DNA from: Gammaproteobacteria bacterium
GTDB taxonomy: Bacteria; Pseudomonadota; Gammaproteobacteria; Pseudomonadales; JAUIET01
Assembly (NCBI GenBank): GCA_030429735.1
Contig: JAUIET010000002.1
Location: forward strand, 666,414-730,413
DNA: 64,000 bases
Reading direction: 5' to 3'
In this document: positions 1-64,000 of the stretch, piece after piece
Layout: each line of letters opens with the position of its first letter
Position numbering within the stretch: the stretch's first letter is position 1
Program-made: the position numbers and the translations under genes
Notes under the pieces: model-generated
The model's database searches: none
Told to the model about the DNA's origin: nothing
Seen by the model: only the letters and a program-made list of their open reading frames with translations

Positions 1-2040
1 GAGCACTGAATAGTCATACGCCAGTATGGCTGTGCGCGACTCACGCGCGTTGAATAAACTGCGGTTGACTTCACCAACGCCAGTGACCAGCCCGTCGGCG
101 GGCGTATTCTTCCGCAAATCTTCCAGATCTCTGCGACCCCGTTGCGCCGCCAGTGCCAGCGCGCCGTATTCGATAAAGTTACCACCTTCGGTCAGTTGGG
201 CGATGTTTTCTCGTGCGCTCTGTTTGCCTCGTGCGTGCAATCCATCGATTTTCTCAGGGCGGTTTTCATCCAGGGTGTACGCGTGCAAGTCACGCACGGT
301 CTGTAGATCAGAGCGAATGGCATCAAGATCGAGCGGTTGCGCTGTTTGCTCTTCAAGCGTGTCCCCGTGCCTGGCGAAATAGTGCAGCAAGGGATGGTCG
401 CCGTACACGGTATCGCCGACAGCGACAGCAAGTGCGGCTACTTCTCCATTGCACGGTGCATGTATCAGATGCTCCAGTTTCATGGAGTCAATCACCATTA
501 ACTCCTGACCTGAACGCATGGTGTCGCCTGTGCTTACATTGATTGCAATCACAGTTCCCTGCATTGGGGAGCGCAGGCAAGTGCTGCCATCTGGAGCTTT
601 ATCATCCCTGTACTTTCTTGACTTGGCTTCCAGGCTGCTTTCATGGCTGGATCGTACAGACTGTCGGGGCGTTTGAAGCGCATCTAATAGATCGTAAACA
701 TTCCGTTCAATAAAGCCGGTATCCATGTTTTTCGCAGCAACCGCCGGGTGTTGAATGACGCTTTTGAGGAAATCCAGATTGCTTTCAACCCCACCGAGTG
801 TGCTAGCACACAATGCACGGTAGTGCGCTTTTAGAGCGCTAGGGAAATCACCCTGGCGGGAGTGGCTGACCAATTTTGCCAGCAAGGGGTCGAACCGTGG
901 ATTAGTGGTGTATCCGGCATACACACAGTGATCAACCCTGATACCAGGACCCGAGGCGGGTTCGAAGCGTGTAATCGTTCCGCCCTGACTGGTTGCAGTT
1001 CCATCGGGTTGCATTGTTTCGGCGCAAATCCGGCTTTGCAGGGCAAAGCCGTGTTGCAAGGGCGGTGTGCCCAAACCTAAAGCCTCCAGTGTCATTTGCT
1101 GACTGAGTGAAAACTGCAGGCCGACAAGGTCCAGACCTGTCACTTCTTCGGTGACAGTATGCTCAACTTGCAGACGCGGATTGAGTTCAATAAATGCGAT
1201 ATCGCTAAAATGGTTCCAGACTAAAAACTCAACCGTACCGATACCTCGGTACCTAACGGCATCCGCCAGGGCGATTGCGTAGTCGTACAGAGTGTCTCTA
1301 CAGGCAGTTGGCAAGCCCGGCGCCGGCGCTATCTCAATGATTTTTTGGTGCCTGCGCTGCAGAGAGCAATCGCGATCGCCCAATACGATCGCGTGCTCAC
1401 CATCCCCTGCAATCTGGATTTCAATGTGCCTGGCGTTTGGCAGCAGACGTTCCACGTACAGTTCATCTCGGCCAAATGCAGACATCGCTTCTGATTGACA
1501 ACGTTGCCAATCACGCTCTAGTTGCTCACTATTGTGCACTTCGCGCATGCCTCTACCGCCACCGCCAGCAACGGCTTTCAGCATAATGCCGCCGTCGAAC
1601 TCGGCCAGGTAATCGCGCGCCTGGGCGAGCGATGTGTGTTCGAAACTGCCCGCTGCCACTGGAATGTTCAGATCATGAGCCAATCGTCTTGCCGCTAACT
1701 TATCGCCAAACTTGTCAAGGGTGTCCGCGTTCGGGCCGATAAAGACAAGCCCTTGTTTTGAGCAGGCGCGCGCAAACTCGGCACTTTCGCTAAGGAATCC
1801 GTAGCCCGGGTGAACCGCATCGGCACCACTTTGCTGAGCAATGCCAAGCACTTCGCCTTGATCCAGGTAGGCGGCTGCACCTTGCCCAGGCAACAGGCAG
1901 GCATGGTCTGCGTGCTCAATATGCAGCGAATTCGAGTCGTCGCTTGAATAGAGTGCCACTGTCTCCAACCCGTAATCTGCAGCCGCGTGCGCGATTCTGA
2001 TGGCGATCTCACCGCGATTAGCTATTAGTATTTTCTTCAT
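1..2040 (-). CDS. Single-chain acyl-CoA carboxylase (BC-BCCP-CT), partial
   Basis: Biotin-dependent carboxylation of an acyl-CoA; substrate not determinable. The frame opens at the ATG at 2040 (MKKILIANRGEIAIRI, the biotin carboxylase N-terminus) and stays open for 680 codons to the window edge, which is why the ORF track lacks it. ATP-grasp glycine loop GGGGRGMR lies near residue 155 and the biotin carboxylase signature ELNPRLQVEH near residue 290. The biotin carrier motif DSMKLEH puts the biotinyl lysine at about residue 521. After about residue 575 a carboxyltransferase N-terminus begins (HARGKQSARENI, then FIEYGALALAAQ). This order matches the roughly 1,100-residue fused acyl-CoA carboxylases rather than a two-subunit enzyme. 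It is divergent from the small gene at 2099. Domain order is seen directly; substrate is unknown. Confidence 0.9.
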   Translation of the reverse strand, partial: MKKILIANRGEIAIRIAHAAADYGLETVALYSSDDSNSLHIEHADHACLLPGQGAAAYLDQGEVLGIAQQSGADAVHPGYGFLSESAEFARACSKQGLVFIGPNADTLDKFGDKLAARRLAHDLNIPVAAGSFEHTSLAQARDYLAEFDGGIMLKAVAGGGGRGMREVHNSEQLERDWQRCQSEAMSAFGRDELYVERLLPNARHIEIQIAGDGEHAIVLGDRDCSLQRRHQKIIEIAPAPGLPTACRDTLYDYAIALADAVRYRGIGTVEFLVWNHFSDIAFIELNPRLQVEHTVTEEVTGLDLVGLQFSLSQQMTLEALGLGTPPLQHGFALQSRICAETMQPDGTATSQGGTITRFEPASGPGIRVDHCVYAGYTTNPRFDPLLAKLVSHSRQGDFPSALKAHYRALCASTLGGVESNLDFLKSVIQHPAVAAKNMDTGFIERNVYDLLDALQTPRQSVRSSHESSLEAKSRKYRDDKAPDGSTCLRSPMQGTVIAINVSTGDTMRSGQELMVIDSMKLEHLIHAPCNGEVAALAVAVGDTVYGDHPLLHYFARHGDTLEEQTAQPLDLDAIRSDLQTVRDLHAYTLDENRPEKIDGLHARGKQSARENIAQLTEGGNFIEYGALALAAQRGRRDLEDLRKNTPADGLVTGVGEVNRSLFNARESRTAILAYDYSVL

Positions 2041-2098
2041 TGAGAGTCCGCGTCTTTCGTTTGACAGCATCAAGGTGGATCATTATAGTCGAAGCGCT

Positions 2099-2410
2099 AT
2101 GCAAACCACGCGTCACATTGCCAGTATCAGGGCATTCCGAAAACTCCGCTCCGGCGGCCTGATGCTTGCGTTCGCACTGCTGTTTGCTGCAACCCAGTTC
2201 AGCAACCTTGACCACAATCATTCCGGTGATGTTCTTGAGGCGTCTTGCTCGGTTTGTTTATTGGCAGGTGACTCACCCGTTACGGTTGCCGACACTTCTC
2301 CCACCCTTAGTGCGCAAATTCTCTCTCCCGCGCGCGGACATTCAAGTGTTAGTGCGCCGCAGCAGCAAGCGTTTGCGTATTACTCGACGAGGGCACCCCC
2401 GGTTTCATAA
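2099..2410 (+). CDS. Small exported His/Cys protein, DUF2946-like
   Basis: A 103-residue protein with a basic N-terminus, one hydrophobic segment (LMLAFALLFAATQF, about residues 22-35), then a DHNHSGD motif followed by a CSVC pair. This His-rich plus CxxC pattern is that of small DUF2946-type proteins often found next to metal-uptake receptors. The ORF track starts at 2000, but the ATG at 2099 gives a sensible signal sequence and avoids overlap with the divergent carboxylase start. It ends 60 nt before the zinc-receptor-like TonB gene on the same strand, suggesting co-regulation. A role in metal binding or sensing is inference. No clear ribosome binding site or Zur box was recognised. Confidence 0.6.
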   Translation: MQTTRHIASIRAFRKLRSGGLMLAFALLFAATQFSNLDHNHSGDVLEASCSVCLLAGDSPVTVADTSPTLSAQILSPARGHSSVSAPQQQAFAYYSTRAPPVS

Positions 2411-2425
2411 GGCACTCCAGAAAGT

Positions 2426-2455
2426 ATTCGCTTATTTGCGAATGATGTTTAATAT
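2426..2455 (+). promoter_or_regulatory. Inverted repeat and possible promoter before the zinc receptor gene
   Basis: ATTCGC-N6-GCGAAT (2426-2443) is a perfect 6-bp-arm inverted repeat. It overlaps the only plausible -35 (TTCGCT) for a TAATAT -10 at 2450-2455 with 17-bp spacing. It lies 26 nt before the TonB receptor start, so it could be an operator; equally it could be a weak hairpin after the preceding gene. It does not match the Zur consensus I know. Confidence 0.3.
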
Positions 2456-2469
2456 GCTTCGAGTATCTT

Positions 2470-4545
2470 ATGAAAATTTTACGTTCAGTTGCGCTGTTCA
2501 GCTTTGCTGCAGCGGGTAGCAGTTATAGTTTCGCCGATGATGTGCTTGAAGAGGTAGTGGTGCACAGCCACCCTCTGTCCGGCGAAGGTTTGTCCCAGGC
2601 CACCGAGACCTTGCAGGGCGCTGAGTTACAACGCCGCGTGAGCACCAGTATAGGAGACACCTTGTCTGCCTTGCCGGGAGTGCATTCTTCTACGTTCGGG
2701 AAGGCAGTGAGTCGACCGGTTATTCATGGCCTGGGTGGGCCACGGATAAAGGTGATGGAAGATCGAATAGATACGCTGGATGTCTCGGTGACCAGTGCTG
2801 ACCATGCAGTGGGTATAGACCCATTTATTGCGGAGAGTGTGGAGGTGCTGAAAGGCGCGAGCACTTTGTTGTATGGCTCCGGGGCGATTGGCGGTGTTGT
2901 TGATGTACATTCCGGTCGCATTCCACACAACGTGCCAGAGCAAGCGATCAGCGGCGGCTTGCAATCGCGATTCGATGCCAATAATAACGGCGTGTCATCA
3001 GCGCTGAAGCTTAATGGCGCAGCGGGCTCGTTTGCCTGGCATGCGGATCTCAGCATCAAGGACGGTGACGAGTACGAGATTCCGGGTTTTGCGGAGTCTG
3101 CTCGGTTGCACGCCACGGAAACGGATGAGCCGCAAGACCCGGCTGAGCAAGAGGGCCGTTTGCCAGGCAGCCAATTTGAAAAAGATGCCTATGCAATTGG
3201 TGTGTCCAGGATTGCCGATTGGGGCTTTGTTGGCCTGGCCGTGAGCAAGCTGGAAGCGCAATACGGTTTGCCGGGCGGACACGGTCATGACGAGGAGCAT
3301 GGCGAGGAAGAGCATGAAGGAGAAGAGCACGAAGGCGAAGAGCATGATGCAGAGGGCGTTGCGCTTGGTGAGACACCGATTCTCGATATGGAACAGCAGC
3401 GTATTGATTTTGAAATGGGCATTGAAAACCCGTTTTCGGGTATAAAAAGCCTCAACCTCCGGGCTGCTTATAATGACTACGAACATCAGGAGATAGAGCC
3501 TGATGGCGAAGTGGCAACCAACTTCGGCAATCAGGCCTGGGAGGCCAGGCTGGAGCTCATGTTTGAAAACGAAAACTGGCACGGTGCGGTTGGAACCCAG
3601 TTTTCTGATCGTTCGTTTTCAGCCATTGGCGAAGAAGCGTTTATTCCACCAGTGGACAGTAGCGAGCAGGCAGTGTTTGCTCTGGCAGAGCGCAATTTTG
3701 AGACTTACGATCTGGAGATAGGTGCCAGGCTTGGGCGAGTGAAGCATGATTCGGCAACAGGGCAGTCCCGGGATTTTACCAACAGCGCTTTGTCGGCGGG
3801 GCTGGTCAGGCACGCAGGTGAACACTGGACATTAGGTTTGCTGGCTGACTTTTCATCCCGCGCACCCGTCGGGGAGGAGCTGTTTTCCAATGGTCCGCAT
3901 CTGGCAACCAGAACATTCGAGGTCGGAAATGCCGACCTTGATACTGAAAAAGCGATGAACGCCGCCGCTACGATCAATTTCGATTCCGAACTTGTCGAAG
4001 CACGAGCCACCGCTTACTACACGCAATTCAATGATTATATTTATCAACAGTTCTCGGGCGCTGAAGAAGACGAACTGCCAGTCGCGCAATACCAACAAAG
4101 TGATGCGCGTTTTTATGGTATTGATTCCTTTGTTCGCGCACGCGTGATGCGTTTTGACGATGGCGAACTTTCTGTCAGTGGCCGCTTCGACTGGGTAGAT
4201 GCAAAGCTTGATGCGCCAGGGCAGTCAAACTTGCCGCGAATACCACCGGCCAGGTTTGCGCTTGGTATTCATGGCGAATGGGGCCGAGTGTCAGCGGATC
4301 TGGAGTGGACCCGCGCACTGGCGCAAAATGACGCAGGCGCAAATGAGCTGGCGACGGATGCGTACAATGAGCTAACTGCCTTTGTCGCCTATACAGTGGA
4401 CTTAATGGCCAACAGCAGCCTGCAATTGTTCGTGCAGGGGAAAAACCTGACCGACGATGAGCAACGCTTGCACACATCGTTTATCAAAGACCTCGCTCCC
4501 GCACCCGGTCGAACGATAGAGGCAGGCATTAGTGTGACGTTTTAA
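2470..4545 (+). CDS. znuD: TonB-dependent receptor, ZnuD-like (zinc uptake)
   Basis: Outer-membrane beta-barrel receptor, 691 residues, with signal peptide MKILRSVALFSFAAAGSSYSFA. A plug domain follows (about 45-160) with TLSALPGVHSSTFGKAVSRP and IESVEVLKG-type signatures, and the barrel ends in the C-terminal aromatic 'GISVTF'. Residues about 268-297 form a loop made almost only of Gly, His, Glu and Asp (starts GGHGHDEEHGEEEHEGEEH), the histidine/acid-rich feature of ZnuD zinc receptors. The small His/Cys protein just upstream supports a metal role. Energy would come from TonB-ExbBD, not in this window. Zinc as the ligand follows from the family; other divalent metals are possible. The gene symbol is used for similarity to ZnuD, not proven orthology. 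Confidence 0.8.
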   Translation: MKILRSVALFSFAAAGSSYSFADDVLEEVVVHSHPLSGEGLSQATETLQGAELQRRVSTSIGDTLSALPGVHSSTFGKAVSRPVIHGLGGPRIKVMEDRIDTLDVSVTSADHAVGIDPFIAESVEVLKGASTLLYGSGAIGGVVDVHSGRIPHNVPEQAISGGLQSRFDANNNGVSSALKLNGAAGSFAWHADLSIKDGDEYEIPGFAESARLHATETDEPQDPAEQEGRLPGSQFEKDAYAIGVSRIADWGFVGLAVSKLEAQYGLPGGHGHDEEHGEEEHEGEEHEGEEHDAEGVALGETPILDMEQQRIDFEMGIENPFSGIKSLNLRAAYNDYEHQEIEPDGEVATNFGNQAWEARLELMFENENWHGAVGTQFSDRSFSAIGEEAFIPPVDSSEQAVFALAERNFETYDLEIGARLGRVKHDSATGQSRDFTNSALSAGLVRHAGEHWTLGLLADFSSRAPVGEELFSNGPHLATRTFEVGNADLDTEKAMNAAATINFDSELVEARATAYYTQFNDYIYQQFSGAEEDELPVAQYQQSDARFYGIDSFVRARVMRFDDGELSVSGRFDWVDAKLDAPGQSNLPRIPPARFALGIHGEWGRVSADLEWTRALAQNDAGANELATDAYNELTAFVAYTVDLMANSSLQLFVQGKNLTDDEQRLHTSFIKDLAPAPGRTIEAGISVTF

Positions 4546-4602
4546 CTTTGGGGTTTGGCGGGCAAATCGGAGTAAACTGTGGGCTGATACCTTTGGCCCC
4601 AT

Positions 4603-5946
4603 ATGATGTCCGCCCGTCCCAGCATTTGGCAGCTCGCCTTCCCTTCCATTTTAGGGAATTTGTCGTACTCACTCGTGGGTATGGCACAAACCAAATTCAT
4701 TTCTGAATTAGGTGCTGAAGGTCTTGCTGCTGCTGGTGCCGGCCAGCGTATGTTCTTCGCCATGGGCGCCATACTGATGGCGGTAAGTGTGGGTACTACC
4801 GCGCTAGTGGCCAGAGCATGGGGGGCTGAGGACTATCGGGAAGCCAGCCGGGTAACCATGGCGTCTCTGGTGCTTGGGTCGGCCATCGCGCTCGTGGTCG
4901 GTATTCTTGGCGTGATATTTTCAACACCTATCGCCAGTTTGTTTGGTCTCAATTCTGTGGCCCTGGAAATGGCGAGTGACAACATTCGCTGGCTGGCAGT
5001 TTTCAATGTCGCCTTCGCCTGCAATTTTATTTTAAGCGCGGCATTGAGAGCCTCCGGTGATGCCTGGACCCCGCTTTGGATAAGCATCGCCGTCAATATT
5101 ATCAATTTGCCCTTGATGTACATGTTTATTTTTGGCCATTACGGTGCGCCAGCCATGGGGGTAGCGGGTACTGCGGTGGCAGCAGGTCTGGCGTTCAGTG
5201 TCGGCGGCGGCATCATGCTGGTCATGTGGCTGAAGCAAAAATTTCGAGTCAAACATGTATCCGGAGGCTGGTGGCGGCGCGAGCGGCTGCGCCAGCTGGT
5301 TCATATTGGCTACCCGACCGTACTCGAGCAAGCCGTAATTCAATGCGGCTTTCTGGTGTTTCTGATGATTATTGGCAATTACTACGGTACGGAAGCATTT
5401 GCGGCCTACAGCATTGGCGTCAATATATTAGCCATTTGTATGACCGTGGGTTTTGGCTTTTCGATCGCTGGATCGACACTGGTGGGACAAAATCTCGGCG
5501 CGAACGATCCGGATGCCGCTATGCGCAGCGGCTGGCGCGCGGTCAGCTATGCCATCTTGAGCATGGGCGGTTTGTCGGCGCTGATATTAATGTTCGCGCA
5601 GGAAATTGCCTTGTTCTTTATAGGCGATGAGCCGGAAACCGTACGGCTTACCGTGCAGTTCATGTATATTCTTGGCGCAATGCTGCCATTGCTGGCGGTG
5701 GATTTCACGATTGGTGGTGCCTTGCGCGGGGCCGGAGATACGCGTTTTCCACTGGTTGCGACCATTCTCGGTTTGTTGCTGATGCGTTGCGGTTTGGCAG
5801 CGCTGGCCACGTCTATGGGATTGCCGGTTGTGTATGTATACGCGGCAATTATCGGTGACTACGTGCTCAAAGGTGGTTTACTGTTATGGCGTTTTCATTC
5901 CGGTCGCTGGAAAAAGGCCGTCACCATCACACCAGTCAGCACATAG
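4603..5946 (+). CDS. MATE family efflux transporter
   Basis: Inner-membrane cation-coupled exporter of the multidrug and toxin extrusion family, 447 residues, close to the usual length. It opens with IWQLAFPSILGNLSYSLVGM, the family's TM1, and shows about twelve hydrophobic segments in two similar halves. The second half restarts near residue 230 with GYPTVLEQAVIQCGFLVF. NorM/DinF-type motifs such as ALRASGDAWTPLW and the matching ALRGAGDTRFPL in the other half are visible, as expected for internal pseudo-symmetry. The start is the first of two adjacent ATG codons. It lies 57 nt after the zinc receptor gene with no obvious terminator, so co-transcription is possible. Substrate cannot be inferred. 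Confidence 0.88.
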   Translation: MMSARPSIWQLAFPSILGNLSYSLVGMAQTKFISELGAEGLAAAGAGQRMFFAMGAILMAVSVGTTALVARAWGAEDYREASRVTMASLVLGSAIALVVGILGVIFSTPIASLFGLNSVALEMASDNIRWLAVFNVAFACNFILSAALRASGDAWTPLWISIAVNIINLPLMYMFIFGHYGAPAMGVAGTAVAAGLAFSVGGGIMLVMWLKQKFRVKHVSGGWWRRERLRQLVHIGYPTVLEQAVIQCGFLVFLMIIGNYYGTEAFAAYSIGVNILAICMTVGFGFSIAGSTLVGQNLGANDPDAAMRSGWRAVSYAILSMGGLSALILMFAQEIALFFIGDEPETVRLTVQFMYILGAMLPLLAVDFTIGGALRGAGDTRFPLVATILGLLLMRCGLAALATSMGLPVVYVYAAIIGDYVLKGGLLLWRFHSGRWKKAVTITPVST

Positions 5947-5962
5947 CGCGGAGGGTGTCGCA

Positions 5963-5992
5963 ATGGCTCCTGAGTGTCGTTATTGCCAATGA
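5963..5992 (+). other. Possible nine-codon leader ORF overlapping the epimerase start
   Basis: ATG at 5963 follows a GGAGG at good spacing and encodes MAPECRYCQ before TGA at 5990-5992, which overlaps the epimerase ATG at 5989 as ATGA. The epimerase start itself has no good ribosome binding site, so translation could be coupled through this leader. It could also be chance. Confidence 0.3.
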
Positions 5993-6981
5993 ATATACGT
6001 CTTGACGCAAAGAAGGTTTATTGGCCGCTCAAGACAGCGTTTGTGACCTCGCAGGATAATGTGTCGGGTATCGATTCCGTCCGTGTACAGCTGACCCACG
6101 ATGGTGCGGTTGGCCATGCGGAATCACTGGGTGTTGATTATCACGGTGAAACCGCGGACAGTATTCTGGCTGATATTGAGTCCGTGAGGCATCTGGTAGA
6201 GAGCAGCAAAAACCTTTGCTCTGTTCGCGAACGCCTGCTGCAGGTTCTGCCTGCGGGTGGTGCCCGTAATGCGCTCGATTGCGCGGCATGGGACCTGGAA
6301 GCCAAACTTCAAGGCCAACGGGTGTGGGCACTGCTGGGCATGCCAGTGCAGCCAGTCGAAACGATGATCACGCTCACTCTGGATACACCCGCGGCGATGG
6401 CGACGCAAGCGCTGGCGGCGGCGGATTTTTCGGTGCTGAAACTCAAAGTTGATGCAATCGAGCCGATTGCTTGCATTGAAGCAGTACGCGAGGCACGAGC
6501 CGATTGTCAGATAGTGATTGATGCCAACAGCGACTGGCGTCTTGAGCAGCTACAAGAGTGGGCGCCGCTGTGCAAGTCATTAGGTGTTGCGCTCATTGAA
6601 CAGCCGCTGGCGGTAGGGGAAGATGAGGGGTTGGCTCAATTGTCGCTTGATGTTCCCTTGTGCGCTGATGAATCGATTCAGGACACAGCACAGTTCGATT
6701 ATGTGGCGGCCAGGTATCAGGCGGTAAACATCAAACTCGACAAAACCGGCGGCCTTACAGAGGCGTTGCAGTTATTGGGCCGGGCCAGGCGGGGTAACAT
6801 TCAGGTCTTTGTCGGGAACATGCTGGGTTCGTCGCTGGCCATGGCGCCCGCCTTTGTGATTGCACAGCAAAGTCAGTGGGTTGACCTTGATGGGCCATTG
6901 TTACAGGTCGACGATGTGCAGCCAGCCATTCGATACCAGGGGTCCCGCATGTACGCACCGGATCGAGAGCTTTGGGGGTGA
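5989..6981 (+). CDS. Dipeptide epimerase, enolase superfamily (L-Ala-D/L-Glu type)
   Basis: Mandelate racemase/muconate-lactonizing family enzyme that epimerises dipeptides, classically L-Ala-D-Glu from murein. Visible landmarks: KLKVDA (first catalytic Lys region), metal ligands in VIDANSDW, LIEQPL and CADESIQD, and the second catalytic Lys in AVNIKLDKTGG. Length from the ATG is 330 residues, normal for the family. The ORF track starts at a GTG (5974); the ATG at 5989 gives MNIRLDAKKVYWPLKTAF, matching usual family N-termini. It overlaps by ATGA a nine-codon open frame with a better ribosome binding site. It converges on an M19 dipeptidase 7 nt away, which could hydrolyse the epimerised dipeptide. 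Exact dipeptide specificity is unproven. Confidence 0.85.
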   Translation: MNIRLDAKKVYWPLKTAFVTSQDNVSGIDSVRVQLTHDGAVGHAESLGVDYHGETADSILADIESVRHLVESSKNLCSVRERLLQVLPAGGARNALDCAAWDLEAKLQGQRVWALLGMPVQPVETMITLTLDTPAAMATQALAAADFSVLKLKVDAIEPIACIEAVREARADCQIVIDANSDWRLEQLQEWAPLCKSLGVALIEQPLAVGEDEGLAQLSLDVPLCADESIQDTAQFDYVAARYQAVNIKLDKTGGLTEALQLLGRARRGNIQVFVGNMLGSSLAMAPAFVIAQQSQWVDLDGPLLQVDDVQPAIRYQGSRMYAPDRELWG

Positions 6982-6988
6982 CCGCTGT

Positions 6989-8149
6989 TTAGTCGGGTAA
7001 TTGATCGAGCAAGAACCGCTTTACATTGCCACCCATCACCGCTCGGATTTCCTTCTCGGAAAAACCCTCATTGAGCATGGTTTCGGTAAGCAGAGCCAGC
7101 TGCGATGTATCGAAACGGGTCGTTACTGTGCCATCGAAATCCGACCCCAGTGCAATGTGCTCGAGCCCCAGCAAATCGATCCCGTGACGAATGGAGCGGA
7201 CTATGCCCAGTGGTGAATAGTCACAGACAGCTGAAGACCAATAGCCAATGCCAATAATACCGCCGCTGGCCGCGACTTCTTTCATCAAAGAGTCATCAAG
7301 GTTTCGCGGAGAGTCACACGCACCTTTGAAACCGCCATGTGACAGAACCACCGGGCGCTCTGCGAGCGCTAACACATCACGTACTACCTTTGGTGACGCA
7401 TGCGCAATATCGATATTCACCCCCAGCTCATTGGCTCGCCTGACCACTTGCTTTCCGAACTCACTGAGTCCAGCCTTACTGGTGCCGTGCAGGGAACCCC
7501 CTAATCTGTTATCGAAAAAATGAGTGATGCCAAGGAACTGCAAACCGTCTCGGTGCAGAAAGTCCAGATTCTTCAGGTCGCCATCCAATGCATGTGCGCC
7601 TTCAATCAAAAACTGAGCGCCGACAATATCACGTCCTGCCGCCCGCGCCGCAAGCAAATTCCTGAGGTCTGATTTGGAGCGTACCCACATCAGTTGTTGC
7701 GGATTGTCTGCGATCAGTCGATTCAACCGTGCCAGCTGCATCGCGGCTCTGGCATAGAGCGAATTCCATGTCGCGACAGGCCAGGCCTGAACTACTGCCA
7801 GCAGCGTAATGTTGTCGGATGTGGATTCATTACGCACGTCGTTCAAACCCCTGGGTGATTTGGTTACGGCCGAAAACACCTGCAAGCCAACGTTGCCTTC
7901 GCGCAGGCGTGGCAAGTCGACGTGGCCGCGCGTCGCGTGCCGGGTTAAATCTCTGTTCCATAGCAATGAATCGGCGTGCAGATCCGCTATGAACAAATCA
8001 CTGTGGAGAGCCTGCGCCGCTGCGGAGACTTGTGAGTCATCGTGCCCGTCAACGCGATTCAAGCTTCGCTCAACAAGTGCGGGCGCAATCAGATGGATCA
8101 GAAAGGCCAGGGTGAGCAGAGTAAGGAGTAGAACAGCGAGTTTTTTCAT
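6989..8149 (-). CDS. Membrane dipeptidase, peptidase M19
   Basis: Zinc dipeptidase of the renal dipeptidase family, 386 residues. An N-terminal hydrophobic helix (LAVLLLTLLTLAFLIHLIAP) anchors or exports it to the periplasmic side. Zinc-site motifs are visible in order: DLHADS (His-x-Asp), FLIEGAHAL (bridging Glu), DIAHAS, LSHGGF and ALGSDFDG. It starts 16 nt after the batD stop on the same strand, so it is probably the last gene of the MoxR-Bat operon. It converges with the dipeptide epimerase. Together the pair fits breakdown of murein-derived or scavenged dipeptides. That pathway role is inference; the enzyme family is clear. Confidence 0.9.
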   Translation of the reverse strand: MKKLAVLLLTLLTLAFLIHLIAPALVERSLNRVDGHDDSQVSAAAQALHSDLFIADLHADSLLWNRDLTRHATRGHVDLPRLREGNVGLQVFSAVTKSPRGLNDVRNESTSDNITLLAVVQAWPVATWNSLYARAAMQLARLNRLIADNPQQLMWVRSKSDLRNLLAARAAGRDIVGAQFLIEGAHALDGDLKNLDFLHRDGLQFLGITHFFDNRLGGSLHGTSKAGLSEFGKQVVRRANELGVNIDIAHASPKVVRDVLALAERPVVLSHGGFKGACDSPRNLDDSLMKEVAASGGIIGIGYWSSAVCDYSPLGIVRSIRHGIDLLGLEHIALGSDFDGTVTTRFDTSQLALLTETMLNEGFSEKEIRAVMGGNVKRFLLDQLPD

Positions 8150-8165
8150 ATCATGATTGGTCTGG

Positions 8166-9581
8166 TTAAGCGTTACCGGGTCGCGGGTTCAATTGAGTTT
8201 CTCTGGGTTCCTGCTCTCGCCTTGTATCGCGCAAGGCCAAATCAAGTTCAGTGATCAGAAATTTGAATTCTGCATTCGTTACTGGCGTCGCTCCATTGTG
8301 GAAAGCGTGTTGCATCAGCGTGTTAAACAGTGTCAACACGTCCGGGTTTGCTTGTTCGGTGATAAACAATCTCACCGATTGCTCAGACTTCAGACCTTTA
8401 GAGCCGAGCCAGTCCAGCACTTTAAAGCTATGAGCAGCGGCATCTTCGCTGCGATAGTCGCGAATCAACCTGCGTTTTAACTGCTCATCCGGTGGATAGG
8501 CGATAGCAAGCAGTCGGCTGAGCAAGCCTCCGGTTTTTAGCTTCTTAACTGCAACCGCAAGCACCAGGGTGGTCATCCCAATCGCGGCAAGCCAAAGCAG
8601 CATGTGACTCGACCAAAAACTCTGCCGTGATGAATCGTTAGGTGAGCCCGCCATACCGACAAGCAGCGGTTGCGCGGGAAGATGGATTTGCTCGAAGTCG
8701 GAGGTGCGTGTGTTCCACCAATGAAACGCGATGGCGGGTAATGTATACGAGCCGGCCTCCTCGGCAACATAGCTGACAACTTCCCGTCGCAACGCGATAT
8801 AGGTGCCACGATTTACCCTGTCTTCCAGACGCGCCGGCCTCATGTACGCGGCCAGGCCTGGTGTTGAGCTGATATTGATGGCAGGCAGCATCATGGCTGC
8901 GACGTTTTCTGCGCGTAGCGTTATCGTTCGCCTGATGGCGTCGCCAACCCTAAGTACTGGCGTGTCGGCGTCGCTGTTCAGTGGTTTGTCGAATTCATCG
9001 CTTACGCTGAAATAAGTAGAGGCTATCCATTGCGTCACAGAGCTTGTTCGGATCTCGTCCGGTAACAATGATAAAAATTCCATTTGCTTCGTTTGCAGAA
9101 CGCCGCTGATCGCCGACGTTGGCGCATCGGGATTGGCGATCGATACGCTTAGCTCGATTGGCGGCAGAGAGAATCGACCAGCTCTCTGTGGGTAAATCGT
9201 GATAGTCCAGAGTTGCACGGACCACGTGGTACCAGATTCCCGGCGAGACGAGTTAACAGCAAATTTGTTGCGCCTTAGAACAATAGCATCGTCTAATTCG
9301 AAGCGCCCAACGTGCGAGCCACCACTGAACCAGCTATCCGTCGCCACCTCTATGTTCAGTTCAAGTTGCTGACCAATCACCCCGCCTGATGCCGGCTGTA
9401 TCCAGCTTTTGAGTCGTACGCGATCTTCTTTAACCATTTGTTCCAGGCTTGGTGAGCTTGCATCACCTGCTAACATGTCGGTACTTGCTGCCTGCGCGCT
9501 GTTTGCATACGCCGTTGTTGCCTGACTGATACCGACAATGCTTGCCAGTATCACGCAAAGTAGCCTGCGACTAGCGCTCAT
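8166..9581 (-). CDS. batD: BatD-like protein (aerotolerance operon)
   Basis: Large extracytoplasmic Bat protein, 471 residues from the chosen ATG. It has a signal peptide (RLLCVILASIVGISQATTAYA), beta-rich BatD-type domains with paired 'PAINISSTPG'/'PAIAFHWW' segments, then a single membrane helix (MLLWLAAIGMTTLVLAVAV, about 355-373) and a cytoplasmic tail. The ORF track begins at a GTG (9599); the ATG at 9581 is preceded by GGAGGG at ideal spacing and overlaps the end of batB/C by 11 nt, so it is the better start. Bat proteins are linked to aerotolerance or envelope stress with MoxR ATPases, but their molecular job is poorly defined. Family assignment rests on context and domain layout. Confidence 0.8.
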   Translation of the reverse strand: MSASRRLLCVILASIVGISQATTAYANSAQAASTDMLAGDASSPSLEQMVKEDRVRLKSWIQPASGGVIGQQLELNIEVATDSWFSGGSHVGRFELDDAIVLRRNKFAVNSSRRESGTTWSVQLWTITIYPQRAGRFSLPPIELSVSIANPDAPTSAISGVLQTKQMEFLSLLPDEIRTSSVTQWIASTYFSVSDEFDKPLNSDADTPVLRVGDAIRRTITLRAENVAAMMLPAINISSTPGLAAYMRPARLEDRVNRGTYIALRREVVSYVAEEAGSYTLPAIAFHWWNTRTSDFEQIHLPAQPLLVGMAGSPNDSSRQSFWSSHMLLWLAAIGMTTLVLAVAVKKLKTGGLLSRLLAIAYPPDEQLKRRLIRDYRSEDAAAHSFKVLDWLGSKGLKSEQSVRLFITEQANPDVLTLFNTLMQHAFHNGATPVTNAEFKFLITELDLALRDTRREQEPRETQLNPRPGNA

Positions 9582-11259
9582 CGCGGCCCTCCGCTGCACT
9601 CGAATTCGATTGCAGTTGCATTTGAAACTTTACCGCGAGAAATCGTGCCGGATTTTGCTGAACCTGTTTCATCCATTGTTGTTGAATGCGTTCATCTGAC
9701 AAAATCTGATCTGCGTTAAACTGCGCCTGTGTTCGTTGTTCCATGCTCTGTTGATCTGCCCCATCGGCGCGTTGTGGCGCGTTACCGAGCTCACGGCTTA
9801 GCTCTCCAGGCTCCGCCTGCTGGCTTTCACTCATCCGATTGATGTCGTCGATCAGGGTTTGGATGATACGGCGGTTTTTAGCCGCGGCGGTATGGTCCGG
9901 TGCACGATTCAGTAATTCTGTGTAAAGTTCTACCGCTTTAACATAGTGCTGAGCATGTGCCAACGCATTTGCCTGATTGAATAAGCCATTGTCGGAGTTG
10001 ACACTTGCGAACACCTCAGCGGCTTCAATGAACTGCTCATTCATGTACAAAGCAACCCCGCGTGACATCGCACTCCCATAGAGCCCGGCGGCGCGTTGAT
10101 ACTCGCCTCGCTCGAAGAAATAGCGTGCCTGTTGATCTTTGCTAACCCACAGATCAATAAAGCGCTGCATAAGCGTGTTATCGTGCTGCGTTTCATCGGC
10201 AGGCGGTGTCTGGGCGTATGCGACCTTGCTATCCGTCAGTCCCAGGCCGAGTACTAAACCCAGTGCCCAACAATATTGGATAGTCCAACCTCGTCTGAAG
10301 GTCAGTAAGCATAGCACTACGATCGGAAACAGCAGATAGTATCCGGCATCAATCCAGGGTCGCTGTTCATCGTCTACAAAAAGGTAATGATTCTTTATCC
10401 GCCAGTTGATTTGCCGCATGTCCTGTTGGTCAGCGCTCAGTGACTGATAATGTGCATTGGTTTGATCCGCGAGTTCTCGCAATGAATCTTCATCCAGCGG
10501 TGTATAGTCCAGGCCGTAGGCAGAGCCTGATGCGTCACCCCTCTGATTTTTCCCCACCCCCAGTATCAGCAGTTGATGAGGTAGCCTGGCAAAATAGTCT
10601 GCCAGCAACTGTTCTGAATCCGGTTCAACCGAGTCGGTTATCAACAGCACGCTGGCGGGCACACCGCTGGCAATATACTCTGACTGACTCAGAATTTTGT
10701 CCAGAACCGGAATGACACTGGCAGCCGATTTACCCTGCCGTGGCATCATCTCATTGTCGATAGCATCAAGAAAGTGCCACACAATATCCAGATCATTGGT
10801 TAAAGGGATGACAGTGTGGGCACTGCCTGAATAAACAATCAGGCCGCTGCGCGCGCCAGCGCGCATCGCCAACAGGTCATTTATTTTCTGTTTGCTGCGT
10901 TCCAGGCGGCTGGGCTGCACATCGGTCTGCAGCATGGAACGAGACGCATCCAGTACGACCAGTAGCATGGCTTCGTCTTCGCTCAACGGCGATGATTGGC
11001 GCTGCCAGGTAGGCCCAGCCAATGCCAGAATGCAGCAAAACGTGAGCAAAAGCAGGGTGTTCAATGGTGTAACAATCTTGCGTCGTTCGGCGCGGTTGCT
11101 GAGTAAGCGCTCAATATGTGGTGCTAAAAGGCGGCTGCCGCCGTCATGCTGTCTGCCGGCGCGAGACAGTACTGCCCAGCCCAGTACCAGCATCGGGATT
11201 GCTAACAGCCAAACGGGTCGCAACCAATGAAAATTCTGTGCGATCAGTTCGAGGCTCAT
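9571..11259 (-). CDS. BatB/BatC fusion: VWA domain plus TPR
   Basis: Membrane protein of 562 residues combining BatB and BatC functions. Two N-terminal helices flank a short loop, then a von Willebrand A domain with MIDAS motif DASRS (in VVLDASRSMLQTD), a further membrane segment (YYLLFPIVVLCLLTFRRGW) and a periplasmic TPR region (FFERGEYQRAAGLY and AVELYTELLNRAPDHTAAA). The tail is Gln-rich. The ORF track start (11337) lies inside batA; the ATG at 11259 forms an ATGA overlap with the batA stop, indicating translational coupling. VWA-TPR fusions are common in gammaproteobacterial Bat operons. It is likely a partner of BatA, BatD and MoxR in an inner-membrane complex. Confidence 0.85.
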   Translation of the reverse strand: MSLELIAQNFHWLRPVWLLAIPMLVLGWAVLSRAGRQHDGGSRLLAPHIERLLSNRAERRKIVTPLNTLLLLTFCCILALAGPTWQRQSSPLSEDEAMLLVVLDASRSMLQTDVQPSRLERSKQKINDLLAMRAGARSGLIVYSGSAHTVIPLTNDLDIVWHFLDAIDNEMMPRQGKSAASVIPVLDKILSQSEYIASGVPASVLLITDSVEPDSEQLLADYFARLPHQLLILGVGKNQRGDASGSAYGLDYTPLDEDSLRELADQTNAHYQSLSADQQDMRQINWRIKNHYLFVDDEQRPWIDAGYYLLFPIVVLCLLTFRRGWTIQYCWALGLVLGLGLTDSKVAYAQTPPADETQHDNTLMQRFIDLWVSKDQQARYFFERGEYQRAAGLYGSAMSRGVALYMNEQFIEAAEVFASVNSDNGLFNQANALAHAQHYVKAVELYTELLNRAPDHTAAAKNRRIIQTLIDDINRMSESQQAEPGELSRELGNAPQRADGADQQSMEQRTQAQFNADQILSDERIQQQWMKQVQQNPARFLAVKFQMQLQSNSSAAEGRDER

Positions 11260-12260
11260 GCGATTTCCACGGTCTCTGCACTGCGCTGTTTGACGCGTAT
11301 TGACGCAAACAGAATAAAGCCAATGTAGCCCAGACAAACCAGGGTTAAAGGCCAGTGAAACAGACTCTGTCTTGGGCGGAAGCTCAGTGTTTCGAATAGC
11401 TCGGGTTCCAGATCGGTAATCGCCTGATAGGCTGCCAGCAACTGTTGCCGGTCCAGCGCCTGGTAGTACTGGCCAGCAGTTAATTCAGCAACGCGCTCAA
11501 GCACGGCCTCATCCATGGCTTCTTCGCCAATTGTCGCTGGGTCGCCAATCGCTATCGTGTAGATGGTTAAACCCTTTTGCCGGGCAACCTTGGCGGCTTC
11601 GATTGGTGGTACCTTGCTGCCAGTGTCATTGCCATCGGTTAATACGATCAGCACACGACTTTCGCTTTCGCTGCGTTCAAACAGTTTGATTGCCAGCCCG
11701 ATAGCGTCGCCAAACACGGTACTCTGTCCCGCCATGCCTATGGCGGTTTCATCCAGTAAGGTCTGCCACGCGATATGGTCTTCGGTAAAAGGTGTTTGCA
11801 GGAAAGCCGCATCGCCGAACACAATCAAGCCAAGCCGATCATGTTTCCGCCGTGCTGCGAATTCGCGGAGCACGGATTTGACAGCAGTGAGTCGATCCAC
11901 CTTCTTGTCGGCTTCGGTCGGTAAAGAAAAATCTCTGGTCTGCATGGACGCGGACAAATCCACTGCAACCATCAGATCCCGAGCCGATTTACTTCGCTCG
12001 ATGGGTTCGCCTACTTTCTCAGGTGCGCTTAGTGCGATGATCAGCAAGCACCAGGCGATCAAGTGCCAACCTGCCAGCCACCAGGATTGTGATGGAATGT
12101 CAGCCCCCGAACCTGGTGGCGTGTCAGAAAACCTCGCCAGTACATCAAAGAATGGCAGCTGCAATGACGTGCGTGCTTCGCGGTGTGGGCTAACAAGCCA
12201 GACCACCAGGGCTGGCAGGGGCAGCAAAGCCGCTGCCCACGGCGCAGTAAATTCAATCAC
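11256..12260 (-). CDS. batA: BatA-like VWA domain protein
   Basis: Inner-membrane VWA protein, 334 residues from the chosen GTG. A first helix (FTAPWAAALLPLPALVVWLV) and a second (WWLAGWHLIAWCLLIIALSAP) precede the VWA domain with MIDAS motif DLSAS (VAVDLSASMQTRDFS). The second MIDAS Thr/Asp area is near LIVLTDGNDTGS. A C-terminal helix (WPLTLVCLGYIGFILFA) follows. The ORF track starts at 12350, inside the upstream gene. GTG at 12260 gives VIEFTAPW and overlaps the upstream stop by 8 nt with AGGAA ahead, matching the tight packing of the operon. The metal site is intact, so ligand binding as in other VWA proteins is expected. Confidence 0.85.
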   Translation of the reverse strand: MIEFTAPWAAALLPLPALVVWLVSPHREARTSLQLPFFDVLARFSDTPPGSGADIPSQSWWLAGWHLIAWCLLIIALSAPEKVGEPIERSKSARDLMVAVDLSASMQTRDFSLPTEADKKVDRLTAVKSVLREFAARRKHDRLGLIVFGDAAFLQTPFTEDHIAWQTLLDETAIGMAGQSTVFGDAIGLAIKLFERSESESRVLIVLTDGNDTGSKVPPIEAAKVARQKGLTIYTIAIGDPATIGEEAMDEAVLERVAELTAGQYYQALDRQQLLAAYQAITDLEPELFETLSFRPRQSLFHWPLTLVCLGYIGFILFASIRVKQRSAETVEIA

Positions 12261-12798
12261 TGCCGCGCGGTTCCTGAGCTGCCTGGTGCGTGCGAACCCA
12301 CATCTCACACCTGTCCAGCAGTTCGTCCGCTTCTGCGGGGGCCACTGCATGCTCTATTCGCCCTTGATAGGCCAATGCGTGCAAGACGGTCAGGTTGCTG
12401 TCATCGAATACTTGTCTTTTGACATTGCTATTCAGGAATTCCAACCAGGCCTGACCGCTGAGCGAGGCAACGTCGGTGCGCGGGTAGGCCTTGAGTGCCG
12501 TTGATTTTAAAACACTTGGTAACGCACTCAGGGTGCGCACCAGCTCAGTGCCTGATGCGTGTTGCGCGTTGCGTAACTCGGTGATTGTCTTCAGCGCATC
12601 GCGCCGATACTGATTGCTGCGCCACTTACCGAACGCCTGATATGTTGCCATTACGAGCAGGGCTAACAGAATCAGGCCTGCCACTTTCCAGGCCGGTGTT
12701 ACAGGCATCCAGGAGACCGCAGGTGGTATAACGATTTCCTCGATACCCCGTATCGTGTAGTTACCAAAATCAGGATTTGATATCGCAGTGTCAGGCAT
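12253..12798 (-). CDS. DUF4381 domain membrane protein of the Bat operon
   Basis: A 181-residue protein with one membrane helix (WKVAGLILLALLVMATYQAF, about residues 36-55) and a cytoplasmic helical domain rich in Arg and Leu. This is the layout of DUF4381 proteins that sit between DUF58 and BatA genes. The ORF track entry begins at 13149, within the DUF58 gene in another frame; the ATG at 12798 (MPDTAISNPDFGNY) overlaps the DUF58 stop by 8 nt, as elsewhere in this operon. Function is unknown. Its constant place suggests it connects the DUF58/MoxR part to the VWA membrane proteins. Confidence 0.8.
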   Translation of the reverse strand: MPDTAISNPDFGNYTIRGIEEIVIPPAVSWMPVTPAWKVAGLILLALLVMATYQAFGKWRSNQYRRDALKTITELRNAQHASGTELVRTLSALPSVLKSTALKAYPRTDVASLSGQAWLEFLNSNVKRQVFDDSNLTVLHALAYQGRIEHAVAPAEADELLDRCEMWVRTHQAAQEPRGSD

Positions 12799-13843
12799 TC
12801 TTGGCTTGGTACTTTTGGCGAATGTTCCCGTTTGGGGTGGTGTTATCACTAATACAGCGGCGTAATTGCCGGTAGCTTTCATCAATGGTGTTGAGCTCAA
12901 TATGCACAACTCCCGCTGATTGCAGCGTGCGTCGAAGTTGCTCCACCCGCTGCTGTTGATGCGTATTGAAACTCCCAGTAAGCAATTTATCGTTGGTATT
13001 AACGGCAAGCTGCATCGCGCCATTACTGGCGATAAACTGCTTACCGCTTGGCAGCGCCAGCTCAATCGGGTCAGTGATCTGAGCAACAAACACATCGTTG
13101 TACAAGGCCAGGCTTTTGATCTGTTGAGCCGCGTTCTTGTCCAGGTCATGCATGTCGCTGATTAATACGATAAGGTAGTCTCTGGCGCACAAACGACTGA
13201 GTCGGCTGAGTACAGTGGATAGCTGAGTAGTCGGCAATGCGCCAGTATTTATCTGCCTGTGGCTGATCAGAGCCTGGTTGATGGTGGCCAGCGTTTTAAA
13301 GTCTCGTAACAGCATGTGCTGGCTTCTATGTGGTCTGGCTTCAACCACATCCTGATCACCAAAAATCAGGCTGGCAACCGCATCGCCCAGTTTTAGCTGA
13401 CGCCAGGCGAGCAGGGCAAACACTTCACCTGCCACAACCGATTTGAGTTTCTGGTGGCTACCAAACATCATTCCTTGACGTTGATCGCAGGCGAGCATAA
13501 CAGGGCGTTCGCGCTCCTCAGTAAACACTCGTACGTGTGGTTTTCTGGTTCGGTGGGTAACCTTCCAATCCATTGTGCGAATGTCATCCCCTTGCCGGTA
13601 ATGCGCTAACTCTTCAAAGTTCAAACCGCGACCGCGATGACGGGAACTGTGCCGCCCGATGAATTGATTCTTGATGGCCATTGCCGGATTAAGCACAAAG
13701 CCGTTGGCCTGGTTGCGCAATGCCACCAGATCTTTCACGCTAAGCTGCAGTCGAGGGTCTGAACTCTGCAGGGTGTGCCTGTCGTTTTCCTGGGCGGAGT
13801 ATGAATGCTCCTCAGGCGTTTGCGACTTGACGAAGAATTTCAT
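12791..13843 (-). CDS. DUF58 domain protein
   Basis: Cytoplasmic DUF58 protein of about 350 residues, with the signature block GRGLNFEELAHYRQGDDIR followed by TMDWKVTHRTRKPHVRVF. A VWA-like fold is expected after it, but MIDAS residues are not evident. DUF58 proteins are regular partners of MoxR ATPases. The start is uncertain: candidates are ATG at 13885, 13855 and 13843. I chose 13843 (MKFFVKSQTPEEHS) because it gives the shortest overlap (32 nt) with the moxR 3' end and has AGGA about 10 nt upstream. It is followed by DUF4381 with an 8-nt overlap. Confidence 0.85.
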   Translation of the reverse strand: MKFFVKSQTPEEHSYSAQENDRHTLQSSDPRLQLSVKDLVALRNQANGFVLNPAMAIKNQFIGRHSSRHRGRGLNFEELAHYRQGDDIRTMDWKVTHRTRKPHVRVFTEERERPVMLACDQRQGMMFGSHQKLKSVVAGEVFALLAWRQLKLGDAVASLIFGDQDVVEARPHRSQHMLLRDFKTLATINQALISHRQINTGALPTTQLSTVLSRLSRLCARDYLIVLISDMHDLDKNAAQQIKSLALYNDVFVAQITDPIELALPSGKQFIASNGAMQLAVNTNDKLLTGSFNTHQQQRVEQLRRTLQSAGVVHIELNTIDESYRQLRRCISDNTTPNGNIRQKYQAKNA

Positions 13844-14780
13844 CAACAATGTCATCCTGAGAGATGCCGTCAGCCACGGCTTCATAGCTGACCGTTAAAC
13901 GGTGCCTTAATACGGCATGAGCAATGCTACGCACGTCATCAGGGTCAACGAAATCTTTCCCTTGCAGCCACGCGACGGCCCTGCTGGCGCGATCAAGGGC
14001 TATGCTGGCTCGTGGGCTTGCGCCCGCGATCAACCAGTGGCGCAAGTCGCTGTTGGCGTAGCGATCGGGGTGACGGCTGGCCATAACAATATCAACGATA
14101 TAACGTTCCAGCGATTCAGACACATGAACAGCTTTGATTTGCGCTCGCGCCGCAAAAATATCATCGGCTGACACACTGGCTGACTCAAGATTGACGTGTG
14201 TCCCTTCTTCACTGCGAACCAGGCGGATCACGTCTAACTCGGCATCATCGTCCGGGTAGTCGATGAGAATTTTTAGCAAAAACCTGTCGGTTTGCGCCTC
14301 CGGAAGCGGGTAGGTGCCTTCCTGGTCAATGGGATTTTGCGTGGCCAGCACCATGAACAAGTCTGGCATAGGGTAGCTTTTGCCGGCAACCGTCACTTGT
14401 CGCTCTTCCATCGCTTCCAATAAAGCGGACTGTACTTTTGCCGGTGCGCGGTTAATTTCATCAGCCAATACAAGGTTAGCAAACAAGGGGCCAGGTTCGA
14501 ATACCAGCTGCTGTTGCCCGCCTTCGCTATGGAATGCCTCGGTACCAGTGACATCCGATGGCAGAAGATCGGGTGTGAATTGAATGCGATTCAGACTGAT
14601 ATCAAGTACCTGTGCCAGCGCTTTCACCGAGCGCGTTTTCGCCGTACCCGGCAGGCCTTCAAGCAATAGGTTGCCATTGCACAATAAGCCGATCAGTAAC
14701 TGTCGGGCAACCCTGGGTTGGCCAACAACCACGTCGCTGATTGCCTGTTCAACGGCCAGAAGCCTAGCGGGTGTAGTCAT
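13812..14780 (-). CDS. MoxR family AAA+ ATPase
   Basis: Cytoplasmic AAA+ ATPase of 322 residues, first gene of the Bat operon. Walker A is GLPGTAKT (about residue 40), Walker B is VLADEINRAP, and the sensor-1 region reads MVLATQNPIDQEGTYPLPEAQ, a hallmark of MoxR proteins. The C-terminal helical lid carries sensor 2 (GASPRASIAL). MoxR ATPases act as chaperone-like motors that mature or insert metal centres or partner VWA proteins. Here the partners are presumably the DUF58 and BatA/BatB products. It is divergent from the first sulfatase gene with a 169-nt gap between starts. Confidence 0.92.
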   Translation of the reverse strand: MTTPARLLAVEQAISDVVVGQPRVARQLLIGLLCNGNLLLEGLPGTAKTRSVKALAQVLDISLNRIQFTPDLLPSDVTGTEAFHSEGGQQQLVFEPGPLFANLVLADEINRAPAKVQSALLEAMEERQVTVAGKSYPMPDLFMVLATQNPIDQEGTYPLPEAQTDRFLLKILIDYPDDDAELDVIRLVRSEEGTHVNLESASVSADDIFAARAQIKAVHVSESLERYIVDIVMASRHPDRYANSDLRHWLIAGASPRASIALDRASRAVAWLQGKDFVDPDDVRSIAHAVLRHRLTVSYEAVADGISQDDIVDEILRQVANA

Positions 14781-14949
14781 TCAATGATATCGGCACAATT
14801 TAGTGTATTTGGATTGGGAAACGGACACACAGTTTAATGGAATCAGGCGTTAAGGTCCAAGACAAGCCAGCTGCATTCTGTAGTATGATGTGAACTGGCG
14901 TCCTAATAACTTCATGCGCTCAATACCTGTGGATCTGGTGGACTTTACA

Positions 14950-16479
14950 ATGAAAATTTTACCTCGCATTTGCTTTTTACTGCTTGCTAATGTCGCCCTG
15001 TCGGGCGCGGCGTTTGCCGCGGATAAGCCCAATATTCTGGTGATCATGGGTGACGATATTGGCTTCTGGAATTTAAGCACTAACAATATGGGTATGATGG
15101 GTTATCAAACGCCGAACATTGATCGTATCGCCAGAGAGGGGCTGAAATTCACCGATTACTATGGCGAGCAAAGCTGTACTGCCGGGCGCTCCGCGTTCAT
15201 CACCGGGCAGCACCCCATTCGCACTGGTCTGACCAAGGTTGGCGCACCAGGTGCTGACACAGGCATCAGTCCCAAAGATCCCACCCTGGCAGAGCTGCTT
15301 AAGCCCCTCGGGTATACCTCGGGTCAGTTCGGCAAAAACCACCTGGGTGATCGCGATGAGTTTTTGCCAACCAATCATGGTTTCGATGAGTTTTTCGGCA
15401 ACCTGTATCACCTGAACGCCGAAGAAGCCCCCGAAGACCCTGACTACCCGAAAGATCCTGCATTCAATAAAGCGTTTGGGCCAAGAGGTGTGATCCACAG
15501 TTACGCGGATGGGCGAATCGAAGACAGTGGTCCGTTGACTCAAAAGCGAATGGAAACGGTGGACGAGGAGTTTCTGGGTTCAGCGCTCAAATTTATAGAC
15601 AGCGCTCACAGCAAGAACAAGCCGTTTTTTGTCTGGTTTAACTCCACACGTATGCACTACCACACCTACGTTAAGGACGAGAATCTGGGTAAATCCGGTC
15701 AGGGTTTTTATAACGATGGCATGCTGGAACATGACGACCACGTAGGCACTTTACTGGCCAAGCTTGATCAATTGGGCATCGACAACAATACGATTGTTAT
15801 ATACACGACCGACAATGGCCCACATTACAACATGTGGCCAGATGGCGCGATTACACCTTTTCGTGGCGAGAAAAACACCAACTGGGAAGGCGGCTTCAGG
15901 GTGCCTGCGATGGTGCGTTGGCCCGCAAAGATTGAGGCTGGCCGAATCAGCAATGACATAATGTCGCATCAGGACTGGGTGCCTACCTTAATGTCGGCGG
16001 CCGGTGCGCCTGGCATCAAACAGAAGTTGCTGGCCGGCCATGCTGTTGGCGGTAAAAACTTCAAAGTGCACTTGGACGGCTACGACTTTATTCCGCACTT
16101 GGTCGAGAAAAAGAAAGGTCCCAGGGAGGTCTTCCATTACTTTAGTGATGATGGAAAGCTGATCTCAACGCGCGTGGGTGATTGGAAAATTGTGTTTGCT
16201 GAGCAGCGATCCAAGCGTTTTGATGTATGGCGAGATCCTTTTGTAACCTTGCGAATTCCTAAAATGTTCCACCTGCGGCGTGACCCGTTCGAGCGTGCTG
16301 ACACTGATTCAAACGCTTACAATGAGTGGTGGACGCGAAAAATACCGATTGCCATGGGCCTGGGTCTCAGGGAAGTGGGTGCGTTTATCAAAACGCTTCA
16401 TGCGTTTCCTCCGAGACAGCGCCCGGCAACCTTTACCATTGATCAAATCATGGAAACCGTACCCAAGCCACAGGGTTGA
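14950..16479 (+). CDS. Secreted arylsulfatase-type sulfatase (copy 1)
   Basis: Type I formylglycine sulfatase, 509 residues, with signal peptide MKILPRICFLLLANVALSGA then AFA. The metal-binding start is KPNILVIMGDDIG. The maturation motif CTAGR has its Cys at about residue 76 and is followed by SAFITGQHPIRTGL; this fits C-T/S-x-x-R with Ala in place of the usual Pro. FGKNHLG carries the conserved Lys/His pair and IYTTDNGPH the second metal Asp-Asn. The ORF track start (14890) is upstream; the ATG at 14950 begins a proper signal peptide. A TGATG overlap couples it to the multihaem cytochrome. No formylglycine-generating enzyme is in view. The sulfate ester substrate is unknown. It is a close paralog of the gene at 21449. 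Confidence 0.9.
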   Translation: MKILPRICFLLLANVALSGAAFAADKPNILVIMGDDIGFWNLSTNNMGMMGYQTPNIDRIAREGLKFTDYYGEQSCTAGRSAFITGQHPIRTGLTKVGAPGADTGISPKDPTLAELLKPLGYTSGQFGKNHLGDRDEFLPTNHGFDEFFGNLYHLNAEEAPEDPDYPKDPAFNKAFGPRGVIHSYADGRIEDSGPLTQKRMETVDEEFLGSALKFIDSAHSKNKPFFVWFNSTRMHYHTYVKDENLGKSGQGFYNDGMLEHDDHVGTLLAKLDQLGIDNNTIVIYTTDNGPHYNMWPDGAITPFRGEKNTNWEGGFRVPAMVRWPAKIEAGRISNDIMSHQDWVPTLMSAAGAPGIKQKLLAGHAVGGKNFKVHLDGYDFIPHLVEKKKGPREVFHYFSDDGKLISTRVGDWKIVFAEQRSKRFDVWRDPFVTLRIPKMFHLRRDPFERADTDSNAYNEWWTRKIPIAMGLGLREVGAFIKTLHAFPPRQRPATFTIDQIMETVPKPQG

Positions 16480-18839
16480 TGCAATCGCTGAGTCCATTTC
16501 AGGGTAAAACAACAGAGGTGCCCGGGTCGCTAAACGCTGCGATCAAAGTCGCATTACTGTTGTTTGCTCTAACGGCCTGCAATCAGGGAACGGATTCGGA
16601 TTCACCGCACGGCAACCGGCTAACTGAAAGCAAGCCACTCAGTGGGCCAGTCGAGCCCAGGCCCGCGCAAACACAGTACGTGGGTTCCGCAGAATGTTCG
16701 GGCTGTCACCAACAGGCCGTTGAACAGTGGCAGTCTTCGCACCATGCATTGGCCATGCAAAAAGCAAGCGCTGAAACAGTGCTGGGTGATTTTGATGATC
16801 GCAGGGTAAGTCACCATGGGCAGAAATTTAGCTTCTTTCGCGATCAGCAGCGCTTTTACGTGCGCACCAACAATAAAGAGGGAGAATTGCAAACGTTTGA
16901 AATCGAGTACGCGTTTGGCGTAGAGCCACTGCAGCAGTATCTGATAGATGTAGGCAATGGCGCCTATCAGGCGCTCAGCATGGCCTGGGATTCTCGACCG
17001 GCGGAGCAGGGCGGGCAGCGCTGGTATCACTTATACCCCGATGAAGCCATGCCGCCGTCTGACCCGTTGCACTGGACTCGTTTGCACCAGAACTGGAATT
17101 TTCAGTGTGCCGACTGTCATTCAACAAATGTACAAAAGCGCTATGACGCCAGCTCGCGCAGCTATGACACCCGTTACAGCGAAATTAATGTAGGCTGCGA
17201 ATCCTGTCACGGCCCGGCATCAGAACATCTAGCCTGGGCACGAGCCGCTAACCCCGCCACCCCCACAGTGGGCAGCGCCTTTTCTGAGAATCTGGGTTTT
17301 GCGGTAAAACTTGATTCCACTGCGGTGCAGATTGACAGTTGTGCGCGATGTCATTCGCGACGCAGAGTGATCGCTGAAGAATTTGCGCCGGGTAAAGAAC
17401 TGTATGACCACTATGTGCCCGCGTTACTGGAGCCAGGCCTTTACCATGCTGATGGCCAGATTCTCGAAGAAGTGTACGTATATGGCTCGTTCGTGCAAAG
17501 CAAAATGTATCAAGCAGGAGTTACCTGCAGTAATTGTCACCAGCCGCACAGTGTTGAGCTTCGCCTCGACGGGAATGCAGTGTGTACACAGTGTCATCAA
17601 AGCACGCCGCCGGATGATTTTGCCGGCCTAACAGCGAAGCTCTATGATTCCCCCGAACATCATTTTCATCCCATGGAGAGCGAGGGCGCCCAGTGCAGAC
17701 AATGCCACATGCCCGCGAAAGTCTATATGGGTGTTGACGAGCGTTACGATCATAGCTTTCGAATTCCGCAGCCCGCACACAACGCCAGTATAGACGCCCC
17801 GGATGTGTGTACAGATTGCCACGATGAAAAATCTCGACGCTGGGCACAATCTGTGATTGACGAACACTTCCCGTCGCGCAGTGATAAACACAACTTCGGC
17901 CAGATTTTTCATACCGCACGGCAAGGGCAGCCCGACAATAGTGCACTGAGCGGTATTGTGAATACGCCTACGTTACCCAGTATTGTGCGTGCCTCAGCTA
18001 TTACTCACATGAGCCAGCCTCAGGACGCTGGGTCGTTTGCCGTGGTACGGGCCTCTTTATCATCGGAACATGCCTCCATACGCCTGGCGGCACTTAGTCA
18101 TTTTGAGGCTTTACCCGTTTCTCAACGCTGGCAGTTTGTTTCCCCTTTGTTAGCAGATACAGTGCTGGCCGTGCGTATTGAAGCAGCAAGAATTCTGGCT
18201 GATGCACCGTCGCAGTTTTTGCAGGCGGCAGATCTGCAGCGGCTGGAGAGCGCGCTGAGCGAATTTGTTGCATCACAGACCCTGAATGCTGACCGCCCGG
18301 ATGCGCTAAGTAATCTGGCGTCTGTTGCAGCGCGCCGCGGTGAGACCACCCGGGCCGAAGCCTATTACAGAGAGGCCATAGTGATTGATCCAAGCTGGGT
18401 GCCGGCTTATTTGAATTTGGCCGATCTTTATCGTGGCAGTGGCAGAGACAACGAGGCCGAGCCATTGTTCAAACGCGCTTTGCAACAGCAACAAGGTGTT
18501 GCAGAAACACATCACGCGTATGGCTTGTGGTTGTCTCGTCAAGGACGAAACGACGAGTCTTTGCAACAATTGAGCAAGGCTGCTGCTCTTGGCAGTTCGT
18601 GGCGCTATGCCTACGTGTACGCTATTGGTTTGAACTCTGCAGGAAATTCGGCAAAAGCGGTGGCTGAGCTTGAAAAGCTACTCAGCACGTCGCAGGTAAA
18701 TGCCGAAGTCTTATTTGCACTGGCAACAATACTCAGGGATCAGGGCGATCGAGAGCGGGCGCTGAGTTTTGCATTGATTCTGGCCGAGCGATATCCCACT
18801 GATCAAAGAGCGCCGGGGCTGATTCAGCAATTGCGATAA
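16479..18839 (+). CDS. Eight-haem cytochrome c lipoprotein with TPR repeats
   Basis: A 786-residue lipoprotein: hydrophobic signal VALLLFALTAC with lipobox Cys near residue 34. Eight CxxCH haem c sites follow at about residues 73, 210, 240, 288, 350, 369, 406 and 444 (CSGCH, CADCH, CESCH, CARCH, CSNCH, CTQCH, CRQCH, CTDCH). The region after 500 has HEAT-like helical repeats, and residues about 600-780 are TPRs (PDALSNLASVAARRGETTRA onward). This is a periplasmic or outer-membrane electron-transfer protein of the cytochrome c554/c3-like TPR group. The ORF track start is a TTG; the ATG at 16479 shares its A with the sulfatase stop (TGATG), implying coupled translation. Electron partners and the reason for linkage to a sulfatase are unknown. 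Confidence 0.88.
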   Translation: MQSLSPFQGKTTEVPGSLNAAIKVALLLFALTACNQGTDSDSPHGNRLTESKPLSGPVEPRPAQTQYVGSAECSGCHQQAVEQWQSSHHALAMQKASAETVLGDFDDRRVSHHGQKFSFFRDQQRFYVRTNNKEGELQTFEIEYAFGVEPLQQYLIDVGNGAYQALSMAWDSRPAEQGGQRWYHLYPDEAMPPSDPLHWTRLHQNWNFQCADCHSTNVQKRYDASSRSYDTRYSEINVGCESCHGPASEHLAWARAANPATPTVGSAFSENLGFAVKLDSTAVQIDSCARCHSRRRVIAEEFAPGKELYDHYVPALLEPGLYHADGQILEEVYVYGSFVQSKMYQAGVTCSNCHQPHSVELRLDGNAVCTQCHQSTPPDDFAGLTAKLYDSPEHHFHPMESEGAQCRQCHMPAKVYMGVDERYDHSFRIPQPAHNASIDAPDVCTDCHDEKSRRWAQSVIDEHFPSRSDKHNFGQIFHTARQGQPDNSALSGIVNTPTLPSIVRASAITHMSQPQDAGSFAVVRASLSSEHASIRLAALSHFEALPVSQRWQFVSPLLADTVLAVRIEAARILADAPSQFLQAADLQRLESALSEFVASQTLNADRPDALSNLASVAARRGETTRAEAYYREAIVIDPSWVPAYLNLADLYRGSGRDNEAEPLFKRALQQQQGVAETHHAYGLWLSRQGRNDESLQQLSKAAALGSSWRYAYVYAIGLNSAGNSAKAVAELEKLLSTSQVNAEVLFALATILRDQGDRERALSFALILAERYPTDQRAPGLIQQLR

Positions 18840-18860
18840 ATCGCTACATGCGTTGAGCGG

Positions 18861-20078
18861 TTAAGACCCGGTTGGAACCTCTGAAAAGGGTATGCCTTTG
18901 TCCATGCGAGGTTCCTGCGGTAATTCTAGAACGCGCTCAGCGATAATGTTTGCCATGATTTCATCCGTTCCGCCAGCAATGCGTAAACCGGGTATTCCCA
19001 TGTAGCTTAACTGAAACAGGCCGTTGTACTCGGCGTCCAGTTCAGCATCCCATTGCACACCTTGCTGCTCCAGCAAGTCGATCGCAAACGATGACATATC
19101 TTGCGTTTTTCGCGCACCAACCAGCTTTCCAATCGAGTTTTCCGGTCCCGGCAATTCGCCCTTGGACAATGCTGACAAGGTTCGATACGACGTGTATTTC
19201 AACCCGGCTTCCTCTACGTACCAGCTGGCCAGCTTCGCGCGTACTGCAGAATCTTCTATTGCCGGTTTACCGTCAATATTGACCTGTTGAGCCAGTCTTT
19301 TAAGCGACTTGAAATCTGCTCCGCCACTGCCCGCGCCAATACTTGCACGCTCATTCATTAGCGTTGTCAGTGCAACATGCCAGCCTTGACCAACATCCCC
19401 AAGGCGTTGGCTGTCAGGAATTCGCACATTGGTGAAATAGACTTCGTTGAAGTCAGACGCGCCTGAAATTTGCTTGATCGGTTTTATGTCGATGCCTTCA
19501 CTTTTCATATCGACATAGAAGTAGGTCAGGCCTTTGTGTTTGGCGACAGTTGGGTCAGTGCGCAATACCAAAATCCCCCAGTCGGAATAGTGCGCGCCCG
19601 AGGTCCATATTTTTTGACCATTAACAATCCAGTCATCACCGTCTTTTACTGCTTTGGTGCGTAGTGCTGCCAGGTCAGAGCCACCAGCCGGTTCGCTAAA
19701 CAACTGGCACCAGACTGTCTCGCCACTGGCGAGATCCGGCAAAAAACGCGCTTTGTCCTCTTCGTTTGCCCATGCCATAAGGGTTGGGCCTGCCATGCCC
19801 TGGCCAATGCCAAAGAAACTGCTGGTGTTGGGAAGATCTAGCTTAGCTTCTTCCTGTTGCCATATAACGTGTTCGATAGCAGTGGCATCGCGGCCACCAT
19901 ACGCCTCGGGCCAGCGAATGCATGCCCAACGCGCAGCTGCTTTTTTAGCCTGCCAAAACTTGGCACGTTGCAGATTGCTAAGTCCGCTTAGGTCATTGTC
20001 ATCGGGTATGTTGTTTTCCAGCCAGGTTCTCGCTTCTAAACGAAACGCTGCTTCGGCTTTGCTGTCTTCGAAATCCAT
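18861..20078 (-). CDS. Acyl-CoA dehydrogenase (subunit-like, 405 aa)
   Basis: FAD-dependent acyl-CoA alpha,beta-dehydrogenase. Visible family signatures: WCQLFSEPAGGSDLAALRTKA (flavin/substrate motif), WIVNGQKIWTSGAHYSDWG and the C-terminal GLRIAGGTDEIMANIIAERVL. It starts 10 nt after the stop of another acyl-CoA dehydrogenase, so the two are co-transcribed. Adjacent, dissimilar pairs like this commonly form heteromeric dehydrogenases acting on bulky substrates such as steroid side-chain or terpenoid acyl-CoAs. The usual catalytic Glu of the classical enzymes was not located in this subunit's C-terminal motif (GGTDE instead of EGTSE). It converges with the multihaem cytochrome gene, 21 nt away. 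Substrate unknown. Confidence 0.88.
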   Translation of the reverse strand: MDFEDSKAEAAFRLEARTWLENNIPDDNDLSGLSNLQRAKFWQAKKAAARWACIRWPEAYGGRDATAIEHVIWQQEEAKLDLPNTSSFFGIGQGMAGPTLMAWANEEDKARFLPDLASGETVWCQLFSEPAGGSDLAALRTKAVKDGDDWIVNGQKIWTSGAHYSDWGILVLRTDPTVAKHKGLTYFYVDMKSEGIDIKPIKQISGASDFNEVYFTNVRIPDSQRLGDVGQGWHVALTTLMNERASIGAGSGGADFKSLKRLAQQVNIDGKPAIEDSAVRAKLASWYVEEAGLKYTSYRTLSALSKGELPGPENSIGKLVGARKTQDMSSFAIDLLEQQGVQWDAELDAEYNGLFQLSYMGIPGLRIAGGTDEIMANIIAERVLELPQEPRMDKGIPFSEVPTGS

Positions 20079-20088
20079 AATATTCTCC

Positions 20089-21204
20089 TTACACCGCTAC
20101 CGGGTCTGATGCGCTGATCAATTTTTCCTGCCACTGTCGTTCGCTACCGATCAGCACTGCCAAGGCCTTGGATCTTCGGTAGAAGAACTGGCAATCAAAC
20201 TCCCAGGTATACCCCATGCCTCCGTGAGTTTGAATGTTTTCTTTAGACGCATAGTAGTAAGCCTGACAACTACCCACGCGCGCAGTAGCAGCGGCCAACG
20301 GCAATTCTTCAGCATCTGAATTTAACGCCCATGCGCCAAAATAGGCGTTTGAGCGCGCCAGCGTATTCTTGACGTACATCTCGGCTAATTTGTGTTTTAT
20401 CGCCTGAAATGAGCCAATCGGACGACCAAACGCATAGCGCTGCACGGCGTAGTTTTTCGCCATTTCCAAACAGGTTTCCGCGCCACCCAGCTGTTCCCAG
20501 GCGTACAACACGGCCGCTCGATCTAACAGCGCGTTCAAAAGATCCCGACCTTGCCCGATTTCCCCAAGCAGTTCACAGCTGGCATCTGCAAAGTGGACGT
20601 CTGCGTAATTCAGGCTCGGGTCAAGAGTGCGAATTGTCTCGGCAGTGACCCCTGAATCGCTTGTATCAACAAGATACAGGCTGGCGCCTTCGCCACTGTC
20701 GCTTGCCGCCAGTACGCAGATAAGAGATGCGATATTGCCATTTGCTACTGCGCATTTTTTGCCAGTGAGGGTGTCTTTGCTGACGGTCGTGGAGAGTGAG
20801 GCGGCATCAGTTTCTCCAGGGCCTTCAGCGTAGGCCAGGGTACCAATGGCTTTACCTTCTGCCAGCAGCGGTAACCATTTCTTTTTCTGAGACTCAGAGC
20901 CAGCCGCCATAATTGCTTCAGTGGCCAGATACACGGAAGACCCAAACGGTAGAGGCGCGCAGGCTCGCCCCATTTCTTCAGCAATAACAACCAATTCCAA
21001 ATAGGAAAGGCCAAGGCCGCCATACTCTTCCGGAATGACGGTAGCTGTCCAGCCCATCTCGCAGACTTTATTCCAGAGTTGCTCCGCGTACAGCGCGTCT
21101 CCCTCCAGCACCTCTCGTACGACCGAGCTGGAGCAGTGTTCACCCAAAAAACTCCTGGCCTGGTCCCGAATGAGATGCTGATCGTCGTCAAATTCAAAGT
21201 TCAT
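20089..21204 (-). CDS. Acyl-CoA dehydrogenase (subunit-like, 371 aa)
   Basis: First gene of a two-gene acyl-CoA dehydrogenase operon, 371 residues. The N-terminal helical domain MNFEFDDDQHLIRDQARSFL is typical, with IPEEYGGLGLSYLELVVIAE downstream. The middle beta-domain is divergent: the usual TEPGAGSD motif is replaced by AEGPGETDAASL. The C-terminal domain carries RYAFGRPIGSFQAIKHKLAE and ENIQTHGGMGYTWEFDCQFF. A weak FAD/substrate motif in one partner and a stronger one in the other is what two-component alpha2beta2 dehydrogenases show. The promoter region shared with sulfatase 2 contains an 8-bp inverted repeat. Substrate is unknown. Confidence 0.87.
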   Translation of the reverse strand: MNFEFDDDQHLIRDQARSFLGEHCSSSVVREVLEGDALYAEQLWNKVCEMGWTATVIPEEYGGLGLSYLELVVIAEEMGRACAPLPFGSSVYLATEAIMAAGSESQKKKWLPLLAEGKAIGTLAYAEGPGETDAASLSTTVSKDTLTGKKCAVANGNIASLICVLAASDSGEGASLYLVDTSDSGVTAETIRTLDPSLNYADVHFADASCELLGEIGQGRDLLNALLDRAAVLYAWEQLGGAETCLEMAKNYAVQRYAFGRPIGSFQAIKHKLAEMYVKNTLARSNAYFGAWALNSDAEELPLAAATARVGSCQAYYYASKENIQTHGGMGYTWEFDCQFFYRRSKALAVLIGSERQWQEKLISASDPVAV

Positions 21205-21257
21205 AGCTATGTGATGCCTCAGTCAATCGCGCTGTAGTAAATAACGTTTTTCCATAT

Positions 21258-21286
21258 TGTGCAAGGTGCTAGCCATGGCTTGCACA
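21258..21286. promoter_or_regulatory. Operator-like inverted repeat between dehydrogenase pair and sulfatase 2
   Basis: TGTGCAAG-N13-CTTGCACA is a perfect 8-bp-arm inverted repeat in the 244-nt divergent region, 54 nt before the dehydrogenase start. Arm length and dyad symmetry fit a repressor site. No regulator gene is adjacent, so the protein is unknown. Confidence 0.35.
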
Positions 21287-21448
21287 GATTGGTGTGCGGA
21301 CGGCACTCCAAACATATTCTGTTCGAGTTGTCAGATGAACAAGCGTCAATGGCAAAGCGGTAGTTCGCAAGCAAACTCTGGGAGATAATGGCGGCAGACC
21401 GACCTCTCTGAGTGAGATAGAACCCTGGCAAGCTCGACGGATAACACT

Positions 21449-22999
21449 ATGCAATACCCTGTACGCTGGAACACGTTGTTTGGATTAGCGCTCTCAATCC
21501 TGTTTCTGGGCAGCGCAGGTATTGCGATGGCCGCGGATAAGCCAAATATTCTGGTTATTTGGGGTGATGATATAGGCTGGTCCAACCTCAGTGCTTATCA
21601 CCGCGGGATGCTGGGCGGTGAAACACCGAACATCGATCGGATTGCCAATGAAGGTGCCCTGTTCACAGATTACTACGGCGAGCAAAGCTGTACTGCTGGA
21701 CGAAGTGCGTTCATCACTGGTCAACACCCGCTGCGCACCGGTTTATTGAAAGTTGGATTGCCCGGTGCTGATATTGGTTTGCGGGCCGAAGATCCGACGA
21801 TTGCCGAATTGTTAAAACCACACGGCTATGCGACTGGCCAGTTTGGCAAAAATCATCTGGGCGACAAAGACGAATTTCTGCCAAGCAATCATGGTTTTGA
21901 TGAGTTTCTGGGTAATCTTTATCACCTCAATGCCGAAGAAGAACCGGAAACCTATTTCTATCCAAAAGACCCCGAATTCCATAAACGCTTTGCGCCCAGA
22001 GGTGTGATTCATTCCTACGCCGACGGGCGAATCGAAGATACCGGCCCACTGACGCGCAAGCGCATGGAAACCGTCGATCAGGAGTTCACCAACGCTGCAC
22101 TCAAATTTATGGACAAATCGGCCGGTGAGGGCAAGCCGTTTTTTGTTTGGTTTAACGCAACCCGCATGCACGTTTGGACACGTCTTGCGCCAAAATGGCA
22201 AGGCAGTAGCGGCCATGGTTTGTACGCAGATGGCCTAAAGGAGCATGATTTCCATGTGGGCCAGTTACTCGACAAGCTCGACGAACTGGGCATTGCAGAC
22301 AATACAATTGTGGTGTACTCCACTGACAATGGCTCTCAAACCGGTACCTATCCAGACGGCGGGGCAGAGCCATTTCGAGGGGAGAAAGGGTCAACCTGGG
22401 AAGGTGGATTTAGAGTACCTGCCTTGATTCGCTGGCCGGGTGTGGTTGAAAAGAAACGCGTAATAAACGACATTTTCTCGCATCAAGACTGGTTACCCAC
22501 TTTTTTGGCGGCCGCGGGCGAGCCGGGCATTGTCCAGAAATTGAAGCAAGGTCATCAAGCAGGTGGGCGAACTTATAAAGTGCATTTGGATGGCTTCGAC
22601 CAAACTGCATTGTTATCGGCTAAAGGGAAAGGAAAAAGAGAAAATATATTCTACTTCGATGATAACGCCCAGCTAAACGCCATGCGCTGGAACGATTGGA
22701 AGATACATTTTGCGTTTCAGATGGACGGCTGGAGTGGCCCCAGGGAGGCGCTTAATTTCCCGCGGGTGATCAATCTTCGCAGCGACCCCTACGAAACGTC
22801 AATTGACTCGGGGCTGTATGCTCGGTTCTTCGGTGATAATTTGTGGCTGTTCGTTCCTACCCAACAAGAAGTTGGCAAGTGGCTGGCGACATTTCGCCAG
22901 TTTCCACCCCGTCAAGCCACGGCGAGTTTCTCTATTGATCGATTGATGACGCAAATGCAGCAGTCTCTTGCCAGGGGTAGAGGGGCCGTTCGTCGCTGA
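21449..22999 (+). CDS. Secreted arylsulfatase-type sulfatase (copy 2)
   Basis: Type I sulfatase of 516 residues with signal peptide (TLFGLALSILFLGSAGIAMA). KPNILVIWGDDIG starts the mature enzyme, the formylglycine motif CTAGR has its Cys at about residue 81, and FGKNHLGDKDEFLPSNHGF and VVYSTDNGSQTG are active-site segments. It aligns with the sulfatase at 14950 along nearly its whole length, diverging mainly after about residue 390, so the two are paralogs. It is monocistronic here, divergent from the acyl-CoA dehydrogenase pair, and followed by the CBS-GGDEF gene. The different C-terminal part suggests a different sulfated substrate. Confidence 0.9.
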   Translation: MQYPVRWNTLFGLALSILFLGSAGIAMAADKPNILVIWGDDIGWSNLSAYHRGMLGGETPNIDRIANEGALFTDYYGEQSCTAGRSAFITGQHPLRTGLLKVGLPGADIGLRAEDPTIAELLKPHGYATGQFGKNHLGDKDEFLPSNHGFDEFLGNLYHLNAEEEPETYFYPKDPEFHKRFAPRGVIHSYADGRIEDTGPLTRKRMETVDQEFTNAALKFMDKSAGEGKPFFVWFNATRMHVWTRLAPKWQGSSGHGLYADGLKEHDFHVGQLLDKLDELGIADNTIVVYSTDNGSQTGTYPDGGAEPFRGEKGSTWEGGFRVPALIRWPGVVEKKRVINDIFSHQDWLPTFLAAAGEPGIVQKLKQGHQAGGRTYKVHLDGFDQTALLSAKGKGKRENIFYFDDNAQLNAMRWNDWKIHFAFQMDGWSGPREALNFPRVINLRSDPYETSIDSGLYARFFGDNLWLFVPTQQEVGKWLATFRQFPPRQATASFSIDRLMTQMQQSLARGRGAVRR

Positions 23000-23115
23000 A
23001 GTTGTCTGTTTTTTGCTCATGTGCGGCCGGTCACACCAAGGTGTCAAAATATTGACTGTAATTTGTACAGCAATAACGAGCACGCCAGCAGGCGGCCAAC
23101 ATAAGAGCGACTATC

Positions 23116-24096
23116 ATGCAAGACATCTGCGTTTCCGAGTTAATGACACACGGCGTCATCCACGTCGATAAGCAGGCCACGCTGCGCGATGTGGTATCGA
23201 TCATGGCTGAGCACACAATATCGTGTCAGATGATCCTGGAAGATGGGCGACCGCTTGGCATCATCACCGAGCGCGATATGGCAGGCTTACTGCTCGAGAT
23301 TGCAAACCATCGAGCATCACTGGATTGCAAAGCGAGCCAGTTTATGTCGACGCCGGTGGTCACGGTTAATGAGCGGGACAGTTTGTACGATGCCATTTTA
23401 CTGTCTAACACCCACAATATTCGTCACCTGCCTGTGGTCGATGAACTGGGGCGTGCCAAGGGTGTGATCACACAGTCTGATATTGCCGAGGCGCATTTTC
23501 AAGTTGCTGCCCTGCAAGCGGAACTGATAGAGCAATGCGTGCTGGAACAAACCAGTGATCTTGAGGAACAAAATGCAGAGCTGCGGGCACTTTCTTTTGA
23601 AGATGCGCTAATGGAAATTGGCAATCGAGCGGCGATGGAGGCGGATCTTGCACGAACTCATGCGCAGGCCCTGCGTTATGGGCGTCAATATTGTACGGCC
23701 TTGCTCGATATAGATTTCTTCAAAAAATACAATGACCACTATGGACACAGCGCGGGTGACGAGGTGCTTCGTACCATCGCGCGTATATTGCGCAACTGCA
23801 TGCGCTCCACGGACCGTATATACCGCTACGGTGGTGAGGAAATACTGGTCATACTCGCCGATTCGGACGTACAAGGGGCGTATAAATTTATGCACAGAGC
23901 GATAAAATCGGTCGCGGAATTTGGGATTCCGCATTGTGCAAGTCCTTACGGTGTTTTGACGGGCAGTGCCGGTGTTGCGTCGGCGATTGAGCGTGGCCAA
24001 TGCCGGCCAAAGTGGCAAGACGTGGTAATTGCTGCCGACCAGGCTATGTACGAGTCAAAAAACATCAGCCGTAATACCGTATCCATCGCCGCTTGA
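23116..24096 (+). CDS. CBS-pair diguanylate cyclase (GGDEF)
   Basis: Cytoplasmic c-di-GMP synthase candidate, 326 residues. Two CBS motifs fill residues 1-125 (VSELMTHGVIHVDKQATLRD and ASQFMSTPVVTVNERDSLYD), implying control by an adenine nucleotide. A short charged helix links to the GGDEF domain (about 160-320). The active site reads GGEEI instead of GGDEF: Glu at position 3 is common in active cyclases, while Ile for the final Phe is unusual. RSTD lies five residues upstream and is a textbook RxxD inhibitory I-site. HYGHSAGDEVLR carries the substrate-binding segment. It converges with an HDOD gene across a long hairpin. Confidence 0.88.
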   Translation: MQDICVSELMTHGVIHVDKQATLRDVVSIMAEHTISCQMILEDGRPLGIITERDMAGLLLEIANHRASLDCKASQFMSTPVVTVNERDSLYDAILLSNTHNIRHLPVVDELGRAKGVITQSDIAEAHFQVAALQAELIEQCVLEQTSDLEEQNAELRALSFEDALMEIGNRAAMEADLARTHAQALRYGRQYCTALLDIDFFKKYNDHYGHSAGDEVLRTIARILRNCMRSTDRIYRYGGEEILVILADSDVQGAYKFMHRAIKSVAEFGIPHCASPYGVLTGSAGVASAIERGQCRPKWQDVVIAADQAMYESKNISRNTVSIAA

Positions 24097-24182
24097 CAGT
24101 AATGAGCAGTGATGACGAATCAATTATTGTGAATCAATGATGGTGCTGGAAGCGTCGGATGCCAAATGTATCATGGGAGATT

Positions 24183-24218
24183 CCAGAAACCCGAATCGTG
24201 GGTTTTTCGGGTTTCTGG
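24183..24218. terminator. Hairpin between convergent GGDEF and HDOD genes
   Basis: CCAGAAACCCGA (24183-24194) and TCGGGTTTCTGG (24207-24218) form a perfect 12-bp stem with a 12-nt loop between two convergent genes. There is no T-tract after either arm, so it is probably a transcript-end hairpin or a rho-assisted terminator, not a classical intrinsic one. Confidence 0.5.
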
Positions 24219-24275
24219 TGGATCAGTTGCCGGTGCATGCCACGCGCTTTGCTGACCAGGCGCAGCAGAGTGATG

Positions 24276-25145
24276 TTACCTGAACGCGCTGATGATGGTT
24301 TGAATTTCTTCATCGTTGTCGACAATCAGATCTAACCAATTCGGCTTGCTGCAACTGTGCAGATCTTCCGGAATTTTCGAAAACGCAGCCAGCGACTCCA
24401 GTTCTGGAAGAAGCGGCTCTTCACTGGTTAATTGAACAGTAGAGTACAGTGCAAGGTTTGCGATATCGAGCAGATTAAGCTCTTCGTTCCAGCTCAGGTC
24501 CCATTGGCCGCAATCGTTAACCAGGTCGACAATCGTGCTGTCGATGCCCCATTTCGTTAATGCGGCTGAACCAAGGCGCTTGCTGTATTGACGGCACATT
24601 TGAAAGTACACCTGAGTATCCGGTGTTTCTGATGCTTCCATCATTGCGGACAGAACTGACAGAGAGCCCACTTCACTGAGTAGCATCGCCATTTGCACCT
24701 GTTCCACGGGCCGGTACTTCAGTTTCTGAGCAAGAAAACTGGCCACACTGGTCTTAACGATCAAGCGCTCCCATGTGTGCTCGAACAACTCTTTCGCGAT
24801 GGGGCTGTTTAGCTCGACCATATTACGTGTACTGTGAATCATCACCAGGCTGCTGGTAGCCGAAAACCCAAGCAGACCAACTACGTCGGCCAGCGTTTTA
24901 GGTGGTACCGGTCGCCGATAGATCGGGCTGGACGCCGCCTTAACGAGGTAGGCAGTGAGCGCGGGGTCTTTGGCAATGATAGCGGTTAGCGATTCACAAG
25001 TAGTGTTCTCTTCCGAAATGGCCACTCGTACATCAATGGCGATGTCTGGCATGCTGGGCAGACGAAGATCGTCATTCAGCACGCGGTCCAGCACTTCTTG
25101 AAACAGGACTTGCAGGTTGGCTTCGGGCGGCAATGCGGCAGTCAT
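24276..25145 (-). CDS. HDOD domain signalling protein
   Basis: HDOD domain protein of 289 residues. The opening LQVLFQEVLDRVLNDDLRLPSMPDIAIDVR is the usual HDOD entry helix. The body contains NTTCESLTAIIAKDPALTAYLVKAAS and RYRPVEQVQMAMLLSEVGSL-like segments found across the family; the metal-binding His-Asp of true HD phosphohydrolases is not present. HDOD proteins commonly accompany c-di-GMP proteins and regulate signalling or stress responses without known catalysis. It converges with the CBS-GGDEF gene. The 283-nt upstream region holds a CRP-like site. Specific function unknown. Confidence 0.85.
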   Translation of the reverse strand: MTAALPPEANLQVLFQEVLDRVLNDDLRLPSMPDIAIDVRVAISEENTTCESLTAIIAKDPALTAYLVKAASSPIYRRPVPPKTLADVVGLLGFSATSSLVMIHSTRNMVELNSPIAKELFEHTWERLIVKTSVASFLAQKLKYRPVEQVQMAMLLSEVGSLSVLSAMMEASETPDTQVYFQMCRQYSKRLGSAALTKWGIDSTIVDLVNDCGQWDLSWNEELNLLDIANLALYSTVQLTSEEPLLPELESLAAFSKIPEDLHSCSKPNWLDLIVDNDEEIQTIISAFR

Positions 25146-25348
25146 TTGTAATTCCTTTTTGATGGGTGTGTTATCCGTTACAACACAGCATGGCGCTGGT
25201 TAATATATAGCCTAGGTGGGCATGGCCAGCTTGCAAAGCTGACGCGCTGAATATGCGCTTGCAAACTCAAAAAACGAGCACTGCGTCGCTAAACGAGCGT
25301 CGCATAACGCTATTCAATGCGCTGCCGTGTAAGCATAAGAGCGGTTTC

Positions 25349-25364
25349 TGTGCGCTAAATCACA
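25349..25364. promoter_or_regulatory. CRP-like site and hairpin upstream of the HDOD gene
   Basis: TGTGC-GCTAAA-TCACA matches the CRP consensus TGTGA-N6-TCACA at nine of ten conserved positions. It sits inside the dyad TTCTGTG-N8-CACAGAA. It lies 204 nt before the HDOD start and 65 nt after the stop of the crotonase gene on the same strand. Distance from the start is long, so function is uncertain. Confidence 0.35.
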
Positions 25365-25428
25365 GAACAGTATGGCCGCTATAGGTCGAATAACTGCACT
25401 GCCGATGGCTTAGCACTGGCGCAATGCG

Positions 25429-26211
25429 CTACTCGCCACGAAAAACAGGCGATCGTCTTTCTAAAAACGCCGCCACTCCTTCCTTGCAGTCTGCAGTTTC
25501 GTGCATTCGCCGTTGCTGCCTGGCTTCGGCAATTACTGTATCGCCATAGCTTGAGTCAAACACGCCATTCAACAACTGTTTGGTTGCGGCCGCGGCCAGC
25601 GGCGCTTTGCCTGCAATTGTCGCGGCGAGTTGCCGGGTATGATCATCGAGCTTGTCGGCTGCTACGACATCAGATGCCAGGCCCCAGTCCAGGCATTGTT
25701 CTGCACCAAGTTTGGTACCCTCTATGATCATCTTGAACGCGCGTTTGTAGCCAAGATGCCTCCCCAACAGCCAGGTCGCACCGCCATCGGGAACCATGCC
25801 AATAGGTAGAAATGCCTGATAGATGTATGCGTTATCGGCCATGATTGTCATGTCGCACACCAGCGCATAGGCACTGCCGATACCAGCGGCTGCACCCTGC
25901 ATGGCGCAGATATACACTTTTTTTGAATTGCGGATGCAGTGCAGATTCGGTGCATGGTCTTCCAGAATGTGCTCATCGGTTGGCTTTTCTGCTGCCTGGA
26001 CGTCAGTCAAATCGGCACCAACGCAAAAATTCTTACCGTTACCTTTTAACACCACGACACGAATGGAATCGTCTGACTCGCACTGTGTCAAAGCCGAGTT
26101 AAACTCCTTCAATAACGCGAGGCTCAGACCGTTACCCTTAAGCGGCCTATTGAATGTGATGCTTGCTACGTGGTCTGCCGCGGCAAATTCGATAAACTGA
26201 TATTCCGACAT
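25429..26211 (-). CDS. Enoyl-CoA hydratase/isomerase family protein
   Basis: Crotonase-fold enzyme of 260 residues. The oxyanion-hole segment is KGNGKNFCVGADLTDV (about 62) and the second one is MQGAAAGIGSAYALVCDMTI (about 105), with the substrate-pocket region AFLPIGMVPDGGATWLLGRH. The catalytic positions usually occupied by two Glu residues read Gly/Asp-like here (GSAYALVCD, PDGGATW), which points to an isomerase or related reaction more than a classical hydratase. The C-terminus ERRSPVFRGE is typical. It is a single gene, about 280 nt before the HDOD gene on the same strand. Substrate unknown; likely acyl-CoA catabolism. Confidence 0.85.
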   Translation of the reverse strand: MSEYQFIEFAAADHVASITFNRPLKGNGLSLALLKEFNSALTQCESDDSIRVVVLKGNGKNFCVGADLTDVQAAEKPTDEHILEDHAPNLHCIRNSKKVYICAMQGAAAGIGSAYALVCDMTIMADNAYIYQAFLPIGMVPDGGATWLLGRHLGYKRAFKMIIEGTKLGAEQCLDWGLASDVVAADKLDDHTRQLAATIAGKAPLAAAATKQLLNGVFDSSYGDTVIAEARQQRRMHETADCKEGVAAFLERRSPVFRGE

Positions 26212-26606
26212 GTTTCAACTCCCTAGCGTGGTTGCATTCGTATTACGGCGTCAGTGCGAATACACGCGCCATCAGCGCAATCGTTTTAGACAAACTCTTG
26301 CGCCAGATGAGAAATTGTGCGGCTGTATTCGCAGACTCCATAATTGACGCACGAGATAAGATTAACTTCACACGAACAACCGTGTTCACCTCAGCCGGCA
26401 TTCTAAACCATCATCTTAGCGTATCGTAGGGCAAAAATACGGTTGCACTAGCGTTGCTATTCTCCGGGTGGATAGACTCGGCCTATTGCGTACAAGTAGG
26501 CGGTGTGATTCCAGGCGCAGTGCCTGAGTAACAGTGTGCTCAGTTTCACGAACCGGCATCTTGTATCGGCAATCAGCTTGTAAGGATTGAAGCCGGCACT
26601 ATTGTG
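26212..26606. other. Intergenic region without a recognised feature
   Basis: About 395 nt between the crotonase start and the histidine phosphatase stop, both minus strand. Short frames are present but none has a ribosome binding site or family resemblance. It presumably contains the crotonase promoter. I see no convincing repeat or terminator. Confidence 0.5.
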
Positions 26607-27302
26607 CTAGGTTGGCATGCTGAGTTCCGCACCTATGTGCTCACTGAGATGGTTAGTGTCATTGAATCGCCGTAAGCTAATACGATCATTGTGCGCCACG
26701 ATATGACTTATCGAGGCGTTGTCAGCGCCTAAAAACGCAAATGGTTCAGAGCCTGTTGCTGTTGCCAGGATATTGCCTATCACGCCACCGTGAACAACCA
26801 GCATTACCAGCTGATCGGCATGAGCCGCGGTTATCTCCGCCAGGCCTCGTTTTACGCGTTCTGTCAGCTGTGAGTTGGATTCCGCTCCGGGGATCTCAGC
26901 CCATTCCTGTTTTTCCTGCATGGCAAGAAATTGTGGGTGTTGCTGATGCGCTTTCGCACGAAACAAGCCACCTTCCCACTCGCCCAGATGCACCTCTCTT
27001 AAGTCTGCAATTACTTTGGGCTGCAAGTTTTTCACTGCGCACAATGGTGCAGCAGTTTCAAAAGTTCGTCGCAACGTTGTGACATAGACTGCATCAATAG
27101 GCTGATGTTGAAGTCGCTGCGCCAGCTTCTCGGCTTGCTCGCGGCCCTCAGCCGACAACTCAGGATCACCCTGGCCATCGACCAAAGGAAAAGGCTGTTC
27201 CACGCTGGCCGCTCTGGATTCACCATGCCGAACCAGTATGATTTCCGTTGCCCCGGCTGGTCTTACAAAGCGAGCCTGGCGGTAGGTTTTTGGTTCACTC
27301 AT
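26607..27302 (-). CDS. Histidine phosphatase family protein
   Basis: Phosphoglycerate-mutase-like phosphatase, 231 residues. The phospho-accepting His lies in LVRHGES at about residue 24; YVTTLRRTFETAAPL supplies the conserved Arg, LGEWEGG the family's W/E segment, and MLVVHGGVIG the second catalytic His. The start is ATG at 27302, sharing a base with the thioesterase stop (TGATG), so the two are translationally coupled. Members act on diverse phosphomonoesters. Pairing with a hotdog thioesterase gives no clear substrate. Confidence 0.88.
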   Translation of the reverse strand: MSEPKTYRQARFVRPAGATEIILVRHGESRAASVEQPFPLVDGQGDPELSAEGREQAEKLAQRLQHQPIDAVYVTTLRRTFETAAPLCAVKNLQPKVIADLREVHLGEWEGGLFRAKAHQQHPQFLAMQEKQEWAEIPGAESNSQLTERVKRGLAEITAAHADQLVMLVVHGGVIGNILATATGSEPFAFLGADNASISHIVAHNDRISLRRFNDTNHLSEHIGAELSMPT

Positions 27303-27745
27303 CAGCGGCGAATCTTCGCGGTGGATGTTGCTGTCGCGGTAAGTACTCCATCGGTGTTAAAAAGTTCTGCAGTCAAAAAAGCGATACTGCCACCTAACTT
27401 CTGTACTTTACCCACGGCTAGCATTTTCCCTGCGCGAGTAGCCTCCAGAAAGGTGACCTTGATTTCCAGTGAAGACAATGCCGATACTGCGGGGTCAGTC
27501 GCAACAACGGCATGCGTGCAGACGGCATCAAGCATCACTGTTACGAAACCCCCTTGCACTATATCAATGGAGTGGCAGTAGTCTGTCGACACATTAAAAC
27601 TCATAGTGCATGTTTGCTCATTCGCATCAAACGAGTCGATATGGCCATTGAGCATTTTCAGAAAAGAATATTGAATCGGCCCGGTTGCTATGGGCGGGAA
27701 TCTATCAGTCAAAATATAGGTAGCCTTGTAGTGGATAGCGTGCAT
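27302..27745 (-). CDS. PaaI/YbgC-type hotdog thioesterase
   Basis: Single hotdog-fold acyl-CoA thioesterase of 147 residues. Family landmarks: FLKMLNGHIDSFDANEQTCT, then STDYCHSIDIVQGGFVTVML where the conserved His/Asn-Gly active-site turn is HSIDIVQGG, and LEIKVTFLEATRAGKMLAVG typical of the PaaI group. The ATG at 27745 gives a normal-length N-terminus. It is upstream of and coupled to the histidine phosphatase gene. A hairpin with seven T residues on this strand sits 41 nt before the start, so the gene may have an attenuated leader. Substrate unknown. Confidence 0.85.
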   Translation of the reverse strand: MHAIHYKATYILTDRFPPIATGPIQYSFLKMLNGHIDSFDANEQTCTMSFNVSTDYCHSIDIVQGGFVTVMLDAVCTHAVVATDPAVSALSSLEIKVTFLEATRAGKMLAVGKVQKLGGSIAFLTAELFNTDGVLTATATSTAKIRR

Positions 27746-27785
27746 AGCCCAAGAGTTTGGGCAGCAGCCTCATTTTAACCTTTGT

Positions 27786-27815
27786 ACAAAAAAATGTCAG
27801 CGGCAACAGCCGCTG
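27786..27815 (-). terminator. Intrinsic terminator-like hairpin in the thioesterase leader (minus strand)
   Basis: Read on the minus strand, CAGCGGC-TGTT-GCCGCTG is a 7-bp GC-rich stem with a four-base loop, followed by ACA and seven T. No gene ends here: it lies between divergent starts at 27745 (minus) and 27939 (plus). It would end a short minus-strand transcript or attenuate the thioesterase operon. Confidence 0.5.
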
Positions 27816-27938
27816 CGCTGCCAGTTCTGCCCTAGAGAATGTATCCGTTGTTCCGGGCTGCCCTAGTCCTAAACTATTGGCAGAACAGAACGTGTTTGGC
27901 TTTGCTACAATGCAGCGCACATTACGGAGGGTTGACCC

Positions 27939-28247
27939 ATGAACATACAGCGAAAACTCAGTCTGCTTACGCTATTTGCGCTACTCACCTTGTCTGCCTG
28001 TACAGAAGAAGCCCGCAATCAAATTAGCCGAACCACCGATAATTTTCTTGGCGAAGACCTTCGAGTATCCTACATAGATGGGGGTGCCGTAGTGAAAACC
28101 TGGACAGTGAAAGACGGCAAGATCACCAGCGGCAAAGACGGTTCGGGCAATGCAACCGGTTACTATTACTTTTGGACAGTAGAAACCGGGTATGTGCAGG
28201 TACCCATCGAGCGAACAGTTATCGAGGAAATAAAATCAAAACGATAA
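27939..28247 (+). CDS. Small lipoprotein of unknown function
   Basis: A 102-residue lipoprotein: signal LTLFALLTLSAC with lipobox Cys at residue 21. The mature part (TEEARNQISRTTDNFLGEDL onward) is charged and beta-like, with a central Gly/Ser/Lys stretch (KITSGKDGSGNATGY) and an aromatic patch YYYFWTVETGYVQV. A plausible -10 (TACAAT) lies about 30 nt upstream and GGAGG precedes the ATG at good spacing. I do not recognise the family. It converges with the GlxA/CdhR-like regulator 19 nt away, which may be accidental. Confidence 0.75.
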   Translation: MNIQRKLSLLTLFALLTLSACTEEARNQISRTTDNFLGEDLRVSYIDGGAVVKTWTVKDGKITSGKDGSGNATGYYYFWTVETGYVQVPIERTVIEEIKSKR

Positions 28248-28266
28248 GGTAGAGAAAAAAATCGAT

Positions 28267-29211
28267 TCATTGCAGCTGTTTTCTAAGCGTTAACGGTGAA
28301 TACCCGTATTCTTTGCTAAAGCTTCTGGAAAATGTGGACTGACTGTTAAATCCACAACGGATACCAATGTCCTGAATAGAAAGGCGCGTATCAATCACCA
28401 GCTTGCGCGCCGCCTGTAAACGTAAGCGCCGATAGTAGCTACCCGGTGTTTCGCCCAGATGTTCGCGGCACAATTTTTCCAGAGTTTTACTCGATACATT
28501 CGATGCCGCCGCAATAGCTGCTGTCGACAAAGGCTCCTCAACCGCACTTTCCATCAATCGAACCGCCACCGCCAACCGCGGCTCGAAACGCTCCAATCTT
28601 CCCATAGAGATTCGCGGCTGCGCATCTGTTGCGGAGTGCGCCTCGTCATAGATAAATACGCTTGCCACATCCAGGGCCAGTGAGGCTCGCTTGTAGGTAC
28701 GTATATAGTGCAACATCATATCCAGCGTTGGAGACGCACCACCTGCTGTCCAGATCTTGCGATCAATCACATAACGATCCTTGCGCACATCCAACGCCGG
28801 AAACGCTGCCTGCAGATCTTCATTGTCTTCCCAGTGCGTAGTAATCGCATGATTGCTCGCAATCTTTGCGCGCGCCAGCAACCAGCTTCCTGCCTCCACA
28901 CCAAACACTGTCTTGAACCCAGCCGCCGCATTTCGCAAGCGCCTGATGGTACTGCGATCAGCATGATCATCAGAATGAAACGCCGCAATCACTATCAAAA
29001 GATCGCCTTGCTCAGATCCCGTCAACGCACCGCTGACCTGAACATCAATACCACTCGTAAGCGCCACCGGCTTACCATCAGGCGACACAATCTTCCACTC
29101 AAACTCCGACTCCACGCCCAAGCGATTAGCTGCCCGCAGAGGGTCCAGCGCCGATGCAAACGTCATCATCGATGATTCCGGCAACAGCAAAAGAGTGACC
29201 TTGCTCAACAT
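28267..29211 (-). CDS. GlxA-type AraC regulator, CdhR-like
   Basis: Transcription factor of 314 residues with an N-terminal DJ-1/PfpI-like domain (VTLLLLPESSMMTFASALDP; GVEAGSWLLARA contains the nucleophile-elbow-like segment with Ala where catalytic members have Cys). A C-terminal AraC DNA-binding domain follows: IAAASNVSSKTLEKLCREHL and IQDIGIRCGFNSQSTFSRSF. The track starts at 29259; the ATG at 29211 (MLSKVTLLLLPESS) fits the family. It is divergent from a carnitine catabolic operon. In Pseudomonas the analogous regulator CdhR, of the same GlxA class, controls carnitine dehydrogenase genes, so it is probably the operon's activator. Ligand is inferred, not shown. Confidence 0.85.
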   Translation of the reverse strand: MLSKVTLLLLPESSMMTFASALDPLRAANRLGVESEFEWKIVSPDGKPVALTSGIDVQVSGALTGSEQGDLLIVIAAFHSDDHADRSTIRRLRNAAAGFKTVFGVEAGSWLLARAKIASNHAITTHWEDNEDLQAAFPALDVRKDRYVIDRKIWTAGGASPTLDMMLHYIRTYKRASLALDVASVFIYDEAHSATDAQPRISMGRLERFEPRLAVAVRLMESAVEEPLSTAAIAAASNVSSKTLEKLCREHLGETPGSYYRRLRLQAARKLVIDTRLSIQDIGIRCGFNSQSTFSRSFSKEYGYSPLTLRKQLQ

Positions 29212-29321
29212 TGTGACAGCTACGAAAAACGACAAATATAATTCGAAAAAAGACAACACACACTACCACGGAATGGCACACTTTCTCCAATAGAATTCAT
29301 CATTGGAAGCCTACCGAACGA

Positions 29322-29522
29322 GCGTGGCGAGCGATGCATGGGTGTTCTGGAGCAAAGACCCAAAACGTGCACTGCGTTTACGGGGCCAGCTTTAGCGCCA
29401 AGGACGATGCACAGGGATGTGCAAGTGTCGCGAGAGGCAGGAAACCGATAGCGACCGGACGCGGGACCAGGCCAAGGATGGCCCATCTGAGCGGAAGAAC
29501 ACCCATGCATCGATCGTCTCGC
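29322..29522. repeat. Multi-hairpin element bounded by 16-bp inverted repeats
   Basis: GATGCATGGGTGTTCT (29333-29348) and its exact reverse complement (29496-29511) bound about 180 nt; complementarity extends imperfectly outward to about 29322 and 29522. Inside are hairpins AAACG/CGTTT (29363-29379), GCAC-AGGGAT-GTGC (29410-29423), GTCGC/GCGAC (29428-29456) and GGCC-AAGGAT-GGCC (29470-29483). Two of these share an A(G/A)GGAT loop. It fills most of the gap between the CdhR-like gene and the BKACE gene. It could be a dispersed REP/MITE-type element or a structured 5' leader. No protein coding is likely. Confidence 0.6.
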
Positions 29523-29554
29523 GGCGCTACGAAGGCACAGCCGCGGAGAACACC

Positions 29555-30463
29555 ATGCCACTAGAAATGAACCAAAACGTATTCATCACCTGCGCCGTCA
29601 CCGGCTCCGGCGGCACCCAGGACCGAAGCCCCCACGTCCCACGTTCCCCAGAGCAAATCGCCAACAGCGCCATCGCTGCCGCAAAAGCCGGCGCCGCCGT
29701 GGTCCATTGCCACGTGCGCGACCCCGACACCGGTGTACCTTCCAGAAGCCCAAAACTGTACCGCGAAGTCACAGACCGCATCCGCGACGCTGATGTTGAT
29801 GTAGTGCTGAATCTCACTGCCGGAATGGGCGGCGATCTAACCTTTGGTCCCCCCGATCAGCCGCTGCCATTTCGGGAAGGCACAGACATGGCCAGCGCCG
29901 AAGACCGAATGGAGCATGTTGCTGACTGTTTGCCTGAGATATGTACTCTCGATTGCGGCACCATGAACTTTGCCGAAGCTGACTATGTGATGACTAACAC
30001 ACCCGGAATGCTGGAGGCCATGGGCGCCATGATGACCGAGCTGGATGTTCAGCCGGAGATTGAAGCTTTTGACACAGGCCATCTCTGGTATGCCAAAAAG
30101 CTGGTTGAAGACGGCATACTGAAAAGCCCGGCACTTGTACAGCTGTGCATGGGGGTTCCCTGGGGGGCGCCGGATGATTTGAACACGTTTATGGCCATGG
30201 TCAACAACGTGCCTTCTGATTGGACCTGGTCTGCGTTCGCATTGGGTCGCAACGAAATGCCGTATGTTGCTGCGGCGATACTGGCAGGCGGCAATGTGCG
30301 CGTCGGTTTGGAAGACAACCTGTGGCTGGACAAAGGAGTGCTGGCTAAAAATGAAGATCTGGTAGCGCGAGCCGTGACCATTATTGAAAATATGGGTGCC
30401 AATGTGATGGGTCCACAGGATGTACGTGACAAACTCGGTCTGACCAAGCGCGCACCCCGATGA
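29555..30463 (+). CDS. cdhC: BKACE family 3-dehydrocarnitine cleavage enzyme (CdhC-like)
   Basis: Beta-keto acid cleavage enzyme (DUF849), 302 residues. It condenses a beta-keto acid with acetyl-CoA; in carnitine catabolism 3-dehydrocarnitine plus acetyl-CoA gives betainyl-CoA and acetoacetate. Zinc ligands sit in VVHCHVRDPDTG, and the substrate region includes DCGTMNFAEADYVMTN and VGLEDNLWLDKG. The track starts at 29417 in noncoding sequence; the ATG at 29555 has GGAG seven nt upstream and begins MPLEMNQNVFITCAVTGSGG, the normal family start. It overlaps the carnitine dehydrogenase start by ATGA. Substrate is assigned from that linkage. Confidence 0.85.
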   Translation: MPLEMNQNVFITCAVTGSGGTQDRSPHVPRSPEQIANSAIAAAKAGAAVVHCHVRDPDTGVPSRSPKLYREVTDRIRDADVDVVLNLTAGMGGDLTFGPPDQPLPFREGTDMASAEDRMEHVADCLPEICTLDCGTMNFAEADYVMTNTPGMLEAMGAMMTELDVQPEIEAFDTGHLWYAKKLVEDGILKSPALVQLCMGVPWGAPDDLNTFMAMVNNVPSDWTWSAFALGRNEMPYVAAAILAGGNVRVGLEDNLWLDKGVLAKNEDLVARAVTIIENMGANVMGPQDVRDKLGLTKRAPR

Positions 30464-31920
30464 GTCAGCCAGAAGCGCAAACCGCTGCCATATTGGGTGG
30501 CGGTGTTATCGGTGGAGGCTGGGCAGCCCGTTTCTTGCTGTCCGGTTGGAACGTCAATGTGTTCGACCCTGACCCGGAGGCGGAGCGAAAACTCAGCGAG
30601 GTTTTGGCGAATGCTCGACGGTCGTTACCCGGTTTATACGAAAATGATCTTCCTGAGGAGGGCAGGCTTGTTTTTTGTAGCACGCTGGAAGAAGCGGTGT
30701 GTGACGCGCGGTGGATACAGGAAAGTGTTCCCGAGCGGCTGGAACTTAAACAAGCTGTTTTAGCGGATGTTCAGAAGTACTGCGCCACCGATGCCATCAT
30801 GGCTTCATCAACGTCGGGTTTCAAACCATCCCAGCTGCAAGAAGGTCTGAACAAGCCAGAGCAACTTATCGTTGCACACCCGTTTAACCCGGTGTATCTA
30901 CTGCCACTGATTGAATTGGTTGGCGATTCGGAAACGTCGAAAACAGCGGCCGAACTATTGCGCAGTATTGGTATGTTTCCGCTGTTGGTTCGCAAGGAAA
31001 TTGACGCGCATATTGCGGATCGTTTTCTGGAAGCGGTTTGGCGCGAAGGGCTTTGGTTGATCAAGGACGGTATTGCCACCACTCAGGAAATCGACGACGC
31101 GATTCGCTATGGCTTTGGTTTACGCTGGGCTCAAATGGGCTTGTTTGAGACCTACAGAGTGGCAGGTGGCGAAGCTGGAATGGCACATTTTATCGCACAA
31201 TTTGGCCCTGCTCTTGAATGGCCCTGGACCAAACTCATGGACGTGCCCGAGCTCACCGATGAGTTAGTAGCGGATATTGCTGCGCAATCGGATGAGCAAT
31301 CAGGTCAGTACTCTATCCGACAACTTGAACGCATTCGCGATGATAATCTGGTCGGTATTATGCGCGCGCTCAAACAACGTAATTGGGGTGCAGGCGAGGT
31401 ACTTAATCATCAGGATGCCCGACTAAAGCGTCGGCTTGCCAAGGTTGCAGGTGGGATCGAAGACGAGGTGAAAGCCGAGCCTGTTGTAACGATAGAGCGC
31501 GCGATTCCGGTTGACTGGACGGACTACAACGGTCATATGAACGAAAGCCGCTACGGGCAAGTATTTTCTGACGCGGCAGACGCAATTATGGAGCTCATCG
31601 GTGCGGATCAGGGCTACATTGCCGGTGGTTTGAGTTACTTTACCGTTGAAAACCGAATTCGCTATATAGACGAAGCCGTGGCAGGTGACCGGATTTACGT
31701 GAAGTCACAGGTCTTAATGGGCGAAGGCAAGAAGCTAAAAGTATTGCACGAGATGTACCACAGAGACGGTCGTTTGCTGGCAACCGACGAACAAATGATG
31801 TTGCACGTTAGCCTGGAAACGCGAAAATCCTGCCCGCCTGACGGAATTGTGTTGGAAAATACTGAAAAGCTGGCCAAGGCGCACAGTGGCTTAGCTGTAC
31901 CCGATTATGTGTTGAGTTAA
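30460..31920 (+). CDS. L-carnitine dehydrogenase fused to a hotdog thioesterase
   Basis: Bifunctional protein of 486 residues. Residues about 5-325 are a 3-hydroxyacyl-CoA-dehydrogenase-type L-carnitine dehydrogenase: NAD loop GGGVIGGGWAARF, then ASSTSGFKPSQL and AHPFNPVYLLPLIELV with the active-site His and Glu. Residues about 340-475 are a hotdog thioesterase domain (AIPVDWTDYNGHMNESRYGQ). The predicted products are 3-dehydrocarnitine and, through the thioesterase, glycine betaine from betainyl-CoA. In Pseudomonas these activities are separate (CdhA, CdhB); fused versions are known in other bacteria. It is coupled to the BKACE gene by a 4-nt overlap and precedes an acyl-CoA dehydrogenase by 20 nt. 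Confidence 0.88.
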   Translation: MSQPEAQTAAILGGGVIGGGWAARFLLSGWNVNVFDPDPEAERKLSEVLANARRSLPGLYENDLPEEGRLVFCSTLEEAVCDARWIQESVPERLELKQAVLADVQKYCATDAIMASSTSGFKPSQLQEGLNKPEQLIVAHPFNPVYLLPLIELVGDSETSKTAAELLRSIGMFPLLVRKEIDAHIADRFLEAVWREGLWLIKDGIATTQEIDDAIRYGFGLRWAQMGLFETYRVAGGEAGMAHFIAQFGPALEWPWTKLMDVPELTDELVADIAAQSDEQSGQYSIRQLERIRDDNLVGIMRALKQRNWGAGEVLNHQDARLKRRLAKVAGGIEDEVKAEPVVTIERAIPVDWTDYNGHMNESRYGQVFSDAADAIMELIGADQGYIAGGLSYFTVENRIRYIDEAVAGDRIYVKSQVLMGEGKKLKVLHEMYHRDGRLLATDEQMMLHVSLETRKSCPPDGIVLENTEKLAKAHSGLAVPDYVLS

Positions 31921-31940
31921 GGCCTTACAAGAGAGAAGCA

Positions 31941-33104
31941 ATGAATTTCGAATTGAGCGAAGAGCAGCAAATGATCGTTGACACAACGAGGAAATTTGTT
32001 GAACAGGAATTGTATCCGCACGAGGCAGAGGTTGAGCGTACTGGGGTGCTGCGACCAGAGTTGATGAAAGAGTTGCAGGCTAAAGCAATTGAGGCGGGTC
32101 TGTACGCAGCGAACATTCCTGAGGAGTTCGGCGGGGCAGGTTTGGATACGCCTACCTGGTTATTGTACGAACGTGAGCTTGGTAAAGCTAACTACGCATT
32201 ACATTGGACCTGTGTTGCACGCCCCTCTAATATCCTGTGCGCAGGTACAGCCGCGCAAAAAGAGAAATACCTGGACCGCTGCGTACGCGGCGAAACCTGG
32301 GATTGCCTTGCGATGACCGAACCCGGTGCCGGTTCAGATTTGCGAGGTATGATCGCAACCGCCAAACCTGATGGTGATGATTGGATTCTAAACGGAACCA
32401 AACACTTCATTTCTCACGCTGACATTGCGGATTTCACAATTGCTTTTATGGCAACGGGGGAAGAAGATACCCCGCGTGGCAGAAAGAAATTGATCAGCGC
32501 TTTCTTTGTGGATAAAGGCACGCCCGGATTTACCGTGCGAGACGGTTACAACAACGTCTCGCACCGCGGTTACACAAACGCGATTCTGGAGTTTGATAAC
32601 TGCCGAATCCCCGGTGAAAACATGCTGGGTGAGTTGCACAAGGGGTTTGATGTTGCCAATGATTGGTTGGGTGCCACGCGACTTCAAGTTGCAGCAACCT
32701 GTTTGGGCCGTGCTGAACGTGCCATGCAGCATGCAGTGGAGTGGTCGGCAGAGCGTGAGCAATTCGGTCAGAAAATCGGTAAGTTTCAAGGTGTCAGTTT
32801 CAAACTGGCCGACATGGCTACAGAGCTGAAAGCCGCTGAGCTGCTGACTATGGAGGCAGGCTGGAAGTTTGATCAGGGCACGTGTACAGATTCTGATATG
32901 GCCATGGCGAAACTGAAAGCAACAGAGATGCTCGCGTTTGTGGCCGACGAAGCCATACAGATACACGGTGGTATGGGTGTTATGGATGAATTGCCACTGG
33001 AACGAATTTGGCGAGACGCCCGCATTGAGCGAATTTGGGAAGGCACGTCTGAAATTCAGCGGCATATCATTTCCCGCGCTTTGCTCAGACCATTTGGCGC
33101 CTAA
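31941..33104 (+). CDS. Acyl-CoA dehydrogenase, probable gamma-butyrobetainyl-CoA dehydrogenase
   Basis: Acyl-CoA dehydrogenase of 387 residues with all classical elements: CLAMTEPGAGSDLRGM, WILNGTKHFISHADIADF, REQFGQKIGKFQGVSFKLAD, IQIHGGMGVMDELPLERIWR and IWEGTSEIQRHIISRAL, whose Glu is the usual C-terminal catalytic base. Flanked by a carnitine dehydrogenase fusion, a CoA ligase and a CaiD-like hydratase, it most likely oxidises gamma-butyrobetainyl-CoA to crotonobetainyl-CoA. That substrate is inferred from context; the sequence is not especially close to E. coli CaiA. A GAGAG lies about 10 nt before the ATG. Confidence 0.85.
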   Translation: MNFELSEEQQMIVDTTRKFVEQELYPHEAEVERTGVLRPELMKELQAKAIEAGLYAANIPEEFGGAGLDTPTWLLYERELGKANYALHWTCVARPSNILCAGTAAQKEKYLDRCVRGETWDCLAMTEPGAGSDLRGMIATAKPDGDDWILNGTKHFISHADIADFTIAFMATGEEDTPRGRKKLISAFFVDKGTPGFTVRDGYNNVSHRGYTNAILEFDNCRIPGENMLGELHKGFDVANDWLGATRLQVAATCLGRAERAMQHAVEWSAEREQFGQKIGKFQGVSFKLADMATELKAAELLTMEAGWKFDQGTCTDSDMAMAKLKATEMLAFVADEAIQIHGGMGVMDELPLERIWRDARIERIWEGTSEIQRHIISRALLRPFGA

Positions 33105-33121
33105 GCCCAGGCTGTTTCGCT

Positions 33122-35212
33122 GTGAATAATCGAGATCTGTCCAGATTTATTCGGCCACAGAGCATTACCGTTATTGGTGGTGCGTGGGCCCGCAATGTGG
33201 TGAAGCAGTTACAGAAGGCCGATTATCAGGGTGAATTATGGCCCGTACATCCCGCCCATGAGACTGTGTTGGGGGTACCCTGCTACGCGTCGATCAATGA
33301 GCTGCCGGGTGTTCCTGATGCAGCGTTTGTTGGTGTTAACCGGGAATTGACCATTGAAACAGTAGCGCAGCTCGCCGCGGTGAAATGCGGAGGTGCGGTT
33401 TGTTTCGCGTCTGGCTTTCTCGAAAGTGAAGCTGATCTGGCCGGCGGTGCACAATTGCAACAGCAACTTCTGGAAGCTGCCCAGGACATGCCGGTCTTCG
33501 GGCCGAACTGTTATGGCTTTGTGAACTATCTGGATAATGTACCACTGTGGCCGGATGAGCACGGTGGCGTACGTGTCGACAGCGGCGTAGCTATTGTAGC
33601 GCAATCTTCCAATATAACGATTAGTCTTAGTATGCAGCGGCGCGGCTTACCGATCGCTTACTTGATGACGGCCGGTAACCAGGCGCAAACAGACGCTGCA
33701 AGTATCGCTCAACACCTGTTGCTTGATGAGCGTGTGAGTGCAGTCGGGTTTTACCTGGAGGGCTTCGGTGACATTGCTGCTTTTGAGAAAATGGCCGAGT
33801 TCGCCCATTCCATTGGTAAACCTCTGATTGCGCTTAAGTCCGGCAGATCTGCAGCCTCCCGGCATGCGGCTTTCAGCCATACCGCATCCCTTGCCGGTAG
33901 TAATGCAGCCAGCACAGCACTGCTGAAGCGCTTAGGCATAGTGGAGGTCCACAGTCTGGATGTCTTTCTGGAGACGCTAAAATTCCTGCACTTCGCTGGC
34001 CCGCTCAGCAGCAACAAAATTACGTCGGTCAGTTGTTCTGGAGGTGAAGCGGGCTTGATGGCGGACGCCTGTGTCGACTTGAATCTGGAATTCGCTGATC
34101 TTTCTGATGCCCAGCGAAAGCGCCTGTTTGATTGCCTGGGGCCGAAAGTGAACCTTGCCAACCCACTTGATTACCACACCTATATCTGGGGCGATGTACC
34201 GACAATGGCCGAGTGCTTTAAGGCAGCCTGCAGCAGTGATGCTGCGGCCAACCTGTTTGTGCTCGATATCCCAAGAGATGATCGTTGCGATATCACGGCC
34301 TGGGATTGCGCGGTGGACGCTCTTGCTGAAGCGAAGCGCGACTGCAGCGCACCTATTGCCGTCCTATCCAGTATCACTGATACCATGACTGAGAGTACCG
34401 CGGCCCGCTTCTTGGGTATCGGTTGTATACCATTGAGTGGAATGCACACCGGACTGGCAGCGGTGGATGCCGCCGCTAGAGTAGGTGAGCTACTGTGTCG
34501 ACCTGTGTTTCCCGAACCAACATGCCGCACTGCGCAAACATTAAATACAACAGATGATTCAGAGCTGCTTGATGAGTCTTCAGCGAAATTAGAGCTGGCA
34601 CGGTTTGGCGTAGCCGTTCCCGTGCAAACCTGGGTTAACGCTAAGGCCGACTTATCCGCAGAGTCGATAAACTTCCCTTGTGTGCTAAAAGCACAAGGCC
34701 TGGCACACAAAACTGAACACCAGGCAGTTGTCCTGAATATCGCGTCACCCAAACAACTGGTGGACGAGTTCAATGCGATGAATGCCAGACTCGTCGCTGC
34801 CGGGTATTCGCAGCATAGCGGCTTTGCTGTCGAAAGCATGATAAACAATGTGATTGCAGAGTTGTTGGTAGGAGTGCGGCGAGATACAACCGGACTGCTG
34901 ATGCTCACCATCGGTGTAGGTGGCACGCTTACCGAATTGATCAAGGACTCAGTCTCTTTGCTTTTACCTTGTTCTGATGAAGATATAGAGCAAGCATTGC
35001 GAGGGCTGAAACTGTACCCTGTTCTACAAGGCTACCGTGGTAAACCTGCGATCGATCTGGCCGCGGCCTTACATCAGATTCAGTGTGTGTGCGACTATGC
35101 AGTCGCACACAAAGACTCGATGCTGGAGCTTGAAATAAACCCACTCATTTTAAGGCAACACGACGCAATAGCGGCTGACGCGTTGCTTCGAATCAGCAAA
35201 CACAAACAGTGA
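33122..35212 (+). CDS. ADP-forming acyl-CoA ligase (ACD family), fused subunits
   Basis: Nucleoside-diphosphate-forming acyl-CoA synthetase of 696 residues, the length of fused alpha-beta ACD enzymes. The N-terminal CoA-binding Rossmann domain (SITVIGGAWARNVVKQLQ) is followed by VFGPNCYGFVNYLDNVPLWP and by FSHTASLAGSNAAS, where His at about residue 253 is the presumed phosphohistidine. The C-terminal half (about 480-690) is an ATP-grasp domain (FPCVLKAQGLAHKTEHQAVV; LLVGVRRDTTGLLMLTIGVG). The start is a GTG. Inside a carnitine-type operon it probably makes the CoA thioester of gamma-butyrobetaine or carnitine, in place of the usual AMP-forming ligase CaiC or transferase CaiB. Substrate is inferred. 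Confidence 0.85.
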   Translation: MNNRDLSRFIRPQSITVIGGAWARNVVKQLQKADYQGELWPVHPAHETVLGVPCYASINELPGVPDAAFVGVNRELTIETVAQLAAVKCGGAVCFASGFLESEADLAGGAQLQQQLLEAAQDMPVFGPNCYGFVNYLDNVPLWPDEHGGVRVDSGVAIVAQSSNITISLSMQRRGLPIAYLMTAGNQAQTDAASIAQHLLLDERVSAVGFYLEGFGDIAAFEKMAEFAHSIGKPLIALKSGRSAASRHAAFSHTASLAGSNAASTALLKRLGIVEVHSLDVFLETLKFLHFAGPLSSNKITSVSCSGGEAGLMADACVDLNLEFADLSDAQRKRLFDCLGPKVNLANPLDYHTYIWGDVPTMAECFKAACSSDAAANLFVLDIPRDDRCDITAWDCAVDALAEAKRDCSAPIAVLSSITDTMTESTAARFLGIGCIPLSGMHTGLAAVDAAARVGELLCRPVFPEPTCRTAQTLNTTDDSELLDESSAKLELARFGVAVPVQTWVNAKADLSAESINFPCVLKAQGLAHKTEHQAVVLNIASPKQLVDEFNAMNARLVAAGYSQHSGFAVESMINNVIAELLVGVRRDTTGLLMLTIGVGGTLTELIKDSVSLLLPCSDEDIEQALRGLKLYPVLQGYRGKPAIDLAAALHQIQCVCDYAVAHKDSMLELEINPLILRQHDAIAADALLRISKHKQ

Positions 35213-35220
35213 GAGAAAAC

Positions 35221-36006
35221 ATGTCTGAACAACCGGTAAAAACGCGAATAGACGGTCATATTCTTGAAGTGACACTTGATAGACCGAAAGCGAATGCAGT
35301 TGATTTGCACACAAGTCGCAAGATGGGTGAGGTGTTCAAGGAGTTTCGTGACAACCCTGATCTGAGGGTTGCAATTCTTACTGCTGCCGGTGAAAAGTTT
35401 TTTTGCCCTGGTTGGGATTTGAAAGCCGCGGCCGATGGTGACGAAGTAGACGGTGACTATGGCGTTGGCGGTTTCGGTGGCATGCAGGAGTTGCCGCGTT
35501 TAAACAAACCGATTATTTGCGCGGTTAACGGTATTTGTTGTGGTGGCGGCCTGGAGATTGCATTGTCTACGGATATTATCCTGGCGGCGGAACACGCCAC
35601 GTTTGCATTGCCTGAAATTCGCTCGGGCACTGTTGCCGATGCAGCCTCGATCAAACTGCCAAAACGAATTCCGTACCACATCGCGATGGAAATGCTGCTC
35701 ACCGGGCGCTGGCTGGACGCTGAGGAAGCACACCGGTGGGGCTTTGTGAATGAAATACTTCCGGCAGACAAGCTGATGGAACGTGCCTGGCAACAAGCTG
35801 AGCTGCTGGCCTCTGGCCCGCCCCTGGTGATGGCCGCGATAAAGGAAGTAGTGCGCGATGCCGAAGATTCGAAATTTCAGGACGCGCTGAACAGAATTAC
35901 TACCCGCCAGCTCGAAACAGTCGATACCTTATATGGCAGCGAAGACATGATGGAAGGCTTTACGGCATTTGCCGAGAAGCGCGATCCGGAATGGAAGGGG
36001 CGCTAA
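35221..36006 (+). CDS. caiD: Carnitinyl-CoA dehydratase / crotonobetainyl-CoA hydratase
   Basis: Crotonase-family enzyme of 261 residues, strongly resembling E. coli CaiD from end to end. It shares LDRPKANAVDLHTSRKMGEV, GEKFFCPGWDLKAAADG, the hydrophobic GICCGGGLEIALSTDIILAA region, FALPEIRSG and the C-terminal AFAEKRDPEWKGR. CaiD hydrates crotonobetainyl-CoA to carnitinyl-CoA reversibly. The track begins at an upstream GTG; the ATG at 35221 follows GAGAG and gives MSEQPVKTRIDGHILEV, matching CaiD. It is the last gene of the operon, 8 nt after the ligase. A 7-bp hairpin follows the stop without a T-tract. Confidence 0.9.
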   Translation: MSEQPVKTRIDGHILEVTLDRPKANAVDLHTSRKMGEVFKEFRDNPDLRVAILTAAGEKFFCPGWDLKAAADGDEVDGDYGVGGFGGMQELPRLNKPIICAVNGICCGGGLEIALSTDIILAAEHATFALPEIRSGTVADAASIKLPKRIPYHIAMEMLLTGRWLDAEEAHRWGFVNEILPADKLMERAWQQAELLASGPPLVMAAIKEVVRDAEDSKFQDALNRITTRQLETVDTLYGSEDMMEGFTAFAEKRDPEWKGR

Positions 36007-36089
36007 TCAAGCACCCTTAAGCGCGGGTGCTCATACCCGTACAGGCGCGTGCTACTGAATCACTTGCTGCTGTGGTTTTTGAGCAGTAG

Positions 36090-36107
36090 CTGTCACAAAA
36101 TATTCAC
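36090..36107 (+). promoter_or_regulatory. Pho-box-like direct repeat upstream of the TonB receptor
   Basis: CTGTCAC-AAAA-TATTCAC has the 7-4-7 direct-repeat spacing of a PhoB site; the first half matches CTGTCAT at six of seven, the second is degenerate. It lies 74 nt before the TonB receptor start. The phoB-like gene and better Pho boxes lie 6 kb downstream. Confidence 0.5.
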
Positions 36108-36180
36108 AAATTAGAAAACCGGCTGTAACACAATCTACCTAGAGTAACTGCATGAAATGTTTGATTGCAGATAAAACTCG

Positions 36181-39100
36181 ATGAAAGTGGTTGTTACGCG
36201 TTTTTCCTTTGCATGCCTTGCAATACTTTCCACTTTTTACTCCGCTGTGGTGCACACAGCCGATGTCTACGTGCACGTGTTTTTTCAGGAAACTGCTGTA
36301 CAGCGCGTAGAAATCACCCTGGACGAGGAATATGTCGGAGAAACTGACAAGCGTGGCAGCTACGAATTCTATGTGGGTGACGGCGATCATACCTTAGGGC
36401 TTAGCCACAACGGAATTCTCATTCGTGAAATCGAATTCAGCGCCGATGACGGCGACGAAATTGAGATTAAGGTGAGTTTTGACCGCAACAGCGGTAACAC
36501 CGATGTGGATGTACAGAGCTTCCCTCGTGGCGCGAAGTCTAACGCAACAGGTTTTTTGACTGGCATCGTGCGAAGCAGTGATGGTGACGTACTGCAGGGA
36601 GCGGTGTTGAATGTACCTGGTGCGGACCTCTCAACGGTGAGCGACGCGCAGGGCGCGTATGTGCTGGAGCTGCGCAGAGGCGCCTACCGAATCGAAGTTA
36701 CGCACCCCGACTACCAACCCAGCGAACTGCAATCCATGCGCGTGTTTGCGGGCATTGGTGTACAGGCCATGATCACTTTGTACAGAGATGAGCTTGGCAT
36801 CAGTAGACCAGATATTGGCTTGCCGGATCTTGAAGAGGTGGTGATTCTTGGCACGTTTAATCCAAATCAGAGTGCCGTCGATTTGGAGCGTTTTGCCACA
36901 ACGGTCACTGATGCCTTGGATATCACGCAGCTGGAACGCTTCGGAGACAGTGACGTCGCTGCTGCGCTAGGCCGCATAGTTGGAGTGAGTGTCGCTGATG
37001 ACAAATACGCCAACGTACGCGGCCTGGACGGCAGGTACATTTCCAGTAGCCTGAATGGCTTGTTGATGCCCAGCACCGACCCGCTTCGCAGAGATGTACA
37101 GCTTGATTTGTTTCCATCCAACATACTGGGCGGAATCGAGATTCAGAAAACATACACAGCTGACCAACTCGGATCTACGACTGGCGGAAGCGTCAAAATG
37201 ACAACCCGCGGTTTGCCAGATGAGCGGGTATTCAAGTTGTCAGCAAGCAGCTCGTATCGACAGAACGTAACCGGTGATCGAGTGGCGAGTTACCGAAGCA
37301 GCCGAACCGATGGTCTCGGATTTGACAGCGATTTGCGCGCTTTGTCGCAAGATGTGCTTACAGCAACCAATGGTGGTCGTGATCTGACAATTTGCGACCC
37401 AGAACTGGACCCGCGATGCACCTCCCCAATTCAGGCGGCGGCTCTGGCGCTCACGTTTGAAGACGATTATAACGTGTCGCGTAAGCGAGCAAATCCTGAT
37501 GTCAGCGCCTCGGTATCTTACGGCGACAGAATCGAACTTGAGTCCATGGATTTTGCCTACTACGCTGCAGCCAGCTACTCGCATTCAACAGGTGATCGCG
37601 GTATCGCGGTACTCGATGACCCGCTGGACGAAGTAGGCACGTATGTTCGCGCCAAAGAGAATACCGGCGTAAATGCCTATCTGGTGACCGGGTTTGAGTT
37701 TCGTGAGGCGGACGAAATTCTCAGCAAAACCATGCTGCTGCGAAACACTGACGATGTGACTCGCCAAGACGATGTTATTGATCTTGAAGACGTTGCGATT
37801 CAATCAGTGATTCTCGAATTTGTTGAGCGGCAATTTTTCTCTCAACAGCTAAGTGGCAAGCACGATATTGTGTTGCTCGATGATGTGTCCAAGCTGGAAT
37901 GGCGTCTGGGATATTCGCAATCACGCAGGGACGAACCCGACCGTCGACAATATCAGTATCGAAGCAGTACGTTTTCGCCTTCCGGCCTGGAGCGCCGCTG
38001 GTCTGAGCTTGAAGAAGAAAGCATCGATATTGGGTTTGACTATCGCTTGCCGCTCACGGTATCCGAGCAAGTGTCGCTGGATCTAAAATTGGGAGGTTTG
38101 TGGTCGGAACGCACACGCGATGTGTCATTGTATCGCTTCGGGGTGCGCCCGGGGTCAACCAACAGTGCAATCGATACGGGTATTGATCAGAACCTCGAAG
38201 ACGTTCTGTCTTATGTGAACTTTGTGCGCGATCGGTGGCGCCTGAACACACTGACTACCGACACAGACTCGTACACCTCTGACGAGGAACTGCAGGCATT
38301 ATACGTTGCCGGTACTTTTGAACTTGGCAGTCAGTGGACCTTAGATGCTGGCATTCGCTGGGAGGATTTTTCCCAGGAACTGCGCTATCCCAATGAGCCA
38401 GTCTCGTCAAACAGCCTGCAATCCGACGAATTACTTCCCGCTTTGAATGCAACGTTTCGCATCAATGATCGGTGGCAGCTGCGTGCCGGATTCAGTCAAA
38501 CAGTAAGCTATCCAGGTTTGATTGAGCGTGCTCAATCGTTGGTCTTTGACCCGGCCACTGATGACCCCATTTTTGGTAACCCGGAACTTCGAGTATCAAA
38601 CATAGACAATTTTGATTTACGCGGGGAGTACTACTTTTCCGATGAAGAGAGCATTTCCCTGGCTGTGTTTTTCAAAGATATATCCGACCCGGTGGAGCGA
38701 CAGGTACCTGATGCATCTGGTTCCGCCGCAGCAGGCATCACGTTTCGCAATGCACAAAAAGCTGAGTTGTTAGGTGTCGAGATTGACGCTTACAAAAACG
38801 TGCTTGATATGGAAAGCTCATTACTGTTCGTGGCAGGGAACCTATCCTGGATTGATTCAAAAGTCAGCTTGGACGATGACTCGCTGCGACTTGAAGGCGC
38901 AGCAGCACAAGGCAGGGAGTTGCAAGGCCAATCGCCCTGGTTGGCCAATTTACAGGTTGGCTACGACCACTTCGAGACGGCGCAAAAAGTAACGCTGTTG
39001 GTGAACTATTTTGACGATCGCATCTTTCGAATTGCCAGAGGCGCCAATCGCCAACCCGAAATCGAGAAGGGTCGTGTATTGGTAGATTTTAGCTATGAAA

Positions 39101-39246
39101 AACTGATTGGTGAATCATTGAGTATTCGCGCTCAGGTAAAAAATCTGTTCAACGAAAAAGTCGAGTTTGAACAAAACAATCGAATCATCGAGAGCTATGA
39201 CGAAGGTACGTCACTTTCACTAAAAATTGAATACGAATTTCTCTAG
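36181..39246 (+). CDS. TonB-dependent receptor with carboxypeptidase-like N-terminal domain
   Basis: Outer-membrane receptor of 1,021 residues. After the signal peptide (FACLAILSTFYSAVVHTA) come a short PEGA/Ig-like segment (about 27-100) and a carboxypeptidase-regulatory-like beta domain (GFLTGIVRSSDGDVLQGAVL, about 124-200). The plug follows (about 225-350; DVAAALGRIVGVSVADDKYANVRG-type signature, quoted in part) and then the barrel, ending in 'LSLKIEYEFL' with the terminal aromatic. Such receptors usually import polymers or complexes. It lies 11 nt before a beta-helix lipoprotein gene, so the two probably form a surface uptake pair. A Pho-box-like site precedes it. Ligand unknown; a phosphorus-containing compound is the inference from control context. 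Confidence 0.88.
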   Translation: MKVVVTRFSFACLAILSTFYSAVVHTADVYVHVFFQETAVQRVEITLDEEYVGETDKRGSYEFYVGDGDHTLGLSHNGILIREIEFSADDGDEIEIKVSFDRNSGNTDVDVQSFPRGAKSNATGFLTGIVRSSDGDVLQGAVLNVPGADLSTVSDAQGAYVLELRRGAYRIEVTHPDYQPSELQSMRVFAGIGVQAMITLYRDELGISRPDIGLPDLEEVVILGTFNPNQSAVDLERFATTVTDALDITQLERFGDSDVAAALGRIVGVSVADDKYANVRGLDGRYISSSLNGLLMPSTDPLRRDVQLDLFPSNILGGIEIQKTYTADQLGSTTGGSVKMTTRGLPDERVFKLSASSSYRQNVTGDRVASYRSSRTDGLGFDSDLRALSQDVLTATNGGRDLTICDPELDPRCTSPIQAAALALTFEDDYNVSRKRANPDVSASVSYGDRIELESMDFAYYAAASYSHSTGDRGIAVLDDPLDEVGTYVRAKENTGVNAYLVTGFEFREADEILSKTMLLRNTDDVTRQDDVIDLEDVAIQSVILEFVERQFFSQQLSGKHDIVLLDDVSKLEWRLGYSQSRRDEPDRRQYQYRSSTFSPSGLERRWSELEEESIDIGFDYRLPLTVSEQVSLDLKLGGLWSERTRDVSLYRFGVRPGSTNSAIDTGIDQNLEDVLSYVNFVRDRWRLNTLTTDTDSYTSDEELQALYVAGTFELGSQWTLDAGIRWEDFSQELRYPNEPVSSNSLQSDELLPALNATFRINDRWQLRAGFSQTVSYPGLIERAQSLVFDPATDDPIFGNPELRVSNIDNFDLRGEYYFSDEESISLAVFFKDISDPVERQVPDASGSAAAGITFRNAQKAELLGVEIDAYKNVLDMESSLLFVAGNLSWIDSKVSLDDDSLRLEGAAAQGRELQGQSPWLANLQVGYDHFETAQKVTLLVNYFDDRIFRIARGANRQPEIEKGRVLVDFSYEKLIGESLSIRAQVKNLFNEKVEFEQNNRIIESYDEGTSLSLKIEYEFL

Positions 39247-39257
39247 GAGTAAACACC

Positions 39258-42089
39258 ATGAAAAGTAGCAAATCGCTAGTCTCGCTATTGCTCGTTAGTC
39301 TTGCACTTACCGGTTGCAGTGGCGGGGATGATGGAGACAATGTATCGATCACTATCAATGAGAATGTTGGTGCCAGTGATCCCGATCCAACACCCACGCC
39401 GGACCCAACACCTTCCGATCCGAATTGTGACGCTGTGACAGCGGCCAGCTTTGTATCGTGCGATAGCAATACAGGCAATGTAACGTTGTCGGGAACGATT
39501 GATACTGATTATACATTAAGCGCCGACAGAGAGTGGCGACTGCAAGGCGTGGTCACTGTTGGTAACGGCAATCAAATGGTGTCTACTGCGGCGGACGTGC
39601 AGGCAATCAGAGATGCGGGTGTCACGCTCACCATTGAGGCCGGCACCAATATTCGCTCGTTCGACGACGGCAGTTTGTTGGTTACTCGTGGTTCAATGTT
39701 GATCGCAGACGGCACCGCGGCATCCCCCATTACTTTCAGCAGCGTTGCAGATGCCGATTTTGACGGCCTCGGTGAATGGGGTGGAGTAATAATCCAGGGC
39801 TTCGCGCCACAATACGGCGCCGGCGGAACAGGCGCCTGTTTCGGAGTTGGCGAAGTATGCAATGTTGAGGGCGAAGGTGGCACAGCCGTGGCCGTCTATG
39901 GTGGCAATGATGAGGCCGACAATAGCGGCATTATTCGATACGTTCGGATTGCGGAAGGCGGTTTGGTGGCGGGGCCAAACAACGAGATCAACGGCCTTAC
40001 CCTGCAGGGCGTTGGCCACGGTACAGTGGTTGAATACGTGCAGGTTCACAACAATCTGGACGATGGTGTTGAGTGGTTTGGCGGCACGGTAAATGCTCGT
40101 TATTTGGTGCTGACGGGCAACGACGATGACGACATAGACTTTGATGAAGGCTATCAGGGGAACATTCAATACGCGATTATTCAGAAGGATCCGAACAAGG
40201 AAGACCCCACGGGGAGTAATGACCCGCGCGGTATTGAAGCCAACTCAAGTGATGACGAGTATGTGCCCGAAACCAATGCCGTCATCGCTAATGTGACGAT
40301 ATTGGGTAGTACAGTGAATAATGATCCTGGCGGCAGTCAGCCAGGCATGCGCTTGCGCGGTGCGTTGACCACGTCAATCTACAACTCAGGTGTACAGAAC
40401 TTCGATACCGGTTGTATTCGTATTGATGACGCAGATACCAATGGAGATGGTTCCAATGACCAGTTTTCTACAGTAACGCTGGTCAATATTTTGGGTGATT
40501 GTCGCGACGGCTTTTATGATCGTCGCGCGGCCGATACGGAAGCTGGGGTAGGCATTGGCACGGACACTACCTTTACGTTGAGCAGTTCGTATGCAATTAA
40601 TGAAGCCGAGGCGGTATTGGCAAGTGCGCCAGTGATTAATGCAGTTAACAATGGCTCTGGGTTTGTTTTCGATCAAACTGCATTTATTGGCGCGGTAGAT
40701 CCATCGGAAGCCACGGGCTGGTGGGAGGGCTGGATCATACCAGGTTCTCTCGCGTCAGCTGTACCTGATTCCTCGCCTGCATTTGTAAGTTGTGATGCGG
40801 ACAACACGGTTTGTACTCTAAGTGGGCGCATTGATGAGGACTACACGATGGTTCGAGGCGTAGAGTGGCGCTTGTCTGGTGAGGTGATTGTTGGCAGTGG
40901 TAATGTTACGGTGGCCAATGACACAGATGTGCAGGCTATTCGAGACAATGGCGTCACACTAACAATAGAACCGGGTGTCGATGTTCGAGCGTTTGAAGAC
41001 GGTTCCTTACTAGTAACGCGCGGCTCAATGCTGGACGCCGTTGGCTCGGCGGCAAGTCCTATCACGTTCAGTAGTGTCATGGATGATAACTTCGATGGAG
41101 AGGGTGAATGGGGTGGCGTAATCATCCAGGGCTTCGCACCGCAGTACGGCGCGGGTGGCACTGGCGCTTGCTTCGGCGCAGGCACCGTCTGCAATGTCGA
41201 GGGTGAAGGCGGGACTGTGATCGGCAATTATGGCGGCAACGACCCGGCAGACAACAGCGGAAGGATTCGCTACGTGCGAATTGCCGAGGGCGGTCTTGTC
41301 GCGGGACCCAACAATGAGATCAATGGCTTAACCCTACAGGGCGTAGGCTACGGAACATTGCTGGAGTATGTGCAAGTACACAATAACCTTGATGACGGCG
41401 TAGAGTGGTTCGGTGGAACGGTGAACGCACGCTACCTTGTGTTAACCAACAATGACGACGATGACATTGATTACGATGAGGGATATCAAGGGAACATCCA
41501 GTACGCGATCATTCGAAAAAATCCAAACAAAGCGGACCCTACAGGTAGTAACGACCCGCGAGGCATCGAGGCTAACTCCAGTGATGATCAGTTTGTTCCT
41601 GAGACCAGTGCGACACTGGCCAATATCCTGGTGGTGGGCAGTGATGTCAACAATGATCCAGGTGGCAGCCAACCGGGCATGCGCTTGCGTGGGGCATTGA
41701 CCACCGCAATTTACAATACGGCAGTTGCTCGATTTGATACGTTTGGTTGCATACGAATAGATGATGCTGACACAGATGGCAATGGCAGTGACGATGCATT
41801 CTCAAACGTCACACTGGTGAACGTAACGGGTGATTGCACCGCAGGCTTTTACAGCCACAGAACGGCCGACGTAGAAATCGACTCCGGTGCGCTTTCGCCT
41901 ACAATGATCAATGCGGCTTGGGGACTGGACAATGCCGAGGCGATTGTGGCGCCACCAGGTATTCCAGCAACGATCAATGGTTCGGGCTTCGTTTTCGATG
42001 ACACCGGTTATATTGGTGCGGTAGAACCTGGCGTGTCAGTCAATGATGCCTGGTGGGCAGGTTGGACGATACCCGGTTCGCTGGACTGA
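39258..42089 (+). CDS. Surface lipoprotein made of two tandem beta-helix-like domains
   Basis: A 943-residue lipoprotein: signal LVSLLLVSLALTGC (lipobox Cys at residue 20), a Pro/Asp linker (DPDPTPTPDPTPSDP), then two copies of an approximately 450-residue domain (about 57-500 and 505-943). Each copy contains WGGVIIQGFAPQYGAGGTGA, YVQVHNNLDDGVEWFGGTVN and NARYLVLT repeats suggestive of a right-handed beta helix, and each has a calcium-site-like segment (DADTNGDGSND, DADTDGNGSDD). Each copy ends in GWTIPGSL-type sequence. I do not recognise a catalytic motif. It is co-transcribed with the TonB receptor and ends at a strong terminator. It is probably exposed at the cell surface, binding or processing the receptor's ligand. 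Confidence 0.82.
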   Translation: MKSSKSLVSLLLVSLALTGCSGGDDGDNVSITINENVGASDPDPTPTPDPTPSDPNCDAVTAASFVSCDSNTGNVTLSGTIDTDYTLSADREWRLQGVVTVGNGNQMVSTAADVQAIRDAGVTLTIEAGTNIRSFDDGSLLVTRGSMLIADGTAASPITFSSVADADFDGLGEWGGVIIQGFAPQYGAGGTGACFGVGEVCNVEGEGGTAVAVYGGNDEADNSGIIRYVRIAEGGLVAGPNNEINGLTLQGVGHGTVVEYVQVHNNLDDGVEWFGGTVNARYLVLTGNDDDDIDFDEGYQGNIQYAIIQKDPNKEDPTGSNDPRGIEANSSDDEYVPETNAVIANVTILGSTVNNDPGGSQPGMRLRGALTTSIYNSGVQNFDTGCIRIDDADTNGDGSNDQFSTVTLVNILGDCRDGFYDRRAADTEAGVGIGTDTTFTLSSSYAINEAEAVLASAPVINAVNNGSGFVFDQTAFIGAVDPSEATGWWEGWIIPGSLASAVPDSSPAFVSCDADNTVCTLSGRIDEDYTMVRGVEWRLSGEVIVGSGNVTVANDTDVQAIRDNGVTLTIEPGVDVRAFEDGSLLVTRGSMLDAVGSAASPITFSSVMDDNFDGEGEWGGVIIQGFAPQYGAGGTGACFGAGTVCNVEGEGGTVIGNYGGNDPADNSGRIRYVRIAEGGLVAGPNNEINGLTLQGVGYGTLLEYVQVHNNLDDGVEWFGGTVNARYLVLTNNDDDDIDYDEGYQGNIQYAIIRKNPNKADPTGSNDPRGIEANSSDDQFVPETSATLANILVVGSDVNNDPGGSQPGMRLRGALTTAIYNTAVARFDTFGCIRIDDADTDGNGSDDAFSNVTLVNVTGDCTAGFYSHRTADVEIDSGALSPTMINAAWGLDNAEAIVAPPGIPATINGSGFVFDDTGYIGAVEPGVSVNDAWWAGWTIPGSLD

Positions 42090-42109
42090 TAACTGCTTAT
42101 CCTGAACCG

Positions 42110-42139
42110 AAAAGGCCTTCAATATTGAAGGCCTTTTTT
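42110..42139. terminator. Intrinsic terminator after the lipoprotein gene (bidirectional)
   Basis: AAAAGGCCTTC-AATATT-GAAGGCCTTTT forms an 11-bp stem followed by a T-run on the plus strand, 21 nt after the lipoprotein stop. The A-run on the other side also gives T residues on the minus strand, so it can serve the convergent small gene too. Confidence 0.9.
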
Positions 42140-42160
42140 CTACCCGGGAATTAAGAAACT

Positions 42161-42487
42161 TTAGATCGAGAGCTGAATGAGTTGCCACTTCGGTGCTGTA
42201 CCAGGCTCAATTGTGTAACGATACTTAACTGTTGCGCCAGGGCTGACCGTGGCGATCTGCGAACCAACCAGGCCGTTGAACTGAATACTGTCCTGGTTAA
42301 ACCGGCAGCGACTGTCCTTGCTGAACTGTTTGGCGGAATGAAAATCTATATAGATTGCTTTGGTGCCATTACTGGTGTTGGCTTGTTTAACTTTGCCCTC
42401 CAGTAAACAGTCCTGCCCAGCAAACGCAGCAGCGGAAGCCAGACTTAGCATAGCCGTTGCCACCATAATATGAATTCGTCTGTTCAT
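42161..42487 (-). CDS. Small exported protein under a Pho-box-like site
   Basis: A protein of about 108 residues with a cleavable signal peptide (RIHIMVATAMLSLASAAAFA). The mature part of about 85 residues has two Cys (GQDCLLEG and SRCRFNQ) that could form a disulfide, and a beta-rich pattern (VSPGATVKYRYTIEPGTAPKW). I do not recognise the family. AAGGAG precedes two tandem ATG codons; the second (42487) has better spacing, the first is 42490. A strong PhoB-type direct repeat on this strand lies about 110 nt upstream, and the gene is divergent from phoB. The inference is a phosphate-starvation periplasmic or secreted protein. Confidence 0.75.
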   Translation of the reverse strand: MNRRIHIMVATAMLSLASAAAFAGQDCLLEGKVKQANTSNGTKAIYIDFHSAKQFSKDSRCRFNQDSIQFNGLVGSQIATVSPGATVKYRYTIEPGTAPKWQLIQLSI

Positions 42488-42545
42488 CATATTCTCCTTC
42501 TGTGTTCTACTGGCGAGCCTTATCAATTGTTATGGCTCACTCGAT

Positions 42546-42563
42546 GTGTCATGTAATTGCCAT
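42546..42563 (+). promoter_or_regulatory. Pho-box-like repeat (distal)
   Basis: GTGTCAT-GTAA-TTGCCAT keeps 7-4-7 spacing; halves match CTGTCAT at six and five of seven. It is in plus orientation, 160 nt before phoB, between the divergent small gene and phoB. Confidence 0.45.
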
Positions 42564-42596
42564 GTACTTATGGTAGGCGCTGTCATTGCGACAAGT

Positions 42597-42614
42597 TTTA
42601 CAGTTTTATGACAG
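42597..42614 (-). promoter_or_regulatory. Pho box facing the small exported protein gene
   Basis: On the minus strand this reads CTGTCAT-AAAA-CTGTAAA: a perfect first half-site, an A-rich 4-nt spacer and a 5/7 second half. Its orientation and position fit activation of the gene starting at 42487. Confidence 0.7.
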
Positions 42615-42646
42615 GCTTATATTTTTTAGTTATAAGGCAAAAGTAA

Positions 42647-42691
42647 CGGTCATTTGCCTGTCATTAAAATGCCACAGTAGGGCGCTAATAT
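42647..42691 (+). promoter_or_regulatory. Pho box and -10 upstream of phoB
   Basis: CGGTCAT-TTGC-CTGTCAT (42647-42664) is an almost consensus Pho box. A third degenerate unit, ATGCCAC, follows at the next 11-nt step (42669-42675), and a TAATAT -10 (42686-42691) lies 10 nt after it. This arrangement predicts PhoB autoactivation of the phoB-phoR-like operon. Confidence 0.75.
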
Positions 42692-42722
42692 TGAAGTGTA
42701 TGGAACAAACTTCATAGCGTTA

Positions 42723-43439
42723 ATGACTGCCAAAAAAATTCTTATCGTCGAAGATGAAATTGCGATACGAGAAATGATTAGGGTCTCGCTGGAGATGGCG
42801 GGGTTTGCTTGCCTTGAGGCGGGTGATACGCAAGACGCGCACGTTCAGATTGTTGATAAACGACCCGATTTAATACTCCTTGATTGGATGCTACCAGGCA
42901 ACAGCGGACTGGAGCTGATTCGCAGACTGAAACGCGAAACTAGCTCTGAGAATATTCCAATCATCATGCTGACCGCTCGCATTGAGGAAGACAACAAGAT
43001 CCAGGGTTTGAACAGTGGCGCTGACGACTACGTTACAAAACCTTTCTCCCCGCGAGAACTGATTGCACGAATCAATGCGTTGCTGCGGCGGAGTGCGACA
43101 TCCAAAGACGGCGGGCGCTTGCAAACACGAGCGTTGGTTCTGGACGATCAAAGTCACCGTGTATTCATTGACGGAAAAGCAATAGAGATCGGTCCGACTG
43201 AATTTAAACTTCTGCGTTTTTTTATGAGCTACAAGGATAGAGCTTTCAGCCGAAGTCAAATCCTGGACAATGTATGGGGCGGTAACGTTTACATTGAAGA
43301 ACGAACTGTGGATGTTCATATTCGTCGCTTGAGAAATGCTCTGCGACAGAATGGCGTGGAGCCCATCGACTATGGCCGGTTTATTCAAACGGTAAGAGGA
43401 ACCGGTTATCGATTCTCAGATATCGGCGTGGTTGAATAA
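42723..43439 (+). CDS. phoB: PhoB phosphate-regulon response regulator
   Basis: OmpR-class response regulator of 238 residues, matching PhoB throughout. The receiver starts KKILIVEDEIAIREMI, the phospho-acceptor Asp54 lies in LLDWMLPG, the conserved Thr in IMLTAR, the Lys in YVTKPFSPRELIARI. The winged-helix domain has the PhoB-type IGPTEFKLLRFFM and ERTVDVHIRRLRNAL, ending TVRGTGYRFS. All catalytic residues are present. The track start is 42696; the ATG at 42723 gives MTAKKILIVEDE, as in PhoB. Its own promoter carries a near-consensus Pho box. It overlaps the downstream kinase-like gene by TAATG. No pst or phoU genes are in view, so this may be a second, specialised PhoB. Confidence 0.93.
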   Translation: MTAKKILIVEDEIAIREMIRVSLEMAGFACLEAGDTQDAHVQIVDKRPDLILLDWMLPGNSGLELIRRLKRETSSENIPIIMLTARIEEDNKIQGLNSGADDYVTKPFSPRELIARINALLRRSATSKDGGRLQTRALVLDDQSHRVFIDGKAIEIGPTEFKLLRFFMSYKDRAFSRSQILDNVWGGNVYIEERTVDVHIRRLRNALRQNGVEPIDYGRFIQTVRGTGYRFSDIGVVE

Positions 43440-44095
43440 TGCGTGAGTGCGCCCAGTTGATCAATGAAGTGGCTCGCGAGTGCCGCGCGCCTCTCACCGT
43501 TCTGTCTGGCTATCTGGAAACAATGCTTGGTCAGGATTCGGAGTGGGCATCGGCGTTGCGCACGATGCAATTGCAGTCCCAACGCATAGAACGGGTACTG
43601 GATGACTTGGCCTACCTGCTTGCGCTTGAAACAACGGCGAACCCCGAGGGTAAAACGGTCAATGTGGCCGCTATCATTCATGCATTGTATGACGAGCTAA
43701 GAGTGTACTATCCGAACAAACGGTATGAATTCTATTGCGATTGTGCGTGTGACATTTTGGGCAGTGCTGATGAGCTTTACATTGCATTCAGCAATCTACT
43801 GAACAATGCAAGCGAGTTTTCTCCTGCTGATGCGACGGTTCGGACAGCATGTTTGTCAGAAAACGGCCGATTGCAAATGGACATTGTGAACAGCGATGCA
43901 TTCGTGGCAGAAGACCATCTGGCAAAACTTATGCAGCGGTTTTATCGTGTTGACCCCAATTCAGAAGGTTCTGGCCTGGGTTTGCCGATAGCTCATCAGG
44001 TAATAATTCGGCACCATGGCACACTCTCTCTAAAAAATGCTAAGGATGGTTGTTTTACAGCGCGTTGCGAATTCAATCTGGCATCACAGTTATAG
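43439..44095 (+). CDS. Degenerate PhoR-like protein lacking the catalytic His
   Basis: A 218-residue protein matching only the HisKA plus ATPase part of PhoR; the membrane and PAS regions are absent. The PhoR H-box SHELRTPLTVL is here ARECRAPLTVL: phospho-accepting His is Arg13 (codon CGC, one base from CAC). In the ATPase domain the N-box (FSNLLNNASEFSPAD) and G2 box (GSGLGLPIAHQV) are kept, but the G1 DxGxG motif is replaced (IVNSDAFVAEDHL). FYRVDPNSEG keeps the PhoR F-box. The frame is intact from a TAATG overlap with phoB, so it is a maintained gene and not a decayed remnant. It cannot autophosphorylate at that His; it may act as a phosphatase, scaffold or inhibitor of PhoB. Confidence 0.85.
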   Translation: MRECAQLINEVARECRAPLTVLSGYLETMLGQDSEWASALRTMQLQSQRIERVLDDLAYLLALETTANPEGKTVNVAAIIHALYDELRVYYPNKRYEFYCDCACDILGSADELYIAFSNLLNNASEFSPADATVRTACLSENGRLQMDIVNSDAFVAEDHLAKLMQRFYRVDPNSEGSGLGLPIAHQVIIRHHGTLSLKNAKDGCFTARCEFNLASQL

Positions 44096-44100
44096 CTTGG

Positions 44101-44343
44101 TTACCCCCCTTGAATACGCGGCAAAAGCACCACTTCCGCATTTTCCGGAATAGCGGTGCTCCAGTCATCCCGGTACACATTACCGTTGATCGCCACTGCA
44201 ACGCCATTGGCAATTGACACTGTAAACTCCGGGTAGCGTTCGCTCAGCGTGCGAAACAATTCACGAATGCTGCGCGCTTCAACACTGACCACGCTCTGGT
44301 TGCCAACTGCAGCTCTAAGCGGGCCGCTAAGCTGAACCTCCAC
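44101..44343 (-). CDS. MoaD/ThiS family sulfur carrier
   Basis: Ubiquitin-like sulfur carrier, 80 residues, ending in the required Gly-Gly (LLPRIQGG), the site of thiocarboxylate formation for molybdopterin synthase. It begins MEVQLSGPLRAAV with the usual beta-grasp spacing, and ENAEVVLLP precedes the tail. It lies 13 nt after the molybdenum subunit gene, so it is the last gene of a molybdenum hydroxylase operon and presumably supports cofactor supply for it. Assignment to MoaD over ThiS follows from this context. It converges with the PhoR-like gene, five nt away. Confidence 0.8.
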   Translation of the reverse strand: MEVQLSGPLRAAVGNQSVVSVEARSIRELFRTLSERYPEFTVSIANGVAVAINGNVYRDDWSTAIPENAEVVLLPRIQGG

Positions 44344-44356
44344 TCTGTACCCTCAG

Positions 44357-46615
44357 CTAAGCCTCAGCTTCCAATGCGGCTAATATTCGAGGTGGTGACA
44401 TCGGTACGTGCGTCATGCGCACCCCGACTGCATTTGAAACCGCATTACCAACCGCAGCCAGTGGCGGCACAATTGAGGTCTCGCCCACGCCGCGCACCCC
44501 GTAAGGGTGGTTCGGGTTGGGTATCTCCAGAATTTGCGTGTCGATAAAGGGCAAATCAGAACACACCGGAATTCGGTAATCCAGAAAACCAGGGTTTTGC
44601 AAACGGCCATCTTCGCCGTAAATGTATTCTTCATTCAGTGCCCAGCCAATGCCTTGTGCGGCACCGCCCTGGAACTGACCTTCCACGTAATCCGGGTGGA
44701 TGGCCTTGCCGGCATCTTGAATCACAGTGTAACGAATAACACGTGTCGATCCGGTTTCCGGGTCTACTTCAACATCACAGATGTGACTTGCGAAGGAAAC
44801 ACCGGCGCCGTCCGCAACAAATTCGTTGTGGCCTGCTACTGGACCACCTGTGTTCTCTGTATTGGCCGCAATGTCGGCCAAAGACAAGGGCTCGAGATTG
44901 CTGTGTTTGTCGCCCAGAGCAACCGCATAGCCAGCTTGCCAATCCACATCTTCCACGGGAATTTCCCAGGCCGTCGCTGCGCGTAGCTTCAATACCTCTT
45001 TAGTACGCCGTGCTGCGATAATGGCAGCCATGCCCGAAGCGAAAGTGCCCCGACTACCATCGGTCATATCATTGTGAGCCAGTGCAGCCGTATCACCAAT
45101 ATGGGTTCGTACCTGCTCATAACTTATGCCCAACTCTTCGGCACAAATCATCGACAATGAAGAACGAGAGCCGCCAACATCAATTGTACCGACACTCAGG
45201 TTAACTGTGCCATCGGCTGCTACGTTGATAGTGCAACTGGTTTGACCGCCAAAGTTGAACCAAAAGCCACAGGCCATACCGCGGCCCTGATTTTTTTTCA
45301 GCTTGGCGCGCATGTGTGGGTGTTTCTTGACAGCTTCAAGCGTAGGCCCTATGCCAATTGGTCCGTAAGTAGGTCCGTAAGAAGCGCGCGTGCCTTCTTT
45401 TGCCGCGTTTAGAATTCGGAAGTCTACCGGGTCCATGCCCAGTGCTTCAGCGACCAGGTCAACGGTGCTTTCTGTCGCAAACGAAGCCATGGGCGCTGAA
45501 GGTGCACGGTATGCCGCTACTTTAGGCCGGTTACACACCACTTCATAGCCAACGGTTTTGACATTTTCCAGGTCGTAGCAGGCAAATGATGTCATCGCAC
45601 CGATCACTGCCCAGGCACCCGGGAACGCACCACCCTGATAGCGGCATTCAGAAGTCGCAGCCACAATGCGGCCATCTTTTGTAGCTCCAATTTTTACATC
45701 AATAGACGTGGAAGAGGTTGGACCGCTGGCGCGAAACACTTCTTCCCGGCTCATCACTAGCTTTACTGGGCGGTTTGCCTTTCTGGACAATGCTAATGCA
45801 ATGGGCTCCATCCAAATATGGGTTTTGCCGCCAAAGCCGCCGCCAATCTCCGAAGAGGTGACTTTCAGTTTGGACATGTCCAAACCAAGCAGTTGCGCGC
45901 ACCAGTTCCGATACGCGAAATGACCTTGAGTAGTGACCCATAATTCACCAGACCCGTCGGGACTCATGCTTGCCAGGCAGGCATGTGGTTCTATATAACC
46001 CTGGTGGGTCTGCTCGGTTTTATAGCTTTTTTCAATAATTACATCGGCTTTCGCAAAACCGGCGTCTACATCGCCGTGGCCAAATTCACTGCGCATTGAC
46101 ACGTTAGAGGCTTTGCTCGGCGCAGGTTCAACACCAATAGTGCGTACCCAATCGTGAATTACCGGTGCGTCTTCCTGCATCGCCGCATCAACGTCCGTGA
46201 CGTGAGGAAGAATCTTGTAATCAACCTTGATCAGTTTCAAGGCTTTTCTGGCGGTGCTGGCGTCAACTGCAGCAATAGCGGCCACCGCATGACCGTCATA
46301 CAGGGCGCGCCCGCGAGCCATGCAATTTTCCAGCATGCTCAGCAAGTCACGGTTACCGTTGGTGTAATCGGGTAGATCCTTGCTGGTGATTACTGCCTTC
46401 ACGCCTTTCAGTTTTTCTGCTCTGGACGTGTCAATCTTTTTGATCTTGGCATGCGCATGCGGAGAGCGCAGAATGACGCCCACCAATTGTCCTGGCGCAA
46501 CTGCGTCGGCACCATATTTAGCGCGCCCGGTGACTTTGTCCATGCCGTCCTGGCGACGAACGCGTTGGCCGATAACTTTGAATTTCTGATTAGTGAAACT
46601 GGTAGAATCTGTCAT
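44357..46615 (-). CDS. Molybdenum hydroxylase large subunit (xanthine dehydrogenase family)
   Basis: Molybdopterin-binding catalytic subunit of 752 residues. The fumarylacetoacetase-like N-terminal part shows VTGRAKYGADAVAPGQLVGV and RSPHAHAKIKKIDT. Cofactor-binding motifs include SSEIGGGFGGKTHIWMEPIA, AAYRAPSAPMASFATES and GTIDVGGSRSSLSM; the C-terminal GVGETSIVPPLAAVGNAV holds the conserved catalytic Glu. It would work with the FAD and 2Fe-2S subunits upstream to hydroxylate or dehydrogenate an organic substrate. The organisation resembles CO-dehydrogenase/4-hydroxybenzoyl-CoA-reductase-like three-subunit enzymes. I see no CoxL-type Cys signature, so CO oxidation is not claimed. Substrate unknown. 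Confidence 0.9.
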   Translation of the reverse strand: MTDSTSFTNQKFKVIGQRVRRQDGMDKVTGRAKYGADAVAPGQLVGVILRSPHAHAKIKKIDTSRAEKLKGVKAVITSKDLPDYTNGNRDLLSMLENCMARGRALYDGHAVAAIAAVDASTARKALKLIKVDYKILPHVTDVDAAMQEDAPVIHDWVRTIGVEPAPSKASNVSMRSEFGHGDVDAGFAKADVIIEKSYKTEQTHQGYIEPHACLASMSPDGSGELWVTTQGHFAYRNWCAQLLGLDMSKLKVTSSEIGGGFGGKTHIWMEPIALALSRKANRPVKLVMSREEVFRASGPTSSTSIDVKIGATKDGRIVAATSECRYQGGAFPGAWAVIGAMTSFACYDLENVKTVGYEVVCNRPKVAAYRAPSAPMASFATESTVDLVAEALGMDPVDFRILNAAKEGTRASYGPTYGPIGIGPTLEAVKKHPHMRAKLKKNQGRGMACGFWFNFGGQTSCTINVAADGTVNLSVGTIDVGGSRSSLSMICAEELGISYEQVRTHIGDTAALAHNDMTDGSRGTFASGMAAIIAARRTKEVLKLRAATAWEIPVEDVDWQAGYAVALGDKHSNLEPLSLADIAANTENTGGPVAGHNEFVADGAGVSFASHICDVEVDPETGSTRVIRYTVIQDAGKAIHPDYVEGQFQGGAAQGIGWALNEEYIYGEDGRLQNPGFLDYRIPVCSDLPFIDTQILEIPNPNHPYGVRGVGETSIVPPLAAVGNAVSNAVGVRMTHVPMSPPRILAALEAEA

Positions 46616-46663
46616 TGTCTCATCCGTTTAGTAAACCTTAGTGCTGCGCTGCTTTTGTTGGCG

Positions 46664-47158
46664 CTATCTGCTTTTTTTCTTGCTCTTTTTTCTAAGGTCT
46701 TTTGCTGTTGCCTGTACGGCGCGTACAATTTTGTCGTAACCTGTGCAGCGACACAGATTGCCTGCCAATGCGTAGCGAATCTCTTGTTCAGTTGGATCCG
46801 GATTGCGCTCCAGTAATACTTTGGCCGCAACCAGAAAACCTGGGGTACAGATACCGCATTGCAAGGCGGCATGCTTAATAAAATTCTCCTGCAAGGGGTG
46901 TAACTTATCACCATCGGCAAGGCCTTCAACCGTTCCGATTTCCTTGCCGTCGGCTTCCACGCCTAATACCAGGCAAGAGCACACCAGTCGACCGTCCAGT
47001 GTTATGCTGCACGCGCCGCAGTCGCCAGTACCGCAGCCTTCTTTTACACCGGTCAGGCCTACTCTGTTGCGAAGCGCATCAAGCAGTGACTCGTCATTGG
47101 GGCAGGCGAACTGAACCGCGTCGCCATTAATTGTGGTTGATACATGGGCACCGCTCAT
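46664..47158 (-). CDS. (2Fe-2S) subunit of the molybdenum hydroxylase
   Basis: Two-cluster iron-sulfur protein of 164 residues. The plant-ferredoxin-type cluster is bound by KEGCGTGDCGACSITLDG plus a later Cys (LVCSCLVL). The second, helical cluster uses QCGICTPGFLVAA and GNLCRCTGYDKIV. It passes electrons from the molybdenum site to FAD. The tail is Lys-rich (KDLRKKSKKKSR). Its start overlaps the stop of the FAD subunit by ATGA. It is 48 nt before the large subunit gene. Confidence 0.92.
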   Translation of the reverse strand: MSGAHVSTTINGDAVQFACPNDESLLDALRNRVGLTGVKEGCGTGDCGACSITLDGRLVCSCLVLGVEADGKEIGTVEGLADGDKLHPLQENFIKHAALQCGICTPGFLVAAKVLLERNPDPTEQEIRYALAGNLCRCTGYDKIVRAVQATAKDLRKKSKKKSR

Positions 47159-48015
47159 CGTTTACCTCCAGCGCGCTCGTAAGCAATCGTCGCTGCGCGA
47201 CGACCTAACACACCTGCTACTTTGGTTCGGTAATGTATGGTGCCGCGCTTGTCATCAATGGGGTTGCAGGCGGCCGAACACGCTGCGGCGAGCCGCTCCA
47301 GAGACGCATCATCCAGTTTGCTTCCGATGATCGCGTCTGCCGCTTCCTTGACCAGCAACGCGGTTGGCGCAACAGCGCCAAGCGCAACACGCGCGGATTT
47401 AATCACTCCTCTCGATACTGTCAGGTTCACGGCAGCACCGACTACAGCAATGTCCATCTCTGTACGAGGAATAAATCGTAAGTAGGCGTCACCGGAATTG
47501 CGATCACGCTTTGGAAGTTTAATAGATTCAATGATTTCTGACTTGGTCAGCGACGTGCTGCCGGGTCCAGTGACAATCTTCTCAACTGCCATAGTGCGGC
47601 GTTTGTCTTTACCGACGACAACCGCCTTGGCGCCTGCAGCGATGAGGGCCGGCACGGTATCGGCTGCTGGCGAGGCATTGCATAAATTCCCGACGATTGT
47701 ACAGCGCCCCTGAACCTGGTCACTGCCAATAAGTTGCGCGGCTTCAACCACGCCTGGCCACAGTTTACCCAGCGTCTTGTGCTCACCAATTTCCACGCCA
47801 GGTACAGCCGCACCAATCGTAAAGCCGGTGCTGTTACCAGCGATTGTGCGCATCTTATCAATCTGCTTGATATCAACCAGTAAATCAGGCTCTAGCATGC
47901 CAGCCTTCATTCGGACCAGCAGGTCCGTACCGCCAGCCAGCACAAAGGCCTTGCCTTTTTCAGCAGCTAATAATGTTGCTGCGGCCTTGGTAGTATTGGG
48001 TGCCTCGTATCTCAT
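47155..48015 (-). CDS. FAD-binding subunit of the molybdenum hydroxylase
   Basis: FAD subunit of 286 residues, first gene of the operon. The phosphate-binding segments AFVLAGGTDLLVRMKAG and TIVGNLCNASPAADTVPALI are the family's flavin motifs, and the C-terminal CO-dehydrogenase flavoprotein domain ends with RAATIAYERAGGKR. It opens MRYEAPNTTKAAATLLAAE, normal for the group. The starts of this gene and the crotonase at 48169 are divergent across a 153-nt region containing a strong palindrome. Confidence 0.9.
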   Translation of the reverse strand: MRYEAPNTTKAAATLLAAEKGKAFVLAGGTDLLVRMKAGMLEPDLLVDIKQIDKMRTIAGNSTGFTIGAAVPGVEIGEHKTLGKLWPGVVEAAQLIGSDQVQGRCTIVGNLCNASPAADTVPALIAAGAKAVVVGKDKRRTMAVEKIVTGPGSTSLTKSEIIESIKLPKRDRNSGDAYLRFIPRTEMDIAVVGAAVNLTVSRGVIKSARVALGAVAPTALLVKEAADAIIGSKLDDASLERLAAACSAACNPIDDKRGTIHYRTKVAGVLGRRAATIAYERAGGKR

Positions 48016-48121
48016 CGCAGTGAATGCTCTCCTGTGTGATTAGAGCCCAAGCTTATCTGGCATCTGTGCCGCTGAAAAGCGTTATTTTACCTGCGAAGAG
48101 ACACTTGGTTCCAAGGCTCTT

Positions 48122-48144
48122 TTATGGCAGTCTATATGCCATAA
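48122..48144. promoter_or_regulatory. Operator-like palindrome before the crotonase gene
   Basis: TTATGGCA-N7-TGCCATAA is a perfect 8-bp-arm dyad, 24 nt before the crotonase ATG and in the divergent region shared with the molybdenum hydroxylase operon. A second small dyad, CTTGG-TT-CCAAG, lies at 48104-48115. This fits a repressor operator. Confidence 0.45.
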
Positions 48145-48168
48145 CATTGCGTTGAAGAGGCCATACCC

Positions 48169-48858
48169 ATGTCGAGTTCAGTGAAATACGAGCTGCAAGA
48201 GGCGGTTGGCATAATTCGAATTGACGATGGCAAGGCGAATGCCTTGTCGCCATTGCTGATCGATGCAATTAACGCCGCCATTGACCAGGCAGAAGCCGAC
48301 GATGTGGGTGCAATTGCACTGATTGGCAGGGAAGGGAAGTTTTGCGCCGGTTTCGATCTGTCGGTGATGGCCGCCGGGCGTGATCAGGCCCTGGCCTTGT
48401 TGAATGCTGGCGGTCTGCTTGCCTTACGCTTGTTCGAAATGCCACGCTCTGTGGTGATTGGCGCAACTGGCCATGCGATGGCCATGGGCGCACTTCTATT
48501 GTTGGCAGCCGATGAAAGAATTGGCGCTGATGGTCCCTACAAAATTGGCTTGAATGAGGTACAAATTGGCATGGCAATGCCAGCAATGGGCGTGCAGCTG
48601 GCCAAGGAACGCCTGCAAGCCAGGTTCTTAACGCGCGCAGTGATCAACGCAGAACTATTTACGCCGCAGGAGGCTACCGAGGTTGGTTTTCTTGATCGCG
48701 TTGTGGAGCCAGAGAACGTCGCAACCGTGGCCATATCAATGGCAAGCCACCTGGCCGATAACCTGGATGCTGTTTCTAGAGCGGAGACCAAACTTCGAAT
48801 GCGAGCTGACCGGTCCGCTGCGATTCGAAGGGTATTGAGTGAGGGGAAGGGGCTCTAG
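48169..48858 (+). CDS. Short crotonase (enoyl-CoA hydratase/isomerase family)
   Basis: Crotonase-fold protein of 229 residues, shorter than usual (about 255-265). Visible elements: IRIDDGKANALSPLLIDAIN, the first oxyanion loop GREGKFCAGFDLSVM and the second GATGHAMAMGALLLLAADER. The Glu residues that catalyse hydration are not at the usual places (AMGALLLL, EVQIGMAMPAMG), so a classic hydratase activity is doubtful. The C-terminal helical region is abbreviated. It is a single plus-strand gene with a dyad at its promoter. Function: CoA-ester metabolism of unknown substrate. Confidence 0.82.
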   Translation: MSSSVKYELQEAVGIIRIDDGKANALSPLLIDAINAAIDQAEADDVGAIALIGREGKFCAGFDLSVMAAGRDQALALLNAGGLLALRLFEMPRSVVIGATGHAMAMGALLLLAADERIGADGPYKIGLNEVQIGMAMPAMGVQLAKERLQARFLTRAVINAELFTPQEATEVGFLDRVVEPENVATVAISMASHLADNLDAVSRAETKLRMRADRSAAIRRVLSEGKGL

Positions 48859-48917
48859 CGACGTCCAGCAACTTCTGTACCCGCTTCTATTTCCGGGCAT
48901 GACGTTGGTGACATCGA

Positions 48918-50297
48918 TCACGCGGCAGGGTTCAAGGCAGAGTAGAAGGGCTGGTCTATCGCCAACTGGCCGGCCACCGTCTCTCTCAGGTGTTCGTCGA
49001 GTCCGAGTGTGTCCAGGGGGAAGTCAGTGCGTAACGCGTGCACCAGTTGCCAGCGCAGTTGTTCCAGGTCGCCTTCGCCCAGCAGTTTCTGCAAACGCTC
49101 TTCCTCACGCCGCGCCAGTTCCTGACCATGGAGAAATTCACGCTGGGCGATACCCAGGGAGTTAGCGGCAACCTTTGCCAGAAAAGCCGAGCGTCCATGT
49201 TGATTCGCGGCGACGTCCTCGTTGAGAAACTTGCGCACACCCTCCAGCAGTTCAGCGGGCATGGGTAACTGTTGCCCCTGGCCCAGGGGCCTGTCTGCTA
49301 GGCGCTGGAACTTCCCTGGTATCAGCAGGTTCACACAGTCCATCTGTCCCTCTGAAGAGCGTCTGCCAATGACTGGGCGCTCCAGACTCGGTGTCTCACC
49401 TGAGCGCCAGCTCAACGCCATGCGCAAGGTGGTGATAGACCACCAGAAAGAGCCAAAGACCAACCAGAAAGTCAGGTCCGCCAGGTTGATATCGATGCCC
49501 GATACAGAGCGGTAGCCTTCGAGCATATCTTCGATAACGCCGAATCCACCCACTGGTAGCTCCGCCTTGCCGAAACGCCAGGAATTGACGCACAGGTAGC
49601 CGAGGTCGCGCACCGGGTCGCCTATTTGCGCCAGTTCCCAGTCCAGCACCGCGCGGATACCGGTTTCATCGATCATCAGGTTGCCGTTGCGGAAGTCACC
49701 GTGTACCAGAGTCTGCCGGGCGCCCGAGGGCAGGTTTTGTAGCAGCCAGCGCGCCGTGAAATCGATCATGGGTTCGGGAAGGTTCAGGGCCTTGTACGAA
49801 TCCCAGGTCTCATGAACCAGGGCCTCCGGAGTGACGGTAGGCAGCATCTGTCTTAGCGTCTCGTCCACTTTAATGGCGTGGATGCGTGCGAGTGCCTCGC
49901 CGCACTGGCGGGCGAGGAGGGGGCGTACTTCTGCCAGTGCTTCGGAGCGTACTATGCGCTGGCCGAGGGTTTCGCCTTCCAGCCATTCCATCAGATAACC
50001 CTGGCCGAGTTCATCGGCGGGTGTGAGAACGCAGACCAACTCAGGGACAGGGATGCCGGCCTCATCGGCCAATTGCAATAGAAGCGCCTCGGTATCCAGG
50101 GATATCTGACCAGGAATGAGTTCGTTAGAAGCGTTGGGCGGACAGCGACGCAGGGCGAATTGTTGCTTCCCCTGCCGGGTGTCGATCAGGACGCGGAAAG
50201 TTTCCTGGCTGGCGCCGGCGGTGAGTTGGTCGCATGTGAGTAAGGACTTGAAGCCAGTGAGCTCTCTTGCGAGGACAGTCTCCAGTTGATTTTTCAT
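48918..50297 (-). CDS. Phosphotransferase (APH-like kinase) family protein, GC-rich
   Basis: Aminoglycoside-phosphotransferase-fold kinase of 459 residues. The N-lobe is QLTAGASQETFRVLIDTRQG, the catalytic loop LVHGDFRNGNLMIDETG holds the Brenner-type HGDxxxxN, and metal-binding Asp is in VLDWELAQIGDPVRDLGYL. A C-terminal extension of about 120 residues (DUF6285-like) is usual for members beside acyl-CoA dehydrogenases, as here (50483). The family is thought to phosphorylate small molecules or acyl substrates; drug resistance is unlikely. Composition stands out: two 60-base lines I counted gave about 62 and 67 percent G+C, clearly above neighbours near 50, suggesting transfer from a GC-rich relative. 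Confidence 0.85.
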   Translation of the reverse strand: MKNQLETVLARELTGFKSLLTCDQLTAGASQETFRVLIDTRQGKQQFALRRCPPNASNELIPGQISLDTEALLLQLADEAGIPVPELVCVLTPADELGQGYLMEWLEGETLGQRIVRSEALAEVRPLLARQCGEALARIHAIKVDETLRQMLPTVTPEALVHETWDSYKALNLPEPMIDFTARWLLQNLPSGARQTLVHGDFRNGNLMIDETGIRAVLDWELAQIGDPVRDLGYLCVNSWRFGKAELPVGGFGVIEDMLEGYRSVSGIDINLADLTFWLVFGSFWWSITTLRMALSWRSGETPSLERPVIGRRSSEGQMDCVNLLIPGKFQRLADRPLGQGQQLPMPAELLEGVRKFLNEDVAANQHGRSAFLAKVAANSLGIAQREFLHGQELARREEERLQKLLGEGDLEQLRWQLVHALRTDFPLDTLGLDEHLRETVAGQLAIDQPFYSALNPAA

Positions 50298-50482
50298 GGT
50301 TTCACTCTAGCCTGCATTTCTCATACCCCTTGCCGCAAGGCCGTCAGTCCAGCCATGACGCGGCGTGCAGCCTCCGGCCTTCTCAACAGGGTGTAAGCCA
50401 TGCCTTCCTCGGCCCCAGTCCGCGCCACCACTGAACTGACAAGGTTTCGCCACGGCCGAGTTTGAAAAATACACGTGCGCCA

Positions 50483-51748
50483 TCAACCTACCCCCTTGGG
50501 TTTTTGCTGGCTCATAAAACCAAACAGGTAGCCAGCCACCCGGCGCATCTGGATCTCATCCGCCCCCTCAGTAATACGGTAGCGGCGGTGGTGACGGTAA
50601 ATATGCTCGAACGGCCTGTAGCGGGAGTAGCCCATGCCGCCGTGTACCTGCATGGCAAAGTCCGCCGCTTCGCAGCACAGGCGGTTGGCCTGGTAATTAC
50701 ACATCGACACTTTATCGGATACGGTGAATGCCCCGTTCTTGTCCATCAGCCAGGCAGTCTTATGAATCAGGGCTCGAAGCATTTCACAGCGGGCCTGCAG
50801 GTCTACCAGTGGAAACTGAATTCCCTGGTTAGTAGCAAGAGCCTTGCCGAAGGGTTTCCTCTCCCGGGCGTAGGCAACAGCTTCGTTGACGCAGTACTGT
50901 GCCGCACCCAGGCTGGAAGCCGCCTGGCGGATGCGGTTTTCATTGAAAAAGTGTTGCACAATTTGCAACCCTCGGCCCTCGCCACCGAATATAGCAGTCT
51001 CTGGGACCCGTACGTCGGTAAAGCTGACGTGGGCGTGGTCTGACGGCATATTAAAGGTCCACAGGTATTCCTCTACTTTAACGCCGGGTGCATCCATGGG
51101 AACCATGAAAGCGGTAATGCCTTTTCCATCTCCGGGTTTGCCCGCGGTGCGGGCCATCACCATGTCACATTGGGCAATATGCACGCCAGTGTTCCAGGTT
51201 TTCTCGCCGTTGATAATCCAGTGATCACCGTCTTTCACTGCACCGGTTTCCATCCACGTCGCGTCGGAGCCATGGTCGGGTTCGGTAATGCCAAAGGCGA
51301 ATGCGGCCGTGGCGTTTTTCAGTCCGTCTACCCACTGGGCTTTCTGCTCTTCGGTGCCGTACTCTAGCATTAGCAACAGGCCGATATTGTTGCCGACAAC
51401 AGAGTGCTCGTTTTGCAAGTCGTTGTGCAGCCCTAGCCCCTTGGCCGCCAGGTGCTCACGGATAATTGCCATGCCCAGGTTGCTGCCGTTACGCCCGCCG
51501 TGCTCCTCGGGGAAGGGGTAGCTGAAAATGCCAGCTTCAATGGCCAGTTGCTTGGCTTTTGCCAGCAATGCTTCCCAGTCTTGATTGGGCAAACCCTGGT
51601 TATCCCAGTCGGTGCGTGCATCCTCGCGGCGGTGATCGAAAAAGCGGATGTTGTCATCCACTTGCTCAAGCGGCTTGATCTTGTCTTCGATGAAATTGTC
51701 GACTTCCTTGAGAAAATTACTGATGTCCTGCGGTATATCGAAATTCAT
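50483..51748 (-). CDS. Acyl-CoA dehydrogenase
   Basis: Acyl-CoA dehydrogenase of 421 residues from the chosen start. Landmarks: GIFSYPFPEEHGGRNGSNLG, FAFGITEPDHGSDATWMETG (TEPxxGSD motif), WIINGEKTWNTGVHIAQCD, ERKPFGKALATNQGIQFPLV and QVHGGMGYSRYRPFEHIYRH, ending GADEIQMRRVAGYLFGF. The track starts at 51790; the ATG at 51748 (MNFDIPQDISNFLKEVDNFI) has GAGG about nine nt ahead. It is upstream of the phosphotransferase on the same strand (185-nt gap), a pairing seen often in acyl-CoA catabolism. Substrate unknown. Confidence 0.88.
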   Translation of the reverse strand: MNFDIPQDISNFLKEVDNFIEDKIKPLEQVDDNIRFFDHRREDARTDWDNQGLPNQDWEALLAKAKQLAIEAGIFSYPFPEEHGGRNGSNLGMAIIREHLAAKGLGLHNDLQNEHSVVGNNIGLLLMLEYGTEEQKAQWVDGLKNATAAFAFGITEPDHGSDATWMETGAVKDGDHWIINGEKTWNTGVHIAQCDMVMARTAGKPGDGKGITAFMVPMDAPGVKVEEYLWTFNMPSDHAHVSFTDVRVPETAIFGGEGRGLQIVQHFFNENRIRQAASSLGAAQYCVNEAVAYARERKPFGKALATNQGIQFPLVDLQARCEMLRALIHKTAWLMDKNGAFTVSDKVSMCNYQANRLCCEAADFAMQVHGGMGYSRYRPFEHIYRHHRRYRITEGADEIQMRRVAGYLFGFMSQQKPKGVG

Positions 51749-51929
51749 TGTCGCGTGCCTCATCGATCCAGATTGCGGTTCCAACTTCATAGGATTTCAG
51801 TATATCGCGCAATTTTCGGCTGAATAGGGTTGTTAGTTTATGGTCGACAACCCATGAAGTCCGCTAGCTGAAAAGCGAGGTCTATGCACCTCCGTATAGT
51901 TCACACAATTGAACGCATACGGATGGGCA

Positions 51930-53156
51930 CTAATTAGGCGCCTGGCTAAAGTCCTCTTTCATTGGCCCTATGCGTTCCGCGATCGGTACTAGAGCCTCCC
52001 GATCAAGGTCATAAAAATTCACGGCGTTCTCGCCCAGCATCATACCCACTTCATCCAGCGGGAACCCGCCAAATGCGCTGGTCATTTGATTGTAGGTGTG
52101 CGGCCACGAACCTTCCGGGTGCGGGAAGTCGCTGCCCCACATGATTTGTTCCAGGCCAAGTTCGTGGCGAATTTCGGCGTCCGCGCGGGCGGTGCAACTC
52201 GCGCCGATTGCAATATTCCTGCGGAAGTATTCTGACGGTGACATTGACAAATGGGCGGTGAAGTCACCCATTTTTGCGGAGAACTGTTTGTCATGATAAT
52301 GGTGATCCATCAGACGCATCCACGGCGGAATCATCCAGGCTGTGCCGGCTTCGGTCAGTGCTACGCGTAACCCGGGGAATTTTTCGAACACACCGCCCCA
52401 TATCAGGAAAGTGGCAGGTCTAAACGTCCACCAGGACACTTCCGACACGTACGCGCCGATCGCACCAGGGTTGTCGATATCCGCGGGTGTGTTCGGCCAG
52501 TCATTGCCAAAATATTGTTCCATTGGGGCGGCGCCGGAATGGAAATGCACAACAAGGCCCAGGCTTTCGCAAGCCTCCCAGAAAGGGTGGTACCGCGTAT
52601 GGTTGTAGCCTGCGTGGTGACGGGTTAAGTTGGGTAATACCACGCCTTTAAGGCCATTTTCCGCGGCCCATTTTGCTTCCTGAACGGCCTGATCAATGTC
52701 CCATACCAGTGGCACGATTGCCACGCCTATATGACGTTCGGGTGACTGGCTGACCAGTTCTGCCAGCCAGCGGTTATGAGCGCGCGCACCCGCCCATTGC
52801 AGGTCGGGAACAATTTCTTCGCCAACGCCCAGGCTGATGCCCGCGCCAAATGGCGGCATATTTACTTCAGTGATGCCGTCCGGAAAAATAACTTCAACCG
52901 CGATACCATCTTTGTCGAGCATTTTTAGGCGTTGGTCATGGTCCCAGGCACCGGTAAGCACGTCTTCGTTGCCTTTACGCCATTCTTCGTTGATTTCTTT
53001 GATCAAGAAGCTCTCTGAGGCTTTGCCGGCCATTTCGATTTCAATGGGCGCGGCCTGGTCAAGTATTTCGCGAAACTGTGGGTCCAGATACTCACGGTAT
53101 TCCCTGATTGGAAGCCCGGCGTGGCAGTCTGAGGAGACAACGATGAATCGATCCAT
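51930..53156 (-). CDS. Amidohydrolase family (ACMSD-like) metal hydrolase/decarboxylase
   Basis: Amidohydrolase-2 family TIM barrel of 408 residues. The N-terminal metal motif is SSDCHAG (family HxH replaced by DCH), VVHFHSGAAP supplies the mid-barrel His, and IMWGSDFPHPEGSWP the C-terminal Asp ligand. Members include aminocarboxymuconate-semialdehyde decarboxylase and related aromatic-acid decarboxylases or lactonases. It probably belongs with the acyl-CoA dehydrogenase downstream (same strand, 181 nt) in a catabolic unit. Whether it hydrolyses or decarboxylates cannot be told. The divergent MFS operon starts beyond the palindromic element. Confidence 0.82.
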   Translation of the reverse strand: MDRFIVVSSDCHAGLPIREYREYLDPQFREILDQAAPIEIEMAGKASESFLIKEINEEWRKGNEDVLTGAWDHDQRLKMLDKDGIAVEVIFPDGITEVNMPPFGAGISLGVGEEIVPDLQWAGARAHNRWLAELVSQSPERHIGVAIVPLVWDIDQAVQEAKWAAENGLKGVVLPNLTRHHAGYNHTRYHPFWEACESLGLVVHFHSGAAPMEQYFGNDWPNTPADIDNPGAIGAYVSEVSWWTFRPATFLIWGGVFEKFPGLRVALTEAGTAWMIPPWMRLMDHHYHDKQFSAKMGDFTAHLSMSPSEYFRRNIAIGASCTARADAEIRHELGLEQIMWGSDFPHPEGSWPHTYNQMTSAFGGFPLDEVGMMLGENAVNFYDLDREALVPIAERIGPMKEDFSQAPN

Positions 53157-53294
53157 GGAAGTGTTCCCGGTAGTTGTGTCTGATGTCGCAAAGTATAGAG
53201 CCAGAAGCAGGTTCGGGGATTACAGCTCAGTCAGTTAGTAGAGATCTAGCGAGTAGCCGCTGCTTCCGGAGAAGCGGGGGCCTTGCCAGGCGCC

Positions 53295-53408
53295 GGCTTG
53301 AGTCAGCATACTCCCCATCCAGGACAGAGCGTAAATACCTCCCTGTAACTTCGTCAAAAAGGTCCCTCTTTTTGACGGTCCTGAATGGGGAGTATGCTGA
53401 CTCAAGCC
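53295..53408. repeat. 114-bp palindromic element (MITE-like or regulatory hairpin)
   Basis: Arms of 31 bp with a single mismatch begin GGCTTGAGTCAGCATACTCC and end in its complement. Within them lies a second perfect hairpin, CGTCAAAAAG-N6-CTTTTTGACG (53352-53377). No coding potential and no clear target-site duplication. It sits between the divergent amidohydrolase and MFS genes, ending 29 nt before the MFS start. It could be a miniature transposable element or a structured control region. Confidence 0.7.
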
Positions 53409-53437
53409 TACCAACGGTAAAATAAAGAGCTCGATTA

Positions 53438-54691
53438 ATGTTTCAAACAATGAAAGTTAACAGCCCGCGTTTTGTGCTGGGCATTTTGTTTTTCGTTGCT
53501 CTTTTTAACTATCTGGATCGCATGATTCTCGCGATCTTGCTGGAGCCAATTAAAGCCGAGTTTTCACTGAGCGACACCCAGTTGGGTCTGTTGACTGGTC
53601 TTGCGTTTGCAATGTTTTACGCAAGCTTCGGTATTCCGCTGGCGCGTATGGCTGACACAGGAAACCGTCGCACAATTATTGCCTGGTCAGTGGCGGCCTG
53701 GAGTGCGCTCACCATGGCTTGTGGCATGGCGCAGAGTTTTATTCAGCTGTTGGTGGCGCGGATTGGCGTTGCCATTGGCGAAGCTGGGGCAGTGCCGCCT
53801 TCGCATTCATTAATTGCTGATTATTATCCACCCGAGAGGCGCGCGGGTGCGCTGGCGGTGTTTTCATTGGGTAGCACTGCGGGCTATTTGATCGGTTTTG
53901 CCTTGGGTGGATTTGTAGCAGAGCATTACGGTTGGAGGATGGCGTTTTTGCTGGTTGGGTTTCCGGGCTTGTTGTTCGCATGGGTGGTGCGCTTTAGCCT
54001 TGCTGAGCCGCGTACAAACGCCCCGCACAGCATCCAACCGGCCGACGACACTGTTTGGACAGCGGCGCGGATATTGCTGACCAAGCCGAGCTACCGAATG
54101 ATTCTGGCCGGCTTTTCGTTTTATGCGATCTTGTCTTACGGTGCGACGCAATGGGTGGCGTCTTTTCTGATTCGCACTCATGACATGGGGCTTGCCGAGG
54201 TTGGTTTTCAATACGGCATGGTGGTGTCGTTGTCGACGGCTGCAGGCGTTATGTTTGGGGGGTGGCTGAGCAATCGCCTGTACGTGAGCGATGCGCGGTG
54301 GGCTGTGCGAATTCCGGCAATCGCGTGCCTGCTTGGGTTTCCGGTGTCGATCGCAGTGTTCAGTCTATCAAATACCGTTATTGTCATTGCGCTGATGGGC
54401 ATATTGGGTTTTAGCTTTGGAGTAACCACGCCGCCGGCAATGGCGGCGGTGCATGTGATTGCAGGTGAACGGCGCCGGGCTTTGGCGATTGCGTTTGTAT
54501 TCCTGATGACGAATTTGGTGGGACTTGGAGTTGGGCCGGTTATTATAGGCGCCGCCAGCGATGGCCTTTCGCAGAGCTATGGCAATACGTCGCTCGGCAT
54601 TGCGATTCTTTTCTGCCATGCCTTGTTGCTCGTTGCGGCTGCCTGTTTTTATGGGGCGGGGCGTACACTGCACGCAGACGCTGAGCCGTGA
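53438..54691 (+). CDS. MFS transporter (spinster-like)
   Basis: Inner-membrane major facilitator of 417 residues with twelve predicted helices. TM1 ends FNYLDRMILAILLEPIKAEF, typical of the spinster-type/anion-cation group, and the loop 2-3 motif is RMADTGNRRTII. TM5 carries SLGSTAGYLIGFALGGF. AAGAG precedes the ATG. It is the first gene of a unit with an EthD protein, a DUF1214-like protein and an SDR, so it probably imports (or exports) that pathway's substrate. Substrate unknown. Confidence 0.88.
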   Translation: MFQTMKVNSPRFVLGILFFVALFNYLDRMILAILLEPIKAEFSLSDTQLGLLTGLAFAMFYASFGIPLARMADTGNRRTIIAWSVAAWSALTMACGMAQSFIQLLVARIGVAIGEAGAVPPSHSLIADYYPPERRAGALAVFSLGSTAGYLIGFALGGFVAEHYGWRMAFLLVGFPGLLFAWVVRFSLAEPRTNAPHSIQPADDTVWTAARILLTKPSYRMILAGFSFYAILSYGATQWVASFLIRTHDMGLAEVGFQYGMVVSLSTAAGVMFGGWLSNRLYVSDARWAVRIPAIACLLGFPVSIAVFSLSNTVIVIALMGILGFSFGVTTPPAMAAVHVIAGERRRALAIAFVFLMTNLVGLGVGPVIIGAASDGLSQSYGNTSLGIAILFCHALLLVAAACFYGAGRTLHADAEP

Positions 54692-54767
54692 GTCCAATGA
54701 TTAAACAAAACATCACTTGCGCAATAGCGAGCAATACCTTGCAATTCAGCTGTGCAAAGGAGCCGCT

Positions 54768-55472
54768 ATGTATAAATTCATTGCCCTGATACCCAGGCGA
54801 GACGATGTTAGTCGGGAGTTCTTTCAAAACTACTATGAGACGCAGCATGCGCCATTGGCGCTGAATTATTTCCGCGGCTTCAGGAAATATCTGCGCAATC
54901 ACATTGTTGAGGAATTGGAAGGAATGGCGCCAGACTTTGACGTGTTCTCGGAATTCTGGTACGAATCACTTGAAGAATTAGCTAAAAGTGGTGCGTTTTT
55001 GGAGTCCGAATTGGCGCCGATCATTCGCGAGGACGAGCGTCAGTTTATGAATCAATCCCGCATTCGCGCGCTCAGCACACAGGAGCATTTACTGTTTGGA
55101 GAAGAGCGTGTTTTCGAAGCGGAAGTGACTAAGATTGCGTTGGCGCTAAAGCTCAATTCTGTGAGCGAGGCTGAGTCCTTTTTGCTTGCGTTAAAAGCGC
55201 GCGGGCCGGAACTGGCGGCGCAGTGGCATGCGTCGCGCATCAGCTGTTTTATGGTGCAGCCCGGGGCACAAGAAAATGATTGGGATGCGATTATCTTTGC
55301 CTGGCTTGATTCAGCTCAGTCGCACAGGTATGCGGTGCCGGAGTATTTGTTGGTGTACAGCCAGGACTATATGTTGGTGAAAACTCGGGCACTGGAAACA
55401 GATCTTGACAGCGTGTATCGCCAGGTTTCAGCAAAGAAGGGGGCCACCAGTGAACTCAGCATTCAGTCATAA
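54768..55472 (+). CDS. EthD domain protein
   Basis: Protein of 234 residues whose N-terminal part is an EthD/ferredoxin-like alpha+beta barrel: MYKFIALIPRRDDVSREFFQ and YYETQHAPLALNYFRGFRKY, with the conserved His in the ETQHAPL turn. The second half (about 120-230) looks like another diverged barrel of the same type. EthD-type proteins accompany oxidoreductases in degradation of ethers, aromatics or polyketide-like rings. The track begins upstream at 54717; ATG 54768 has AAAGGAG ahead. The next gene's GTG start overlaps its 3' end by 23 nt. Confidence 0.8.
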   Translation: MYKFIALIPRRDDVSREFFQNYYETQHAPLALNYFRGFRKYLRNHIVEELEGMAPDFDVFSEFWYESLEELAKSGAFLESELAPIIREDERQFMNQSRIRALSTQEHLLFGEERVFEAEVTKIALALKLNSVSEAESFLLALKARGPELAAQWHASRISCFMVQPGAQENDWDAIIFAWLDSAQSHRYAVPEYLLVYSQDYMLVKTRALETDLDSVYRQVSAKKGATSELSIQS

Positions 55473-56706
55473 TCCAATCGATACGCCAAGCCAGCGGGAA
55501 TTCGAGTTAAGAGCCCTGGAAGTGTTTAACCACCCAGAGTTTCAACAAGCCAAGTCTGACGTGGCGCGGTTCTGGCTTGATGAGGTAAAACCTTCGGCCG
55601 ACGCCCGTCGTTGCTTCGACGCTGCGTTTGAGGAGGTGTGCTTTGGTGCGACAATCTGGTCACTTAATCAAGACCCGATGCATCCCGCTGTTGTCACCAT
55701 TTCGCGTGTGGAACATTCCTTAGCAGGTATTCGTATACCCGGCTCCAGATGGGGTATTGATAACCCGGACTCGGTGTACCGCGTGATCCCAATCAGTGGT
55801 GCGCATCGTTACCGTATTTCGGGCCGCGTGGCACCACATCGCTTAACCGAAAATTACTTTACTCTGTGGGATGAGCACATGGCTACGGTCGACGTGCTAT
55901 CGGGAAAAGACCTTCAGTTAGATGAACAGGGTCGGTTTGAGATTTCGGTTGATGCTGAGCCTGCGAACGGCAGAGTGAACCACATTCAGTCTTCTCCTGA
56001 AGCGCATCAGTTCTATATTCGTGACGTGTTGCAGAATTGGGCGGAAGAACGCGTGAATGAGTTATCAATAGAGCTGCTGGACGGAGATGGCAGCGCTCAG
56101 ACGCGGGATTTTGAGCAGGATCTGCAGCGTGCCATCAAATACATGTGGGATTACGCACGTAACACCACGCGCTGGAATCGACAAGCGACGGATAAGCCAG
56201 TCAACGCCTTTGATTTCAAGATTGATCGTGATGTAGACGGCGCGCTACGCAACCAGATTTACATTATGGGGCAATTTAAATTAAACGCCGGGCAGGCGAT
56301 GCTGATCAATGTGGACCTGGGCGGTGCTGACTACTTTATTGCACCAATCACTAATCTCTGGGGAACCAGCAATGAGATTGTTGCCCAAAATGGCAGTCTT
56401 AATTTGCATCAATCCATTACCAATGCAGACGGTACCATCACGTTTGTAGTCTCCGTAGAGGACCCGGGCGTTCACAACTGGCTGGATCCGGACGGCATGC
56501 ATGAGGGCATTCTGACGTTGCGTTGGGCCGAGTTTCGACATGGCAGGCCGGAAGATACTCTGCAAGCATCGGCTCAGATTGTTGAGCTGGACAAGCTTGA
56601 TGTGTATTTGCCCGCGTCAGTACCCCGTGTGACTGACGCTGAACGCCGACAGCAACTTATTGATCGGGCGGCCAGTTACGCCTGGCGAACAGCGGAGAAT
56701 AGTTGA
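55450..56706 (+). CDS. DUF1214-like protein
   Basis: Protein of 418 residues with a C-terminal region resembling DUF1214: YFIAPITNLWGTSNEIVAQN, then SITNADGTITFVVSVEDPGV and HNWLDPDGMHEGILTLRW, the usual 'NWLxP' and 'LRxYxP'-like layout. No signal peptide, so probably cytoplasmic, unlike many DUF1254/DUF1214 proteins. Start: the GTG at 55450, behind an AAGGGGG, overlaps the EthD gene by 23 nt; the track start (55405) lies further inside that gene. Function is unknown; its position between EthD and SDR genes suggests a catabolic role. Confidence 0.75.
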   Translation: MNSAFSHNPIDTPSQREFELRALEVFNHPEFQQAKSDVARFWLDEVKPSADARRCFDAAFEEVCFGATIWSLNQDPMHPAVVTISRVEHSLAGIRIPGSRWGIDNPDSVYRVIPISGAHRYRISGRVAPHRLTENYFTLWDEHMATVDVLSGKDLQLDEQGRFEISVDAEPANGRVNHIQSSPEAHQFYIRDVLQNWAEERVNELSIELLDGDGSAQTRDFEQDLQRAIKYMWDYARNTTRWNRQATDKPVNAFDFKIDRDVDGALRNQIYIMGQFKLNAGQAMLINVDLGGADYFIAPITNLWGTSNEIVAQNGSLNLHQSITNADGTITFVVSVEDPGVHNWLDPDGMHEGILTLRWAEFRHGRPEDTLQASAQIVELDKLDVYLPASVPRVTDAERRQQLIDRAASYAWRTAENS

Positions 56707-56707
56707 T

Positions 56708-57559
56708 ATGAATGCGCAAAAGGATGTCTGGTTAATCACCGGCTGCTCCAGCGGCATAGGTCGACAATTGGCTCTGGAAGTACTGGGTAGAGGCGGCAAT
56801 GTGGTGGTTACAGCCCGAAAAGTTGACTCGGTGGCCGATGTTGTTGATCGTTTTCCCGATACCGCGATGGCAGTTGCACTGGATGTTTGCAAACCGTCTG
56901 ATATCGACGCCGCGTACACTGCGACATTCGACCGTTTTGGCCGCATAGATGTTTTGGTTAACAATGCAGGCTACGGCTATTTGTCTGCCATTGAGGAGGG
57001 CGACAACGACCAAATACGCCGTATGTTTGAGACTAATTTCTTTGGCTTGCTGGCTATGACCCAAAAAGTCATCCCCTTTATGCGCGAGCGCCGCTGCGGA
57101 TGTATTTTGAATGTTTCTTCCCAGGCCGGGTTGATGGGCAACCCGGGTACCGGTTTCTATAGCAGCAGTAAATACGCGGTAGAAGGGTTGACTGAGGCAC
57201 TCAGCAAAGAGCTGGCCCCATTTGATATCCGCGTGTGCGCCGTGCAGCCAGGGCCGTTTCGCACGGATTGGGCCGGGCGCTCAATGCAGGTGAACGCGTC
57301 AGCACTGACGGATTACGACGAGCACGTTGGCAGCCGGATAAACATGATTGGTAAGATTGATGGTCAACAACCAGGCGACCCGGTGCGAGCAGCGTCGCTG
57401 ATTGCAGACCTTGCGGAAATGGAGAATCCACCAGCGCAATTGCTGTTGGGCAGTGTCGTGCTGGATACCTACCGGCAGAAACTAGCAGCGCTTGGCGAAC
57501 AAATTGACCGTTTTGAGGTGCTTACGCGCTCTGCAGATTACCCGCCCGAAGAATGCTAA
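56708..57559 (+). CDS. Short-chain dehydrogenase/reductase
   Basis: Classical-type SDR of 283 residues. Cofactor loop WLITGCSSGIGRQLA, NNAGYG for the central motif, catalytic Ser in LNVSSQAGLM and the YxxxK pair in FYSSSKYAVEGLTEAL. The track start is 56660; ATG 56708 (MNAQKDVWLITGCSS) lies 1 nt after the preceding stop. Arg in TARKVDS after beta-2 suggests NADP(H). It is the last gene of the MFS-EthD-DUF1214 unit, and its 3' end overlaps the convergent regulator gene by 38 nt. Substrate unknown. Confidence 0.88.
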   Translation: MNAQKDVWLITGCSSGIGRQLALEVLGRGGNVVVTARKVDSVADVVDRFPDTAMAVALDVCKPSDIDAAYTATFDRFGRIDVLVNNAGYGYLSAIEEGDNDQIRRMFETNFFGLLAMTQKVIPFMRERRCGCILNVSSQAGLMGNPGTGFYSSSKYAVEGLTEALSKELAPFDIRVCAVQPGPFRTDWAGRSMQVNASALTDYDEHVGSRINMIGKIDGQQPGDPVRAASLIADLAEMENPPAQLLLGSVVLDTYRQKLAALGEQIDRFEVLTRSADYPPEEC

Positions 57560-58544
57560 CTGCGGCGTGACCAAAGCACTGCCTATAGTCGTTGGGTGTT
57601 AAACCTACCTGTCGTACAAACAGTCGGCGGAATGCACTTTCGTCGCTGTAGCCAACGCGAACGACAATGTCATGCAGGGACAAATCGCTGGTTTCCAGTA
57701 AAATTTTGCTCTTTTCTATGCGCATGTTCTGGGTTAATGCTTGCGGGCTGAGGCCAATGTCATTTTGGAAGCGACGGATCAGTGTTCGGTTACTTACACC
57801 AACATGGTCTGCAATATCCTGAATGCAGAAGTCACTGGCCAGGTGTCTGTGTATCCAGCGCTCCGCACGCGCTACCAGCTGGTCGTTAATCTGCTGCCTG
57901 GTTAACACCGCATATGGTAATTGTGAGCCGCGCGCACTGTTCAACAAAAAATACTTGGCTAACAGCCGCGCGTAATGGCGCCCGGCAATATGCGCCACTA
58001 TGTGAAGGCAAAGATCCTGGTTGGCACTGCCTGCACCTGCGGTTAACACCTTGCCGCTGTGTTGCAGTATTTCGGATTCGTTGACCTGAATACCAGGGTA
58101 TCGGCGACGACATTCGTCGGCAAGATACCAGGCGGTTGTACAGCGTTTGTTATTCAGCAAGCCAGCCTCAGCCAGTGCAAAAACGCCCGCGCAATGACTG
58201 GTCACCTGCTTCACAGCCGCACCGTGTGTGCGTAGCCAGTCGATCGCAGCGCGGTTGCGCTTTAAAAACCGGTCGATGTCTTGTGCAGAGGAAAGCAGCG
58301 GGGCAGCCACGATCACAATGCAGTCTTCATCAACGCGACCCAATGGCCGATCAGCCCTGATTTCTGCGCCCGAATTACTCTGCACGTTGGCATCCGCTGC
58401 CATCGTTTGTACGGTAAATCGTGGTGCCGATGCACTGGCAACACTGCGCGCAATGCGGTTGCAGACAAACAGCATATCCAGCGGCGTTGCCACAGAGGAA
58501 TTTGCGCTGCCATGCATGGCAAGAACAACGATTGACTGGCTCAT
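57522..58544 (-). CDS. GlxA-family AraC transcription regulator
   Basis: Regulator of 340 residues: N-terminal DJ-1/PfpI domain (IVVLAMHGSANSSVATPLDM; VTSHCAGVFALAEAGLL keeps the nucleophile-elbow Cys) and C-terminal AraC domain (IQDIADHVGVSNRTLIRRFQ; LHDIVVRVGYSDESAFRRLF). The track start is 58616; ATG 58544 (MSQSIVVLAMHG) fits the family. It converges on the SDR of the MFS-EthD unit with a 38-nt overlap of coding ends, so it may control that unit. A spaced inverted 9-mer TTTCGCCAA lies in its own upstream region. Confidence 0.85.
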   Translation of the reverse strand: MSQSIVVLAMHGSANSSVATPLDMLFVCNRIARSVASASAPRFTVQTMAADANVQSNSGAEIRADRPLGRVDEDCIVIVAAPLLSSAQDIDRFLKRNRAAIDWLRTHGAAVKQVTSHCAGVFALAEAGLLNNKRCTTAWYLADECRRRYPGIQVNESEILQHSGKVLTAGAGSANQDLCLHIVAHIAGRHYARLLAKYFLLNSARGSQLPYAVLTRQQINDQLVARAERWIHRHLASDFCIQDIADHVGVSNRTLIRRFQNDIGLSPQALTQNMRIEKSKILLETSDLSLHDIVVRVGYSDESAFRRLFVRQVGLTPNDYRQCFGHAAVSILRAGNLQSA

Positions 58545-58572
58545 TTGGCCATAATCGCACTCGGCGGGGTGG

Positions 58573-58643
58573 TTTCGCCAATGGTCAGATGATGAAATAA
58601 TTACTTTGCAGGGCAATGCCAGTATTGACTGGATTTGGCGAAA
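58573..58643. promoter_or_regulatory. Spaced inverted 9-mer upstream of the GlxA-type regulator
   Basis: TTTCGCCAA (58573-58581) and TTGGCGAAA (58635-58643) are exact reverse complements 53 nt apart, upstream of the regulator start at 58544. They could be half-sites for autoregulation. Two copies of a 9-mer may also arise by chance. Confidence 0.3.
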
Positions 58644-58670
58644 TCTGCATGTAGAAGTTGATGTGCGCCA

Positions 58671-59642
58671 TCAAGTAAACAATTGCAGAAGCCGATCGTC
58701 TATCCAGCTGTGCAGGCGGTAGTTTTTCAAAAATCCACAGTGGCCGCCATGCTCGGTGATCTCAACACTCAAACGGCCGTCCCGGGATGCCTGCTGAAGG
58801 TCAGCGGCGCTGACCACCGGGTCGTCGGCGGCGTGAATGATGTGTGTCGGCACGCGGATGCCGGAAAGGCGCTCACCGGCCACTGAGTAGGCCTTGAAGT
58901 AGTCGCACAACTCGAGGTAAGGCGTATGCTGCGGCACAAAAAAACGGTTCATGTCATCGAGATTTCTGGCGCTCTGCAAGGCTTCGCCAAACCCAAGTTC
59001 CGGAAAATGGGCCAGTTTCTTGCGCAAGGAGCGTTTCCACTTCTGAACGAAATACCACGGGTAAACCCACATTGCGGTTGAAATTGTCGCCATTGCGCAT
59101 TCGGGGTTGATGACAGGGCACACGGCAACTACGGAATCAAACCGGGTGTTGTCCTGGTTGTGTTCCGCTGAAACTCGAAGCGCAAAGTTACCGCCCAGTG
59201 AAAACCCGCACAGGTAATACGTGTCATGTGGGTACAGGCGTTGTATTTCAGCCATGGCGTTAATCACTTCTTGCAGGCGTGCCGAGTGAAACAACTCCGA
59301 GTTAAGGTGGTGGGTGTCGCCGTGATCCCTCAGATTCAATCTGAACACGTCGAACCCATTGTCGTAGAGTTTGGCCGCCGCTGACAGCAAATAGGATGAA
59401 CTTTCACTGCCCAGCCATCCGTGCAGAAAAATAACCAGTTTTTTGCCGGGCTGAGCACTATGGGCGGAGTAGAAGCCTTGCAGGCGAACCTGGTCGCCGC
59501 AATCGAGAATAACTTCTTCAGCAGCGGCTGTAAGGGTTTTCGCGCGGCGCAAAGACAAGTACTTTCTGGGCCCAGCGCTGGCCAACAGCGATTGGGTGTG
59601 GGTATTGCGCAATAGGCGCGGTGGTACAAAGCGTGAGGTCAA
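58671..59642 (-). CDS. YheT-type alpha/beta hydrolase
   Basis: Alpha/beta hydrolase of 323 residues in the YheT/ABHD1-3 group. The family N-terminus FVPPRLLRNTHTQSLLAS is present. HGWLGSESSSYLL is the oxyanion region, nucleophile Ser in LCGFSLGGNFAL, acid Asp in HIIHAADDPVVS and catalytic His in EHGGHCGFL. The start codon is TTG (59642), consistent with the conserved beginning. Members are esterases or lipases of unclear physiological substrate. Ends are clear; function beyond the fold is not. Confidence 0.87.
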   Translation of the reverse strand: MTSRFVPPRLLRNTHTQSLLASAGPRKYLSLRRAKTLTAAAEEVILDCGDQVRLQGFYSAHSAQPGKKLVIFLHGWLGSESSSYLLSAAAKLYDNGFDVFRLNLRDHGDTHHLNSELFHSARLQEVINAMAEIQRLYPHDTYYLCGFSLGGNFALRVSAEHNQDNTRFDSVVAVCPVINPECAMATISTAMWVYPWYFVQKWKRSLRKKLAHFPELGFGEALQSARNLDDMNRFFVPQHTPYLELCDYFKAYSVAGERLSGIRVPTHIIHAADDPVVSAADLQQASRDGRLSVEITEHGGHCGFLKNYRLHSWIDDRLLQLFT

Positions 59643-59776
59643 AGGCTTAAAACAACGGTCGTAAAAGTGAGCAGAAGGTGTTGATTGTATCCAATAGTGT
59701 AAGGCAATCCAGCTTTGCGAATGAAGAGCTTTTGGTGCGCGCCAGCGTATCCGCTCCGTGCGGGGGACTACAAAAC

Positions 59777-60190
59777 TCAGTGGTTTACAAACAAGCGCTC
59801 ATATTCGATTTTTGTACACCGGTCTGCAATAACATCCATGCCGGCGGTCTCGGCAATTCGCTGTGCTTCTTCGCTGACAATACCCAACTGCATCCACAGG
59901 CATTTTGCACCAATAGCAACTGCAGAACGTGCGATAGCAGGCATATATTCCGAACGACGAAAGCAATCGACCATATCGATTTGCATCGGTAATTCGTCCA
60001 GTGAACCGTAGCACTTCTCCCCCAGAATTTCGTCGCAACCGGGGTTTACCGGAACGATGCTGAAGCCTTGCTGCTGCAGATAGTCCGCCACTCTATAGCT
60101 GTCGCGGTGTGGTTTGTTAGACAAACCAACAATCGCAATCACGTGGCTTTCACTAAGGACTTTCTGCAGTAACTCAGTATCAGCTGTCAT
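59777..60190 (-). CDS. CoA-binding domain protein (YccU-like)
   Basis: Single Rossmann-fold CoA-binding protein of 137 residues. VIAIVGLSNKPHRDSYRVAD starts the nucleotide loop, and GFSIVPVNPGCDEILGEKCY and KCLWMQLGIVSEEAQRIAE are the conserved blocks. The track start is a TTG at 60199; the ATG at 60190 is preferred, five nt after the upstream lipase stop. Small proteins of this type resemble the CoA-binding domain of acyl-CoA ligases but have no catalytic partner here. Role unknown. Confidence 0.85.
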   Translation of the reverse strand: MTADTELLQKVLSESHVIAIVGLSNKPHRDSYRVADYLQQQGFSIVPVNPGCDEILGEKCYGSLDELPMQIDMVDCFRRSEYMPAIARSAVAIGAKCLWMQLGIVSEEAQRIAETAGMDVIADRCTKIEYERLFVNH

Positions 60191-60195
60191 ATGAG

Positions 60196-61044
60196 TCAAA
60201 CAGAGTAAACCAGACGCTCAAATCGCGTTTCCGGCTCGAAGGCCCGCCAGGCGCTGACCGGAGTTTGCAGTCGGTTGAGTATAACTTGCACTACCAACGG
60301 GCTGAACGCCATGCCAATATGGCTTGCTGGTACCTGGATGTTCTGCTGATGGCGGCCGCTGGCAGCACAGGATAACTGCCACGCAACAATGCTGTCGGAC
60401 TTGCTGTAGATAGATGTAGAAGGCACAGGCAGTGGTTTTGCAATCAAGGCCAGCTTTTGTTCATTGTCGCTGGCGTCGATGTCCATATCAGAGACGAGTT
60501 CGTACAGGCGCCAGGCGTTGGTAAACTGGGGACTGCCATTCACCGGACTTCCCAGAGTGATCACCTGATTGACCTTGTCTGGCATCATGTGCGCGGCCAG
60601 CCGTGCGTACAACCCGCCAAGACTCCAGCCAACCAAGCTGATCGGGCGGTTTTCGTTGGCGGAGTAGACCGAGTCAACCAGCGCGGCAATCTCTCCTTCA
60701 AGGTCTTCCGCGCGGTTGGGGCCCAGGTTGGTGCCATGGCCCCAGCCATAGCTGCGATAGCCGGCATCGTTCAGTAGTTTGCGCAAGGGCCAGGTAGATC
60801 GGTCAGACGCGAACAAGCCCGGGAATACCAGCACGGGGTGGCCGTCTCCCTGCGCGCCGTCAAGAAGTCTGGTGCGATACAAGCTCAAAGACAGCGCCTC
60901 AGTGGCACAGCGACCAAGCTCCAGGCTGGTTAACCACAGCGGCGGCGGTCTGGTCGGTTCGGGGTTTCTAAAGTAGTTGATTGACTTAACCATGTCGGCA
61001 GCATAGGTCTTTAGCGGTAGTCGAAACAGGTGATTAGCGGACAT
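60196..61044 (-). CDS. Alpha/beta hydrolase (lipase-like)
   Basis: Hydrolase of 282 residues: HPVLVFPGLFASDRSTWPLR is the oxyanion segment, and the nucleophile Ser lies in LVGWSLGGLYARLAA. ITLGSPVNGSPQF is typical of lipase/PGAP1-like proteins, and the catalytic His is probably in VPASHIGMAFSP. No signal peptide is apparent, so it is likely cytoplasmic. It lies just upstream of the CoA-binding protein gene. Substrate unknown. Confidence 0.82.
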   Translation of the reverse strand: MSANHLFRLPLKTYAADMVKSINYFRNPEPTRPPPLWLTSLELGRCATEALSLSLYRTRLLDGAQGDGHPVLVFPGLFASDRSTWPLRKLLNDAGYRSYGWGHGTNLGPNRAEDLEGEIAALVDSVYSANENRPISLVGWSLGGLYARLAAHMMPDKVNQVITLGSPVNGSPQFTNAWRLYELVSDMDIDASDNEQKLALIAKPLPVPSTSIYSKSDSIVAWQLSCAASGRHQQNIQVPASHIGMAFSPLVVQVILNRLQTPVSAWRAFEPETRFERLVYSV

Positions 61045-61139
61045 GTTAACCCATGTTACAAGTTATCCGCCAGACGGTAGTGCTGTGCTATCATCGCTTT
61101 GGTTTGCCATGATCATTATTCATAAAGAGGACAAAAAAC

Positions 61140-61628
61140 ATGGGCTTATTTGATTTTGTTAAAGAAGCAGGTGAGAAATTTTTCGGCGATGATGAGCCAG
61201 AAGCCGCAGCAACTGGCAAGGTGGAAGTATCGCAAGAGCGAATAGACGCACGTCGTGCGCAGAGTATTGAGAAAAAAATTGCCGAAGCGGGCATAGAGGT
61301 TGAAGGTCTTGAAGTAGCTGTTACCAATGAGACGGCCGTTTTGCGGGGTACGGTTGCGTCTCAGGAAGCCAGTGAGAAAGCCACCTTGTGTGCTGGCAAC
61401 CAATTCGGGGTATCGTCGGTTGACTGCCAGCTTGAAGTACAAAACCCTGAGCCGGAAGCAACGTTTTATACTGTGCAGTCGGGCGATTCTCTGTCCAAGA
61501 TTGCCAAGGCTCAGTATGGTGACCCGATGAAGTACACAGCCATCTTTGAAGCCAATCAGCCCATGCTGACCGACCCCGATAAAATCTACCCGGGCCAGGT
61601 GCTGCGAATACCCGCGCTTAGCGCCTGA
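61140..61628 (+). CDS. kbp: BON-LysM protein, Kbp/YgaU-like
   Basis: Cytosolic or periplasmic BON-LysM protein of 162 residues, close in length and order to E. coli Kbp (YgaU), a potassium-binding protein. It starts MGLFDFVKEAGEKFFGDDEP; the BON domain covers about 45-105 (IEVEGLEVAVTNETAVLRGT), and LysM about 112-160 (YTVQSGDSLSKIAKAQYGDP, KIYPGQVLRIP). AAGAGG precedes the ATG. A short tandem repeat begins at its stop codon. Orthology to Kbp is likely from architecture. Confidence 0.87.
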   Translation: MGLFDFVKEAGEKFFGDDEPEAAATGKVEVSQERIDARRAQSIEKKIAEAGIEVEGLEVAVTNETAVLRGTVASQEASEKATLCAGNQFGVSSVDCQLEVQNPEPEATFYTVQSGDSLSKIAKAQYGDPMKYTAIFEANQPMLTDPDKIYPGQVLRIPALSA

Positions 61629-61674
61629 GGTTTGTGAGTCCCTGAGATTCGTGAGCCCCTGAGATTCGTGAACC
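61624..61674. repeat. Three tandem 17-bp repeats at the kbp stop
   Basis: Three adjacent copies of CCTGAGATTCGTGAGCC-like sequence (first copy CCTGAGGTTTGTGAGTC), starting within the stop of the Kbp-like gene. Such short arrays may vary in copy number between strains. Confidence 0.8.
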
Positions 61675-61710
61675 AAAGTGCCTGCGCTGAGCTGAGTTCA
61701 GTGCGGGCGC

Positions 61711-62079
61711 TTAGCCGCCCGCCAGTTTTACTTTGAATCCGCGCTTTTCGAGCTCTGCTCTGACGATGGGCCGCTGATCGCCTTGAATTTCTATAATCGC
61801 GTTCTTGACAGAACCGCCAACACCGCATTTCTTCTTTAACGCCTTCGCAAGCTCCTTTAGTTCTTTTTCTGCCAGACCGAGACCGTCGATTAGCGTCACG
61901 CCGGCGCCTTTTCTGCCTTTTGTTTCACGGCGAATATAGACGAAGTCAGATGTTTTGCCACCGCCGATGGCTGCGTTTTTCCTAGAGCGACCGCAGTTGC
62001 AGTCGGCAACCGAGCGCAGGCATTCCGGGCAAATTCTGCCGTGTTCGCTAGAGTACACAAGACGTTTCTTTTCGCGCAT
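61711..62079 (-). CDS. yciH: Sui1/YciH family translation factor-like protein
   Basis: Bacterial SUI1 (eIF1-like) protein of 122 residues. The SUI1 core is [16 protein letters not shown] with [20 protein letters not shown], which carries the conserved Gly/Val RNA-contact region. An N-terminal [13 protein letters not shown] segment may bind zinc. E. coli YciH influences start-codon selection fidelity. The gene is downstream of slyX on the same strand with 13 nt between. Assignment is clear. Confidence 0.93.
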
Positions 62080-62092
62080 AAGTTAGTACGGA

Positions 62093-62305
62093 CTAAAAAT
62101 GAGGTGGGCGCTCCTGATCGACGCTGTCGTCGCCTGGCTGCTGCCCCAGTAAGTCGCGTACATGATCGATGAGCTCCTTGTGCTGCCTTTCCAGTCTGGT
62201 CAGACGTTGTTCCTGCTGGTAGCAAAGTGCATTTAATGCGTTCAGCGTATCTTCCTGGAAACTGATGCGAGTCTCCAGGTCAATGAGTTTTGTATCGCTG
62301 CTCAT
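62093..62305 (-). CDS. slyX: SlyX protein
   Basis: Small coiled-coil protein of 70 residues: LIDLETRISFQEDTLNALNA then LCYQQEQRLTRLERQHKEL and a Pro-rich tail (QERPPHF), the SlyX pattern. The ORF track begins at 62416, but the ATG at 62305 (MSSDTKLIDLETRI) is the normal start. Function in the cell is not established. It is transcribed together with yciH. The short plus-strand transcript unit described next begins upstream of it in the opposite direction. Confidence 0.9.
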   Translation of the reverse strand: MSSDTKLIDLETRISFQEDTLNALNALCYQQEQRLTRLERQHKELIDHVRDLLGQQPGDDSVDQERPPHF

Positions 62306-62391
62306 AGTCTGTGGGGGCGGGTCCTGGTTAAAAGTGCGCCAAGCCAAGCCCAAAAGCGCAATAGTGCCAGAATGTGTGCTCGGCCGGAGGT

Positions 62392-62407
62392 TTCTATGCT
62401 CATAGAA
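62392..62407. promoter_or_regulatory. Palindrome overlapping a possible -10 in the slyX/DUF1244 gap
   Basis: TTCTATG-CT-CATAGAA is a perfect 7-bp-arm dyad. A TAGAAT hexamer at 62403-62408 overlaps its right arm and could be a plus-strand -10, so the dyad may be an operator for the putative small transcript ending at 62521. No strong -35 was found. Confidence 0.3.
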
Positions 62408-62414
62408 TACCATC

Positions 62415-62521
62415 AAGCGGTGGGAGTTAGCGGTCTCATCCAGGTTAATCTTTTAGGAACTCGCTTGGGGCTTGCGCCGAACGGTTTGCTGAGAAATCAG
62501 CGTTCGCTGCAAGCCTTTTTT
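62415..62521 (+). ncRNA. Candidate small RNA or attenuated leader before the DUF1244 gene
   Basis: A noncoding stretch of roughly 107 nt lies between a possible promoter (TAGAAT at 62403) and a strong intrinsic terminator (62468-62521). No plus-strand gene upstream needs that terminator: slyX and yciH run the other way. It is either a small RNA or a leader controlling the DUF1244 gene 45 nt further on. The 5' end is a guess from the -10-like hexamer. Confidence 0.3.
62468..62521 (+). terminator. Strong intrinsic terminator with GAAA tetraloop
   Basis: Outer stem GGCTTGC/GCAAGCC (62468-62474 with 62508-62514), middle stem CGAAC/GTTCG, inner stem GCTGA/TCAGC closed by a GAAA tetraloop, then seven T (62515-62521). 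This is a textbook rho-independent terminator on the plus strand, standing free of any annotated upstream gene. Confidence 0.85.
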
Positions 62522-62566
62522 ATTGCTCGCTATTCTTCAATGACACACCCTGCAGGACACTAGGCG

Positions 62567-62818
62567 ATGGATGAAAAGCAACAACAGGAAATAGAAGCGT
62601 TGGTCTTTCGTCGTTTGCTAAAGCATCTGGACGAACGAACAGACGTGCAAAACATCGATATTATGAATCTCGCCGGCTTTTGCCGAAATTGCCTGGCAAA
62701 ATGGTATATGGACGCGGCTGAGGAAACTGCACAACACGTCGATTATGAGCAGGCCAGAGAGATAGTGTATGGGATGCCGTACAGCGAGTGGAAAAAGCAG
62801 TATCAAACGCCACTGTAA
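62567..62818 (+). CDS. DUF1244 family protein
   Basis: Small cytoplasmic protein of 83 residues with the family core IDIMNLAGFCRNCLAKWYMD followed by ETAQHVDYEQAREIVYGMPY and SEWKKQYQ. The two Cys in FCRNCL are conserved in the family. Length matches DUF1244 proteins. Function is not known. It follows the strong terminator by 45 nt, so it needs its own promoter or read-through. Confidence 0.88.
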   Translation: MDEKQQQEIEALVFRRLLKHLDERTDVQNIDIMNLAGFCRNCLAKWYMDAAEETAQHVDYEQAREIVYGMPYSEWKKQYQTPL

Positions 62819-62886
62819 TCGAGAGGGGCACAACCCACGCCTAATTGAGTTCAGTTCAGTCCCCGTCAGCCAAAAATTGATATGCC

Positions 62887-63297
62887 CTACAACACCGCGC
62901 CATTTGGCAGGTATCTGTTTCTCGTATTGGACTTAATCCACAACACCTGATCTTTTTGTAGCGGCTCGCCGCGACGTTTCAATAGTTTGTTGAGCCAGAT
63001 TACTGGCGACTGAGCGCCCACTTCCCATTCGCTGAAGGTCATTTCCGCAACCGTTAAAAAGCGCATCACGTGATAGATAGTCGCGCAGTCCAATGTGTCT
63101 ACCGCGCTTGTCCATTGCTGCTGTGAGTGGCGCATCACCGCTGAATAGCTGGCTTGCTCGGTGGCGTCAAACAGTTGCTCCAGTTGCTCAAGCTGGTTTT
63201 GCTGGCTTATTTTCGCAGCTCGCTCAAGAAACTCCGCACTCAATAGACTGTTGTCTTGCGGTGGTTGTTGATTCGGTTCCCAGGTGCTGATCGCCAT
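62887..63297 (-). CDS. Hypothetical protein
   Basis: A 136-residue acidic, Gln-rich protein starting MAISTWEPNQQPPQDNSLLS; the track extends to 63471, but those codons lie in the divergent promoter region and the ATG at 63297 is a better start although its ribosome binding site is weak. A Gln/Leu-rich helix (KISQQNQLEQLEQLFDATEQ) is followed by a helical region with MRFLTVAEMTFSEWEVGAQS and LLKRRGEPLQKDQVLWIKSN. I do not recognise the family. It is divergent from the envelope protein gene at the right edge. Confidence 0.6.
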   Translation of the reverse strand: MAISTWEPNQQPPQDNSLLSAEFLERAAKISQQNQLEQLEQLFDATEQASYSAVMRHSQQQWTSAVDTLDCATIYHVMRFLTVAEMTFSEWEVGAQSPVIWLNKLLKRRGEPLQKDQVLWIKSNTRNRYLPNGAVL

Positions 63298-63536
63298 TGT
63301 ATTTGTAAGGTGATGTTCAGAAGGGCGCCAGTGTATACGCAATGTTGGCTGTCGGCACAGCGGCATTTTTACGCTTAACAATGTTTCGAATTGTAAACCG
63401 CATTGATTCGGTTCATTGATTGGCATAGTCTTGCGCTTTGAGCACTTTGCCAACAGCCAGTGTCTCTGCATGGCTGATGCTGTGCCTTGAACACTGTGGG
63501 GCGGGCGAGGTAAAAGCGATAACGATGGAGTCTTGT

Positions 63537-64000
63537 ATGATTAACGAACAAAAACGCCATGGCATGAGTGCGGCTGCGGTCTTTCTCTCTGCCATGTTTA
63601 TCAGCGTGGCCGGCTGGGCCGCAGACGCTGCAATACAGTCTACGTTATTGGACCCGGTACTCAAGCGCTTGAACGCGGCGGCAACCGCGCGCATGAATGT
63701 GATGGTGCCCGACAGCTACGACCGTGCAGAAAAGTACTATCAGCGTGCCAAGGAAAAGCTGGAAAAGGGCAAAACACTCAAATCAGTTGAAGACGACCTG
63801 GCCGAAGCAACAGAAGCTCTGGCCTCGCTGGAAAGCAAAGCGGCGCAAGCTGAATTAACACTCAAAAAAGGCATGGTCGCACGCGATGATGCCCTGGCTG
63901 TGAAAGGCAACGAAATTAACCCCAAGGCATGGAATAAGGCGGAATCACAGTTCCGCAGAGCGGCCTCTGTTCTCGAACGGGGCAATATCAAGTCTGCCGA
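63537..64000 (+). CDS. Exported helical envelope protein (DUF4398/OmpA-like N-terminus), partial
   Basis: The gene opens at ATG 63537 behind GGAG and runs open through the right edge (about 154 codons seen). A signal peptide (AAAVFLSAMFISVAGWAADA) leads into a long charged helical region: LNAAATARMNVMVPDSYDRA, EKYYQRAKEKLEKGKTL and DLAEATEALASLESKAAQAE. This is the layout of DUF4398-type stalks that often precede an OmpA peptidoglycan-binding domain. That second domain is outside the window, so the call is tentative. Confidence 0.65.
   Translation, partial: MINEQKRHGMSAAAVFLSAMFISVAGWAADAAIQSTLLDPVLKRLNAAATARMNVMVPDSYDRAEKYYQRAKEKLEKGKTLKSVEDDLAEATEALASLESKAAQAELTLKKGMVARDDALAVKGNEINPKAWNKAESQFRRAASVLERGNIKSA

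Follow-up and report, generated by a model that had tools for sequence, protein, structure and literature searches.

The window analysed here, a stretch of 64,000 nucleotides, contains a carnitine operon in which the first gene is a BKACE gene (PF05853) and the next encodes carnitine 3-dehydrogenase (NF005716, above cut-off). A structured element lies 5' of the first gene, with a promoter-like sequence upstream and the Shine-Dalgarno sequence and start codon downstream, in agreement with the earlier note, which had placed it in the promoter-leader region of this operon. The features of the leader are:

29213–29242, + strand: promoter-like GTGACA-18-TATAAT, upstream of the insertion (a consensus match only, 11/12)
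29283–29542 (ends approximate), + strand: lineage-specific insertion in the leader, with about 14 bp in its place in the same-genus relative G001, from the alignment of the araC-BKACE spacers
29322–29348, + strand: 5' arm of the long stem, the innermost 17 bp perfect
29357–29393, + strand: module M2, GACCCAAAAC..GGGGCCAGCTTT; similar inserts GGACCCAAAGC..GGGGCCAGCTTT are in loci L002, L033 and L007
29400–29458, + strand: module M1, GGACGATGCACA[GGGA]TGTGCAAGTGTCGCG...GCGACCGG, 85–88% identical to four other copies
29408–29423, + strand: hairpin TGCACAGGGATGTGCA, hexaloop AGGGAT, candidate CsrA site
29427–29455, + strand: hairpin GTCGC...GCGAC with AGGA inside, a degenerate relative of GGCAGGATGCC in other copies
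29470–29483, + strand: hairpin GGCCAAGGATGGCC, hexaloop AAGGAT, candidate CsrA site
29496–29522, + strand: 3' arm of the long stem
29543–29557, + strand: Shine-Dalgarno GCGGAG and ATG (29555) of the BKACE gene, immediately 3' of the insertion

In G001 the araC-BKACE spacer reads TGGCACACT, then 14 bases, then GCGGAG and the start codon, and carries no element; the window genome has approximately 260 bp at the site of those 14 bases. As read from this alignment, the comparison shows that approximately 260 bp were inserted between the promoter-like sequence and the Shine-Dalgarno sequence in the window genome. No clear target-site duplication is seen at this insertion in the alignment with G001.

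The ends of the element, CGATGCATGGGTGTTCT and AGAACACCCATGCATCG, form an inverted repeat that is perfect over 17 bp (29332–29348 with 29496–29512) and can be widened to 27 bp at 89% (29322–29348 with 29496–29522). The earlier note was right that the ends are a perfect repeat but not in its length, given there as 16 bp. In a shuffled control of 400 kb from the same genome, the longest inverted repeat with arms no more than 500 bp apart is 13 bp, with none of 14 bp or more, and the 17 bp repeat is therefore far beyond chance. The predicted RNA fold of 29310–29535 is −100.1 kcal/mol on the + strand (z −5.0) and −94.0 kcal/mol on the − strand (z −4.1), both strands folding better than shuffled sequences. 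The enclosed hairpins match their earlier description, including the two with A(G/A)GGAT loops at 29408–29423 and 29470–29483, and hairpins with this hexaloop are present on the + strand only.

With ANGGA loops on the sense strand, between the promoter-like sequence and the Shine-Dalgarno, it is plausible that the element acts in cis as a leader RNA of the carnitine operon. The left-arm sequence GGTGTTCT (29341–29348) is perfectly complementary to AGAACACC beside the Shine-Dalgarno (29547–29554), as an alternative to the right arm; G001 has AGAAAACAG at the place of AGAACACC. This alternative pairing could be a switch or a coincidence.

Copies in the genome and across the Gammaproteobacteria

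An internal part of the element (query 77–137) is found in four other places in its own genome, at 85–88% identity (E 2e-14 to 5e-13), where module M1 is nested within the loop of hairpin 1 (hp1) of canonical elements. A covariance model of the family, built from 24 cores that are a subset of 80 database loci, has 37 matches in this genome and matches in at least 44 of 274 sampled Gammaproteobacteria genomes, the latter being a lower bound since the class-genome search used stricter filters. The search for multiple copies in the genome and its relatives that the earlier note had proposed has thus found them at both levels. One canonical copy is in the window itself:

53295–53408, − strand: canonical family member, the second in the window, with 24 bp perfect arms (model match 53316–53387, E 2e-11)

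This copy is in the spacer between divergent genes, upstream of an ORF whose start is at 53438. The sequence of its hp1 is different (AGTTACAGGGAGGTATTTACGCT), with compensating changes, and the UUUAC bulge is kept.

A scan of 84,980 species with an exact 18-mer identified at least 118 stretches, and all are from Gammaproteobacteria among the matches listed. Hosts include Stenotrophomonas, Xanthomonas, Marinobacter, and Microbulbifer, and the family is frequent among environmental and host-associated members of the class. The earlier note had suggested a dispersed mobile repeat of this lineage; the dispersal is borne out by the copies and by the empty site in G001, but the family is not limited to the lineage and extends across the class. 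At the gathering score no Rfam 15 family matches the window or the elements, and the sole match among the sequences of the element loci is a cobalamin riboswitch elsewhere in L198. Sub-threshold matches are to unrelated models, mostly long-stem miRNA models. The family was not met in the open-access literature searched.

The carnitine-operon element itself is only weakly matched by the family model (29458–29525, 15.8 bits). Despite this, it is placed in the family because it shares the nested module and the architecture, and from its sequence it is best called a rearranged composite member.

It is very improbable that the structure serves the carnitine operon alone, as an intrinsic terminator or attenuator. 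The leader position, the strong hairpin and the two alternative partners of the 8 nt in the left arm would suit such a role. No T-run intrinsic terminator was found in this leader, the structure is absent from the same-genus relative, and related modules are present elsewhere, so that the dispersed copies contradict this as the sole explanation. A single-copy leader structure is rejected on the same related modules and the 37 model matches.

Conserved anatomy and strand asymmetry

In canonical copies one arm of the long stem is followed by ACACGCCGTRAACCCATCCATGGGGGCTC, the second hairpin (hp2), GGTC and the second arm; read along the GGA strand, the core runs stem, hp2, hp1, stem. Hairpin 1 has a conserved GCC/GGC base, a UUYAC bulge, a covarying inner stem and the loop A-N-GGA-Y, while hp2 has a covarying stem and the same type of loop. 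Across the 24 cores, pairing is kept in 95.7% of pair cells. The covariation check proposed in the earlier note was positive, both sides having changed in 18 of 26 pairs and covariation being seen in 163 cells against 44.5 ± 5.3 when shuffled, with no slid register close to this. The outer stem and both hairpins covary, and the dispersal, the structure and the insertion are established.

In a larger set hp1 has six different inner stems, CCC/GGG, TAC/GTA, TCC/GGA, TGC/GCA, AGC/GCT, and CGC/GCG, around a constant A-N-GGA loop. This invariance of the loop is partly ascertainment and is inflated, because the exact 18-mer used to find the 80 database loci includes the hp1 loop, and the training set of the model was drawn from those loci. 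The outer stem, the hp1 variants of other genomes and hp2, which is outside the 18-mer, are less affected. The loops of hp2 are mostly ATGGAT, AGGGAC, AGGGAT, and AAGGAT, on variable stems with a closing pair that is mostly C-G. Extra hairpin modules with similar loops are nested inside some copies.

Among the imperfect stem pairs on the GGA strand there are 164 G.T and 46 A.C (3.6-fold, p about 1e-16), where similar numbers of the two would be expected if only double-stranded DNA mattered. The excess is also seen at stem positions 11–28, which are outside the search model (142 against 30), in sense copies, in antisense copies, in both halves of paired copies, and in hp2. It is therefore the single-strand folding of the GGA strand, whether RNA or single-stranded DNA, that is conserved; C-to-T mutation specific to one strand is a less likely source of the excess.

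Based on gene calls from a home-made hexamer model, copies in the 80 database contigs are sense to genes in 25 cases and antisense in 32, and those in the window genome, with strands taken from the model matches, divide about 11 to 9, with no clear bias. The sense bias expected of a leader function is absent from both sets, which speaks against a sense-leader role for every copy. Copies are often paired, about 55–370 bp apart, and 38 of 39 pairs share one inverted arrangement, so that transcription from either direction gives RNA with one GGA half. The one pair with the opposite arrangement, GGA half first, is L164 3390–3633. Three consecutive copies on the same strand, every 205–235 bp, are found at G284 C22 165558–166035 and C27 404798–405336; these are tandem, not inverted. 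An unrelated tandem repeat of approximately 117 bp, in three units (GATTCTGAGGAGTGCAGTGCAAGGCGC...), is at G000 C22 347080–347500 (L103), beside an inverted copy of its own start.

Repeats of the NEMIS/Correia type are described as affecting mRNA stability through RNase III cutting. By analogy, the copies might serve as long double-stranded hairpins in operon spacers, cut by RNase III or otherwise setting mRNA stability, with the stem being what matters and the loops incidental. The 30 or so near-perfect pairs of arbitrary sequence, the unbiased orientation and the presence of copies in spacers within operons, among them atpG-atpD, dnaJ-dnaK, and tuf (genes named by eye), would fit. Such a role leaves unexplained the invariant A-N-GGA-Y loops and the excess of G.T over A.C on one strand only, and is considered unlikely.

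Loops as candidate CsrA/RsmA sites

In structural work the high-affinity site of CsrA/RsmE is defined as an ANGGAX hexaloop that sits directly on a stem (PMC4005645), and the SELEX consensus is RUACARGGAUGU (PMC7652899). The hairpin TGCACAGGGATGTGCA agrees with this consensus at 11 of 12 positions. In the loops of the element the fixed positions are those fixed in the CsrA motif, and the free positions are those the motif leaves free. Csr/Rsm RNAs are recognised by having at least two hairpin loops with an A(N)GGA motif (PMC4005645), and the element has these as well.

The window genome has a CsrA gene, as do 40 of the 44 element-bearing genomes (as hand-read from tables). This is consistent with CsrA sites but not diagnostic, since 194 of the 230 genomes without an element have the gene as well. 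On transcription of the GGA strand, the stem would hold two or more hairpins within reach of a CsrA/RsmA dimer, and each copy would provide the RNA containing it with an additional high-affinity docking site. In this case that RNA would be the 5' leader of the carnitine operon, with a long hairpin and its docking sites near the ribosome-binding site. We infer this binding, the regulation of the carnitine operon and each step after the insertion.

The RNAs CsrB/CsrC and RsmX/Y/Z similarly carry several A(N)GGA hairpin loops each and follow the hexaloop rule (PMC4005645). These are sRNAs of single loci with their own promoters, whereas the insertions of this family are dispersed in multiple copies, each with a 30 bp stem of its own sequence. 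Overall, the feature is best explained, with moderate confidence when the docking of CsrA is included, as a composite copy from a previously undescribed family of mobile elements in the Gammaproteobacteria, which are small, structured and dispersed and add CsrA/RsmA docking hairpins.

The long stem and mobility

The outer stem is 29–31 bp long in most copies and is nearly perfectly paired, with a different sequence in each copy. In the window genome the stem interiors are 32% identical where the cores are at least 96% identical, and fixed short motifs border the stem on both sides (GACC outside, GAC inside). The mean identity among stems, 0.40 against 0.25 when shuffled, is a faint common consensus. 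When 26 stems were compared with their own genome, the matches of meaningful score were to their own two arms only, and matches to phages were at the level of chance (E 8). Capture of foreign sequence in the manner of CRISPR is rejected on these matches. The copying of target flank into an inverted repeat upon insertion is unlikely, because the conserved GACC and GAC motifs border the stem on both sides. The core may move into unrelated pre-existing hairpins, although the stems keep their faint consensus.

In the case of G240, approximately 38 copies share one stem at 85–93% identity, with 44 one-sided changes against 13 paired, two-sided changes. Stem correction is thus not instant, since one-sided changes exceed paired ones. 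Template switching during replication would be the likeliest source of the unique, near-perfect stems of new copies. Hairpins generated by template switching have perfect stems with compensated multi-base changes, and loop inversions, and are described for RNA genes, including rRNA and microRNA (PMC8794818). The family shares the perfect stems and the compensated multi-base changes but is a dispersed bacterial element. In L365 (G240) the core is inverted within its stem relative to sister copies, resembling the loop inversion of template switching. Giant hairpins with other cores, at G000 C22 239982–240142 and 58702–58920 (L098 and L088), have a 45 bp perfect stem and nested 20 and 25 bp stems; these are perhaps related element types.

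The element has terminal inverted repeats, no coding capacity, and multiple copies, as a MITE does. In G250 the core is within a MITE with CAGCAATTCCC ends and flanking duplications of 8–9 bp (read by eye), while the G240 copies have TA at their ends and have spread as whole hairpins. This raises the possibility of a REP-like or other non-autonomous transposon whose transposase would recognise the conserved hairpins as single-stranded DNA through contacts with the ANGGA loops, the likeness to CsrA sites being coincidental. No copies are found inside genes among the assessable copies of the 80 database contigs, and this strictly intergenic placement, with the empty site in G001 and the spread in G250 and G240, would fit such an element; the excess of G.T over A.C also fits one strand of single-stranded DNA. 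Y1 transposase matches are present in a somewhat larger share of the element-bearing genomes (34 of 44, hand-read from tables) than of the element-free ones (128 of 230), but the high-copy genomes G068, G074, and G240 have none, which leaves Y1/RAYT unsupported as the sole mobiliser. The fit of the loops to the CsrA motif at its fixed positions, with variation at its N positions, also speaks against this reading, which is considered possible but rather unlikely.

It has been reported that REP, REPIN, and BIME sequences fall into GTAG and CGTC super-families linked to RAYTs, with CGTC dimers found inside longer palindromes in H. neapolitanus (PMC3733652). The family resembles them as short intergenic palindromes in many copies and frequent inverted pairs. 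It differs in that no fixed unpaired GTAG or CGTC tag is present in the conserved core GAGCCCCCATGGATGGGTTYACGGCGTGTC, in its three-helix core of two hairpins and a long, hypervariable stem where a REP is a single hairpin of 20–40 bp, and probably in having no requirement for Y1. ERIC, NEMIS/Correia, and other bacterial MITEs are likewise palindromic, intergenic, and non-autonomous, at approximately 120–200 bp, and the G250 and G240 copies are MITE-like. The family differs from these in that copies from one genome have near-identical cores on unrelated stems and display conserved loops.

More tentatively, the mobile elements with docking hairpins may be a class-wide family that spreads CsrA/RsmA sites, either rewiring the operons that Csr contacts or soaking up CsrA, with a stem of fixed length in which both arms are rewritten in each copy by self-templated copying. 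The family is widespread in the Gammaproteobacteria, yet missing from Rfam 15. Independently of the CsrA reading, its near-identical cores on unrelated, near-perfect 30 bp stems are a clean natural experiment on the origin and maintenance of long perfect hairpins. If the loops bind CsrA, this global regulator would have a transposable binding site, and the birth of post-transcriptional regulons would be directly observable by comparing occupied with empty sites.
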